Source: Candidatus Methanomethylophilaceae archaeon (GTDB lineage: Archaea > Thermoplasmatota > Thermoplasmata > Methanomassiliicoccales > Methanomethylophilaceae). From it: a DNA stretch of 38,654 nucleotides. Below are positions 1 to 38,654 of the stretch, one piece after another (within the stretch, counting starts at the first letter, position 1; every line of letters begins with the position of its first letter). The stretch covers positions 1 to 38,654 of the forward strand of contig JAGBGN010000107.1 of NCBI GenBank assembly GCA_017935945.1. The letters are read 5' to 3'. A program made the position numbers and the translations under genes. The notes beneath the pieces were generated by a model. That model was given only the letters and a program-made list of their open reading frames with translations, did no database searches and was not told the DNA's origin.

Positions 1-72
1 AACCTTCTCGTTGTCATCGATGACGACAGCGGTAGAGGTGCGTTTTTGTATGTCCATTCCTATGTACTTCAT
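1..72 (-). CDS. IS110-family transposase, first 24 codons only (cut by window edge)
   Basis: Translating the minus strand from the ATG at 72 gives MKYIGMDIQKRTSTAVVIDD and four more residues, open to the window edge. This matches the start of IS110-family (DEDD, RuvC-like) transposases, where the Asp of the (I/M)GxD motif, here D7, is the first catalytic acid. IS110 elements move by a transposase that works with an element-encoded bridge RNA. A purine-rich stretch (gaggcaagaggcc) directly precedes the ATG and could bind ribosomes, but it sits in one arm of a 10-bp inverted repeat (73-121). The marR stop codon is only 53 bp upstream, so little room is left for a left end. The rest of the element lies outside the window, so I cannot say whether it is intact. 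The family call rests on a short but characteristic N-terminus. Confidence 0.72.
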   Translation of the reverse strand, partial: MKYIGMDIQKRTSTAVVIDDNEKV

Positions 73-121
73 GGCCTCTTGCCTCTTTTGTTTTTGCTTA
101 CTTCAAACGAAGCAAGAGGCC
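73..121 (-). promoter_or_regulatory. Inverted repeat between marR and the transposase, covering the transposase ribosome binding site
   Basis: GGCCTCTTGC (73-82) and GCAAGAGGCC (112-121) are perfect 10-bp inverted copies separated by 29 nt. In a minus-strand transcript reading out of marR, the 3' arm is the purine-rich sequence directly before the transposase ATG at 72. Folding would therefore hide the probable ribosome binding site. It could equally act as a marR terminator or mark the element end; the sequence alone does not decide. Confidence 0.5.
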
Positions 122-125
122 ACTT

Positions 126-569
126 TTAACGAAATCGTTTGTTTGAGAGGTTGTCCTTGACCCTCAACAGGAATCTCTGGAACTGTACGACCTCGTCATC
201 GGTGAATCCGTTGAGAAGGCGATCGTTGACCTCGTTGGACAACCTCTTGCATTGGTTGAACAGGTCACGTCCCTCGGGCGTGAGGAACAACGAGTAGTAC
301 CTCCCACTGGAGCGGTTTTCAATCAGACCCAACTGGATGAGGTTGCGGACCATTATCGAGGTATACGACTTGTCGTACGGCATGATCTGATTCAATTCCT
401 TCTGGGACACTCCCTCTCTAGAACCGATGTAGGTTATGAACACCATATGTTGGAATTTGAGATCCTCCCTCTGGATTCCCGACTCCATTGCAGATGCCAG
501 ATCCTTACGTATGACTGGCTGGAGGCTGGAAAGGGAATACAGTATGCTGGCATCGTAATCATCGTTCAT
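126..569 (-). CDS. MarR-family winged-helix transcriptional regulator
   Basis: The 147-residue protein has MarR architecture: N-terminal dimerisation helix, a winged helix at about residues 40-105 (recognition helix around SQKELNQIMPYDKSYTSIMVRNL, followed by the wing SSGRYYSLFLTPEG), and C-terminal dimerisation helices. MarR proteins are dimeric DNA-binding repressors, often ligand responsive. I place the start at the ATG at 569 because it overlaps the stop of the upstream transporter as ATGA, the coupling used repeatedly in this window; a longer frame reaches 635 but lacks support. Co-transcription with an amino-acid or neurotransmitter-type Na+ symporter suggests that it controls that transporter, which is inference. 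The stop is TAA, followed by the inverted repeat 73-121 and the transposase. Confidence 0.85.
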   Translation of the reverse strand: MNDDYDASILYSLSSLQPVIRKDLASAMESGIQREDLKFQHMVFITYIGSREGVSQKELNQIMPYDKSYTSIMVRNLIQLGLIENRSSGRYYSLFLTPEGRDLFNQCKRLSNEVNDRLLNGFTDDEVVQFQRFLLRVKDNLSNKRFR

Positions 570-1933
570 ATCGTGTACACTCCAAGGAATGACAGCAGTC
601 CCGTGATGAGGATCAACACCAGACATACAGGACACAGGTACTTGATACAGAATACATACATCTTCTTGCTCTTGAATTCGCCTGTGATTTCCACTTCATC
701 AATAATCGCCTTCGGTTTCAATATGTATCCCACGAAGAGACAGGTCAATATGGCGACTATTGGCATGAGTATCGAATTGGATATGAAGTCAAAGAAGTCG
801 AGGAATTTCAATCCCAGGATCTCGATACCGGACAACGGACCGTAACCGAAACATGAAAGGGAACCGAGTACCAGGACTGCGATGAGGACTAGCGCTACAG
901 CCTTCCTACGGGTGAGACCCCACCTGTCTATGATGATCGACGACAGTGCCTCGAACAAGGAGATCGCGGAAGTCAATGCAGCGAACAGCACGAGTATGAA
1001 GAACACTGCACCGATCACATTGCCCCCGAACATGTCTCCGAAGACTGAGGGAAGTGTCTCGAACATGAGTCCGGGTCCACTGACCATGTCACCATTGCTG
1101 AAAACATACACAACAGGAACTATGAGCAGACCCGACAGGATCGCAACGGACGTGTCCGTGATGCTGATCCTGCGAACGGATGACTCGATGGGGACGTCCT
1201 TCTTCATGTAGGATCCGTAGGCGATCATGATTCCCATGGCCAGAGACATGGAGTAGAACAGCTGTCCGATGGCACCGAGGAAGGTGGATGCGGACAGATG
1301 GGAGAAGTCGGGGTAAAGGTAATACTTGAGACCATCCCAGATTCCGGGGATCGTGAACGTGTACACACACAATCCGACCAGAAGTACGAGGAGGATGGGC
1401 ATGAGGACCTTACTGATACGCTCCACACCCTTCTCGACACCGCGTGAGACTGCGAGCATAACGATGACGGCCACCAGGATGAACCATATGAACGGGCTAT
1501 CCAGGACACCATCCAGGGAGAACTGGGTGAAATCACCGAAGAAATCCGATTGCGAGAGTTCGGAACCTGAACCGGTGAGGTAATCGAAGGCGTATTTCAT
1601 CACCCAACCGGTGATGACACAATAGTACGGGACGATGATTAGCGGAATTATCGTCTGCAGTATCCCGATGAAACGGTATTTCTGACCGAACTCCTCGAAT
1701 GCACCCAATGCACTCTTACCGGTCTTACGTCCGATGGCGATTTCGGTTATCATCAACGTGAATCCGAACGTCACCACCACTATCAGGTATACGAGAAGGA
1801 ATATCCCGCCCCCGTATTCGGCAGCAAGATATGGGAAACGCCATAGGTTCCCCAAACCGACAGCGGACGCTGCCGCTGCCATAATGAAACCGATTTTTCC
1901 AGAGAATGAGCCTCTGGAGGCTATATTGACCAT
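566..1933 (-). CDS. Neurotransmitter:sodium symporter (NSS/SNF) family transporter
   Basis: The product is a 455-residue polytopic membrane protein. TM1 carries the family signature AVGLGNLWRFPYLAAEYGG (about residues 23-41), the unwound helix that binds Na+ and substrate in LeuT-fold transporters. About 11 hydrophobic segments follow, and the conserved GQLFYSMSLAMG of TM6 is visible around residue 222. Prokaryotic members (LeuT, MhsT and TnaT types) import amino acids with Na+; the substrate cannot be read from the sequence. The start ATG at 1933 lies directly before the first charged and glycine-rich stretch and TM1. The gene leads a two-gene operon with marR (ATGA overlap at 566-569). No strong SD is visible and only a weak AT-rich TATA candidate lies near 1955-1963. 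Confidence 0.92.
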   Translation of the reverse strand: MVNIASRGSFSGKIGFIMAAAASAVGLGNLWRFPYLAAEYGGGIFLLVYLIVVVTFGFTLMITEIAIGRKTGKSALGAFEEFGQKYRFIGILQTIIPLIIVPYYCVITGWVMKYAFDYLTGSGSELSQSDFFGDFTQFSLDGVLDSPFIWFILVAVIVMLAVSRGVEKGVERISKVLMPILLVLLVGLCVYTFTIPGIWDGLKYYLYPDFSHLSASTFLGAIGQLFYSMSLAMGIMIAYGSYMKKDVPIESSVRRISITDTSVAILSGLLIVPVVYVFSNGDMVSGPGLMFETLPSVFGDMFGGNVIGAVFFILVLFAALTSAISLFEALSSIIIDRWGLTRRKAVALVLIAVLVLGSLSCFGYGPLSGIEILGLKFLDFFDFISNSILMPIVAILTCLFVGYILKPKAIIDEVEITGEFKSKKMYVFCIKYLCPVCLVLILITGLLSFLGVYTI

Positions 1934-2061
1934 ATGTGTCGAAACACGATGGCATAGTTATTGTTTACCCCTAGACCATGGTGTGATGGTTTCAAAATTC
2001 CCGACATTATCACAAAAACATGGATCAGACCCCGCGATAAGGTGGTGAATTTCCGTGCGAC

Positions 2062-2070
2062 ACATTATAG
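2062..2070 (+). promoter_or_regulatory. TATA box candidate for ilvC
   Basis: The sequence acattatag lies about 40 nt before the ilvC ATG at 2107. It predicts a transcript start near 2090 and a short leader that includes the SD AGGTG at 2096-2100. The remaining 1934-2061 stretch between the divergent NSS and ilvC genes contains no gene that I recognise. Confidence 0.4.
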
Positions 2071-2106
2071 TACTATGTCAGGAATGGCTCCAGATAGGTG
2101 CGAATC

Positions 2107-3093
2107 ATGAAGATTTACCACGATAACGATGCAGACCTGAAGGTCTTCGATGGAAAGAAGGTCGCCGTACTCGGTTACGGCTCCCAGGGAAGGGCACAGG
2201 CCCTCTGTTTCCACGACTCCGGCATCGATGTCACCATCGGTGCAAGAAAGGACGGAAAATCATGGAACAAGGCGAAGGAAGATGGACTCAAGGTCGTCGA
2301 GTTCGCAGATGCGGTAAAGGATGCCGACGTCGTCATGATGCTCCTCCCCGATGAGGTGCAGCCCGAGATCTACAAGGAGTTCGTCGAACCCAATCTCAAG
2401 AAGGGTGCCGCACTTGAATTCGCACACGGATTCGCAATCACATACAAGCTGATCACACCTCCCGAGGATGTCGATGTCATAATGATGGCCCCCAAATCCC
2501 CTGGAGACATGGAGAGGCTGCAGTTCCTCGAGGGATTCGGAGTCCCCGCACTCATATGCATATACCAGGATGTCACCGGAAACGCAAAGGACATCGCTCT
2601 CGGTCTCGCCAAGGGACTGGGCTCCACCCGCGCAGGTGTGTTCGAGACCACATTCGACAGGGAGACGTTCACCGACCTCTTCGGAGAGCAGGCAGTCCTC
2701 TGCGGTGGACAGACCGAGCTCATCAAGCGCGGATTCGAGACCCTTGTCGAGGCAGGCTACCCTCCGGAGATGGCATACTTCGAGGTCCTCCATGAGACCA
2801 AGCTGATCGTCGACCTCATCAACAAGGGCGGATTCGAGCTCATGTGGGATGTTGTTTCCAACACCGCTGAGTACGGCGGACTCACCAGGCGTGAGAGGGT
2901 CGTCACCGAAGCCTCCAAAGACGGTATGAGGTCCATCCTCGCAGAGATCGAGGATGGAACCTTCAAGACCCAGTGGAGGAACGAGTGGAACGAGGGTCTC
3001 GTCAACCTCAAGAAGATGGAGGAGGACGAGAAGCAGATCCAGCTCGAGGTCACCGGCAGGGAGATCCGCAGGCTCTTCGAGAGGAAGAACTGA
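2107..3093 (+). CDS. ilvC: Ketol-acid reductoisomerase (class I)
   Basis: This enzyme converts acetolactate or acetohydroxybutyrate to the dihydroxy acids of valine, isoleucine and leucine synthesis, using Mg2+ and NAD(P)H. The product is 328 residues, the usual class I length. The Rossmann motif GYGSQG is at 23-28, followed by a cofactor loop with R47, K48 and S52 that points to NADPH. The Mg2+ and substrate residues D190, E194, E226, E230 and S251 all fall at the expected spacing (DLFGEQ, YFEVLHE, SNTAEYG). The start is the ATG at 2107, six bases after the SD AGGTG; an in-frame GTG nine bases earlier overlaps that SD. Codon use is strongly biased, as expected for a well-expressed gene. No ilvB, ilvN or ilvD gene is adjacent. 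The next gene follows after 20 nt and is probably co-transcribed. Confidence 0.97.
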   Translation: MKIYHDNDADLKVFDGKKVAVLGYGSQGRAQALCFHDSGIDVTIGARKDGKSWNKAKEDGLKVVEFADAVKDADVVMMLLPDEVQPEIYKEFVEPNLKKGAALEFAHGFAITYKLITPPEDVDVIMMAPKSPGDMERLQFLEGFGVPALICIYQDVTGNAKDIALGLAKGLGSTRAGVFETTFDRETFTDLFGEQAVLCGGQTELIKRGFETLVEAGYPPEMAYFEVLHETKLIVDLINKGGFELMWDVVSNTAEYGGLTRRERVVTEASKDGMRSILAEIEDGTFKTQWRNEWNEGLVNLKKMEEDEKQIQLEVTGREIRRLFERKN

Positions 3094-3113
3094 GTCCATA
3101 ACCAGGTGGTGTC

Positions 3114-3494
3114 ATGAGCAAGGTGATTGTCAGGACAAGATGCGGTGAGTTCACCGGGGATCTCGATGGTTCGGACATCTCCAACGCCATCTGGCTCTCA
3201 AACTCCATTTCATTCGACATAAACATGCTTGGAGGGATGCTCTACGGAGAGCTCCCCCTGGACGCCATCCTCCCCAAGGAGGGTCGCACCACCCAGATGG
3301 AAGTAGGTGACATAGCATACTGGCCTGGACCCGGCGCATTCTGCATCTTCTTCGGACCCACACCGCTCAGCGGGGAAGATGGGAAGCCCGTGGCACCGTT
3401 CCCCGTCATAAAAATCGGCAAGATGATCGGGGACTGTTCAGGATTGGAAAACGCAGGCGACAGGCAAAGGATCACCATCATCCCATCCTTCTGA
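3114..3494 (+). CDS. Cyclophilin-like fold protein (TM1367-type small beta-barrel)
   Basis: The product is 126 residues and almost wholly beta-rich. It carries the conserved core GDIAYWPGPGAFCIFFGPTP (about residues 62-81), which is characteristic of the archaeal and bacterial cyclophilin-like family exemplified by TM1367. These proteins share the cyclophilin barrel, but peptidyl-prolyl isomerase activity is not established for them. The start ATG at 3114 is preceded by the SD AGGTGGTG. It lies 20 nt after ilvC, which suggests one transcript, but I know of no functional link to branched-chain amino-acid synthesis. The gene ends just before a strong hairpin shared with the convergent tldE. Confidence 0.8.
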   Translation: MSKVIVRTRCGEFTGDLDGSDISNAIWLSNSISFDINMLGGMLYGELPLDAILPKEGRTTQMEVGDIAYWPGPGAFCIFFGPTPLSGEDGKPVAPFPVIKIGKMIGDCSGLENAGDRQRITIIPSF

Positions 3495-3506
3495 AATGGT
3501 TTTACA

Positions 3507-3533
3507 CCCGGGGCCGATGGATCTGGCCCCGGG
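3507..3533. terminator. Bidirectional hairpin between convergent operons
   Basis: CCCGGGGCC (3507-3515) and GGCCCCGGG (3525-3533) form a 9-bp GC stem around a 9-nt loop. It sits in the 45-nt gap between the converging 3' ends of the cyclophilin-like gene and tldE. Position and symmetry suggest termination or 3'-end protection in both directions; there is no long T tract. Confidence 0.6.
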
Positions 3534-3539
3534 ATCGGT

Positions 3540-4859
3540 TCAATTACCCACCAGTTCCATTCCGGAGAAACTCATAGTAGGTACGTTGATTACACCCATC
3601 TGCTTGGAATCGTTTCCGATCATCTCGATGTTGCGGACGGCATCCAGCATATTGCCCATGAGCAATGCGTTGTTCACGGTTCCAACGATCTCCCCCTTGC
3701 GGATTATGTATCCGCATCTGACGTTGAGTCCGAAACGACCGGTGAGCTCATCGGCCTCCGGCCATGCGAACTTCTCCACGAGGATACCGTTGTCTGTCTG
3801 CTCCACTATCTGGTCACGGCTGTATCTGCCATGACCGACGACGAGGTTCAGGGGCTTTATCGTGGGAGTGCGTTCATACGAACCCTGGGGTTCGACACTG
3901 GATCTGCGCATACCGTTTCCGGTACTGTCCCCGCAGAAGGTATCCCTCAGGAAAGAACGGAGCACACCGCCCTCCACTACGCACCTGCGCTCGGTGGGGG
4001 TGCCCTCGTCATCGAACACGCACGACAGGGGTGCGGAAAGGGTGGGATCCTCTATGAGGTTGAACTCCTTCGATGCCACCTCCGCATCCATCAGGTCCTT
4101 CCACATACTGCGACCATACTTCACATTCTCTCCATCTATGGCACTACCGACGGAGGATGTGATCATGTCCCCGAGCTCACTGGGCGGGAGAATCATCGTC
4201 ATCCCCTCTGTGCCCTTGAACTCCCTGCATACCGCAGCTGCCTCTGCCTTGTCCGACAGCGCATGGGCGATTTCGACGGGATCCAGGTTGAGATGCGTCC
4301 CGTGGTATGTCTCCATACCTTCACCGGGATGGTCTATGACGGTCATGGATGTGAAATGACCATAGACGAGGGTGCTGCGGTGGACCGCATCCACGCCGTT
4401 GCCGTTCATCACATGCGACTCGGTCGAGGACAACCTGATCTGTGCACGGGGGATGTTGACACGGCACTCCCCTATCAACGTCTTGGCGATCTCACGGAGG
4501 TCGTCCGGTGTGATGGAATCCACCCTGTCGTCCCATACATCCGGCATGCCGATCCTGGCCTGGCCGGGTTGCGCATAGCCTTTGAACTCATCATCCACCG
4601 GGGAGAACCCCAGCACCGTGTCCGCCATGCGGAGACAGTTGTCCACGGAACCTTCACCGTTCAGGGAAACGGATGCCTTCCCCAGCTTCCCATCCTTGGA
4701 CATACGGAACATCATCCCCGTATCGACCTTCGTCTCGATGTTGCTGATGCGGGAATTGTCGATGTATATCGTATGGACCGTCGTTTTCGAAGCATATGCC
4801 TCGGACTGATCGTAACTGGATGCCCTCTGCATGGCCCTATCTACAGCGTTATGGATCAT
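3540..4859 (-). CDS. TldE/PmbA-type subunit of the TldD-TldE protease
   Basis: The 439-residue protein aligns in architecture with PmbA/TldE, the non-metal partner of the heterodimeric TldD-TldE protease that cleaves unfolded or small peptides in the cytoplasm. Family-typical segments include the glycine-rich C-terminal region (GRFGLNVRCGYIIRKGEIVGTVNNALLMGNML) and the middle segment SCVFDDEGTPTERRCVVEGG. There is no HExxxH motif, as expected for the E subunit. The start is the ATG at 4859, which overlaps the tldD stop as ATGA; a longer frame to 4943 would run into tldD. It is third in the operon M24 peptidase > tldD > tldE. Confidence 0.93.
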   Translation of the reverse strand: MIHNAVDRAMQRASSYDQSEAYASKTTVHTIYIDNSRISNIETKVDTGMMFRMSKDGKLGKASVSLNGEGSVDNCLRMADTVLGFSPVDDEFKGYAQPGQARIGMPDVWDDRVDSITPDDLREIAKTLIGECRVNIPRAQIRLSSTESHVMNGNGVDAVHRSTLVYGHFTSMTVIDHPGEGMETYHGTHLNLDPVEIAHALSDKAEAAAVCREFKGTEGMTMILPPSELGDMITSSVGSAIDGENVKYGRSMWKDLMDAEVASKEFNLIEDPTLSAPLSCVFDDEGTPTERRCVVEGGVLRSFLRDTFCGDSTGNGMRRSSVEPQGSYERTPTIKPLNLVVGHGRYSRDQIVEQTDNGILVEKFAWPEADELTGRFGLNVRCGYIIRKGEIVGTVNNALLMGNMLDAVRNIEMIGNDSKQMGVINVPTMSFSGMELVGN

Positions 4860-6265
4860 TGTCCACCTCCGACGATCATCTTGGCACGCATGTACGGACC
4901 TCCCGACGATACGCGGACCCAGTCCTCGATACCCTTGCCGCACATACCGCCATCCAACACGACCTCCTTGGTCAATGCATCAGCTGAACACAGGATGTCC
5001 ACGGACTTACCTGTCAATGTGAACGACTGGAGGGTCTTGACGACCTCGCCGTTCTTGATAAGGAATCCCCTCAGGCACTTGGCTTCGAAGCATCCTCCCA
5101 CGGGATCCTCCATGCCGTTGACCATCTTGTCACAGAGTATGCCGTCCTTGGTATCGGCGATCAACTCATCGCGATCCCACTCGCCCGGTCCGAAGTAGGT
5201 GTTGGTCATCCTGACCCACACCCTCTTTCCGAAATTCTCGGCCCTCCCGTTTCCAGTGGGCTTGAAACCCAGTTGGGATGCGGTCTCGAGACTGTGCATG
5301 TAACCCGTGTACACCCCCTCGTCTATTATCTTCGTGCATGACGATGGTGTACCCTCGTCATCGAAGGGCACGGACCCATGTGCCCCAGGAACGGTACCGT
5401 TGTCATACATCGTTATGACCTCGGAAGCCACCTTGCGACCGATGGCACCGGTGAGGAAGGAACGAGCCTTGGTAATCTCATCACCCTCTGAAGCATGGCC
5501 CATCGCCTCATGTGCGAGCAGTCCGGAAACCATCGGGTCCGAGATCACGGTCAGATGTCCGGATGGGGGCCTTTCCGCTGACAGCGTGTTGATTGCTTCG
5601 ACGGCGGTCGACCTGCCAGTAGCCTCGATATCAAGATCCTTGACGACCTCGAAGCCCAGTGTGCTGTCTGGACCATCATAGTACCTCTCGATACGTCCCC
5701 CGTCTGCGGCAACCGACATAGCCCTGCACAACGTACGGACCTCCTCCCACCTGATGTCCGAACCTACGGAATTGACCAATGCATTGTCCTTGATCTCCTC
5801 GGAGTAGGAGCCCATGCTGTTGATGATGCGGTCATCTATCGATTGTGATTTGTCGATGTCCAATACGGCTGCCACCTTCTCCGATGGATCCACCGAATCC
5901 GGGTGTATGCGTACATCAGCACGCACATCGGCACGCACTGTGACGGGCTCCAATGTGAATCCGGACCTGCCATCCCCCGATGCGTTCCTGACAGCCATGT
6001 CGGCCGCGGCCATTATCGAGTCCTTGTCGAAGGACGTGACCGTACCGTACCCCCATCTTCCACCGGACCATGCCCTGAGGCACACACCGCCCGTACCTTT
6101 CTCGACGAGCTGTCTGAGGTTTCCGTTGACCGAACTCGCACCCATAACACGGACGGATTGGGACCTGGCATCCGCGAACTCCGCGCCTGCATCCGACATC
6201 CTTTCGACAGCGGTTTTGAGGATGTCACGGACATTGTCCATGTCGGAAAAGCTTCCAGTCATCAT
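4856..6265 (-). CDS. tldD: TldD metalloprotease subunit
   Basis: The 469-residue protein has the zinc-binding HExxxH motif at 252-257 (AHEAMGHASEGD) and the conserved C-terminal Cys of GGMCGKG (about C442). These give the metal site of TldD, which works inside the TldD-TldE heterodimer. In bacteria the pair matures microcin B17 and degrades CcdA; archaeal roles are poorly known. The start ATG at 6265 overlaps the stop of the upstream M24 peptidase (ATGA at 6262-6265), and the same coupling joins tldD to tldE. Such strict overlap suggests fixed subunit ratios. No small RiPP-like precursor gene is visible next to it. Confidence 0.95.
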   Translation of the reverse strand: MMTGSFSDMDNVRDILKTAVERMSDAGAEFADARSQSVRVMGASSVNGNLRQLVEKGTGGVCLRAWSGGRWGYGTVTSFDKDSIMAAADMAVRNASGDGRSGFTLEPVTVRADVRADVRIHPDSVDPSEKVAAVLDIDKSQSIDDRIINSMGSYSEEIKDNALVNSVGSDIRWEEVRTLCRAMSVAADGGRIERYYDGPDSTLGFEVVKDLDIEATGRSTAVEAINTLSAERPPSGHLTVISDPMVSGLLAHEAMGHASEGDEITKARSFLTGAIGRKVASEVITMYDNGTVPGAHGSVPFDDEGTPSSCTKIIDEGVYTGYMHSLETASQLGFKPTGNGRAENFGKRVWVRMTNTYFGPGEWDRDELIADTKDGILCDKMVNGMEDPVGGCFEAKCLRGFLIKNGEVVKTLQSFTLTGKSVDILCSADALTKEVVLDGGMCGKGIEDWVRVSSGGPYMRAKMIVGGGQ

Positions 6266-7350
6266 ATCACCGTGAATGAATGATCAAACGAGGTCAGGAT
6301 CTCGCATCCGTCATCGGTTATCAGACAGGTGTCCTCTATCCTGATTCCTCCCACCCCGGGTATGTATATACCGGGTTCCGCGGACACCACGTTGCCTGTG
6401 TGGAGCGTCTGCGTTGACTTGGGGGACACGGATATGTCCTGATGGACCTCCATCCCGATACCGTGACCGAATGAATGTATGAATCTGCCCTTGAACTCGG
6501 TCTTGTCTATGACCTCTCTGGCCGCCAGATCAGCGGCATTGGCGGGTGCACCGTCATGGTATTCCGCTATTCCGGCCAACTGCGCCTCCCTGACGACCTC
6601 GTATGCCCTCTCGAGGACCTCCGGCGGTTTGCCCAGGAACACCGTACGGGTCATGTCGGAACAGTAGCGGTCATATTTGGTACCGAAATCGAACAGCGCG
6701 GTGTCACCCTTCTTGAGACGGTAATCGCAGGGCATGTGGTGTGGCTGTGAAGAGTAGGCTCCGAATGCGGCGATGGTGTCGAAGGCATTACCGGTTCCAC
6801 CCAGCTCACGCATCCTGTTGTCCATGCGAGCGGCAACCTCTTTCTCCGAGACCCCTTCTGACAGCATGTCCGGGATCTCACCGGCCACCTGCGATGAGAT
6901 GCGACAGGCGTTCCGGGTCGCCTCGATCTCCTTGGCATCCTTCACCGATACGGTCTTGGCTATTGCGGCACCGGCATCCACGGGTTCTATACCATCGACC
7001 GTGCGCATGATGTACTGCACCGCCCCGTATGTTGCGGAGTGCATGTTGAACCCGACCTTGTTGCAACCTCTGAGGGCGTCCTTCAGGAAACCCTCGCGGT
7101 CCTCGCGTGTATGGTACACATGCACGTCTCCGAGACCACTGTTCGCAGTCTCCTCTTCCAGGACGCTGACGATCACATCCATGGAACCGTCACTACGTAC
7201 GATGGCCATGGAACCTTCGAACGAACCGGATGATTGTTCTGTGAGATACCAGAAAGTAGAATCGAGAAACGGATCCCCGTCGTTTATGACGACGATGGCA
7301 TCCATCCCTTCAGCGTTTGATGCGAGCCTTTCAGCCCTTGTTCCCAACAT
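6262..7350 (-). CDS. Xaa-Pro aminopeptidase/dipeptidase, M24 family
   Basis: The 362-residue protein has an N-terminal creatinase-like domain (about 1-130) and a C-terminal pita-bread domain. All five dinuclear-metal ligands are present at correct spacing: D221 and D232 (FDFGTKYDRYCSDMTRT), H296 (HSFGHGIGMEVHQ), E325 (AEPGIYIPG) and E339 (RIEDT). It should release N-terminal residues before proline or split Xaa-Pro dipeptides in the cytoplasm; which of the two is not decidable here. It leads the operon with tldD and tldE, so products of TldD-TldE may feed into it or the reverse. The 72-nt gap before it (7351-7422) holds a weak GGCCC/GGGCC hairpin that could terminate nadX. Confidence 0.94.
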   Translation of the reverse strand: MLGTRAERLASNAEGMDAIVVINDGDPFLDSTFWYLTEQSSGSFEGSMAIVRSDGSMDVIVSVLEEETANSGLGDVHVYHTREDREGFLKDALRGCNKVGFNMHSATYGAVQYIMRTVDGIEPVDAGAAIAKTVSVKDAKEIEATRNACRISSQVAGEIPDMLSEGVSEKEVAARMDNRMRELGGTGNAFDTIAAFGAYSSQPHHMPCDYRLKKGDTALFDFGTKYDRYCSDMTRTVFLGKPPEVLERAYEVVREAQLAGIAEYHDGAPANAADLAAREVIDKTEFKGRFIHSFGHGIGMEVHQDISVSPKSTQTLHTGNVVSAEPGIYIPGVGGIRIEDTCLITDDGCEILTSFDHSFTVI

Positions 7351-7422
7351 GCGGGTAAATACGATGAATCGATGAAAAAAGGTTCGTAGGAGGCCCTCCC
7401 ATACCTGGGCCCCCTTCTGACA

Positions 7423-8229
7423 TCATATGCCGATCCACTCGTTCCTCACGATCCTCTTGAGCGCCGATATCGCGGACATAGATGCAAGGTATGAGGTCTT
7501 GGGATTATCGGGTGACGGGACATTGTATGTGTGACAGGTCATCTCACCGAACTCGCCCTTTATCCTCAACTCGTGGGAGTTGCTCTTGCTGTTCGGATCC
7601 ACGACTATTGAGACCTTGGTCCTGTCGAAACCTACTCCCAGAAGACTGACCGTTGCAGCCACGTTGATGTTCTTGGGGAACTGCTTGACGGCATCCCTGG
7701 CTGTCCCCGAGAAGATGACGGTGGGCTCTGCAATCGCATTGACGTCCACTCCGTGCTCTATGAGTGTCTGCACTCCGGAAAGGCTCTTGGGACCTTTGGT
7801 GGTGATCAGTTCCACTTCCTTCAGATCCCCGATGGCGGAGGACCTGAGCCCATCGGTTCCACAAACGGCACCCGAGGGGATGTAGATGCGAGCCTCGCAT
7901 TCCTTCGCCTTGGTCTGGACCATCTCCCTGAAACCATCATCCACCAATGCGCCCACGGACATGATCATTATGTCCACACCCCTGGACACAACTGTGGGCA
8001 GAATCTGACGTGCGGCGTCCTGAGATGCGGCCTCTATCACCAGGTCGCAGTGGTACAGTTCCTCCTCGACATCTTCGACGACGATGGCCTTCTTGAGTTT
8101 CGCTGCAAGGTTCTCAGCAAGACTCAGCTCCATGTCCGTGAGGTATATCCTCTTGACGTCCGCCATCTCATCGGCGGCCATGGCCAGTTTGGATCCGATG
8201 GATCCACAACCTACGATCGTAATGCGCAT
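7423..8229 (-). CDS. nadX: L-aspartate dehydrogenase
   Basis: The 268-residue protein starts with the Rossmann motif VGCGSIGS (6-13) and ends with the family signature NVPSPDNPKTSYLASMS. The catalytic His is H219 (SNSHELRIKGEFG), and the NINVAATVSLLG segment (187-198) matches the aspartate dehydrogenase catalytic domain. It oxidises L-aspartate to iminoaspartate, which quinolinate synthase (NadA) condenses in de novo NAD synthesis. nadA and nadC are not in the window. A TATA-like TTTAAGAT at about 8253-8260 lies some 28 nt before the ATG, predicting a leaderless mRNA, and an inverted repeat flanks that TATA element. Confidence 0.93.
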   Translation of the reverse strand: MRITIVGCGSIGSKLAMAADEMADVKRIYLTDMELSLAENLAAKLKKAIVVEDVEEELYHCDLVIEAASQDAARQILPTVVSRGVDIMIMSVGALVDDGFREMVQTKAKECEARIYIPSGAVCGTDGLRSSAIGDLKEVELITTKGPKSLSGVQTLIEHGVDVNAIAEPTVIFSGTARDAVKQFPKNINVAATVSLLGVGFDRTKVSIVVDPNSKSNSHELRIKGEFGEMTCHTYNVPSPDNPKTSYLASMSAISALKRIVRNEWIGI

Positions 8230-8246
8230 GAATCACGTTACATAGG

Positions 8247-8278
8247 GGGATTATCTTAAACATTTTGGTAATAATCCC
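8247..8278 (-). promoter_or_regulatory. nadX promoter flanked by an 8-bp inverted repeat (candidate operator)
   Basis: GGGATTAT (8247-8254) and ATAATCCC (8271-8278) are exact inverted copies 16 nt apart; two further pairs, one of them G-T, extend the outer ends. The TATA-like element of nadX (about 8253-8260) lies between and against the arms. A dimeric regulator bound here would block TBP/TFB. The role is inferred from position. Confidence 0.45.
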
Positions 8279-8313
8279 TCGATAAACTCTGTTTTTAGCT
8301 ATCCATGATACGT

Positions 8314-8336
8314 TATTCGTATAATTTCTACGAATA
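8314..8336. repeat. 8-bp inverted repeat downstream of the HD gene
   Basis: TATTCGTA (8314-8321) and TACGAATA (8329-8336) are perfect inverted copies with a 7-nt AT-rich spacer. The repeat starts 8 nt after the stop of the HD-domain gene. It may be a terminator hairpin for that gene or a second upstream operator for nadX; it lacks the GC-rich stem typical of the other hairpins here. Confidence 0.45.
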
Positions 8337-8343
8337 TCGAGGT

Positions 8344-8985
8344 TCACCGGATCCCATCCCACTCGTCCATGAACTCTGCCAAAAATCCCTGCATGTATTC
8401 ATGACGATGCTCTGCCATGATTCTGGCGGTCTTGGTGGACATCATGTCCTTGAGCAGCAGTAGCTTCTCGTGGAAATGATTGATCGATGTGCCCCTGTTG
8501 GAGAAGTACTCCGCTTCGGACATACCATCCCTGTGGAATTCGCCAGGCACATGGATGGATCTGCCCCTGCTTCCACCATATGCGAACGCACGGGCGATGC
8601 CTATGGCCCCTATAGCATCCATACGGTCAGCATCCTGTACGATCCTGCCTTCCAATGAATCGGGTACGACACTATCGGAACCCTTGAACGATATCTGGGC
8701 GATTATGCCGCATATCCGATCCTGGATGGGCTCTGGTATGTTCTCAGAGGTCATGAAACGACGTGCGTTAGCATACCCATCACCTTCGAACAGCTTCCTG
8801 TCATCAACATCATGTAGCAACGCCGACAACCTGACGACATCCATGTCACCACCTTCCTGTTCACATATCCTCCTTGCCAGATCATGCACCCTGATCGAAT
8901 GGTAGATGTCATGACCACTCGAGTCTCCTGCAAACAGGTCATCTGCGAAATCCACCGCCCTCTGGAAAACTGACTCATCGAACAT
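8344..8985 (-). CDS. HD-domain phosphohydrolase (YedJ-like)
   Basis: The protein has 213 residues with the HD metal site: H29 (HSIRVHDLA context), H58-D59 (LLHDVDD) and D118 (VQDADRMDAIGAIG). This arrangement matches the small single-domain HD proteins of the YedJ/YpgQ type, some of which hydrolyse nucleotides; the substrate here is unknown. I chose the ATG at 8985. A GTG at 8994 in the same frame is possible, because one of two TATA candidates (9015-9020) would suit it better, while TACTAAA at about 9007-9013 suits the ATG. The gene is transcribed away from the rrf2 gene, and their starts are about 100 bp apart. Confidence 0.85.
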   Translation of the reverse strand: MFDESVFQRAVDFADDLFAGDSSGHDIYHSIRVHDLARRICEQEGGDMDVVRLSALLHDVDDRKLFEGDGYANARRFMTSENIPEPIQDRICGIIAQISFKGSDSVVPDSLEGRIVQDADRMDAIGAIGIARAFAYGGSRGRSIHVPGEFHRDGMSEAEYFSNRGTSINHFHEKLLLLKDMMSTKTARIMAEHRHEYMQGFLAEFMDEWDGIR

Positions 8986-9053
8986 CCAAACCACGCCGTG
9001 TCCCGTTTAGTATCATATATGCCCTGATAAAAGGGCCCTTGTTAATACCTCAA

Positions 9054-9075
9054 TTCATATAGTATTACTATGATA
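9054..9075 (+). promoter_or_regulatory. rrf2 promoter with embedded palindrome (candidate autoregulatory operator)
   Basis: ATAGTA-T-TACTAT (9059-9071) is a perfect 13-bp palindrome. It overlaps the TATA region (catatag, 9056-9062), which lies 22-28 nt before the ATG of the Rrf2-family gene, so a protein bound to it would occlude the promoter. Rrf2 regulators commonly control their own genes, which makes self-regulation the simplest reading. Confidence 0.5.
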
Positions 9076-9083
9076 TCAAATGC

Positions 9084-9524
9084 ATGAAAATCTCGACGAG
9101 GGGGAGGTATGCATTGCGCATGATGCTGGATGTTGCCATCCACGGCGACGACGGTCCCGTGAGCTTCAAAGATGTTTCCGGGAGGGAGGGGATATCCGTG
9201 AAGTACATGGAGCAGATCGGCTCCACCCTCACACGTGCTGGCCTCCTCAAGAGCGTGCGTGGAGCGCAGGGCGGATACAACCTCGTCGGAAAACCATCCG
9301 ATCATACCGTGGGATCGATCCTGCGTGTGACCGAGGGGCAGTTCTACCTCACACCCTGTGTCGAACAGGGGGGATCGTGCGAGCACAATCCCGACTGTCT
9401 CACATACCCGCTATGGGAAAAACTCAACAATGCGATATTGGAGATAGTAGACAACACGACGCTCCAGGACCTCATAGACACCGCGAAGGAGAGACGGATC
9501 ATCGACATCGATGACTCGGATTGA
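9084..9524 (+). CDS. Rrf2-family transcriptional regulator with three cysteines
   Basis: The 146-residue protein begins with the classic Rrf2 opening MKISTRGRYALRMMLDVA. It has the winged helix with ISVKYMEQIGSTLTRAGLLKSVRGAQGGY (about residues 37-65) and three clustered cysteines in PCVEQGGSCEHNPDC (about 92-106). In IscR, NsrR and RsrR such cysteines hold a 2Fe-2S or 4Fe-4S cluster, so redox, NO or Fe-S sensing is likely but not proven. The start is the ATG at 9084; it has no SD but a TATA element about 25 nt upstream, so the mRNA is probably leaderless. No Fe-S assembly gene is adjacent, so targets other than itself are unknown. Confidence 0.9.
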   Translation: MKISTRGRYALRMMLDVAIHGDDGPVSFKDVSGREGISVKYMEQIGSTLTRAGLLKSVRGAQGGYNLVGKPSDHTVGSILRVTEGQFYLTPCVEQGGSCEHNPDCLTYPLWEKLNNAILEIVDNTTLQDLIDTAKERRIIDIDDSD

Positions 9525-9556
9525 GTTGACTTATACCGCTTCGGAGATGCAGGGGC

Positions 9557-9964
9557 ATGGACAGGTACATTCTCGTCGATCACACCGCAGACATGATGGT
9601 GAAGGCATACGGCAACACCCTCGAGGAATGCTTCGCCAACGCTGCATTCGCCCTCTTCGACCAGACCGTGGATCTCTCCGGGATAGGTACGGACGAGGAG
9701 ATCGACATCAGGGTCACGGGGATGGATGATGAGGACAGGCTGTACTCGTTCCTGGCAGAGATGCTGTTCATAGAGGACTGCGACAACCTCATCCTGAAGG
9801 AGTTCGAAGTATCGTTCGAGGATGAGGACGTGGTGTGCCACGCACGTGGCGAGACGCTTGACCGTAATCGCCACAGGATTAGGTCCGAGGTCAAGGCCGT
9901 GACCTACCATATGATGGATATCGATTACGATGAACCTTCGGTCACTGTAATATTCGATGTTTGA
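9557..9964 (+). CDS. Archease (RtcB RNA ligase activator)
   Basis: The 135-residue protein has the archease signature DHTADMMVKAYGNTLEECFANAA near the N-terminus and VKAVTYHMMDI near the C-terminus. Acidic residues at the start (DHTAD) and at the C-terminal end (FDV) fit the metal-binding site. Archease speeds the guanylylation and turnover of the tRNA-splicing ligase RtcB; rtcB is not in the window. A TATA-like TTATA at 9531-9535 lies 25 nt before the ATG and there is no clear SD, so it probably has its own leaderless promoter despite lying only 32 nt after rrf2. Confidence 0.93.
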   Translation: MDRYILVDHTADMMVKAYGNTLEECFANAAFALFDQTVDLSGIGTDEEIDIRVTGMDDEDRLYSFLAEMLFIEDCDNLILKEFEVSFEDEDVVCHARGETLDRNRHRIRSEVKAVTYHMMDIDYDEPSVTVIFDV

Positions 9965-10049
9965 ACATCACAGGTCACGGTAATCCACGCCTGATGACGT
10001 TCTGCATACCCATCTAAGGTTTATCTAAGGGAATGTCAATCACCAGTTG

Positions 10050-10871
10050 ATGCTCAGACTAGGTTGGTTCTCCACAGGAAGGGGCCCCGGATCCCGCAAT
10101 CTTTTGAAAACGGTCATGGACCAGAAGGAACAAGGAAAGCTCGACGTAGAGATCGCTTTCGTGTTCTGCAACTGGGACAACGATGAGGAAGACAACCCCA
10201 AGAGGGAGCAGAGACAGTTGTTCTTCGACATGGTCAACGGTTACGGAATCCCTTTGGTCACAGCATCATGGAAGAAGTTCAGACCGGACCTCTGGGCCGA
10301 GGACCAGGTCGCATGGAGGAACGAGTACGGAAAGGTCCTGAGGGAACTCACATCCCGCTATGAGTTCGACCTGGGCATACTGGCCGGATACATGCTGTGG
10401 ATGGATGATGAGACTTGTAGGCAGTACGACATGCTGAACCTGCATCCGGCACTCCCCGATGGTCCGAAAGGGACCTGGCAGGAGGTCATCTGGCAACTCA
10501 TATCCGAGAATGCCGACAGACAGGGGATAATGATGCACATCTGTACCGAGGAATGGGACAGGGGTGCCGCCCTGACCTACTGCGGTTTCGACATCCGCGG
10601 AGAAGAATACGATGGCCTCTGGGCTGATCTCGACTCCAAACTGGCTAACAGGTCCCTTGATGAGATCAAAGCCGAGGAGGGCCAGGATGAACCCCTGTTC
10701 AAGAAGATCAGGGAGGATGGTGCCAGGAGGGAACTTCCACTCATCGTTGCAACAATCAGGGAGTTTTCAGAGGGTCGCGTGAAGATCGTCGACAAGAAAC
10801 TCTATGCTGGGGACAAGGCACTTGATGGACCGTACGACCTATCCAAACAGGTCGATGGATCCCTGGAGTGA
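10050..10871 (+). CDS. Formyltransferase-fold protein (PurN/Fmt-like, function unknown)
   Basis: The 273-residue protein has the formyltransferase core. Motif LNLHPALPDG gives N130 and H132, and TEEWDRGAAL gives D170, so the Asn-His-Asp catalytic triad of GAR transformylase and related enzymes is intact. The N-terminal nucleotide-like loop STGRGPGSRNLL resembles the phosphate loop of PurN (GxGSN). It is longer than PurN (about 200 residues), with an insertion around 40-100 and a different C-terminus, so the acceptor may not be GAR. The ATG at 10050 is chosen over a TTG just before it; TTTATCTA at 10020-10027 predicts a leaderless mRNA. The next gene starts within 6 nt, so the two form an operon. 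Confidence 0.75.
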   Translation: MLRLGWFSTGRGPGSRNLLKTVMDQKEQGKLDVEIAFVFCNWDNDEEDNPKREQRQLFFDMVNGYGIPLVTASWKKFRPDLWAEDQVAWRNEYGKVLRELTSRYEFDLGILAGYMLWMDDETCRQYDMLNLHPALPDGPKGTWQEVIWQLISENADRQGIMMHICTEEWDRGAALTYCGFDIRGEEYDGLWADLDSKLANRSLDEIKAEEGQDEPLFKKIREDGARRELPLIVATIREFSEGRVKIVDKKLYAGDKALDGPYDLSKQVDGSLE

Positions 10872-10876
10872 GACCG

Positions 10877-11986
10877 ATGCCGGCCGAATTCGACCCTGCG
10901 GCAGAACTGGGACTATTTCCCGACAAGCTGTTCGTTTGCAATTGCAGGGGATTCCTCACCAAGAACAACAACATCCGCGACCTGTGCAGCCGTTTCATCA
11001 GCAATGGCGACCATGTGTATGATGTCATAGACAGGTACGATGACCTGACGGCATATGTCCTTGGACGTGAGGAGGCCACGGCCGGTAGCACCCTGAAATG
11101 GGTCGTCCCGTTCCTCAAAGCATACGGGGCCACCGACCACAGCATGCACCAGTACAGCAGGGAATGCCTGGAGATGATGCCCAGCGCTGGAAAGGCCATG
11201 AGATACGTGTCCGAACTAATGCCCACATTCATCACGACCTCGACCTACGAGCATGGTATACTCCCCATCATGGAGGAATTGGATGCTCCGCTGTGCGAGG
11301 TTTTCTGTTCCAAACTGGAACTGGATCCGGCCAACTTCGGACGTGCGGACTCCAGGAAGATCAGGGAGATGGCCCAGGAACTGGCATCCATGAAGATTCC
11401 GAAGGTCAAGTACAAACTCAATGTACCCATGGAGGTTCATGAGAATGATGTGCGCATAATCAAGCACATCGACCTCCTCCTGCAGAGCAGACTTGCCGAA
11501 CTTCCCGCGATGAACCTCATGGAGTCCACATCCCCGGTAACATCCCACAAGAAGGCCTACCAGCTCCTGGACATCAGAAGGCAGACCGGCATAGATCTAG
11601 ACGGCGTCTTCTACATCGGTGGCGATGCCACGGACTACCAGTCCATGGACCTCGTCCAGGACAGTGGAGGACTGTCCGTCGCATTCAACGGTGCGGAATT
11701 CGCAGTAAGGGGATCCACCATCGCAGTCATGTCCAAGGACTCGACTGTGGGCGCAGTCCTCGCGGGAGAATTCTACAACAGGGGCATCCAGGCGGTACTG
11801 GACCTGGCAAACAACTGGGAGCGCAAATACCTGAAGGAAGCGGACGTGTTCGACAGATACCTTCTGGATGAGATGCTTGCACTCCACCCCAGGAAATTGC
11901 CCGATGTCCGTCTCGTGGACAGGCACAACATAGATTCCCTTGCTGAAGAGAGCGACAAGTACAGGCGCAAACTGCTCGGACTGTGA
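10877..11986 (+). CDS. HAD-superfamily-like protein with degenerate catalytic motif I
   Basis: The 369-residue protein resembles the archaeal HAD group sometimes annotated as EhaR in methanogens (assignment from memory). Family members begin with a D-x-E-G-P motif. Here the equivalent segment reads VCNCRGFLTKN (20-30), with Asn22 in place of the nucleophilic Asp and Arg24 in place of the acid. Other landmarks remain: TTSTYEHG near 120, the Lys pair in SHKKAYQLL (225-226), GGDATD (248-253) and AFNG (269-272). It probably cannot form an aspartyl-phosphate and may be a binding or regulatory protein. The start ATG at 10877 follows the SD GGAGTG, which also contains the stop of the formyltransferase gene. 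Confidence 0.65.
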   Translation: MPAEFDPAAELGLFPDKLFVCNCRGFLTKNNNIRDLCSRFISNGDHVYDVIDRYDDLTAYVLGREEATAGSTLKWVVPFLKAYGATDHSMHQYSRECLEMMPSAGKAMRYVSELMPTFITTSTYEHGILPIMEELDAPLCEVFCSKLELDPANFGRADSRKIREMAQELASMKIPKVKYKLNVPMEVHENDVRIIKHIDLLLQSRLAELPAMNLMESTSPVTSHKKAYQLLDIRRQTGIDLDGVFYIGGDATDYQSMDLVQDSGGLSVAFNGAEFAVRGSTIAVMSKDSTVGAVLAGEFYNRGIQAVLDLANNWERKYLKEADVFDRYLLDEMLALHPRKLPDVRLVDRHNIDSLAEESDKYRRKLLGL

Positions 11987-12023
11987 GACAAGAGACGAAT
12001 CCGAAGCGAAAGGTAGAAGATAG

Positions 12024-12096
12024 TGCTCCAGTCGGGATTCGAACCCGAGTGTCAGCCTCGAAAGGGCTGAATGATTGGCCGCTACACTACTGGAGC
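12024..12096 (-). tRNA. tRNA-Glu (anticodon TTC)
   Basis: The minus strand folds as a full cloverleaf. The acceptor stem GCTCCAG pairs with CTGGAGC. The anticodon loop CTTTCGA, in the stem TCAGCC/GGCTGA, gives anticodon TTC, and the T arm is CGGGTTCGAATCCCG. The discriminator is A and CCA is not encoded. There is no intron. A TATA element TTTTAAAC at about 12118-12125 lies some 25 nt upstream of the 5' end on the minus strand. Confidence 0.97.
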
Positions 12097-12213
12097 CTTA
12101 GCCACCCATTACGGTATAGTTTAAAATTCTTTGGTTGCCTCGACATGCAGATACGAGTCTGGGAGGGCCACGTACCCGCACGAGGACATGTGAAGTCCCG
12201 CATTTTCAATTAC

Positions 12214-12224
12214 TTTTATATAAG
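12214..12224 (+). promoter_or_regulatory. Strong TATA box of the aIF1A operon
   Basis: TTTTATATAAG lies about 40 nt before the aIF1A ATG, leaving a short leader with the SD GAGAGG. The 12-mer CTTTTATATAAG here is identical to the one in front of the L15e gene (20882-20893). It is the likely promoter for the long information-processing block downstream. Confidence 0.7.
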
Positions 12225-12261
12225 GTAACGGCTCATGGCCCCCTATTGCAGAGAGGATATC

Positions 12262-12591
12262 ATGAGCGACAATCAACCGCTTGAGAGCCCGGATGAGGAC
12301 GTAACACGTGTACGTCTTCCGAATATAAAGGAAGGAGAGATGTTCGGGATAGCGGACCAGCTGCTCGGAGCATCCAAGATCAAAGTGATGTGTGAGGATG
12401 GAGTTTCCCGTGTCGGTCGCATCCCTGGAAAGATCAAGAAGAGGATGTGGATAAGAGAGGGAGATCTCCTCATCATATCCGTATGGGATTTCCAGCCCGA
12501 TAAATGCGACGTCAGGTTCAGGTACACCAAGACTCAGGCAGTCAACCTCAGCAAGAGGAACAAGGTCCCCAAGAACCTGGACATCTTCTGA
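12262..12591 (+). CDS. Translation initiation factor aIF1A
   Basis: The 109-residue protein has the aIF1A OB fold: residues 13-85 include TRVRLPNIKEGEMFGIADQLLG and VRFRYTKTQ, with a basic segment GRIPGKIKKRMWIREGDLLII. It binds the A site of the 30S subunit and helps select the initiator tRNA and start codon. The start is the ATG at 12262, preceded by GAGAGG at 12251-12256; a nine-codon upstream extension would begin within that leader and is unlikely. It heads a run of ten same-strand genes for translation, ribosome assembly, transcription and replication. Confidence 0.95.
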   Translation: MSDNQPLESPDEDVTRVRLPNIKEGEMFGIADQLLGASKIKVMCEDGVSRVGRIPGKIKKRMWIREGDLLIISVWDFQPDKCDVRFRYTKTQAVNLSKRNKVPKNLDIF

Positions 12592-12605
12592 TACGGGTGA
12601 ACCAC

Positions 12606-13406
12606 ATGGCCTCATACGAGGAGGCGTACGCGTACCTTGAGAGGCATGTGGACGCCCTCAAAACCAACCGTACTGGCGATGAACGCCAGACTGATGGAGA
12701 GGTCTTCGACAAGAGGACCCTCCTCACAATTTATGATTTCATGACGAGCGGCTACGTCGATGCCGTTCATTACCCAATATCCACCGGAAAAGAGGGTAAC
12801 GTGTTCTTCGCCACCGATGAGGAGGGGGAGATGATGGCCCTCAAGATATTCAGGACCTCGACATCCACCTTCAAGAGAGTGGCCAAATACGTGGAGGGCG
12901 ACCCCAGATTCAGAGGGGTCACCGGAAACAGGTGGAAGATGATCTATGCATGGGTCAACAAGGAGTTCAGGAACCTGGTCAGATACAGCGAAGCCGGAAT
13001 ACCTGTCCCAGAACCGATCACGTTCGACAAGAACTGCCTCCTGATGGAGTTCATCGGCGACGAGAACGGCCCGTGCCCCCAGCTCAGGGAGGTCGTCCTG
13101 GACGACCCTACCGAGACGTACGATGAGGTCGTGTCATTCATAATAGATGGATGGCAGGAGGCACATCTCGTGCACGGGGACCTCAGTGAATACAACATCC
13201 TGATGCAGGATGGTCAGCCCATCATGATCGACGTGGGCCAGGCCATGACATCCGACCATTTCAATGCCAGGGAGCTCCTGGAGAGGGACATCAGGAACAT
13301 CAACAGGTTCTTCAAGAACCGCGGTGCGGACATCATAGAGGACGCAACAATTTTGGAAGAGACACTGAACGGAAAGGACGAGGAAGACGGAGAGGAAGAG
13401 GAATGA
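12606..13406 (+). CDS. rio1: RIO1-type serine/threonine protein kinase
   Basis: The 266-residue protein has the RIO1 kinase core: ATP loop STGKEGNVFFA (59-69), Lys80 in MALKIFRTSTSTFK, catalytic HGDLSEYNIL with D192 and N197, and metal-binding D209 in MIDVGQA. RIO1 acts as an ATPase-type factor in late maturation and recycling of the small ribosomal subunit. The C-terminus is strongly acidic (DEEDGEEEE). The start is the ATG at 12606 after GGGTGA; it follows aIF1A by 14 nt. Its stop overlaps the start of the KH-domain gene as ATGA, a conserved archaeal pairing in 30S assembly. Confidence 0.95.
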   Translation: MASYEEAYAYLERHVDALKTNRTGDERQTDGEVFDKRTLLTIYDFMTSGYVDAVHYPISTGKEGNVFFATDEEGEMMALKIFRTSTSTFKRVAKYVEGDPRFRGVTGNRWKMIYAWVNKEFRNLVRYSEAGIPVPEPITFDKNCLLMEFIGDENGPCPQLREVVLDDPTETYDEVVSFIIDGWQEAHLVHGDLSEYNILMQDGQPIMIDVGQAMTSDHFNARELLERDIRNINRFFKNRGADIIEDATILEETLNGKDEEDGEEEE

Positions 13407-13951
13407 GATCCATCAGAATACCTGCAGACAGAGTCGGTACACTCATCGGCAAGAACGGGGAGACCAAGAAGACACTCCAGAGCATATCTGGCATCAAGCT
13501 GGAGATCGACACGGAGGAAGGAGAGGTCATCATCCATGATGATGTGGAACTTGAGGACCCCACGATGGCATTGAAGATCCTGGACGTCGTGAAGGCGGTC
13601 GGAAGGGGATTCAACCCCGACAAGGCCATGAGGCTCTTCGATGACGACGAGTACCTCGAGGTCGTCGACCTGAAGGAGTTCGTCGGCGACCGCAGCAGCC
13701 AGGTCACCCGCATGAGGGGACGCCTGATCGGGAAGAACGGCAAAACCCGCAGGATAATCGAGGACCTTACTGGATGCGACATGGTGATCTACGGGAACAC
13801 CGTCGCACTCATGGGCAACTCCATAAGCCTCCCCGTGGCAAAGCACGCCGTGGAGCTCATCCTCAATGGAAGCGAGCACGCCACCGTGTACCACTATCTC
13901 GAAAGCCAGCGCCCCAGACTCAGGATTGCCGAGATGGGATTCGATCTCTGA
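13403..13951 (+). CDS. KH-domain RNA-binding protein, Dim2/Pno1-like
   Basis: The 182-residue protein has two KH modules, each with a GxxG loop: GKNG at 16-19 and GKNG at 110-113. The order and spacing match archaeal Dim2/Pno1, which binds the 3' end of 16S rRNA during small-subunit assembly and can stimulate aIF2 and Nob1 functions. Coupling to rio1 by an ATGA overlap agrees with this role. The C-terminal segment ILNGSEHATVYHYLE is typical of the family. The next gene, pus10, starts 9 nt after the stop. Confidence 0.93.
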   Translation: MRSIRIPADRVGTLIGKNGETKKTLQSISGIKLEIDTEEGEVIIHDDVELEDPTMALKILDVVKAVGRGFNPDKAMRLFDDDEYLEVVDLKEFVGDRSSQVTRMRGRLIGKNGKTRRIIEDLTGCDMVIYGNTVALMGNSISLPVAKHAVELILNGSEHATVYHYLESQRPRLRIAEMGFDL

Positions 13952-13960
13952 GGTGTCGAC

Positions 13961-15196
13961 ATGGATGAATGGATACAAGACCACATGGACGTGGCCAGGG
14001 AACTCGCCGAGTCCGGACTCTGCGACCACTGTCTCGGACGCATGTTCGGGAAGCTCGGAAAGGGGATGACGAACGACGAGCGCGGACGCCTCATCAGGGA
14101 AGCCCTCGAAGACGAGGGGATCATAGCGCCTGCAGACGACTTCTGCCCCCTCTGTGAAAACGTCTTCGAACTCCTCCACAGGTTCGCAGAAGCGGCCGCA
14201 GACAAGATCAACGACGTCGAATCCTCAAACTTCCTCATCGGTACCAGGATAGAGCCCGAGATTGCCCAGAGGGAGAAGGAACTGAAGGAGCAGTACAATC
14301 TGGAGTTCGCTGAGAACCTCAAGGCCGAACTCAACCGCGAGATCGGTAAAATCGCACTGCCCATGATACACCGCCCTGTGGAGTTCAAGAACCCCCAGGT
14401 CGTCGCATGCGTCGACACCCGTTTCGCGGACGTAACCCTGGATATAGCGCCGGTGTTCATCGCCGGACGTTACACCAAGTACAGCAGGGAGATCCCACAG
14501 ACCATCTGGCCATGCAGGGTGTGCCATGGGAAGGGATGCGACCACTGCAAGGGGGAGGGTAAGATGTACCCCACATCCGTCCAGGAGATCATCGGCGACA
14601 TTGCACTGGAGATGAGCGGAGGACAGGAGCACTTCTTCCACGGCATGGGTCGCGAGGACATCGACGCCTGCATGCTCGGCGACGGCAGGCCGTTCGTACT
14701 CGAGATAAGCAACCCCAGGATCAGGGAGATCGATCTCGATGAGCTGGAGAAGAGGGCGAACGACAACGACATGGCCGGATACAACAGTCTCCACTTCGTA
14801 CAGCGCGAAGCTGTCGAAAGATACAAATCGGCTGCAGCTGACAAAGTCTATCGCGTACATGTGCGCGCTGACAGTAAGGTTAATAAAGAAGCAGTAGTTA
14901 ACGCAGCCCTATCGTTCAAGGACGCTAATATAGACCAGAGGACACCACGCAGGGTTGAGCACCGCCGTGCAGACCTTGTGAGGAAGAGAAAGGTCCACTG
15001 GATCAGGGCGGATGCGATAACGGATGACTCGTTCGATCTCGAACTGGAGACCGATTCGGGAACATACGTGAAGGAATTCGTGTCCGGTGACGATGGCAGG
15101 AGCACACCCAGCTTCTCCGAGAGATTGGGAGTGCAATGCAAAGTCGAGACCCTGGACGTATTAGCGATCAACTATCATGAACCAATGAAGGGATAA
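13961..15196 (+). CDS. pus10: tRNA pseudouridine synthase Pus10
   Basis: The 411-residue enzyme makes pseudouridine 54 and 55 in archaeal tRNA. An N-terminal zinc-binding region has CDHC (21-24) and CPLC (62-65), followed by a THUMP-like part. A second cysteine cluster, CRVCHGKGCDHCKGEG (185-200), is usual in archaeal Pus10. The catalytic motif GREDID lies at 230-235 and is followed by the conserved GDGRPFVLEISNPR. The start ATG at 13961 follows GAGGTG. L21e follows after 3 nt, so co-transcription is certain in practice. Confidence 0.95.
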   Translation: MDEWIQDHMDVARELAESGLCDHCLGRMFGKLGKGMTNDERGRLIREALEDEGIIAPADDFCPLCENVFELLHRFAEAAADKINDVESSNFLIGTRIEPEIAQREKELKEQYNLEFAENLKAELNREIGKIALPMIHRPVEFKNPQVVACVDTRFADVTLDIAPVFIAGRYTKYSREIPQTIWPCRVCHGKGCDHCKGEGKMYPTSVQEIIGDIALEMSGGQEHFFHGMGREDIDACMLGDGRPFVLEISNPRIREIDLDELEKRANDNDMAGYNSLHFVQREAVERYKSAAADKVYRVHVRADSKVNKEAVVNAALSFKDANIDQRTPRRVEHRRADLVRKRKVHWIRADAITDDSFDLELETDSGTYVKEFVSGDDGRSTPSFSERLGVQCKVETLDVLAINYHEPMKG

Positions 15197-15199
15197 GCA

Positions 15200-15499
15200 A
15201 TGCAGGCATCCAGAGGAACAAGGACTAAGACCCGCAACCTGCTCAAGAAGAGGGCAAGGGCACGCGGTCTTTCACCCATCACAAAAGGACTTCAGACATT
15301 CGAGGCTGGCGAGAAGGTCAACATCATCATCGACCCCAGCGTACACAAGGGCATGCCCTTCTCCAGGTTCCACGGACTCACCGGAGTCGTCGTCGGCGCC
15401 AGGGGATGTGCCTACGAAGTCAGTGTCAAGGACGGAAACAAGACCAAGATGGTCGTTGCACGCCCTGAGCACCTCGTCAGGACCAAGATCACAAACTGA
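15200..15499 (+). CDS. rpl21e: 50S ribosomal protein L21e
   Basis: This is a 99-residue basic protein with the L21e core: RTKTRNLLKKRARARGL at the N-terminus, a KVNIIIDPSVHKGMPFSRFHG segment, and an SH3-like C-terminus ending KTKMVVARPEHL. It is part of the large subunit. The gene sits in the conserved archaeal order L21e-rpoF-DUF655-ksgA, which is present here in full. Confidence 0.97.
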   Translation: MQASRGTRTKTRNLLKKRARARGLSPITKGLQTFEAGEKVNIIIDPSVHKGMPFSRFHGLTGVVVGARGCAYEVSVKDGNKTKMVVARPEHLVRTKITN

Positions 15500-15513
15500 A
15501 CGGGTGAATGACA

Positions 15514-15846
15514 ATGTCTGAGCAGTACGTTACATTGGCTGAGGTGAGGGATCTCCTCGCCGAGGAAGAGAAGAAGAGGTCGGAGATTGGAATAGACCTT
15601 CTCGACTCACAGAAATATGCCATGAGCCACGCTCAGACAGTCACATCCCTGACACTCGAGTCGACCAAAGAGCTTATCGCCGAGGTCAGTCAGCTCGAGG
15701 AAGTCTCAGATGCCGTTGCCGTGAAGATCGCGGACCTCCTCCCCCAGTACCCGGAGGATGTCCGTGCCATCTTCTCCAAGGAGAGGATTGCTCTCGACAA
15801 CGACATGATCAAACAGATTACTGATATAGTAGCCAAGTACATCTGA
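15514..15846 (+). CDS. rpoF: DNA-directed RNA polymerase subunit F (Rpb4 homologue)
   Basis: The protein has 110 residues from the ATG at 15514. This start has GGGTG at 15502-15506 at a proper distance, whereas the ATG at 15508 is too close to it. The all-helical sequence with TLAEVRDLL, a heptad-like centre and KIADLLPQYPEDVRAIFSKERI near the C-terminus matches archaeal RpoF. With RpoE it forms the stalk that helps open the promoter and binds nascent RNA. Its place between L21e and DUF655 is conserved in archaea. Confidence 0.94.
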   Translation: MSEQYVTLAEVRDLLAEEEKKRSEIGIDLLDSQKYAMSHAQTVTSLTLESTKELIAEVSQLEEVSDAVAVKIADLLPQYPEDVRAIFSKERIALDNDMIKQITDIVAKYI

Positions 15847-15861
15847 CCTCAGAGGGTTAGC

Positions 15862-16413
15862 ATGGAAGAATATGCCTATATCATAGATTATCTGCCCCAG
15901 GGCACATCCACAGGCTCATTCAACAAGAAGGAGCCCATATGTTATGCCCTTGGTGACGAGGAGTTCAAACTCTTCGAACTCGTCCCCAAAGCCGGTGCCA
16001 TCGTCAACATCGGCGAGAGGACCTTCATCGGCAAGGATACCGCGACAATCAAGCGCGACGTCATAGACCACGTCAAGAGGCGCATCGGCTACGCCGACCT
16101 CACGAACAATGCCATTGCCGAGATCGAGTACGCTGTCACGGACATAGTGCTCTCCAAACAGGAGAAGTTCGTCAAGTTCTTCAACGAAGCGGAAGCCATC
16201 ACCATGCGCAAGCACCTCCTGGAGGAGCTTCCCGGACTTGGAAAGAAGTCCATGAATGTCATACTCGAGGAGAGGAAGAAGGGCGGATTCAAGGATTTCA
16301 ACGACCTGTCCGATAGAACCGGTCTGAAGGCCCCCGAGAAGTTCATCGTTGCACGCATCTGTCAGGAGATAGAGAACCCTGACATGAAACGCTACATCTT
16401 CGTATCGAGATGA
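15862..16413 (+). CDS. DUF655 protein with helix-hairpin-helix (putative RNA-binding)
   Basis: The 183-residue protein has an N-terminal OB-like region opening EEYAYIIDYLPQG and a C-terminal helix-hairpin-helix (ELPGLGKKSMNVILEERKKGGF, about 124-145). This is the archaeal DUF655 family, always found near L21e, rpoF and ksgA. A role in rRNA handling or ribosome assembly is inferred from that neighbourhood; no activity is established to my knowledge. Its stop overlaps the ksgA start as ATGA. Confidence 0.93.
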   Translation: MEEYAYIIDYLPQGTSTGSFNKKEPICYALGDEEFKLFELVPKAGAIVNIGERTFIGKDTATIKRDVIDHVKRRIGYADLTNNAIAEIEYAVTDIVLSKQEKFVKFFNEAEAITMRKHLLEELPGLGKKSMNVILEERKKGGFKDFNDLSDRTGLKAPEKFIVARICQEIENPDMKRYIFVSR

Positions 16414-17204
16414 ACGAAACTGGAAGGCTAATCGCCGATACAGGCATAATCCCCAAGAAAAGCAAGGGGCAAAATTTTCTCATAGATGACCGTGTAGCCG
16501 ACAGGCACATCGGATATGCCAACATCGAGAAGACAGACAGGGTTCTGGAAGTCGGACCAGGCTTGGGCATACTCACGAAACGTCTGATCGCATGCTCCGA
16601 TGACGTCACCTGCATAGAGATCGATGACATCCTTGCAGAATACATCAGTGGAACCTATGGGGATTCCCTGAAACTCATACATCAGGACGCTGTCAAAGCC
16701 AAATTCCCTGAATTCGACGTCTTCGTCAGCAACCTCCCATACAGTGTCTCCACACCCATCATATTCAAACTTCTGAACCACAGCTTCAGGACCGCGGTGG
16801 TCATGGTCCAGAAGGAATTCGCGGACCGCATGGTGGCTGACGTCGGAAGCCCAGAATACTCCCGCCTCACAGTCAACCTGTTCTACCGTGCAGACTGCGA
16901 GATCATGGAGACCGTCCCCGCATCCAGGTTCAACCCACGTCCGAAGGTGGATTCAGCACTCGTCAAGATCACCCCCCGCAAAGCGCCCTTCGACGTCATG
17001 GACGAGAAGACGTTCTTCAAGGTCACCGAAGTCACATTCAACCACCGCAGGAAGAAGATCGGTACATCCCTGAAATCCGCACATATGATACAAGCCGGCG
17101 ACGACATCCCATTCTTGGATGAGAGGATCGAGAACCTCCGTCCGGTCGAGATCGGCCAGATTGCGGATGCGGTGTTCCAAGCCAACAGTTCCCGTGAAGC
17201 ATAA
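16410..17204 (+). CDS. ksgA: 16S rRNA dimethyladenosine transferase (KsgA/Dim1)
   Basis: The 264-residue enzyme dimethylates the two adjacent adenines near the 3' end of 16S rRNA using S-adenosylmethionine. It shows the family opening KSKGQNFLIDDRV (18-30), SAM motif EVGPGLGILT (about 46-55), the acidic EIDD motif that follows and the catalytic NLPY motif (about 109-112). The start overlaps DUF655 by ATGA, and it ends the conserved L21e-rpoF-DUF655-ksgA cluster with a TAA stop. The next gene starts 41 nt downstream. Confidence 0.97.
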   Translation: MNETGRLIADTGIIPKKSKGQNFLIDDRVADRHIGYANIEKTDRVLEVGPGLGILTKRLIACSDDVTCIEIDDILAEYISGTYGDSLKLIHQDAVKAKFPEFDVFVSNLPYSVSTPIIFKLLNHSFRTAVVMVQKEFADRMVADVGSPEYSRLTVNLFYRADCEIMETVPASRFNPRPKVDSALVKITPRKAPFDVMDEKTFFKVTEVTFNHRRKKIGTSLKSAHMIQAGDDIPFLDERIENLRPVEIGQIADAVFQANSSREA

Positions 17205-17245
17205 GCAACACCTTAATCCTTGAACATGGATACCTGGATGATCAC

Positions 17246-18433
17246 ATGCAGATAGGAATAGTAGGGAAACCGAACGTTGGCAAATCGACTTTCTTCGGAG
17301 CCGCGACAATGACACCTGTGGAGATAGCCAACTATCCCTTCACAACCATAGAACCGAATAAAGGGGTGGCGTATGTCCGCACCCCCTGCCCCTGCAAACA
17401 GATGGGCGTCACATGCACACCCCACAACTCCCTGTGCATCGATGGAACCAGGATGGTCCCCGTGGAACTCCTGGACGTTGCAGGACTCGTTCCTGACGCA
17501 TGGCAGGGAAAAGGTCTCGGAAACAAGTTCCTCGATGACCTCAGACAAGCTGATGCGCTCATAAACGTTGTCGATGTCAGTGGATCGACAGACATAGAGG
17601 GTGTACCCGGAGAACCCGGATCCCATGATCCCGCAGAGGACATACTCTTCTTGAGGACCGAGATCGACTGTTGGATGAGGGAGATCATCAAGAACGGATT
17701 CTCCAAGATTGCCCGTGCGGCCAGGATGCAGGGCAGCAAACCCGAGATCATCCTCCACGAGAGGCTTGCTGGATTGAATGTCTCTGAAGCACAGATCAAG
17801 GAAGCCCTGAAGACGGTCCCACTGCCAGAGGACCCGACCAAATGGGACGATGATCTCTTGTTGTCGCTGTGCTCCGAGATCAGACGCATAGCCAAACCGA
17901 TGATCGCCGCCATGAACAAGGCCGATATCGCACCGGAAGGCAATATCGAGCGTGTCCAATCAGTCAACGAGATGTGCATAGCCACCATGGCAGAGACTGA
18001 ACTGGCATTGAAGAAAGCCGCTGCAGGAGGACTTGTCGAATACACCCCCGGAGACAGTACATTCAAGATCGCCGATGGTGTTGCGATAAACGACGGCCAA
18101 CGCAAAGCACTGGATTACATGGCCGCCAACATGGAGAAATACGGTGGAACCGGCGTCCAGAAGTGTATCGAGGATGCAGCATTCAAGATGCTCGACCTCA
18201 TCGCCGTCTACCCCGTAGAGGATGAGAACAAGTTCACCGACCATTTCGGAAGGGTTCTCCCCGATGCGTTCCTAGTCCCACGCGGATCCACAGCAAAGGA
18301 CCTTGCCTACAGGATCCATACCGATCTGGGAGACAAGTTCATCCGTGCGGTTAACGCACGTACCAAACGCACCATAGGTGCCGACTACGAACTCCAGGAC
18401 GGGGACATAATCAGAATCGTTGCCAACAAGTGA
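17246..18433 (+). CDS. YchF/Obg-like nucleotide-binding protein with TGS domain
   Basis: The 395-residue P-loop protein has G1 GKPNVGKST (7-15), G3 DVAG (about 77-80) and a G4-position motif reading NKAD. A C-terminal TGS domain begins at about 315 (FLVPRGSTAKDLAYRIHTDLGDKF). This is the archaeal YchF-type OBG group, which binds ribosomes; bacterial and human YchF prefer ATP, but the archaeal version here keeps an NKxD-like motif suited to GTP. A cysteine-rich stretch CPCKQMGVTCTPHNSLC (48-64) is a feature of the archaeal group. Its TGA stop lies inside the SD of polB. Confidence 0.93.
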   Translation: MQIGIVGKPNVGKSTFFGAATMTPVEIANYPFTTIEPNKGVAYVRTPCPCKQMGVTCTPHNSLCIDGTRMVPVELLDVAGLVPDAWQGKGLGNKFLDDLRQADALINVVDVSGSTDIEGVPGEPGSHDPAEDILFLRTEIDCWMREIIKNGFSKIARAARMQGSKPEIILHERLAGLNVSEAQIKEALKTVPLPEDPTKWDDDLLLSLCSEIRRIAKPMIAAMNKADIAPEGNIERVQSVNEMCIATMAETELALKKAAAGGLVEYTPGDSTFKIADGVAINDGQRKALDYMAANMEKYGGTGVQKCIEDAAFKMLDLIAVYPVEDENKFTDHFGRVLPDAFLVPRGSTAKDLAYRIHTDLGDKFIRAVNARTKRTIGADYELQDGDIIRIVANK

Positions 18434-18438
18434 TCCAC

Positions 18439-20856
18439 ATGGGCACCTGGGATGTCAGATTGATCAGTGCATCCTCGATAATGATCGAGGATGAACCGGT
18501 GATAGAGCTGTTCGGAAAGACCCGTGACAAGGAATCGATAACGATCCTGGCCCACGGATACAGACCATACCTCTATGCAGTGGAACCCAGACAGGACCTG
18601 GAGGAGTTCCTGTCGAAGGATCCAGAAGTGATATCCCAGGAACATGACCGCCTACTGTACAAATCGGCCGAACGCGATGTCCTGAAGGTCACGCTGAAGA
18701 ATCCATGGAAGGTGTCGGAATACCGCAACAAATTCAAACATGCAGGATACGACGTCCTCTCCGCGGACATATCCTTCCATCACAGGTACTTCTACGATAT
18801 GGATATGGGCTCATGCATCAGGGTTGTCGGAGAGGTCACCGAAGGAAGCTACAACACGGACCTCGTCGTTAAGATGTCCTCCTTCGAGAACATAGATTCG
18901 TTCGACCCGGGCCTACGCATACTGTCATTCGACATTGAGAACAGTATCGAGCATGAATTCATCTACACCATATGTGCCGTCATAGGAGAGGATGGCGCCA
19001 TCAGGGAATGCAGTCCGCTGGTGGGAACCGAGAAAGAGATCATCACAGGATTCTCGGAACTCATCCGCAAGGAGGATCCCGACGTCATCACGGGATACAA
19101 CATCGACAACTACGATATCAGGAAAATCGTGGAAAGGGCGAAGGCCAACAAGATGCAGGATGCCCTGCCATGGGGACGTGATGGAGGTCAACCCCGCATA
19201 GTCAGTGAGAGGTTCTGGCGCATCAAGGGACGTCTGATATGCGATGCATGGTGGGCAGTGAAGAAGGAACTCAGACCGAAACAGGAAACCCTGAATGCCG
19301 TATCCATGCAGCTGCTGGGCGAACATAAGATGGATGTCGACCCCAAACACATGGATTCCGAATGGGCCAATGACAGGGAGAAGGTACTGAGGTATTGCAT
19401 AAAGGATGCCGAGCTGGCACTGCGCATACTCCTGGAGGTGGGCACCCTCAGGAAGGACATGGACCTTGCGGCTGTGTCGAAGCTCACCGTGGAGGATGTG
19501 ATGACGTCAGGATCATCGCAGTTGGCGGACTCGCTCCTGATACGTGCTGCGGATCGTGACAAGATAGCCATCCCGATGACCAAGGGCAGGTTCCCGGGAA
19601 GCGATCAGATCGAAGGGGGGTACGTCCACACCATGACTCCTGGGTTGTACCACTGGGTTTGCGTTCTGGATTTCAAATCCATGTACCCATCGCTGATAAT
19701 CTCCAAGAACATCTGCTTCACCACACTGTCGGATGATGGAGAGATCGTGAGTCCATCCGGAGCCAGGTTTATGTCGAAGGAAAGACGCCTCGGCCTACTT
19801 CCACGCATCCTATCCGGTCTGATGGATGAAAGGGACAGCATCAAGAAGAGGATGAAGCAGACCTCGGACAAACAGGAATACCACTACCTCGATGGTCTCC
19901 AGGGTGCTGTGAAGGTCCTCATGAACACGTTCTATGGCGTGTTCGCATCATCGTTCTACAGGTTCACCGACAAAAGCATCGGTGCTGCCATCACATCGTT
20001 CGCCAGAGCCAACGTCAAGGGGATAATAGAAAGCGTCGAATCCGAGGGCGTGTCTGTGATCTATTCGGATACGGACTCGGTGTTCATGCAATCACCTCAT
20101 GACAATCTGGAGAAGACGGTGTCGTTCGGTGAGGACATGGCCACGCGCTTCTCACGCGACGGGGGCACATTGGAGTTCGAGAAGATCCTCGAACCCATGT
20201 TCACCCATGGAATGAAGAAGAGGTACGTGGGCAGAGTGATCTGGCCCAAGGAATCTGATGAACTACTGGTGAGGGGATACGAGATACGCAGGTCGGATTC
20301 ATTCGACCTTCAGAGCAACATGCTGACGAAACTCTTCGAGATGATTCTTGATGAACGCAACGACGAGGCCCTGGCCATGGTCAAGTCAACCCTCCAGGAC
20401 CTTCAATCGAAAAAGGTGGACCCTTCCGAACTCGTCATATCCAAGACGTGCAAGGGATTGGATGCATATGAAAATCCGGACAGGATGGCCAACGTCCAAG
20501 CTGCCAAGAAGATGATGGACATGGGATACGATTTCATCCCGGGGATGAAGGTCTCCTGGATCGTCACCGATGGCAAATCCACCCCACAGACTGTGGAACC
20601 ATACATCAGCGGTACGAAATTCACCGGCACCCCCGACTACCGCTACTATGCCGAGCGCCTTTCCCAGACGGCTGCACGCATCACAGAGGTGTTCGGATGG
20701 GAGGAGAAGGACCTCCTGATGGGCAGCCAACAGGCCACGCTCTTCAGCTCTGCGTTCGAGAGGAAACCACCTTCCCCGAACAGTGGAGAACCTAATTCGA
20801 CCCCGACACCCCCGAAACCGAAGCCGAAGATGAAGACCTTGGAGGATTTCTTCTGA
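18439..20856 (+). CDS. polB: Family B DNA polymerase
   Basis: The 805-residue replicative-type polymerase has an intact 3'-5' exonuclease: Exo I FDIE (D165, E167), Exo [10 protein letters not shown] (D226) and Exo III YCIKD (Y319, D323). Polymerase motifs are DFKSMYPS (A, D411), KVLMNTFYG (B, 492-500) and YSDTDS (C, 542-547). No intein interrupts motifs A-C, a common insertion place in archaea. The C-terminus MKTLEDFF looks like a PCNA-binding PIP box with Met in place of Gln, after a Pro/Lys-rich linker. I chose the ATG at 18439; an in-frame GTG at 18430 overlaps the ychF stop and more likely serves as the GTGAT SD. Confidence 0.97.
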
Positions 20857-20882
20857 AGCTGTTCTGACCGAAGCAGACATGC

Positions 20883-20893
20883 TTTTATATAAG
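20883..20893 (+). promoter_or_regulatory. TATA box of the L15e gene
   Basis: TTTTATATAAG lies about 85 nt before the L15e ATG and predicts a transcript start near 20913 with a leader of about 60 nt. The 12-mer CTTTTATATAAG is identical to the one before aIF1A. L15e is therefore transcribed separately from polB. The leader 20913-20974 contains no gene that I can support. Confidence 0.7.
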
Positions 20894-20974
20894 CCCCTCA
20901 TGACAAGCACTGTATCCCGCTTAGGGATGCGAACGGAAATGTGCCCAATGGGTGAATCCGTAAAGGTGATACAC

Positions 20975-21598
20975 ATGAGCGACGAGACTCAGGAAACACG
21001 CCCGGTTAACGGGAAGAGCATGTACAGCTACATCGCTGACGCATGGAACGTACCCAGCAAATCCTATGTGAAAGAGCTCAACTACGAGCGCAGGATCATG
21101 TGGAGGAAGGAGGAGAACTTCACTCGCGTGGAGAAGCCCACCCGTCTCGACAGGGCCAGAAGCCTCGGGTACAAGGCAAAACAGGGATATGTCATCGTCA
21201 GGGCAAGGGTCAGGAAGGGAAGCTTCCGCAAGAGGGCCATTGTCACCGGAAGGAGGGCTAAGAGGAAGGGAATCAACCAGATTACCGTCGGAAAGAGCCT
21301 CCAGAGGATGGCTGAGGAGAGGACTGCAAAGAGATACCCCAACCTCGAGGTTCTGAACTCCTACTGGGTAGGTGCAGACGGACAGCACGAGTGGTATGAG
21401 GTCATCCTTGTGGACCCCGCACACCCCGTCATCAAATCCGACAAGAAGATCAACTGGATCTGTGACAAGACACAGACCAACCGTGTCTTCCGCGGAAAGA
21501 CCTCCGCCGGTCAGAAGGGCCGTGGTATGAGGCACACCGGAAAGGGTGCTGAGAAGGCCAGGCCTTCCGTCAGGGCTAACGGTAGAAGGGTCAAGTGA
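20975..21598 (+). CDS. rpl15e: 50S ribosomal protein L15e
   Basis: The protein has 207 residues from the ATG at 20975, which follows AAAGGTGAT. It has the L15e features [19 protein letters not shown] near the N-terminus, a basic core [24 protein letters not shown] and the C-terminal [13 protein letters not shown]-like segment ([17 protein letters not shown]). It is part of the large ribosomal subunit. Upstream in-frame ATGs would lie inside the leader and lack SD sites. A cUUCGg hairpin follows the stop by 24 nt. Confidence 0.96.
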
Positions 21599-21622
21599 GA
21601 CCCCTGTTTGTGAAACCATTTA

Positions 21623-21636
21623 CCGCCTTCGGGCGG
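21623..21636 (+). terminator. UUCG-loop hairpin after L15e
   Basis: CCGCC (21623-21627), TTCG (21628-21631) and GGCGG (21632-21636) form a compact stem with the very stable UUCG tetraloop. It lies between the convergent L15e and ThiI-like genes. No T tract follows, so it may protect the 3' end rather than terminate alone. The rest of 21639-21732 shows no gene. Confidence 0.5.
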
Positions 21637-21732
21637 GACCCCACCATTTCCAGTGGAATGTCATAATTCTTGATGGCTCATACAGAATCCATCGCCCGAT
21701 GTTGGAATGATTCCCATCGCCATCGATGTTCT

Positions 21733-22569
21733 TCAAAGACCGTTACGGATCATCTCAGCGTATTCAGAGACCTGCTCATCGGTCATCCCCACAGTTGGGA
21801 AGAATACGGGGAATTCGTATGCAGAAGCATCGAAACCTTCCAGATCGTCAAGATCGTGACCCATGACGTAACCAAGGATGTTACGGGGATAATCCGATTC
21901 GGTGACCTTCATCAAGGGATCGTACTGACGAAGACTCTCGACATCACCTGAGCCCTTGACCACTACCCTGCATCCCCTCTTCATCATCATCCATGCAGAT
22001 ACCAGGCCACGGTCGTCATCCACATATGCGAGCACCCTGCCCTGACTGCCTATGGGTAGACCTGCATGACAACGGATGTAGTCCTGGAAAATGTAGGCCT
22101 GGTTGTCACGGACCTCTATGAAGAATTTGACCTCGGGATTCGTGAGATCCACCTTGACGCCCTTGTCTTCATTGGCTATGAATATCGCTGAACCTGCCTC
22201 CCTGCCCACATCCATGCTCGTGTATCCCTGGGAACCTTCCCTACGTGCATCGACTGCGAAGGACTGCCCCTCGGACAGACGGGAAAGAGAATATTCGGCG
22301 GCCGTGGCGCATATATCCTCCATCTTGGAGGAACATGTCTCTGCAACGGAGATTGAAGCGACACCGAAGACCTTCCTCAACGACCTGACAGCCGCATCCG
22401 GATCTGTGGCCTCCACATAATATCTGGCACCCTTCTTGGTGATCAGTGCCTCCACACCATCTTCCATGAGCATCGTCAGCATGTTGTCCTTGAGCTGATT
22501 CTCGAATTTCTTACGAACAGGTGCACTCTTCAACCCGATCTCGGCGTATCTAAGCAGTAATATGGCCAC
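21733..22569 (-). CDS. ThiI-like THUMP protein with lost PP-loop (putative pseudoenzyme)
   Basis: The 278-residue protein has the ThiI layout: N-terminal ferredoxin-like domain (AILLLRYAEIGLKS), THUMP domain (about 60-165, ending KFFIEVRDNQAYIF), then the start of the PP-loop ATPase. The ATP-binding SGGIDS of ThiI is replaced by VDDDRG, although the adjoining helix (AWMMMKRGC) is preserved, and the rest of the domain is shortened to about 75 residues. ThiI normally adenylates tRNA U8 for 4-thiouridine; this protein should bind RNA but not activate it. I prefer the GTG at 22569 because TTTATAAG lies 24 nt upstream; a GTG at 22575 is the alternative. It follows the purine permease by about 20 nt. 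Confidence 0.72.
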   Translation of the reverse strand: MAILLLRYAEIGLKSAPVRKKFENQLKDNMLTMLMEDGVEALITKKGARYYVEATDPDAAVRSLRKVFGVASISVAETCSSKMEDICATAAEYSLSRLSEGQSFAVDARREGSQGYTSMDVGREAGSAIFIANEDKGVKVDLTNPEVKFFIEVRDNQAYIFQDYIRCHAGLPIGSQGRVLAYVDDDRGLVSAWMMMKRGCRVVVKGSGDVESLRQYDPLMKVTESDYPRNILGYVMGHDLDDLEGFDASAYEFPVFFPTVGMTDEQVSEYAEMIRNGL

Positions 22570-22589
22570 AGACACCCATCATCAGAGGC

Positions 22590-23903
22590 TTATAAAAAAA
22601 GAGCGATTGAAAAGAGATACACTGCGAATATGAGTGTCAGCCCTACAACCCCTACGTTCAACTCACGCACACGACCTGCACCGAGCATGCAGATGGTGTA
22701 AACGATTATGCCGAACATTATCCCGTTTGTTATGGAATATGTGAGCAGCATCATCAGAATCGTGATGACGGCGGCAGCCGATACAGGCCAATCCCCCCAA
22801 TCTATCCCCTTCACCTCGGACATCATCGCGATTGCCACAAGTGTCATCGCACCGACTGTGCAATGGTAATCGAAGATCTGGAACAAGGGTCCGATGAACA
22901 GAGCGGCGATGAAGAACAAAGCAATGATAATCGGGGTCAACCCCGTGCGTGAACCGGCTTCTATACCCACAGTGGATTCAGCGAATGCGGATGCAGGTGT
23001 CGTCCCGATGACTGCACTCGCAGAGACCGTCGCGGCATCGGCCACCATTGCACGGGCGAAATCATCACCCTCATTAGGCAGATCGGCACGCCCGGCCGTT
23101 GCGATCAACGTCCCACTTCCATCGAAGAAAAGGACCATGAATGCCGAGACGGTCACCATCAGGAATCCGCCATCGAACGAGATGGAATCCAGTGATGTGA
23201 ACATGGCCCCCAGTTCGGGGAGTGCGGGGATGGAGAACACGGCATCCGGAGGGGATATCACACCGACAGCCAATCCGAGGATGGCTGTGAGGACCATCCC
23301 TATCAAAGCGGCCACGGAGATTCCACGGGACCTGAAGAGGAGGGTCACCAGGACACTGAACAGGGATAGTGCCACACCTATGTTCGATACGTCGCCCAGC
23401 GTTATGAGTGTACTGGGACTCGAGACTATCAACCCTGCATTGGAAAGGCCGATGAACGTTATGAAACAACCGATACCCACGGTTATGGCCCTCTTGATGG
23501 ACATCGGGATGGAATGGAGCATCTTCTCCCTGAGGCCTGATATGGATGTCACCAGGAAGATGATACCTGCCAAGAACATGGCCATCAGTGCATCGATCCA
23601 TGAGTATCCCATCCCCAGTACGACCGTGTACACGAAGAATGCGTTCACACCCATTGCTGGAGCCAATGCCACGGGATAATTGGCATAGAGGCCCATCATG
23701 ATGCAACCGAATGCGGAGATGAGTATCGTGGATGTGTATGCCACGGAGTAATCGATCCCTGCATCAACCATCATTGTCGGGTTGACGACCATGATGTAGG
23801 ACATGGCCAGGAACGTCAGCAAAGCACCCTTGAACTCAATACGCACATTGGTTCCACGCTCGGTCATGTGGAAGAACCTGTCCAAAGATCCGCCGACATC
23901 CAT
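22590..23903 (-). CDS. AzgA/PbuG-type purine (adenine/guanine/hypoxanthine) permease
   Basis: The 437-residue protein has about 12-13 hydrophobic segments. It shows the NCS2 AzgA-subfamily signatures FLAMSYIMVVNPTMM near the N-terminus, ALAPAMGVNAFF in TM3 and GTTPASAFAESTVGIEAGSRTG (about residues 297-318). AzgA proteins import purine bases by H+ symport. The ATG at 23903 has a TATA element (GATATAAA, 23925-23932) about 25 nt upstream and no SD, so a leaderless mRNA is likely; a GTG at 23924 is less likely. The small ThiI-like gene follows on the same strand. Confidence 0.9.
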   Translation of the reverse strand: MDVGGSLDRFFHMTERGTNVRIEFKGALLTFLAMSYIMVVNPTMMVDAGIDYSVAYTSTILISAFGCIMMGLYANYPVALAPAMGVNAFFVYTVVLGMGYSWIDALMAMFLAGIIFLVTSISGLREKMLHSIPMSIKRAITVGIGCFITFIGLSNAGLIVSSPSTLITLGDVSNIGVALSLFSVLVTLLFRSRGISVAALIGMVLTAILGLAVGVISPPDAVFSIPALPELGAMFTSLDSISFDGGFLMVTVSAFMVLFFDGSGTLIATAGRADLPNEGDDFARAMVADAATVSASAVIGTTPASAFAESTVGIEAGSRTGLTPIIIALFFIAALFIGPLFQIFDYHCTVGAMTLVAIAMMSEVKGIDWGDWPVSAAAVITILMMLLTYSITNGIMFGIIVYTICMLGAGRVRELNVGVVGLTLIFAVYLFSIALFL

Positions 23904-23998
23904 GTGCTTGGATTGGCTTGTCACTTTATATCATTCACCCATAAACCCCGCTCACCGCAGACCAGAAACGCTATAATCGACCCCCCATATGACGACGC
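23904..23998. promoter_or_regulatory. Divergent promoter region between the purine permease and TauE-type exporter
   Basis: The minus-strand TATA element GATATAAA (23925-23932) lies about 25 nt before the permease ATG. The plus-strand CTATAATC (23971-23978) lies about 24 nt before the exporter ATG. Neither gene has a convincing SD, so both mRNAs look leaderless. Confidence 0.55.
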
Positions 23999-24817
23999 AT
24001 GGACCCTTTGACCATGTGCGGACTGATGTTCCTTGGATGCGGTGCTGGAGTGATCGGCTCATTGTTCGGACTTGGAGGAGGGATAATCTTCGTACCGATC
24101 CTGACACTGGTTTTCGGATTGGCACCTGCTGAAGCCGTCGCTGTGAGTCTTATCGGCATAATAGCTGGATCCGTGGGTGCATCCACAGTATATGTGGACA
24201 AGGGCCTTTCTAACGTCCGTCTCGGACTCCTGTTGGAGATAACCACTGCAACCGGAGCGATTATCGGTGCATTGATTGCAACAATCATGGAGGATTGGAT
24301 GCTACTGCTTCTGATGGCCCTCATAGTCATATACAGTGCGATCCGCATGATCATCAATCCCGAGAGGATCGTGGAACCTTCAGATGACGCAGAGGGGATG
24401 ATGGTCTTCGAATATCCCGGCGATTCCGGTACGGTCAGGTACGAGGTCCAGAACGTGAAGGGCGGAATGGCCCTGTGCACCCTGGCTGGAATGGCATCGT
24501 CCATGACCGGAATCGGAGGAGGGGCGATCAAGGTCCCCTTGATGAACATATACATGCGCATACCGATAAGAGCGGTCAGTGCCACCAGCAGCTACATGAT
24601 CGGCATCACCGCATTCTCGGGAGCCATAACATACCTGCTTGCAGGTCAGGTTCTGTTGGACTACGCTGCATTCGTAGCAATCGGATCGTTCATCGGTGCA
24701 TTCGCCGGGATCGCCATTTCCCGTAAGATCAGTGCCAAACATCTCAGAAAATACTTCTCCATCGTACTGTTCTTCATGGCTGGAATGGTGCTTCTGCAGG
24801 TAGGTGGTGTGATATGA
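23999..24817 (+). CDS. TauE/SafE-family membrane permease (sulfite/organosulfonate exporter type)
   Basis: The 272-residue membrane protein has the duplicated TauE/SafE layout. Each half has a glycine-rich first helix: GSLFGLGGGIIFVPIL (about 20-35) and GMASSMTGIGGGAIKVPL (about 163-180). About eight hydrophobic segments are visible, and a hydrophilic loop of about 40 residues separates the halves. Family members export sulfite, sulfoacetate or related anions, but substrates vary and cannot be assigned here. The stop overlaps the start of the DUF1634 gene (ATGA), a known pairing that suggests a two-component membrane system. Confidence 0.9.
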   Translation: MDPLTMCGLMFLGCGAGVIGSLFGLGGGIIFVPILTLVFGLAPAEAVAVSLIGIIAGSVGASTVYVDKGLSNVRLGLLLEITTATGAIIGALIATIMEDWMLLLLMALIVIYSAIRMIINPERIVEPSDDAEGMMVFEYPGDSGTVRYEVQNVKGGMALCTLAGMASSMTGIGGGAIKVPLMNIYMRIPIRAVSATSSYMIGITAFSGAITYLLAGQVLLDYAAFVAIGSFIGAFAGIAISRKISAKHLRKYFSIVLFFMAGMVLLQVGGVI

Positions 24818-25077
24818 ACATGAACAGGATGACGGCTCTGACACTCAGGATCGGCATGACCCTCGGTATCGCCATAATGATCATCGGACTTGTCCTGGAT
24901 GCCATGTCCATGGGTCAGGACGTCCTGTTCGCAGGCGTTCTGATTCTGATAGCATCCCCGTTCCTGGGAATCATAGTCACCACGGTCGCACTGATATCAT
25001 CCGGAGACAGAAAATGGTCCTTGGTGGCAATCATCCTCATCGCGATCATCTCTATCGGTGTCATCCTATCGTGGTGA
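24814..25077 (+). CDS. DUF1634 small membrane protein, partner of the TauE/SafE permease
   Basis: The 87-residue protein has three hydrophobic segments (about 10-29, 35-60 and 66-86). DUF1634 genes are often found directly after TauE/SafE genes in archaea and bacteria, as here with an ATGA overlap at 24814-24817. It is probably an accessory subunit; no biochemical role is established that I know of. An ATG two codons later (24820) is a possible alternative start. Confidence 0.82.
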   Translation: MNMNRMTALTLRIGMTLGIAIMIIGLVLDAMSMGQDVLFAGVLILIASPFLGIIVTTVALISSGDRKWSLVAIILIAIISIGVILSW

Positions 25078-25151
25078 ATCCAACCTGCGGATCGGATGAC
25101 GGAGAACCACGACAGCAGTATGATGAGAATATGCAACGAAATAGAGTAAAA

Positions 25152-25239
25152 TGGTGCAAGGGAAGGGATTTGAACCCTCGAACTCCTACGAGAATAGGCC
25201 CTGAACCTATCTCCTTTGGCCAGGCTCGGATACCCTTGC
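25152..25239 (-). tRNA. tRNA-Leu (anticodon CAG), CCA encoded
   Basis: The minus strand reads as a class II tRNA. The acceptor GCAAGGG pairs with CCCTTGC. The anticodon stem ATAGG/CCTAT holds the loop TTCAGGG (anticodon CAG), a long variable arm TCTCGTAGGAG follows, and the T arm is GAGGGTTCAAATCCCTT. The discriminator A (25155) is followed by an encoded CCA (25152-25154). The upstream AT-rich TTTTTTATACA (about 25268-25278) is a plausible promoter. Confidence 0.96.
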
Positions 25240-25311
25240 ATTGAGCCTGTGTCTCCCCATAACCTCTTTGTATAAAAAACCGACGAGGACGGGGATCCAA
25301 ACCCGGGACAC

Positions 25312-25530
25312 TCAGGCCTTCATGATCTTCATCCATCCGCCGGATTCGTAGATCGCAAGCTTCCTGATCTCCAGAATCTCCTCGAACTCCTCCCAAGTGA
25401 TTACATCAAGCCTGTTGTTCTTCCCCTTGGTAAACTGAACACCCTCTGTGCCCTTCACCTTTCCAGGCTTGAGTCCCTTGTTCTTAGCGATCTCACGTGC
25501 CTTTGCCAGATCGATACGTTCCATTGCCAT
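25312..25530 (-). CDS. Small conserved hypothetical protein (72 aa)
   Basis: The 72-residue soluble protein is mostly charged, with MERIDLAKAREIAKNKGLKPGKVKG at the N-terminus, then EGVQFTKGKNNRLDVITWEEFEEIL and the end YESGGWMKIMKA. I recall similar short archaeal proteins of unknown function but cannot name a family. It is a real gene by its strong SD (GGAGG, 7 nt before the ATG at 25530), its length-consistent codon use and an AT-rich promoter with TATATAAA at 25562-25575. A T run on the minus strand follows the stop after about 35 nt and could terminate it. A DNA- or RNA-binding role is possible from its size and charge, but nothing shows it. Confidence 0.75.
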   Translation of the reverse strand: MAMERIDLAKAREIAKNKGLKPGKVKGTEGVQFTKGKNNRLDVITWEEFEEILEIRKLAIYESGGWMKIMKA

Positions 25531-25763
25531 AATGTGTCCTCCAGGCTAAATTTTGAACCATTTATATAGTATATAAAATATTTGATAAAAATATTCAAAA
25601 ATCCAACAATTTGAGTAATAATCCATTTTAGAGCCACATTACAGGAGATTTCTTCATTTCCATCTACCGACCCCGTCATACAACAGGATATATGGCGAAA
25701 TCATCACTCTGGTCAACAATCTACCCCGAAACCAATATAAACATGCCTACACACTCAACACCG
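25531..25763. promoter_or_regulatory. AT-rich divergent promoter region
   Basis: On the minus strand, CTATATAAATGG (around 25559-25571) should drive the 72-residue gene. On the plus strand, AATATAAA (25734-25741) is centred 26 nt before the ATG at 25764 of the phosphohexomutase-like gene, whose mRNA is then leaderless. The stretch 25560-25625 is unusually AT-rich and contains AATATT repeats (25587-25606); no gene is supported in it. Confidence 0.55.
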
Positions 25764-27122
25764 ATGGCGCAACCCGATAAGCTTCTGCTCAGGTCATCAC
25801 CGACAGAGGACACCTCCCCTGAAATGGGACTGCTGCTCGGCCATGCATTGGCTATGGACTATCATACTGTCGTTATAGCTACAGATATGATGAAGAGCAG
25901 CACGATGATGAAGGAGGCCCTTGTTTCGAGTCTTCTCGCCTCCGGAGTGGATGTAGTGGACATCGGTTGCACCTCGGCACCGGTCGCAGGCATGTCTGCA
26001 CGTCTTGGGGACTGTTGCGTCTACATATCCGAATACAGGGAATATGGCCTCATCAGCGGATACCTGCTACTGAATCCCGATGGTGGATTGTTCAGAAAGG
26101 ATCAGATAAGACATCTGGACAAGGTTTTCACCGATTCCAAACCGATGCCGGACTGCAAGAACATCGGATCGATCCGTAAGATCAACACCGCGGTGGAGGA
26201 GTACAATGTGAAATTGCGCTCCACACTTGTCGAGAGGACAGCCAGTCCCATAATCGTTGATTGCAACTGCGGAACCTCAGCGGAATCCGCCCCGCAGATA
26301 CTGAATGCCCTAGGTGCGGATGTCCTCTCCATCAATGCACAGAGGGACCTCAACTACAGGTCACGCTCCCCATCCCCCGACAGCGACCTCCATGATCTCA
26401 AGACCCTTTTGGAGGGTGAGAACGGATACATCGGTGTTTCCATCAACCTCATCGGAACACTCATGACCGTCCTTGACGAGAAGGGACGCGTGATTACACC
26501 GGAGCAGGTACTGGCACTTATCATCGCCTACTTGAAACCACAACATGTTGTCGTCCCCAATGATGTGACGTCCCTCATCGACGATGTGTTCTATGGTAGG
26601 ATAGATCTGGGCATGGATACTCCGTTCCAACGCGAGGAGGGTTCTGAATCCTCCATCATAAAAGTTGCACCGGATGCGGGAATGGTGTGTGAGGCCATCT
26701 CCGAGAACAATGCAGACTTGGGATACTTCAACGGCGGGTACATGTTCAACAACATCAGCGTCATGGCCGATGCGATACAGGCCACGGCCATACTCGCACA
26801 GCTATCCGGAAACAACAGCATCAACAGGTTGCTGGACAGCATCCCCACCTACCATTCCGATAGGAAGAGGCTTCGCTACCAGTGCACCCCTGAACAGTTC
26901 TCACGTATGATGGAGGAGAACCTGCCCGTCCTGAGATGCGATAACGTGTCACGTGACTATGGATGGAGGTTCGATTTCGATGAGGGGTGGACGCTCATAC
27001 GCTTCGCCAAGGATTCAGACGATGAGATCGAGATCGTGTCCGAGTCCACCGACAGGGCATTCCTGATCGGACTGATGGAGGTCGCCAGCGACCTCGTCGA
27101 GAGCTGCCTCATGGGTCAGTAA
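25764..27122 (+). CDS. Phosphohexomutase-fold protein with all four active-site loops degenerate
   Basis: The 452-residue protein follows archaeal phosphomannomutase/phosphoglucosamine mutase along its length: domain I helix ALVSSLLASGVDVVDIG (52-68), LLNPDGGLFRKDQI, domain II NALGADVLSIN, domain III VLDEKGRVITPEQVLALI, and domain IV DEGWTLIRF. Each catalytic loop is altered. The phosphoserine loop (TASHNP in active enzymes) reads ISEYREYG (88-95). The metal loop (DGDxDR) reads INLIGTL (227-233). The sugar loop (GGEESG) reads GYFNGGYM (320-327). The phosphate loop (RxSGTEP) reads RFAKDSDD (413-420). It cannot be a normal mutase; a sugar-phosphate sensor or structural role is possible. I start at 25764 (leaderless TATA at 25734-25741), although the frame is open from 25692. 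Confidence 0.7.
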   Translation: MAQPDKLLLRSSPTEDTSPEMGLLLGHALAMDYHTVVIATDMMKSSTMMKEALVSSLLASGVDVVDIGCTSAPVAGMSARLGDCCVYISEYREYGLISGYLLLNPDGGLFRKDQIRHLDKVFTDSKPMPDCKNIGSIRKINTAVEEYNVKLRSTLVERTASPIIVDCNCGTSAESAPQILNALGADVLSINAQRDLNYRSRSPSPDSDLHDLKTLLEGENGYIGVSINLIGTLMTVLDEKGRVITPEQVLALIIAYLKPQHVVVPNDVTSLIDDVFYGRIDLGMDTPFQREEGSESSIIKVAPDAGMVCEAISENNADLGYFNGGYMFNNISVMADAIQATAILAQLSGNNSINRLLDSIPTYHSDRKRLRYQCTPEQFSRMMEENLPVLRCDNVSRDYGWRFDFDEGWTLIRFAKDSDDEIEIVSESTDRAFLIGLMEVASDLVESCLMGQ

Positions 27123-27490
27123 ATGATCTCGAGATCCATTTGCTCACCACGGGAGTTATATGCCCTCCAACTGGAACGGTCGTAGGGCTGACAGGTTATG
27201 AAATGCACACCGCCCATGTTGCTGAAGAAGTCCAGATCCGCATCGGAAGGTTCGTTCGAATAACCCGGATGGGAATGAGCGGTTCCCGCGATACTGTAAT
27301 CCACCGGTGCCATCCACTGATTCAGGAAGCTGTGACTGTCCCCGTACACGGTTCCTGGAAGCAGGACCATCTCCGACACTATGCCATCGATCTCGCGTGT
27401 CATGCATAGGAACTCGTCGGGATACGTCGAACGTGCAGCCTCGTTGAACCCATCGATGAAATCGATGTCCACTCCCACGATACGGTTCAT
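27116..27490 (-). CDS. JAB/MPN (JAMM) metalloprotease
   Basis: The 124-residue protein has the complete JAMM zinc site: E26 (YPDEFLC), H72-x-H74-P (AHSHPG), S82 and D85 with the standard spacing. Archaeal single-domain JAMM proteins such as HvJAMM1 remove ubiquitin-like SAMP modifiers; others act on small molecules. Its 3' end overlaps the convergent phosphohexomutase-like gene by 7 bp. The start ATG at 27490 overlaps the stop of the phosphatase/NAD kinase fusion (ATGA at 27487-27490), so its translation is coupled to that enzyme. No ubiquitin-like or E1-like gene is in the window. Confidence 0.9.
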   Translation of the reverse strand: MNRIVGVDIDFIDGFNEAARSTYPDEFLCMTREIDGIVSEMVLLPGTVYGDSHSFLNQWMAPVDYSIAGTAHSHPGYSNEPSDADLDFFSNMGGVHFITCQPYDRSSWRAYNSRGEQMDLEIIY

Positions 27491-29094
27491 AGGTCGTTCA
27501 CCAGTTTCTCACGGACCCTGGAGTAGAAATCGGTCTTGAAGCGGATGAAACGTGCCTTCTTCTCAGACAACATGAAATCCACCTTGGTGCCTCCTGCGAT
27601 CTCGTACTCACCCTGACCGTCCAGGACCAATAGGCATCCCTTGTCCATCACGTTCTCCACGGTGACCTTGGATGTCGATGGGACTATGAACGGACGGGAA
27701 CTGAACTTGTACGCTGCCATGGGAACCACGATGAGTGCCTCCACATTCGGATCCATGTACGGTGCACCAAGGCTCATGGCATAACAGGTGGAACCTGTGG
27801 GGGTGGATACGATTATCCCGTCGGCACGGAGCTCGCATGCCAGGACATCATCCACATAGACCTTGTAATGGCGTATCTTGGCCACGGAATCCGTGTGCAC
27901 CACAACCTCATTGACTGAATCCGGGAGATACTCGTTGTCGTACCACGAACTCAGCTTGAACCTGTTCTCGACTATGTAGTCCTCCCTCAGCAGACGCTCG
28001 ATACCGCTCTGGATATCGTCATGGTCTATCTCCGCGAGGAATCCCACACTCCCACCATTGACACCTATGACCATGGCATCCGTGTGCTGCAGTGCACGGA
28101 GGAGTGTACCGTCTCCGCCTATGACTATGACCGTGTCCACGTCCATGGATTCTATGGGGGTGCCGGGGATGCCCATCATATCCGCTATGGCCTTGTCGAC
28201 GAAGTAGGTATGGTCCCCCAATGCATCCATCACCTGCCTCGTGTATTCGATCGCCTTGGAGATCGATGTGTTGGTGTAGATGCCGTACCTGTGTTCTGAC
28301 CTTGTGTACTTGCGCCTGACGATGAAATCGAAGACACGGACATCGTTGAATGCCAGGAAATTGGAACGGTGGTTGAGATCGAAGGGCATGTCGAGGGGCT
28401 CCCCCTGCAGATCGTAGACCTCCCCACCGGCCTCCCTGAGGATGAGGGTGCTTGCGGCTATGTCCACGACCCTGACCGAACGGGTGTAATTCTCCGATTT
28501 CATAAAGAACGCATCTGCCTCGCCCTCGGCGATGATCGCCATCTCCAGGGAAGCACATCCCAGGGAACGTGAGGATTTGACAGATTTGGCCAACTCGAAC
28601 GCATCGGCATGTGCACTGTTCCCCATGTAGATCATGACGAACAGATCGTCCATGTTCGGCTCGCGCACATGTATCGGACATCCGTTCTTGAACGCCCCCT
28701 TTCCGGATTCGGCCCACATGACGTCCCCTGTCACGGGATTGCGCAGATATGCCAACCTCATGTCGGAAAGGGAGGATGTACCGACTGCCAGGGATACCGT
28801 GTGGTAGGGGATCCCCGCGATGGCATTGGAGGTTCCATCGATCGGATCCATCACCAACGTCTCATCGGCACCGTTGTCTATGAATCCGACCTCCTCACTG
28901 AGGATGTTCAGCGGGATCTGCTCACGGTTGATGTACATGAGTGCGGCATTCTCCGCCACCTTGTCTATCTGGGAGGTCGGGGAACCATCGGCACCCATGC
29001 ACACCTTCTCACCCTTGCACTTGGAATTGGGTATCTTGCATATCGCATCCTGGACTGCATCCGCGATGGCCGAGAGTGTCTCGATGGTAATCAT
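27487..29094 (-). CDS. Inositol-monophosphatase-type / NAD kinase fusion (bifunctional NADP phosphatase/NAD kinase)
   Basis: The 535-residue protein is a fusion. Residues 1-265 form an IMPase/FBPase-type phosphatase with SEEVG (66-70), DPIDGTSN (83-90) and VVDIAASTLILREAGG (209-224; Val where IMPase has Trp). Residues 266-535 form an NAD kinase with GGDGT (326-330), a VNEVV segment near 395 and STPTGSTCYAMSLGAPY. The same fusion in Methanocaldococcus (MJ0917) has been reported to have both NADP phosphatase and NAD kinase activity, so the protein probably sets the NAD/NADP ratio. The start ATG at 29094 follows GAGGGGG. The JAMM gene is coupled downstream. Confidence 0.93.
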   Translation of the reverse strand: MITIETLSAIADAVQDAICKIPNSKCKGEKVCMGADGSPTSQIDKVAENAALMYINREQIPLNILSEEVGFIDNGADETLVMDPIDGTSNAIAGIPYHTVSLAVGTSSLSDMRLAYLRNPVTGDVMWAESGKGAFKNGCPIHVREPNMDDLFVMIYMGNSAHADAFELAKSVKSSRSLGCASLEMAIIAEGEADAFFMKSENYTRSVRVVDIAASTLILREAGGEVYDLQGEPLDMPFDLNHRSNFLAFNDVRVFDFIVRRKYTRSEHRYGIYTNTSISKAIEYTRQVMDALGDHTYFVDKAIADMMGIPGTPIESMDVDTVIVIGGDGTLLRALQHTDAMVIGVNGGSVGFLAEIDHDDIQSGIERLLREDYIVENRFKLSSWYDNEYLPDSVNEVVVHTDSVAKIRHYKVYVDDVLACELRADGIIVSTPTGSTCYAMSLGAPYMDPNVEALIVVPMAAYKFSSRPFIVPSTSKVTVENVMDKGCLLVLDGQGEYEIAGGTKVDFMLSEKKARFIRFKTDFYSRVREKLVNDL

Positions 29095-29149
29095 GCCCCC
29101 TCAATCACCATGGTTGTATTTTGGTTATGCTACAGATGACCCGATGATA

Positions 29150-29158
29150 GGATATACC
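29150..29158 (+). promoter_or_regulatory. TATA box of the fibrillarin gene
   Basis: GGATATACC is centred about 25 nt before the fibrillarin ATG, and no SD is present, so the transcript is probably leaderless. It lies in the 84-nt divergent gap with the phosphatase/NAD kinase gene. Confidence 0.5.
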
Positions 29159-29178
29159 ATCCACACCATGGCCGTAGC

Positions 29179-29838
29179 ATGGAACCGCTTGCCTTCACCT
29201 CCGACACCGTGTTCACCGAACGCAACAGACTGTACACCGTATCGATGGAACGTGGAAAGAGGGTCTATGGGGAGCGTCTCATCAATGTTGCCGGTACGGA
29301 GTACCGCGAATGGGAACCACGCCGCAGCAAGATGTCCGCGTACATGACCGTCGGAGGCAGATGCTTCCCGATGAAGAACGACAGCCGCGTCCTCTACCTG
29401 GGTGCGTCCAGCGGAACCACACCCTCCCATGTGTCGGACATATGCTCCGAAGGGATGGTGTACTGCGTCGAATTCGCCACCCGCATGTTCAGGGAACTAG
29501 TTGGCAACTGCGAAGGCAGGCCCAACATGGTCCCCATCCTGGGGGATGCAACTAAACCGGACGAGTACAAGGTGTTCGTCGACAGGGTCGACGTCGTGTA
29601 CCAGGATGTGGCTCAGAAGAGGCAGGCCGAGATACTCTGCGACAACATGGATGCGTTCGAGGCCGACAAGGGCATGGTTGCCATCAAGGCCAGATCGGAG
29701 GATGTTACCGCATCACCCGAATCGGTGTTCAAGAACGCAGAGAAGGTGTTCATCGACCGCGGGTTCGATGTGGTGGACACCATGCCCCTCGACCCGTATG
29801 AGAAGGCCCATGCCATGATCGTGGTGGAGAGGTCATGA
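29179..29838 (+). CDS. flpA: Fibrillarin-like rRNA/tRNA 2'-O-methyltransferase
   Basis: The 219-residue protein has the fibrillarin SAM-binding core LYLGASSGTTPSHVSDI (about 73-89), followed by VYCVEFATRMFREL and VDVVYQDVAQKRQAEIL. Within the C/D box sRNP it transfers methyl groups to the 2'-OH chosen by a guide RNA, with Nop5 and L7Ae. In many archaea nop5 is directly upstream; here it is absent, and a Nudix gene is coupled downstream by ATGA instead. Confidence 0.95.
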   Translation: MEPLAFTSDTVFTERNRLYTVSMERGKRVYGERLINVAGTEYREWEPRRSKMSAYMTVGGRCFPMKNDSRVLYLGASSGTTPSHVSDICSEGMVYCVEFATRMFRELVGNCEGRPNMVPILGDATKPDEYKVFVDRVDVVYQDVAQKRQAEILCDNMDAFEADKGMVAIKARSEDVTASPESVFKNAEKVFIDRGFDVVDTMPLDPYEKAHAMIVVERS

Positions 29839-30194
29839 GGACCGCGTATGCCGTTGCTTTCGATGGCGACAGGTTCCTGATGGTCTGGCACCCCCGCAGG
29901 ATGGGTTGGGAGATGCCCGGCGGACATGTCGAAGACGGAGAGACTATCGAGGAGGCCGTGGAAAGGGAGTTTCTGGAGGAAGCCGGATTCGAGATAGAGA
30001 TCCTCGGGACCAGAGACATCGGATACTGCCATGTATGCGCCGCAACACTGGGCAAGAAGGTATCAGATGGACAGGAGATGGATTGGCGCATGTTCTCCGA
30101 GATCCCCGACAAACTGTCCTTCGACCGTTCTGAATACGAGGACACGGTCCCTTGGGCGAAGGGAGTCATCGATGCCCGTTCGAGCACCCAATAA
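29835..30194 (+). CDS. Nudix hydrolase
   Basis: The 119-residue protein has a complete Nudix box: G30, E36, then REFLEEAGF (44-52), matching G-x5-E-x7-REUxEExGU. Nudix enzymes cleave nucleoside diphosphates linked to another group; the short length and WHPRRMGWEMPGGH context resemble MutT/NUDT1-type proteins, but the substrate cannot be assigned. It overlaps fibrillarin by ATGA. The start gives a nearly minimal fold with only a short first strand, as in other 120-residue family members. Confidence 0.88.
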   Translation: MRTAYAVAFDGDRFLMVWHPRRMGWEMPGGHVEDGETIEEAVEREFLEEAGFEIEILGTRDIGYCHVCAATLGKKVSDGQEMDWRMFSEIPDKLSFDRSEYEDTVPWAKGVIDARSSTQ

Positions 30195-30225
30195 TAAATA
30201 CTCCAAGGTCAGGTTTTTATACTCC

Positions 30226-30234
30226 CTATATAAT
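30226..30234 (+). promoter_or_regulatory. TATA box of the S15-recJ operon
   Basis: CTATATAAT lies about 50 nt before the S15 ATG and predicts a leader of about 25 nt containing the SD GGAGGA (30268-30273). A second AT-rich element, TTTTTATAC, lies just upstream (about 30214-30222). Confidence 0.55.
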
Positions 30235-30280
30235 CGCGACCCCAGCCTCGCCGCCTAGATATGATTCGGAGGATCAGACT

Positions 30281-30736
30281 ATGGCAAGAATGCACACAAG
30301 AAGAAAGGGTATATCCTGTTCAAAACGCCCCATGATTTCCGAGAATCCTGCATGGGTTCCTCTCAACGCCACCGAGATTGAGGACATTGTAGTGAAACTC
30401 GCGAAGGACGGAGTTATCTCCGCCAAGATCGGACTCATCCTGAGGGACCAGTACGGTGTCCCCAACGTTAAGCTCGCAACTGGCAAGACCGTCACCCAGA
30501 TCATGGACGAGAAAGGTGTCGCACCCTCGCTTCCCGAGGACCTTTCCAACCTCATGAGGCGCGCAATCTCTCTGAACGTCCACCTCAGGGACAACAAGGG
30601 AGATGTCTCCAACAAGAGGGGTCTCAACATGATCGAGGCAAAGATCAGGAGGCTCGAGCGCTACTACAAGAGGAACGGTATCCTTCCCGCAGACTGGAAG
30701 TATTCTCTCAGCAAAGCGGAGCTCATGCTTAAGTGA
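30281..30736 (+). CDS. rps15: 30S ribosomal protein S15 (archaeal S13/S15e type)
   Basis: The 151-residue protein opens MARMHTRRKGISCSKRP, typical of archaeal/eukaryotic S15, and has the core SAKIGLILRDQYGVPNVK plus the uS15 segment LNVHLRDNKGDVSNKRGLNMIEAKIRRLERYYKR. It is a primary 16S rRNA-binding protein. The start ATG at 30281 follows GGAGGA. Gene order S15 then DHH/RecJ is conserved in archaea. The TGA stop lies in the SD-like GTGAG before recJ. Confidence 0.97.
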   Translation: MARMHTRRKGISCSKRPMISENPAWVPLNATEIEDIVVKLAKDGVISAKIGLILRDQYGVPNVKLATGKTVTQIMDEKGVAPSLPEDLSNLMRRAISLNVHLRDNKGDVSNKRGLNMIEAKIRRLERYYKRNGILPADWKYSLSKAELMLK

Positions 30737-30741
30737 GCACT

Positions 30742-32085
30742 ATGGAGACCACGGTCCCTACAAAACTCCTTACCACTTTATCACAAGCTGCGGACATCGT
30801 CCGCAGCCATGATTTCATACAGGTGTTCTCACACTACGATGCAGACGGCGTCTCGTCTGCCGCCATCATAGCCAATGCCCTTCTCCGTGCAGGCAAAGAG
30901 TTCCGCGTGACCCTTTTCACCACGCTGAACGATTTCAACATGGGCATAATCTCCAGGACGAAAGCGGATTGCATGATCATATCCGACCTGGGAGCGTCGT
31001 ACATAGACCAGCTCGATGAACTCGACAGCGAGATCGTCGTCCTGGACCACCACACCGTGATATCGGAGGCTAAGAAGGTATGCTATGCCAACCCCCACCT
31101 CTACGGGATCGATGGTATGACATCCGGATGCGGAGCCACGATGTCCCTCCTCTTCGCGATAACACTCGATGAGGACAATTGGGACCTGGTTCAGCTGGCC
31201 TTCGCCGGTATCGCAGGTGACAGGCAGCACATCAACGGACTGTCCGGCCTGAACACATATCTGCTGGATCAGGGTGTGGAAAGGGGATTCATCGAAGAGG
31301 TGCCGGGATCGCTGATCCCCGCAGGTGACCTCATGACCGAGCTGTTCCTCGTCACCGACCCGTACATAAGGGGGATCAGCGGAAATGCCGAAGGTGTGTC
31401 GAAGATTCTCGAAGATGCCGGCATAAAGCATGGGAAATCATTTATGGACCTCACCGAGGAGGAGAAGAGGAAGCTGTCCTCACTGATAGCTGTCAAACTA
31501 ACCGAGCAGGGAGTCCAGTTGTCATCCATGAACGAGGTTGCCCGTGACAGGTACTTCCTCAAAGGCATGAACATGGATGCGGAGGTACTCTCATCCATAT
31601 TGAACGGATGCGGTCGCTCCGGCGTAGGCGGTATGGGAATCGCTGCGGGAATGGGTGACAAACGTGCGATGGAACTCGGTGCCGAACTCACCCGCGAATC
31701 CGCAAGACTGGTCGTGGAGAACATGGTCGCCCTGGACGAGAAAGGACTGAACCAGAGGAAGTACTTCCAGTGGTTCGACAGCACCGATTCCGGTTTCACA
31801 GGGATGCTGTGCGGTATTGCGATGCAGTCCATAGGGGATTCGGACAAACCAACAATCGGACTCAACCAATCCAACGATCCCGTGAACATCTCATCCAGAG
31901 GCATGTGGGGTCAGTTGGAGAAGGGAATAGACCTGTCGGTCGCCATGAGGGAAGCTTGCGCAGCAGTGGGCGGCAGTGGCGGAGGACACAGGATAGCGTC
32001 CGGCGGTTCGGTACCTGCTGACAAGGTGGAGGAGTTCCTCGATATCCTGGATGGAATATTCGAAAGACAACTCACCTCCATGTGA
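30742..32085 (+). CDS. DHH-family RecJ-type single-strand nuclease (archaeal GAN/RecJ-like)
   Basis: The 447-residue protein has DHH motifs HYDADGVSSAA (about 31-41), ISDLG, LDHHTV and GDRQH, then a DHHA1 domain ending GGSGGGHRIASGG near the C-terminus. These give a two-metal phosphodiesterase centre. Archaeal homologues include GAN, a CMG-associated nuclease, and RecJ-like exonucleases for DNA or RNA. I chose the ATG at 30742; a GTG at 30733 overlaps the S15 stop and more likely belongs to the SD. The 3' end overlaps convergent kae1 by 14 bp. Confidence 0.92.
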   Translation: METTVPTKLLTTLSQAADIVRSHDFIQVFSHYDADGVSSAAIIANALLRAGKEFRVTLFTTLNDFNMGIISRTKADCMIISDLGASYIDQLDELDSEIVVLDHHTVISEAKKVCYANPHLYGIDGMTSGCGATMSLLFAITLDEDNWDLVQLAFAGIAGDRQHINGLSGLNTYLLDQGVERGFIEEVPGSLIPAGDLMTELFLVTDPYIRGISGNAEGVSKILEDAGIKHGKSFMDLTEEEKRKLSSLIAVKLTEQGVQLSSMNEVARDRYFLKGMNMDAEVLSSILNGCGRSGVGGMGIAAGMGDKRAMELGAELTRESARLVVENMVALDEKGLNQRKYFQWFDSTDSGFTGMLCGIAMQSIGDSDKPTIGLNQSNDPVNISSRGMWGQLEKGIDLSVAMREACAAVGGSGGGHRIASGGSVPADKVEEFLDILDGIFERQLTSM

Positions 32086-33052
32086 TGTCAACTTCATCTG
32101 TCCTGAATCTCTGTCTCACAGCAGTGTCGCGGACATCCATCCTCACTCCGGAATTGTACATCTCGTTGCCGAGCCATGCGATCATGGCACCGTTGTCCAT
32201 GCAGAACCTGCGGTCGGGGACATACATGGAACCTCCGCGGGCTTCTGCCATTTCGGCCACCATCTCGCGTAAACGCATGTTCTGGGCCACACCTCCGCCC
32301 AACAGGACCTCGGTCTTACCGATGTGCGCCATGGCCCTCTCGGTGACCTCTGTGAGCATTGAGAACGCCGTCTCCTGAACTGACAGCGCTATATCCTCCA
32401 GAGGCACACCCTTGCGTCTGAGTGCGACGGCTGCGGTCATGAGACCGGAGAACGCCATATCCATCCCCTTGACGGAATATGGTAGCTCGTAGAGCTTGCT
32501 ACCTTCTTTCGCCAGTTTCTCGAATGTGGGGCCAGCGTAGAAACCCATACCGAGTTCCCTGCCCAGTTTGTCCAGCATGTTACCGACGCCTATGTCCTGC
32601 GTCTCACCGAATATACGGTAGCGCCCCTCGGAATAAGCGATCACCTGGGTATTGCCCCCGGATGCATACAGGAGAACAGGGTCCCTGCAACCGGTCTGTA
32701 TACGACCGATCTCTATGTGCGCGATACAGTGATTCACACCGACTATCGGGATCCCGAGTCCGCACGACATCGCACGTGCGGCTGTGCCGGCGATGCGCAG
32801 GCACGGCCCCAATCCGGGACCCATGGAGAACGATACCAGGTCCAGATCCTTAACAGACAGATCCGCCGAGTCCAGCGCCTTCAGGATGATGTCTGATACC
32901 ACATCGGCATGATGGTTCGCTGCCTCGCGGGGATGCAGACCTCCTTCGGCCGGACGGAACATGTCCAGCTCGTTGGCCAGAACCGTCCCATCGGAATCCA
33001 CGATGCCTACTCCGAGCGTATGCGCGGTACCCTCTATCCCAAGTGTGATCAT
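32072..33052 (-). CDS. kae1: Kae1, tRNA threonylcarbamoyladenosine synthesis protein
   Basis: The 326-residue ASKHA-fold protein has metal-binding NHCIAHIEIG (His pair around 107 and 111), SGGNTQV and the C-terminal DNGAMIAWLGNEM. With Bud32, Cgi121 and Pcc1 (KEOPS) it transfers the threonylcarbamoyl group to A37 of ANN-decoding tRNAs. In many archaea kae1 is fused to the Bud32 kinase; here it ends at the normal Kae1 length, so bud32 must be elsewhere. The ATG at 33052 is used; TTTATCAT at 33075-33082 lies 26 nt upstream, so a leaderless mRNA is likely. Confidence 0.95.
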   Translation of the reverse strand: MITLGIEGTAHTLGVGIVDSDGTVLANELDMFRPAEGGLHPREAANHHADVVSDIILKALDSADLSVKDLDLVSFSMGPGLGPCLRIAGTAARAMSCGLGIPIVGVNHCIAHIEIGRIQTGCRDPVLLYASGGNTQVIAYSEGRYRIFGETQDIGVGNMLDKLGRELGMGFYAGPTFEKLAKEGSKLYELPYSVKGMDMAFSGLMTAAVALRRKGVPLEDIALSVQETAFSMLTEVTERAMAHIGKTEVLLGGGVAQNMRLREMVAEMAEARGGSMYVPDRRFCMDNGAMIAWLGNEMYNSGVRMDVRDTAVRQRFRTDEVDITWR

Positions 33053-33157
33053 CAACGTATAATCGCATAATCAGATGATAAACCCACCTATCCACAAATC
33101 CATCTTCGAATTTTAATTCGGAATAATCGTATTATTAACACACATTAATACAAAACC

Positions 33158-33165
33158 TATAAGTA
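33158..33165 (+). promoter_or_regulatory. TATA box of tRNA-Val
   Basis: CTATAAGT is centred about 29 nt before the tRNA 5' end. The AT-rich stretch 33110-33157 before it holds no gene. Confidence 0.5.
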
Positions 33166-33190
33166 TCAGAAGGATATCATAGGACATGTT

Positions 33191-33266
33191 GGGCCCGTGG
33201 TCTAGGGGTTATGACGTCGCCTTGACATGGCGGAGGTCGCCGGTTCAAATCCGGCCGGGCCCACCA
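33191..33266 (+). tRNA. tRNA-Val (anticodon GAC), CCA encoded
   Basis: The acceptor GGGCCCG pairs with CGGGCCC. The anticodon loop TTGACAT, in the stem TCGCC/GGCGG, gives GAC. The T arm is GCCGGTTCAAATCCGGC. The discriminator A at 33263 is followed by encoded CCA (33264-33266). There is no intron. A T-rich stretch follows and may end the transcript before the symporter gene. Confidence 0.97.
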
Positions 33267-33325
33267 TCTTTTGTCATTTCATTGTGTAGATGCTTATTTG
33301 TCGCATCTGCGCGGGATGTGATTAT

Positions 33326-34747
33326 ATGAGTATCACGCAGACTTTGACTGATATTTTCAATCCCCTCAACACATACGTTTGGTACATTGCCTTCGTATTC
33401 CTTGTTGGATTGGGAATCTACTTCATGATCAAGCTCAAAGGTCTCCCGATTCTGAAAATCAGGGAAACCTCAAAGCTTGCTCTTGGTGGTGCTATGGAGG
33501 AGAGCGGAAAAACCGTCTCTTCCTTCGAAGCATTCTGTATCGGACTTGGAGCTCGTGTCGGTGTAGGTAACATCGCAGGAGTTGCAAGTGCAATCGTCCT
33601 CGGAGGACCTGGTGCCGTGTTCTGGATGTGGATCTTCGCAATCATCGGATCCGCAAGCAGTTTCATGGAATCCACCCTCGCCCAGATCTTCAAAGAGAAG
33701 AAATCTGACGGTCAGTTCCACAGTGGACCTGCATACTATGTGCAGAAGGGACTCAAGAGCCGCCCCCTGGCAATCGTCCTGGCAATCCTCATCGTCATCA
33801 CCTTCGGTATCGGATTCGTCGGTGTCCAGGCTGCAAACTCCGTGAGTGCACTCGCTAACGCATTCTCCTTCGAGAACAGCACATACGTCTTCGCAACCAT
33901 CATCGCATTCGCAGCCGCCATCATCATCTTCGGCGGTGTCAAGAGGATCGCATCCTTCTCCGCGAAGGTCGTTCCCCCCATGGCAGTCCTCTGGCTCCTC
34001 CTCGGTGCAGTCGTCATCGCCATGAACTACGACCACATCATCGATGCAATCTCCATGATCTTCACCTACGCATTCCAGTGGGAGTCCGCTGCAGGAGGTC
34101 TTCTCGGAGCAGTCATCATGAACGGTCTCAAGCGTGGAGTCTTCTCCAACGAGGCAGGTCTCGGTTCCATCGCAAACATCGCAGGTACTGCAGACACCAA
34201 GCACCCCGTCAAGCAGGGTATGATCCAGTCCTTCGGAACCCTCGTCGACACCCTTGTCGTCTGTACCTTCACCGCACTCGTCATCCTGACCGCATTCGGT
34301 AGCTACGAGGCAGTCCTCGGAACCGGAATCACAAAGGCACCCCTTGTCCAGGAAGCAATGAGCATGACCATCGGAGATGTCGGACCCATACTCGTATCCC
34401 TGTTCATGGTCGTCTTCGCTTTCACCAGTCTCATCGGATACTACACCATGAGTGAGTCCAACATCAGGTTCGTATCCGACAACAGGACCTTCGTGTTCAT
34501 CGTCCGTATCCTCGTCATCGTTGTCGCATTCCTTGCAGCAATCGCTGGTGCAGACCTCATGGAGCTCATCTGTGACACATTCATGGCAGCCATGGGTGCA
34601 GTCAACATGCTCTGCGTGTTCCTTCTCAGCAAGCACGCTTTCCAGGCACTCAAGGACTGGAAGGCCCAGAAGGATGCAGGTGTCGAAGAGCCTGTCTTCC
34701 ACCGTGATGCTCTGGACGACCCGTCCGGAGTCACCGAGTGGGAGTGA
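33326..34747 (+). CDS. Na+/alanine (AGCS family) symporter, copy 1
   Basis: The 473-residue membrane protein is of the alanine/glycine:cation symporter family (LeuT fold). Landmarks are FEAFCIGLGARVGVGNIAGVA (TM2), GGPGAVFWMW, FSNEAGLGSIANIAGTAD and a cytoplasmic C-terminus ending GVTEWE. The characterised archaeal member (Methanococcus AgcS) imports L- and D-alanine with Na+. The ATG at 33326 has GTGAT at 33317-33321; an earlier frame start is unsupported. Codon choice is extremely biased (mostly atc, gtc, gca, gga), stronger than in copy 2, which suggests high expression. Confidence 0.93.
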   Translation: MSITQTLTDIFNPLNTYVWYIAFVFLVGLGIYFMIKLKGLPILKIRETSKLALGGAMEESGKTVSSFEAFCIGLGARVGVGNIAGVASAIVLGGPGAVFWMWIFAIIGSASSFMESTLAQIFKEKKSDGQFHSGPAYYVQKGLKSRPLAIVLAILIVITFGIGFVGVQAANSVSALANAFSFENSTYVFATIIAFAAAIIIFGGVKRIASFSAKVVPPMAVLWLLLGAVVIAMNYDHIIDAISMIFTYAFQWESAAGGLLGAVIMNGLKRGVFSNEAGLGSIANIAGTADTKHPVKQGMIQSFGTLVDTLVVCTFTALVILTAFGSYEAVLGTGITKAPLVQEAMSMTIGDVGPILVSLFMVVFAFTSLIGYYTMSESNIRFVSDNRTFVFIVRILVIVVAFLAAIAGADLMELICDTFMAAMGAVNMLCVFLLSKHAFQALKDWKAQKDAGVEEPVFHRDALDDPSGVTEWE

Positions 34748-34758
34748 TCCAATCAAAA

Positions 34759-34776
34759 GCCGGGGCCAGCCCCGGC
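34759..34776 (+). terminator. GC hairpin after the first alanine symporter
   Basis: GCCGGGG (34759-34765), CCAG (34766-34769) and CCCCGGC (34770-34776) form a 7-bp stem with a tetraloop, 12 nt after the stop. It is a likely 3' end for copy 1, which would separate its transcript from that of copy 2. Confidence 0.6.
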
Positions 34777-34836
34777 AAACCCTTTCCTTCAAACCTCAGA
34801 ACATGATGCGATTCTCAATACAGTGAACCTCTTACG

Positions 34837-34865
34837 ATCACGATAAGGGAACCGCTTATCGTGAT
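34837..34865 (+). promoter_or_regulatory. 11-bp perfect inverted repeat covering the Shine-Dalgarno of the second alanine symporter
   Basis: ATCACGATAAG (34837-34847) and CTTATCGTGAT (34855-34865) are perfect inverted copies with a 7-nt spacer. The last five bases, GTGAT, are the SD, 3 nt before the ATG at 34869. In RNA the hairpin would sequester the ribosome binding site; in DNA it could be an operator. Confidence 0.6.
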
Positions 34866-34868
34866 ACT

Positions 34869-36293
34869 ATGACGATAATCGACACTTTCAACGATGCATT
34901 GGGTGTTGTTAACACATACGTATGGTATGTAGCATTCATCCTACTCATAGGTGCAGGCCTATACTTCACATACAAACTACGTGGTCTGCAGATTTTGAAA
35001 ATCAGGGAAACTGCCAAACTAGCCCTGTCCGGAATCGGTGAAGGTGACAAGACCGAGGCGGTCTCATCCTTCGAAGCATTCTGCATAGGTGTGGGAACAC
35101 GTGTCGGTGTGGGAAACATCGCAGGAGTCGCCATGGCCATCGTCGCTGGTGGTCCTGGAGCAGTGTTCTGGATGTGGGTCTTCGCAATCATAGGATCCGC
35201 AAGCAGTTTCGTTGAATCCACACTATCACAGCTGTTCAAGGAGAAGAAAGAGGATGGACAGTACCATGGAGGTCCCGCCTATTACATCCAGAAAGGACTT
35301 GGTACCAGGAAAGTGGCCATACTGATGGCTTTCCTCATCGCCATGATGACCGGTATCGGGTTCTGTGCGGCACAGGCATCCAGTTCCGTAGAAGCCCTTA
35401 CATCCACATTCGTCTTCGACAACAACACACTGGTGTTCGGACTCGTCATCACCATCCTTACCGGACTCATCATCTTCGGCGGAATGAAAAGAATCGCAAC
35501 ATTCTCATCGAAGATCGTTCCCCTCATGGCTGTTGCTTGGCTGGCCCTGGGAACCATCACCATTGTGATGAACATCGATGGATTGATCAACGCATTCGTC
35601 ATGATCTTCTCATACGCCTTCGGATTCGAACAGGTCGCAGGAGGTCTCCTGGGAGCGGTCATCATGACCGGATTGAAACGTGGAATATTCTCCAACGAAT
35701 CCGGTCTCGGTACCATCGCCAACATAGCAGGTACGGCCGATGTGAAACACCCTGTGAAGCAGGGGCTCATCCAATGCTTCGGAACACTCGTGGACACACT
35801 CGTCGTCTGTACCTTCACCGCAATGGTCATCCTAACAGCGTTCGATGACTATGGTGCCATACTCGACACGGGACTATCCAATTCACCTCTTGTGGAATAT
35901 GTCCTGAACGATACGATAGGTCACATCGGATCCATACTCATGTCATTGTTCCTGCTGTTCTTTGCTTTCACCAGTCTACTCGGTAACTATGCAATCAGTG
36001 AGACAAATGTCAGATTCATCTCCGACAGGAAGATGTCCATCATGGTTATGCGCATAGCAGTTGTCGTTACGGTATTCATCGCTTCCCTGATCGGTGCAGA
36101 TGCATCGATATTGATCAGTGACACGATCATGGCGTTCGCAGGCGTCGTCAACATCTCATGCGTCATCCTTCTCAGTAGTCTGGCGTTCCAGGCATATGCG
36201 GATTGGAGGAAACAGAAGTCAGAAGGAATCGAAGACCCGGTATTCCACCGCGATACCCTCGATGATGCTACCGGTATAACCGAATGGGAGTAA
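34869..36293 (+). CDS. Na+/alanine (AGCS family) symporter, copy 2
   Basis: The 474-residue paralogue of the preceding gene is co-linear with it over its whole length: FEAFCIGVGTRVGVGNIAGVA, GGPGAVFWMW, FSNESGLGTIANIAGTAD and end GITEWE. One visible difference is NEAG to NESG in the conserved motif near the substrate and Na+ site, which may tune substrate or ion use. Codon use is less biased than copy 1, so the duplication is not recent or the expression differs. The start ATG at 34869 follows GTGAT, which is in the arm of a perfect inverted repeat. A hairpin after the stop separates it from convergent proB. Confidence 0.92.
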   Translation: MTIIDTFNDALGVVNTYVWYVAFILLIGAGLYFTYKLRGLQILKIRETAKLALSGIGEGDKTEAVSSFEAFCIGVGTRVGVGNIAGVAMAIVAGGPGAVFWMWVFAIIGSASSFVESTLSQLFKEKKEDGQYHGGPAYYIQKGLGTRKVAILMAFLIAMMTGIGFCAAQASSSVEALTSTFVFDNNTLVFGLVITILTGLIIFGGMKRIATFSSKIVPLMAVAWLALGTITIVMNIDGLINAFVMIFSYAFGFEQVAGGLLGAVIMTGLKRGIFSNESGLGTIANIAGTADVKHPVKQGLIQCFGTLVDTLVVCTFTAMVILTAFDDYGAILDTGLSNSPLVEYVLNDTIGHIGSILMSLFLLFFAFTSLLGNYAISETNVRFISDRKMSIMVMRIAVVVTVFIASLIGADASILISDTIMAFAGVVNISCVILLSSLAFQAYADWRKQKSEGIEDPVFHRDTLDDATGITEWE

Positions 36294-36305
36294 TCGACCT
36301 TGGAA

Positions 36306-36327
36306 GGGCCCGATATGCATCGGGCCC
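36306..36327. terminator. Bidirectional hairpin between the second alanine symporter and proB
   Basis: GGGCCCGAT (36306-36314) pairs with ATCGGGCCC (36319-36327) around the loop ATGC. It lies 12 nt after the symporter stop and 8 nt after the proB stop on the other strand, and so serves both convergent units. Confidence 0.7.
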
Positions 36328-36335
36328 ACAAGGTC

Positions 36336-37445
36336 TCAGAGAACGGCGATGTTCTCGGAAACGATCGCCACCGCAGATGCACGGGCACCCAGTATGGAAC
36401 GGACCTCATCGCTGTGCTTACCCATGATTTTGGAAATGTCCTGTGAACTATAGCCCACGATGCCCTTAGCTAGAACCATGTCCTCGCAGACTATCTCGAC
36501 TACATCGCCTTTGTCGAAAACGCCTTCCACACCCCTTATGCCCACGGGCAGAAGGGATTTGTGATTGATGATCGCCTGTTCGGCACCATCGTCCACGACT
36601 ATCCTTCCAGAGGGATGTGCGGCCTTGATCCAACGTCTCTTCTTGGAGATCTCGGAACCGGACAGGAATAGCGTACCCACATCCTCTCCGGTGACCGTGC
36701 GGTAGATCACACGGTCTTCACCGGATAATGCGATTATCATATCGCAACCTGCATCACGACATATCTCTGCGGCATTTATCTTCGTCTTCATGCCACCGGT
36801 ACCCATGGATGATCCGGAACCTCCAGCCATATGACGGACGGCCTCCAGATCGGTAACCAACGGTATCAACTTGGCATTTGGGTTCTTGGATGGATTGTCA
36901 TCATACAGTCCCGCCACATCCGAAAGGATGACCAACAGATCCGCATCGGTCCTGCTGGCGATGATGGCCGAGAGTGTGTCGTTATCTCCGAACCTGATCT
37001 CCTGCGTACGGATAGCATCATTCTCGTTGAAGATCGGGACCACACCATGCTCCAGAAGAGAATCGATGGTGTTGTTGAGGTTGATTGCACTCTCCCTATC
37101 CGAATACGTGTCCATGGTCATGAGGACCTGACCGACGATCATGCCGTATCTGCGGAAGCTCTCCCCCCACTCCTGCATCAGTATGCTCTGGCCGACGGAA
37201 GCCGCTGCCTGGCGTATGGGGATCTCATTGGGCTTCGGGACCACACCCATGGTCTTCAGACCTATGGCTATAGCACCGGAAGAAACCAAGAGCACCTCCT
37301 TGCCCCCGTCCTTCAACTGACGGATCTGCTCTGCCACAGAATCCATGAAATCACGGGATATCCTGGAACCTGTGCGCATGATGGATGATGAACCGATCTT
37401 CACCACGATACGGTCCGCTTTGGAAAGATACTCGACCCTGTCCAT
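36336..37445 (-). CDS. proB: Glutamate 5-kinase
   Basis: The 369-residue protein has an amino-acid kinase domain (about 1-255; VVKIGSSS near residue 14, VSSGAIAIG, FNENDAI, FGDNDTLSAIIA) and a C-terminal PUA domain (about 275-355, RIVVDDGAEQAI, LLPVGIRGVEG). It phosphorylates glutamate in the first step of proline synthesis, and a bacterial-type PUA enzyme is usually feedback-inhibited by proline. The start ATG at 37445 follows GAGTGATC, in which TGA is the proA stop; the longer frame to 37535 overlaps proA and is not used. The operon order here is proA then proB. Confidence 0.95.
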   Translation of the reverse strand: MDRVEYLSKADRIVVKIGSSSIMRTGSRISRDFMDSVAEQIRQLKDGGKEVLLVSSGAIAIGLKTMGVVPKPNEIPIRQAAASVGQSILMQEWGESFRRYGMIVGQVLMTMDTYSDRESAINLNNTIDSLLEHGVVPIFNENDAIRTQEIRFGDNDTLSAIIASRTDADLLVILSDVAGLYDDNPSKNPNAKLIPLVTDLEAVRHMAGGSGSSMGTGGMKTKINAAEICRDAGCDMIIALSGEDRVIYRTVTGEDVGTLFLSGSEISKKRRWIKAAHPSGRIVVDDGAEQAIINHKSLLPVGIRGVEGVFDKGDVVEIVCEDMVLAKGIVGYSSQDISKIMGKHSDEVRSILGARASAVAIVSENIAVL

Positions 37446-37449
37446 GCGA

Positions 37450-38654
37450 TCACTCGAACGGATACTCCTTTGTCGACGGGGTGTGCTTGAACTCCCTGCA
37501 ACCCTTTCCGACATAGTCCTTGACGACCTGGCCATCTCCTACTAGAACATACTTGTAGATCATCAGGCCCTCCATCCCGACAGGTCCACGGGAATGGATC
37601 TTGTTGGTACTGATTCCGACTTCTGCACCTTTACCATAACGGAAACCATCGGCGAACCTCGTGGATGCATTGACGAACACATCGGCCGAATCGACCATCT
37701 TCGCGAAGACGGATGCCTTCTGCATGTTCCTGGTCATGATGGCATCCGTATGATGGGACCCGTGGGTGTTTATGAACTCTATCGCCTCGGAAAGGGTGTC
37801 TATCACTTTCACTGAGATTATGAGGTCCCCATATTCGGTGTTCCAATCATCTTCCGTGGCCGGAACGACTGTGGGATCCAACTGTACCACCCTGTCATCC
37901 CCTCTGACCTCGACACCGTTTGCCCTGAACATCCCCAAGATGCGAGGTATGAAACTGGACGCTACCTTCGAATTGACGAGAAGCGTCTCGGTGGCGTTGC
38001 ATACCGCAGGATACTGGATCTTGGAGTCGAGGACCACTGAAGCTGCCATCTCCTCATCGACCTCGTCATCCACATAGACGTGGCATATTCCGGCGGCATG
38101 TCCCAAGACAGGGATCGACGTGTGGGATTGGATGTATTGAACGAACTCGTTGGAACCACGGGGGATCAGAAGATCGATGTAATCACCCAGGCCCAGTATC
38201 GCATCGATATCGGAACGCGATTCCATCAGTACGAAGGCTCCCTCCGGTACTCCAACGGAACCTGCGGCAGAGCGGAGGATGTCGAACAATGCACGGATGG
38301 AATTGGATGCCTCACGACCTCCCTTGAACGCCACTGCATTCCCGGATTTGAGACAAAGTGACATTATCTGCGGCACAACGTCCGGACGGGATTCGAATAT
38401 CACACCGAGAAGACCGATCGGACAGCGCATCTGATACAATGTGAGGCCGTCATCGAGATCCAGTGCTGACATCTGCTCCCCCACTGGATCCGGAAGTGAT
38501 ACAACGTCCCTGATACCTGCAATCATACCATCTATCTTGGAATCGTCCAATTTCAATCTCTTGTACATCGAACCGGATATCTCACCTGCATCCAACATGG
38601 CCTTTCCCTGCTCCATATCCAGAGAATTCGCCTCCAAGATCTCCGAACGATGTG
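37450..38654 (-). CDS. proA: Gamma-glutamyl phosphate reductase, N-terminus outside the window
   Basis: About 400 residues are visible; the frame is open to the window end, reading HRSEILEANSLDMEQG at its start, which corresponds to an internal stretch roughly 30 residues into other ProA proteins. The catalytic Cys is in QYPAVCNATETLLV, and GVIFESRPDVV, FKGGREASNS and RFADGFRYGKGAEVGISTNKIHSRGPVG are family hallmarks. It reduces gamma-glutamyl phosphate to glutamate semialdehyde with NADPH. proB follows after 4 nt. proC is not seen. Confidence 0.95.
   Translation of the reverse strand, partial: HRSEILEANSLDMEQGKAMLDAGEISGSMYKRLKLDDSKIDGMIAGIRDVVSLPDPVGEQMSALDLDDGLTLYQMRCPIGLLGVIFESRPDVVPQIMSLCLKSGNAVAFKGGREASNSIRALFDILRSAAGSVGVPEGAFVLMESRSDIDAILGLGDYIDLLIPRGSNEFVQYIQSHTSIPVLGHAAGICHVYVDDEVDEEMAASVVLDSKIQYPAVCNATETLLVNSKVASSFIPRILGMFRANGVEVRGDDRVVQLDPTVVPATEDDWNTEYGDLIISVKVIDTLSEAIEFINTHGSHHTDAIMTRNMQKASVFAKMVDSADVFVNASTRFADGFRYGKGAEVGISTNKIHSRGPVGMEGLMIYKYVLVGDGQVVKDYVGKGCREFKHTPSTKEYPFE

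Follow-up and report, generated by a model that had tools for sequence, protein, structure and literature searches.

The window analysed here is a stretch of 38,654 nucleotides from a Candidatus Methanomethylophilaceae archaeon. At positions 25764–27122 of its forward strand lies the gene for a putative pseudoenzyme of the phosphohexomutase fold (452 residues plus stop), the orthologue of a GlmM-type mutase found throughout the order. The frame is open from the ATG at 25764 to the stop codon at 27120–27122; an upstream ATG at 25692 is also in frame, and the ATG at 25764 is the start common to the orthologues (MxxxDRLLLRSS...). A TATA-like box, AATATAAA, occupies 25734–25741 on the same strand, approximately 25 bp 5′ of this ATG, and comparison of upstream regions reveals AATAT(C/G)AA or a similar element at this position in most orthologues of the clade that shares the altered protein. 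The spacing and retention of this element make a leaderless promoter plausible.

The gene is flanked upstream by a divergent gene for a 72-residue protein (25315–25530, reverse strand), which matched no Pfam family and is conserved and syntenic across the order. Downstream, a convergent gene for a Prok-JAB domain protein (27116–27490, reverse strand; PF14464, 3.4e-8), likewise syntenic order-wide, overlaps the mutase stop codon and is followed by an inositol-monophosphatase/NAD-kinase fusion gene (27487–29094, reverse strand), recognized by Pfam match and locus comparison. The monophosphatase and kinase form a single fused ORF in the clade with degenerate mutases and two adjacent ORFs where the mutase loops are intact. 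Elsewhere in the window, at 33290–36293, are two consecutive sodium:alanine symporter genes (PF01235), which, among the compared loci, border this site only in the close relative G087.

Profile and structure comparisons both place the protein in the alpha-D-phosphohexomutase fold over its full length. The NCBIfam model of archaeal GlmM (TIGR03990) matches residues 12–440 with 150.7 bits (E = 5.7e-44), a score well below the curated cut-off of 439, such that the protein falls outside the equivalog; three intact orthologues score 441–483 bits. Pfam PGM_PMM_I matches above its cut-off (37.5 bits) and PGM_PMM_II just under (29.0 against 29.3). In the PDB, phmmer aligns the full length with 9du5 from Thermococcus (1.2e-25) and 1wqa from Pyrococcus (9e-24), archaeal GlmM or PMM/PGM enzymes with which the protein is co-linear at ~21% identity. 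The AlphaFold2 model, built from 79 homologues, has a mean pLDDT of 90.4 and a pTM of 0.90 and shows the same four-domain alpha/beta architecture. The best Foldseek match is again 9du5 (6.6e-36), archaeal PMM/PGM structures match at E = 1e-34 or better, and the TM-scores for 9du5 and 1wqa are 0.80–0.82 over more than 450 columns.

Although the scaffold is that of archaeal GlmM, alignments demonstrate that all four active-site loops are replaced. Where the enzymes have the phosphoserine loop TASHNP, the window protein has SEYREY (residues 89–94; 26028–26045, forward strand as for all segments of the gene), with Tyr at the phosphoserine position itself, a position that Pro fills in 79% of the clade after weighting by genus. 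The metal loop DGDGDR has become NLIGTL (residues 228–233; 26445–26462), the sugar loop GGEPSGT has become G-YFNGG and misses its Glu (residues 320–325; 26721–26738), and the phosphate loop RxSGTEP is replaced by RFAKDSDD (residues 413–420; 27000–27023). Thus none of the motifs T-x-S-H-N-P, D-G-D-x-D-R, G-G-E-x-S/N-G and R-x-S-G-T-E-P is found. The losses also take in loop 0, which reads FGSSGIRG in relatives, and the lysine that follows loop 1, and the consensus alignment reveals an insertion of ~17 residues in domain III, within residues 277–297 (26592–26654), that is not seen in active orthologues. Because the serine position lacks a phosphorylatable residue, the metal site is incomplete and the phosphate loop is gone, the protein is probably incapable of mutase chemistry. 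The initial annotation, which had described a full-length phosphohexomutase fold with every catalytic loop replaced and had proposed a profile search and structure prediction as checks, is borne out by both and by the alignment, the losses extending further than it had noted.

Homologues were found in 142 of 147 genomes of the order that were searched. Perfect loops (TASHNP, DGDGDR, GGEPSG and RxSGTEP) are found in 32 sequences, which come from families f2–f6 and, within f1, the family of the window, from genera g4, g10 and g13. The degenerate version is represented by 71 sequences with uninterrupted frames of ~420–480 residues from 11 genera of the Methanomethylophilaceae, roughly the host-associated clade of the Methanomassiliicoccales (PMC7824343). 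The window's genus, g1, groups with UBA71 (Methanomethylophilaceae), g7 with Ca. Methanomethylophilus, g9 with Ca. Methanoplasma and g8 with Ca. Methanomicula labiotermitis; the intact-loop genus g10, going by its isolate names, derives from sediment metagenomes. One member of the family, Methanomethylophilus alvi, has been grown in pure culture (PMC10673518).

The order small protein, phosphohexomutase, JAB protein, NAD kinase is present in 46–48 of the 48 loci examined, so that degenerate and intact genes sit at one and the same locus, making the intact GlmM-type mutase of the order the positional orthologue of the window protein. An intermediate state is found in genus g8, where the protein is half decayed (in G050 the loops read GVSGVSG, DGNGSR, GGEPSG and RISGSEN). 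A further state is clean deletion, seen at this site in G049, G053 and G028, from which it follows that the gene is dispensable in some lineages. In the deletion loci L159, L160 and L162, ~200–460 bp separate the 72-residue gene from the JAB gene, and the mutase is missing from this interval. Since the neighbours persist where the pseudo-mutase is deleted, adjacency alone is weak evidence for a functional link to the JAB, NAD kinase or 72-residue proteins, and such a link was set aside.

Phylogeny establishes a single origin of the loop loss. The degenerate sequences form one clade nested among the intact f1 sequences in the full alignment (SH-aLRT 99), after removal of the loop columns (SH-aLRT 99–100), and in a tree of the neighbouring NAD kinase/inositol-monophosphatase protein (SH-aLRT 99). 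Several independent losses are thus unsupported, as all three trees give one clade and two of them are free of loop columns. In both trees that were drawn, the deepest branch of the clade is the half-decayed genus g8.

The gene is nevertheless under constraint. In close pairs with unsaturated synonymous sites, dN/dS (NG86) is 0.067 (L022/L089), 0.082 (L046/L048), 0.093 (L007/L086), 0.094 (L034/L035) and 0.159 (L030/L092), and intact orthologues give ~0.05–0.16. More diverged pairs yield 0.2–0.4 and were not relied on, because of near-saturated synonymous sites or the distance between the sequences. Values for the JAB gene were disregarded, as they had been computed on over-long stop-to-stop ORFs. 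Relative to NAD kinase, branch lengths are ~2.1-fold in the clade versus 1.0 in the active lines, so that by these sequence measures the pseudo-mutase evolves faster yet remains constrained. A pseudogene was rejected, as neither frame disruption among the 71 orthologues nor relaxed constraint in the close pairs (0.06–0.16) was seen. The claim that the gene is maintained rather than decaying thus stands up to the orthologue alignment that the initial annotation had suggested for dN/dS and loop conservation, and the retained promoter element agrees with it. That annotation had also held that orthologues with normal loops would speak against its reading; such orthologues do exist outside the clade, whereas inside it the loops are lost, and the 32 intact sequences point to an enzyme in the ancestor whose site was later lost rather than to an error of observation. 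With catalytic residues lost while the fold and purifying selection persist, the window protein is very probably a pseudoenzyme.

The intact loci reveal what else has disappeared. In all of them (f2–f6 and genera g4, g10 and g13 of f1) the mutase gene is followed on its 3′ side by a gene for a 408-residue protein that combines an NTP-transferase domain with hexapeptide repeats of the left-handed beta-helix type and whose closest solved relative is the dual sugar-1-phosphate nucleotidylyltransferase ST0452 (5z09/2ggo, E = 9.8e-89). This partner is absent from the window and from every degenerate locus, and genome-wide the degenerate clade contains only distant paralogues of it (E no better than ~1e-36, versus 1e-69 or better). 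GlmS scores above cut-off in all 19 intact-loop genomes tested, versus none of 32 from the degenerate clade, and the window genome, unlike those of its GlmM-bearing relatives, has neither GlmS nor the partner nucleotidyltransferase. A second GlmU-like enzyme, which adjoins GlmS in relatives, is also missing from the clade. We interpret these absences as loss of the entire GlmS–GlmM–GlmU route to UDP-GlcNAc. The neighbouring nucleotidyltransferase and the co-loss of GlmS suggest that the ancestral mutase acted on the GlmM substrate, although both active paralogues score above the archaeal GlmM cut-off. Neither GlmS nor the nucleotidyltransferase is present any longer in those g8 genomes that were tested; as g8 is also the earliest branch, the pathway was lost before or during early loop decay. 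Since there was a single evolutionary transition, the association between loop loss and pathway loss counts only once. The window protein is, then, a stranded GlmM-type mutase, the last remnant of an amino-sugar pathway that has otherwise been lost.

Within the clade, 62 positions that at least 90% of active orthologues share drop below 50% conservation, charged cleft residues included. By window entropy, the phosphate loop ranks at the 96th percentile and loops 0 and 3B each at the 87th, and the sugar loop is average. Loop 2, the former metal loop, is the only ex-catalytic loop that is strongly conserved (7th percentile), reading NGDGTR or NRIGTL. As this loop is conserved and the sugar loop average, a ligand or metal role may remain at loop 2. 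Residues conserved specifically in the clade include Tyr 433 (99%), H147Y and Pro 259 (both 95%), and D228N (93%), which replaces the first Asp of the metal loop.

Other mutase genes show variation of their own. A third phosphohexomutase paralogue, adjoining an agmatinase-like gene, occurs in the window's genus (L165:2961–4313, L166:2901–4244 and L169:2936–4093 on the forward strand; L167:2687–4126 on the reverse), and it is also found at a contig end in the window genome (G000:C42; L168:6986–7768, reverse strand). It keeps most loops in G074 and G076, with STTE replacing SGTE, and has lost them in G078 and G073; a second mutase is thus decaying in this genus. The PMM/PGM-type paralogue of G038 (L079:3968–5335, reverse strand) has the metal loop DADADR instead of DGDADR. 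STT3-domain matches in the order (G142:C1, G135:C1, G005:C5 and others) lie mostly in very long open frames of ~1,100–2,400 residues; they are uneven across the clade, with no match in most degenerate genera outside g1, and were given no weight as evidence.

A mechanism can be proposed that would account for these observations. The gene would be a vertical descendant of the GlmM-type phosphoglucosamine mutase of the order, whose gene, in relatives that fall outside the clade, is paired, operon-like, with that of an ST0452/GlmU-like sugar-1-phosphate nucleotidyltransferase. An ancestor of the host-associated core Methanomethylophilaceae would then have lost the GlmS, GlmM and GlmU steps leading to UDP-GlcNAc, with GlmS, the GlmS-adjacent nucleotidyltransferase and the mutase's own partner all vanishing. 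Step by step, the mutase would subsequently have shed all four catalytic loops (phosphoserine, metal, sugar and phosphate), the four-domain scaffold, promoter element and reading frame being retained under purifying selection. The remaining role may be non-catalytic, in protein binding or as a scaffold, an uncertain proposal that we hold to be somewhat better than an even bet; binding would probably involve the conserved scaffold surfaces of domains I–III and the C-terminal helix (AES-DkaYL motif), not the old cleft. A pre-existing second role of GlmM that outlived catalysis would be the likeliest route, because in Firmicutes the active GlmM is already engaged in contacts with other proteins, acting as a protein-binding regulator (PMC8573169). 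As a whole, from GlmM descent through pathway loss and stepwise loop loss to a binding or scaffold role, this account seems to us moderately probable.

In another reading, suggested by the initial annotation, the protein would be a regulatory or structural subunit of a true mutase, the dead and the live protein forming a heterodimer. A candidate partner is at hand, as the window genome (G000:C69) and nearly all relatives, including almost every genome of the clade, also encode an intact mutase of PMM/PGM type that is closest to 1wqa, and GlmM-type mutases dimerize through domain 1 (PMC8573169). The two genes are unlinked, however, and three g8 genomes (G048, G049 and G053) keep the paralogue while no pseudo-mutase was found in them. 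The converse is seen in genus g5, where an intact phosphohexomutase was detected in none of four genomes (G027–G030; in descending order of completeness 96, 84, 79 and 79%), yet G027 has the pseudo-mutase. This lineage argues against an obligate partnership and weakens a reading that we consider unlikely. The same annotation had offered a sugar-phosphate-binding regulator, that is, a sensor of sugar phosphates or sugar nucleotides whose cleft still binds ligand and reports to another protein, as PGM5, which binds glucose-1-phosphate without turnover (PMC7761743), might suggest. In its favour are a fairly conserved sugar loop and a loop 2 that is well conserved inside g7 and g9 (NGDGTR, G..DGT), but few segments vary more across the clade than the phosphate loop, loop 0 and loop 3B, and the charged cleft residues are among the 62 positions lost. 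Such variability speaks against binding of the old style and for a role of the scaffold surface, which leaves the sensor unsupported and, in our judgement, rather doubtful.

Slow decay would make the gene a pseudogene in waiting, kept by chance after the pathway was lost; deletion in several sub-lineages, a rate about twice that of NAD kinase and the loop losses of the third paralogue in the same genus all agree with this. Given the low dN/dS of close pairs, the 71 uninterrupted frames in 11 genera, the retained promoter element and the clade-specific conserved residues, we regard it as very unlikely. New catalysis by the old fold, at a site rebuilt in part from loop 2 (N-G-D-G-T-R), would explain why this loop alone is strongly conserved among the former catalytic loops, with its first Asp changed to Asn in 93%, and why H147Y is fixed at 95%. 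But loop 2 in the window's genus is mostly NRIGTL, which has no acidic residue, no other conserved polar cluster obviously replaces the lost residues, and a structural turn would explain the conservation equally well, making a rebuilt active site highly improbable. A non-catalytic binding or scaffold role thus remains the reading we favour.

Extended to the lineage, the binding or scaffold reading would describe an archaeal pseudoenzyme of at least ten genera, a biosynthetic mutase stripped of its site after its pathway was lost in gut methanogens and given a new non-catalytic role, with g8 as the intermediate; we lean towards this picture. Intact, partly decayed, fully decayed and cleanly deleted states all survive at one syntenic site, so that the conversion of an enzyme to a pseudoenzyme can be tested step by step. 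There is also a practical consequence, as homology-based annotation could label the proteins of the clade as mutases and credit gut methanogens with an amino-sugar step that is probably absent, since the clade is without GlmS and GlmU-like enzymes.

Two known systems invite comparison. In Firmicutes, GlmM inhibits the diadenylate cyclase CdaA/DacA (7ojs, 7olh, 9g69), which shows a GlmM-type protein acting through protein–protein contact (PMC8573169, PMC6368335). The partner must differ here: the DAC domain (PF02457) was found in none of 40 genomes of the order, whereas 11 of 14 control genomes were positive in the same search, and a c-di-AMP cyclase partner of the CdaA/DacA type is thereby excluded. 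In the literature searched we found no paper on an archaeal phosphohexomutase pseudoenzyme, the best known of the fold being vertebrate PGM5. PGM5, or aciculin (6y8x–6y8z), is the closest functional precedent, likewise an inactive phosphohexomutase kept as a non-enzymatic protein, with cytoskeletal partners and scaffold roles (dystrophin, utrophin, filamin C and Xin; PMC7761743). However, PGM5 retains its substrate site (PMC7761743), whereas in the archaeal protein the site is erased, and the latter therefore goes further. Moreover, PGM5 is a paralogue that exists beside active PGM1, whereas the archaeal protein is orthologous to an enzyme that lost its entire pathway.
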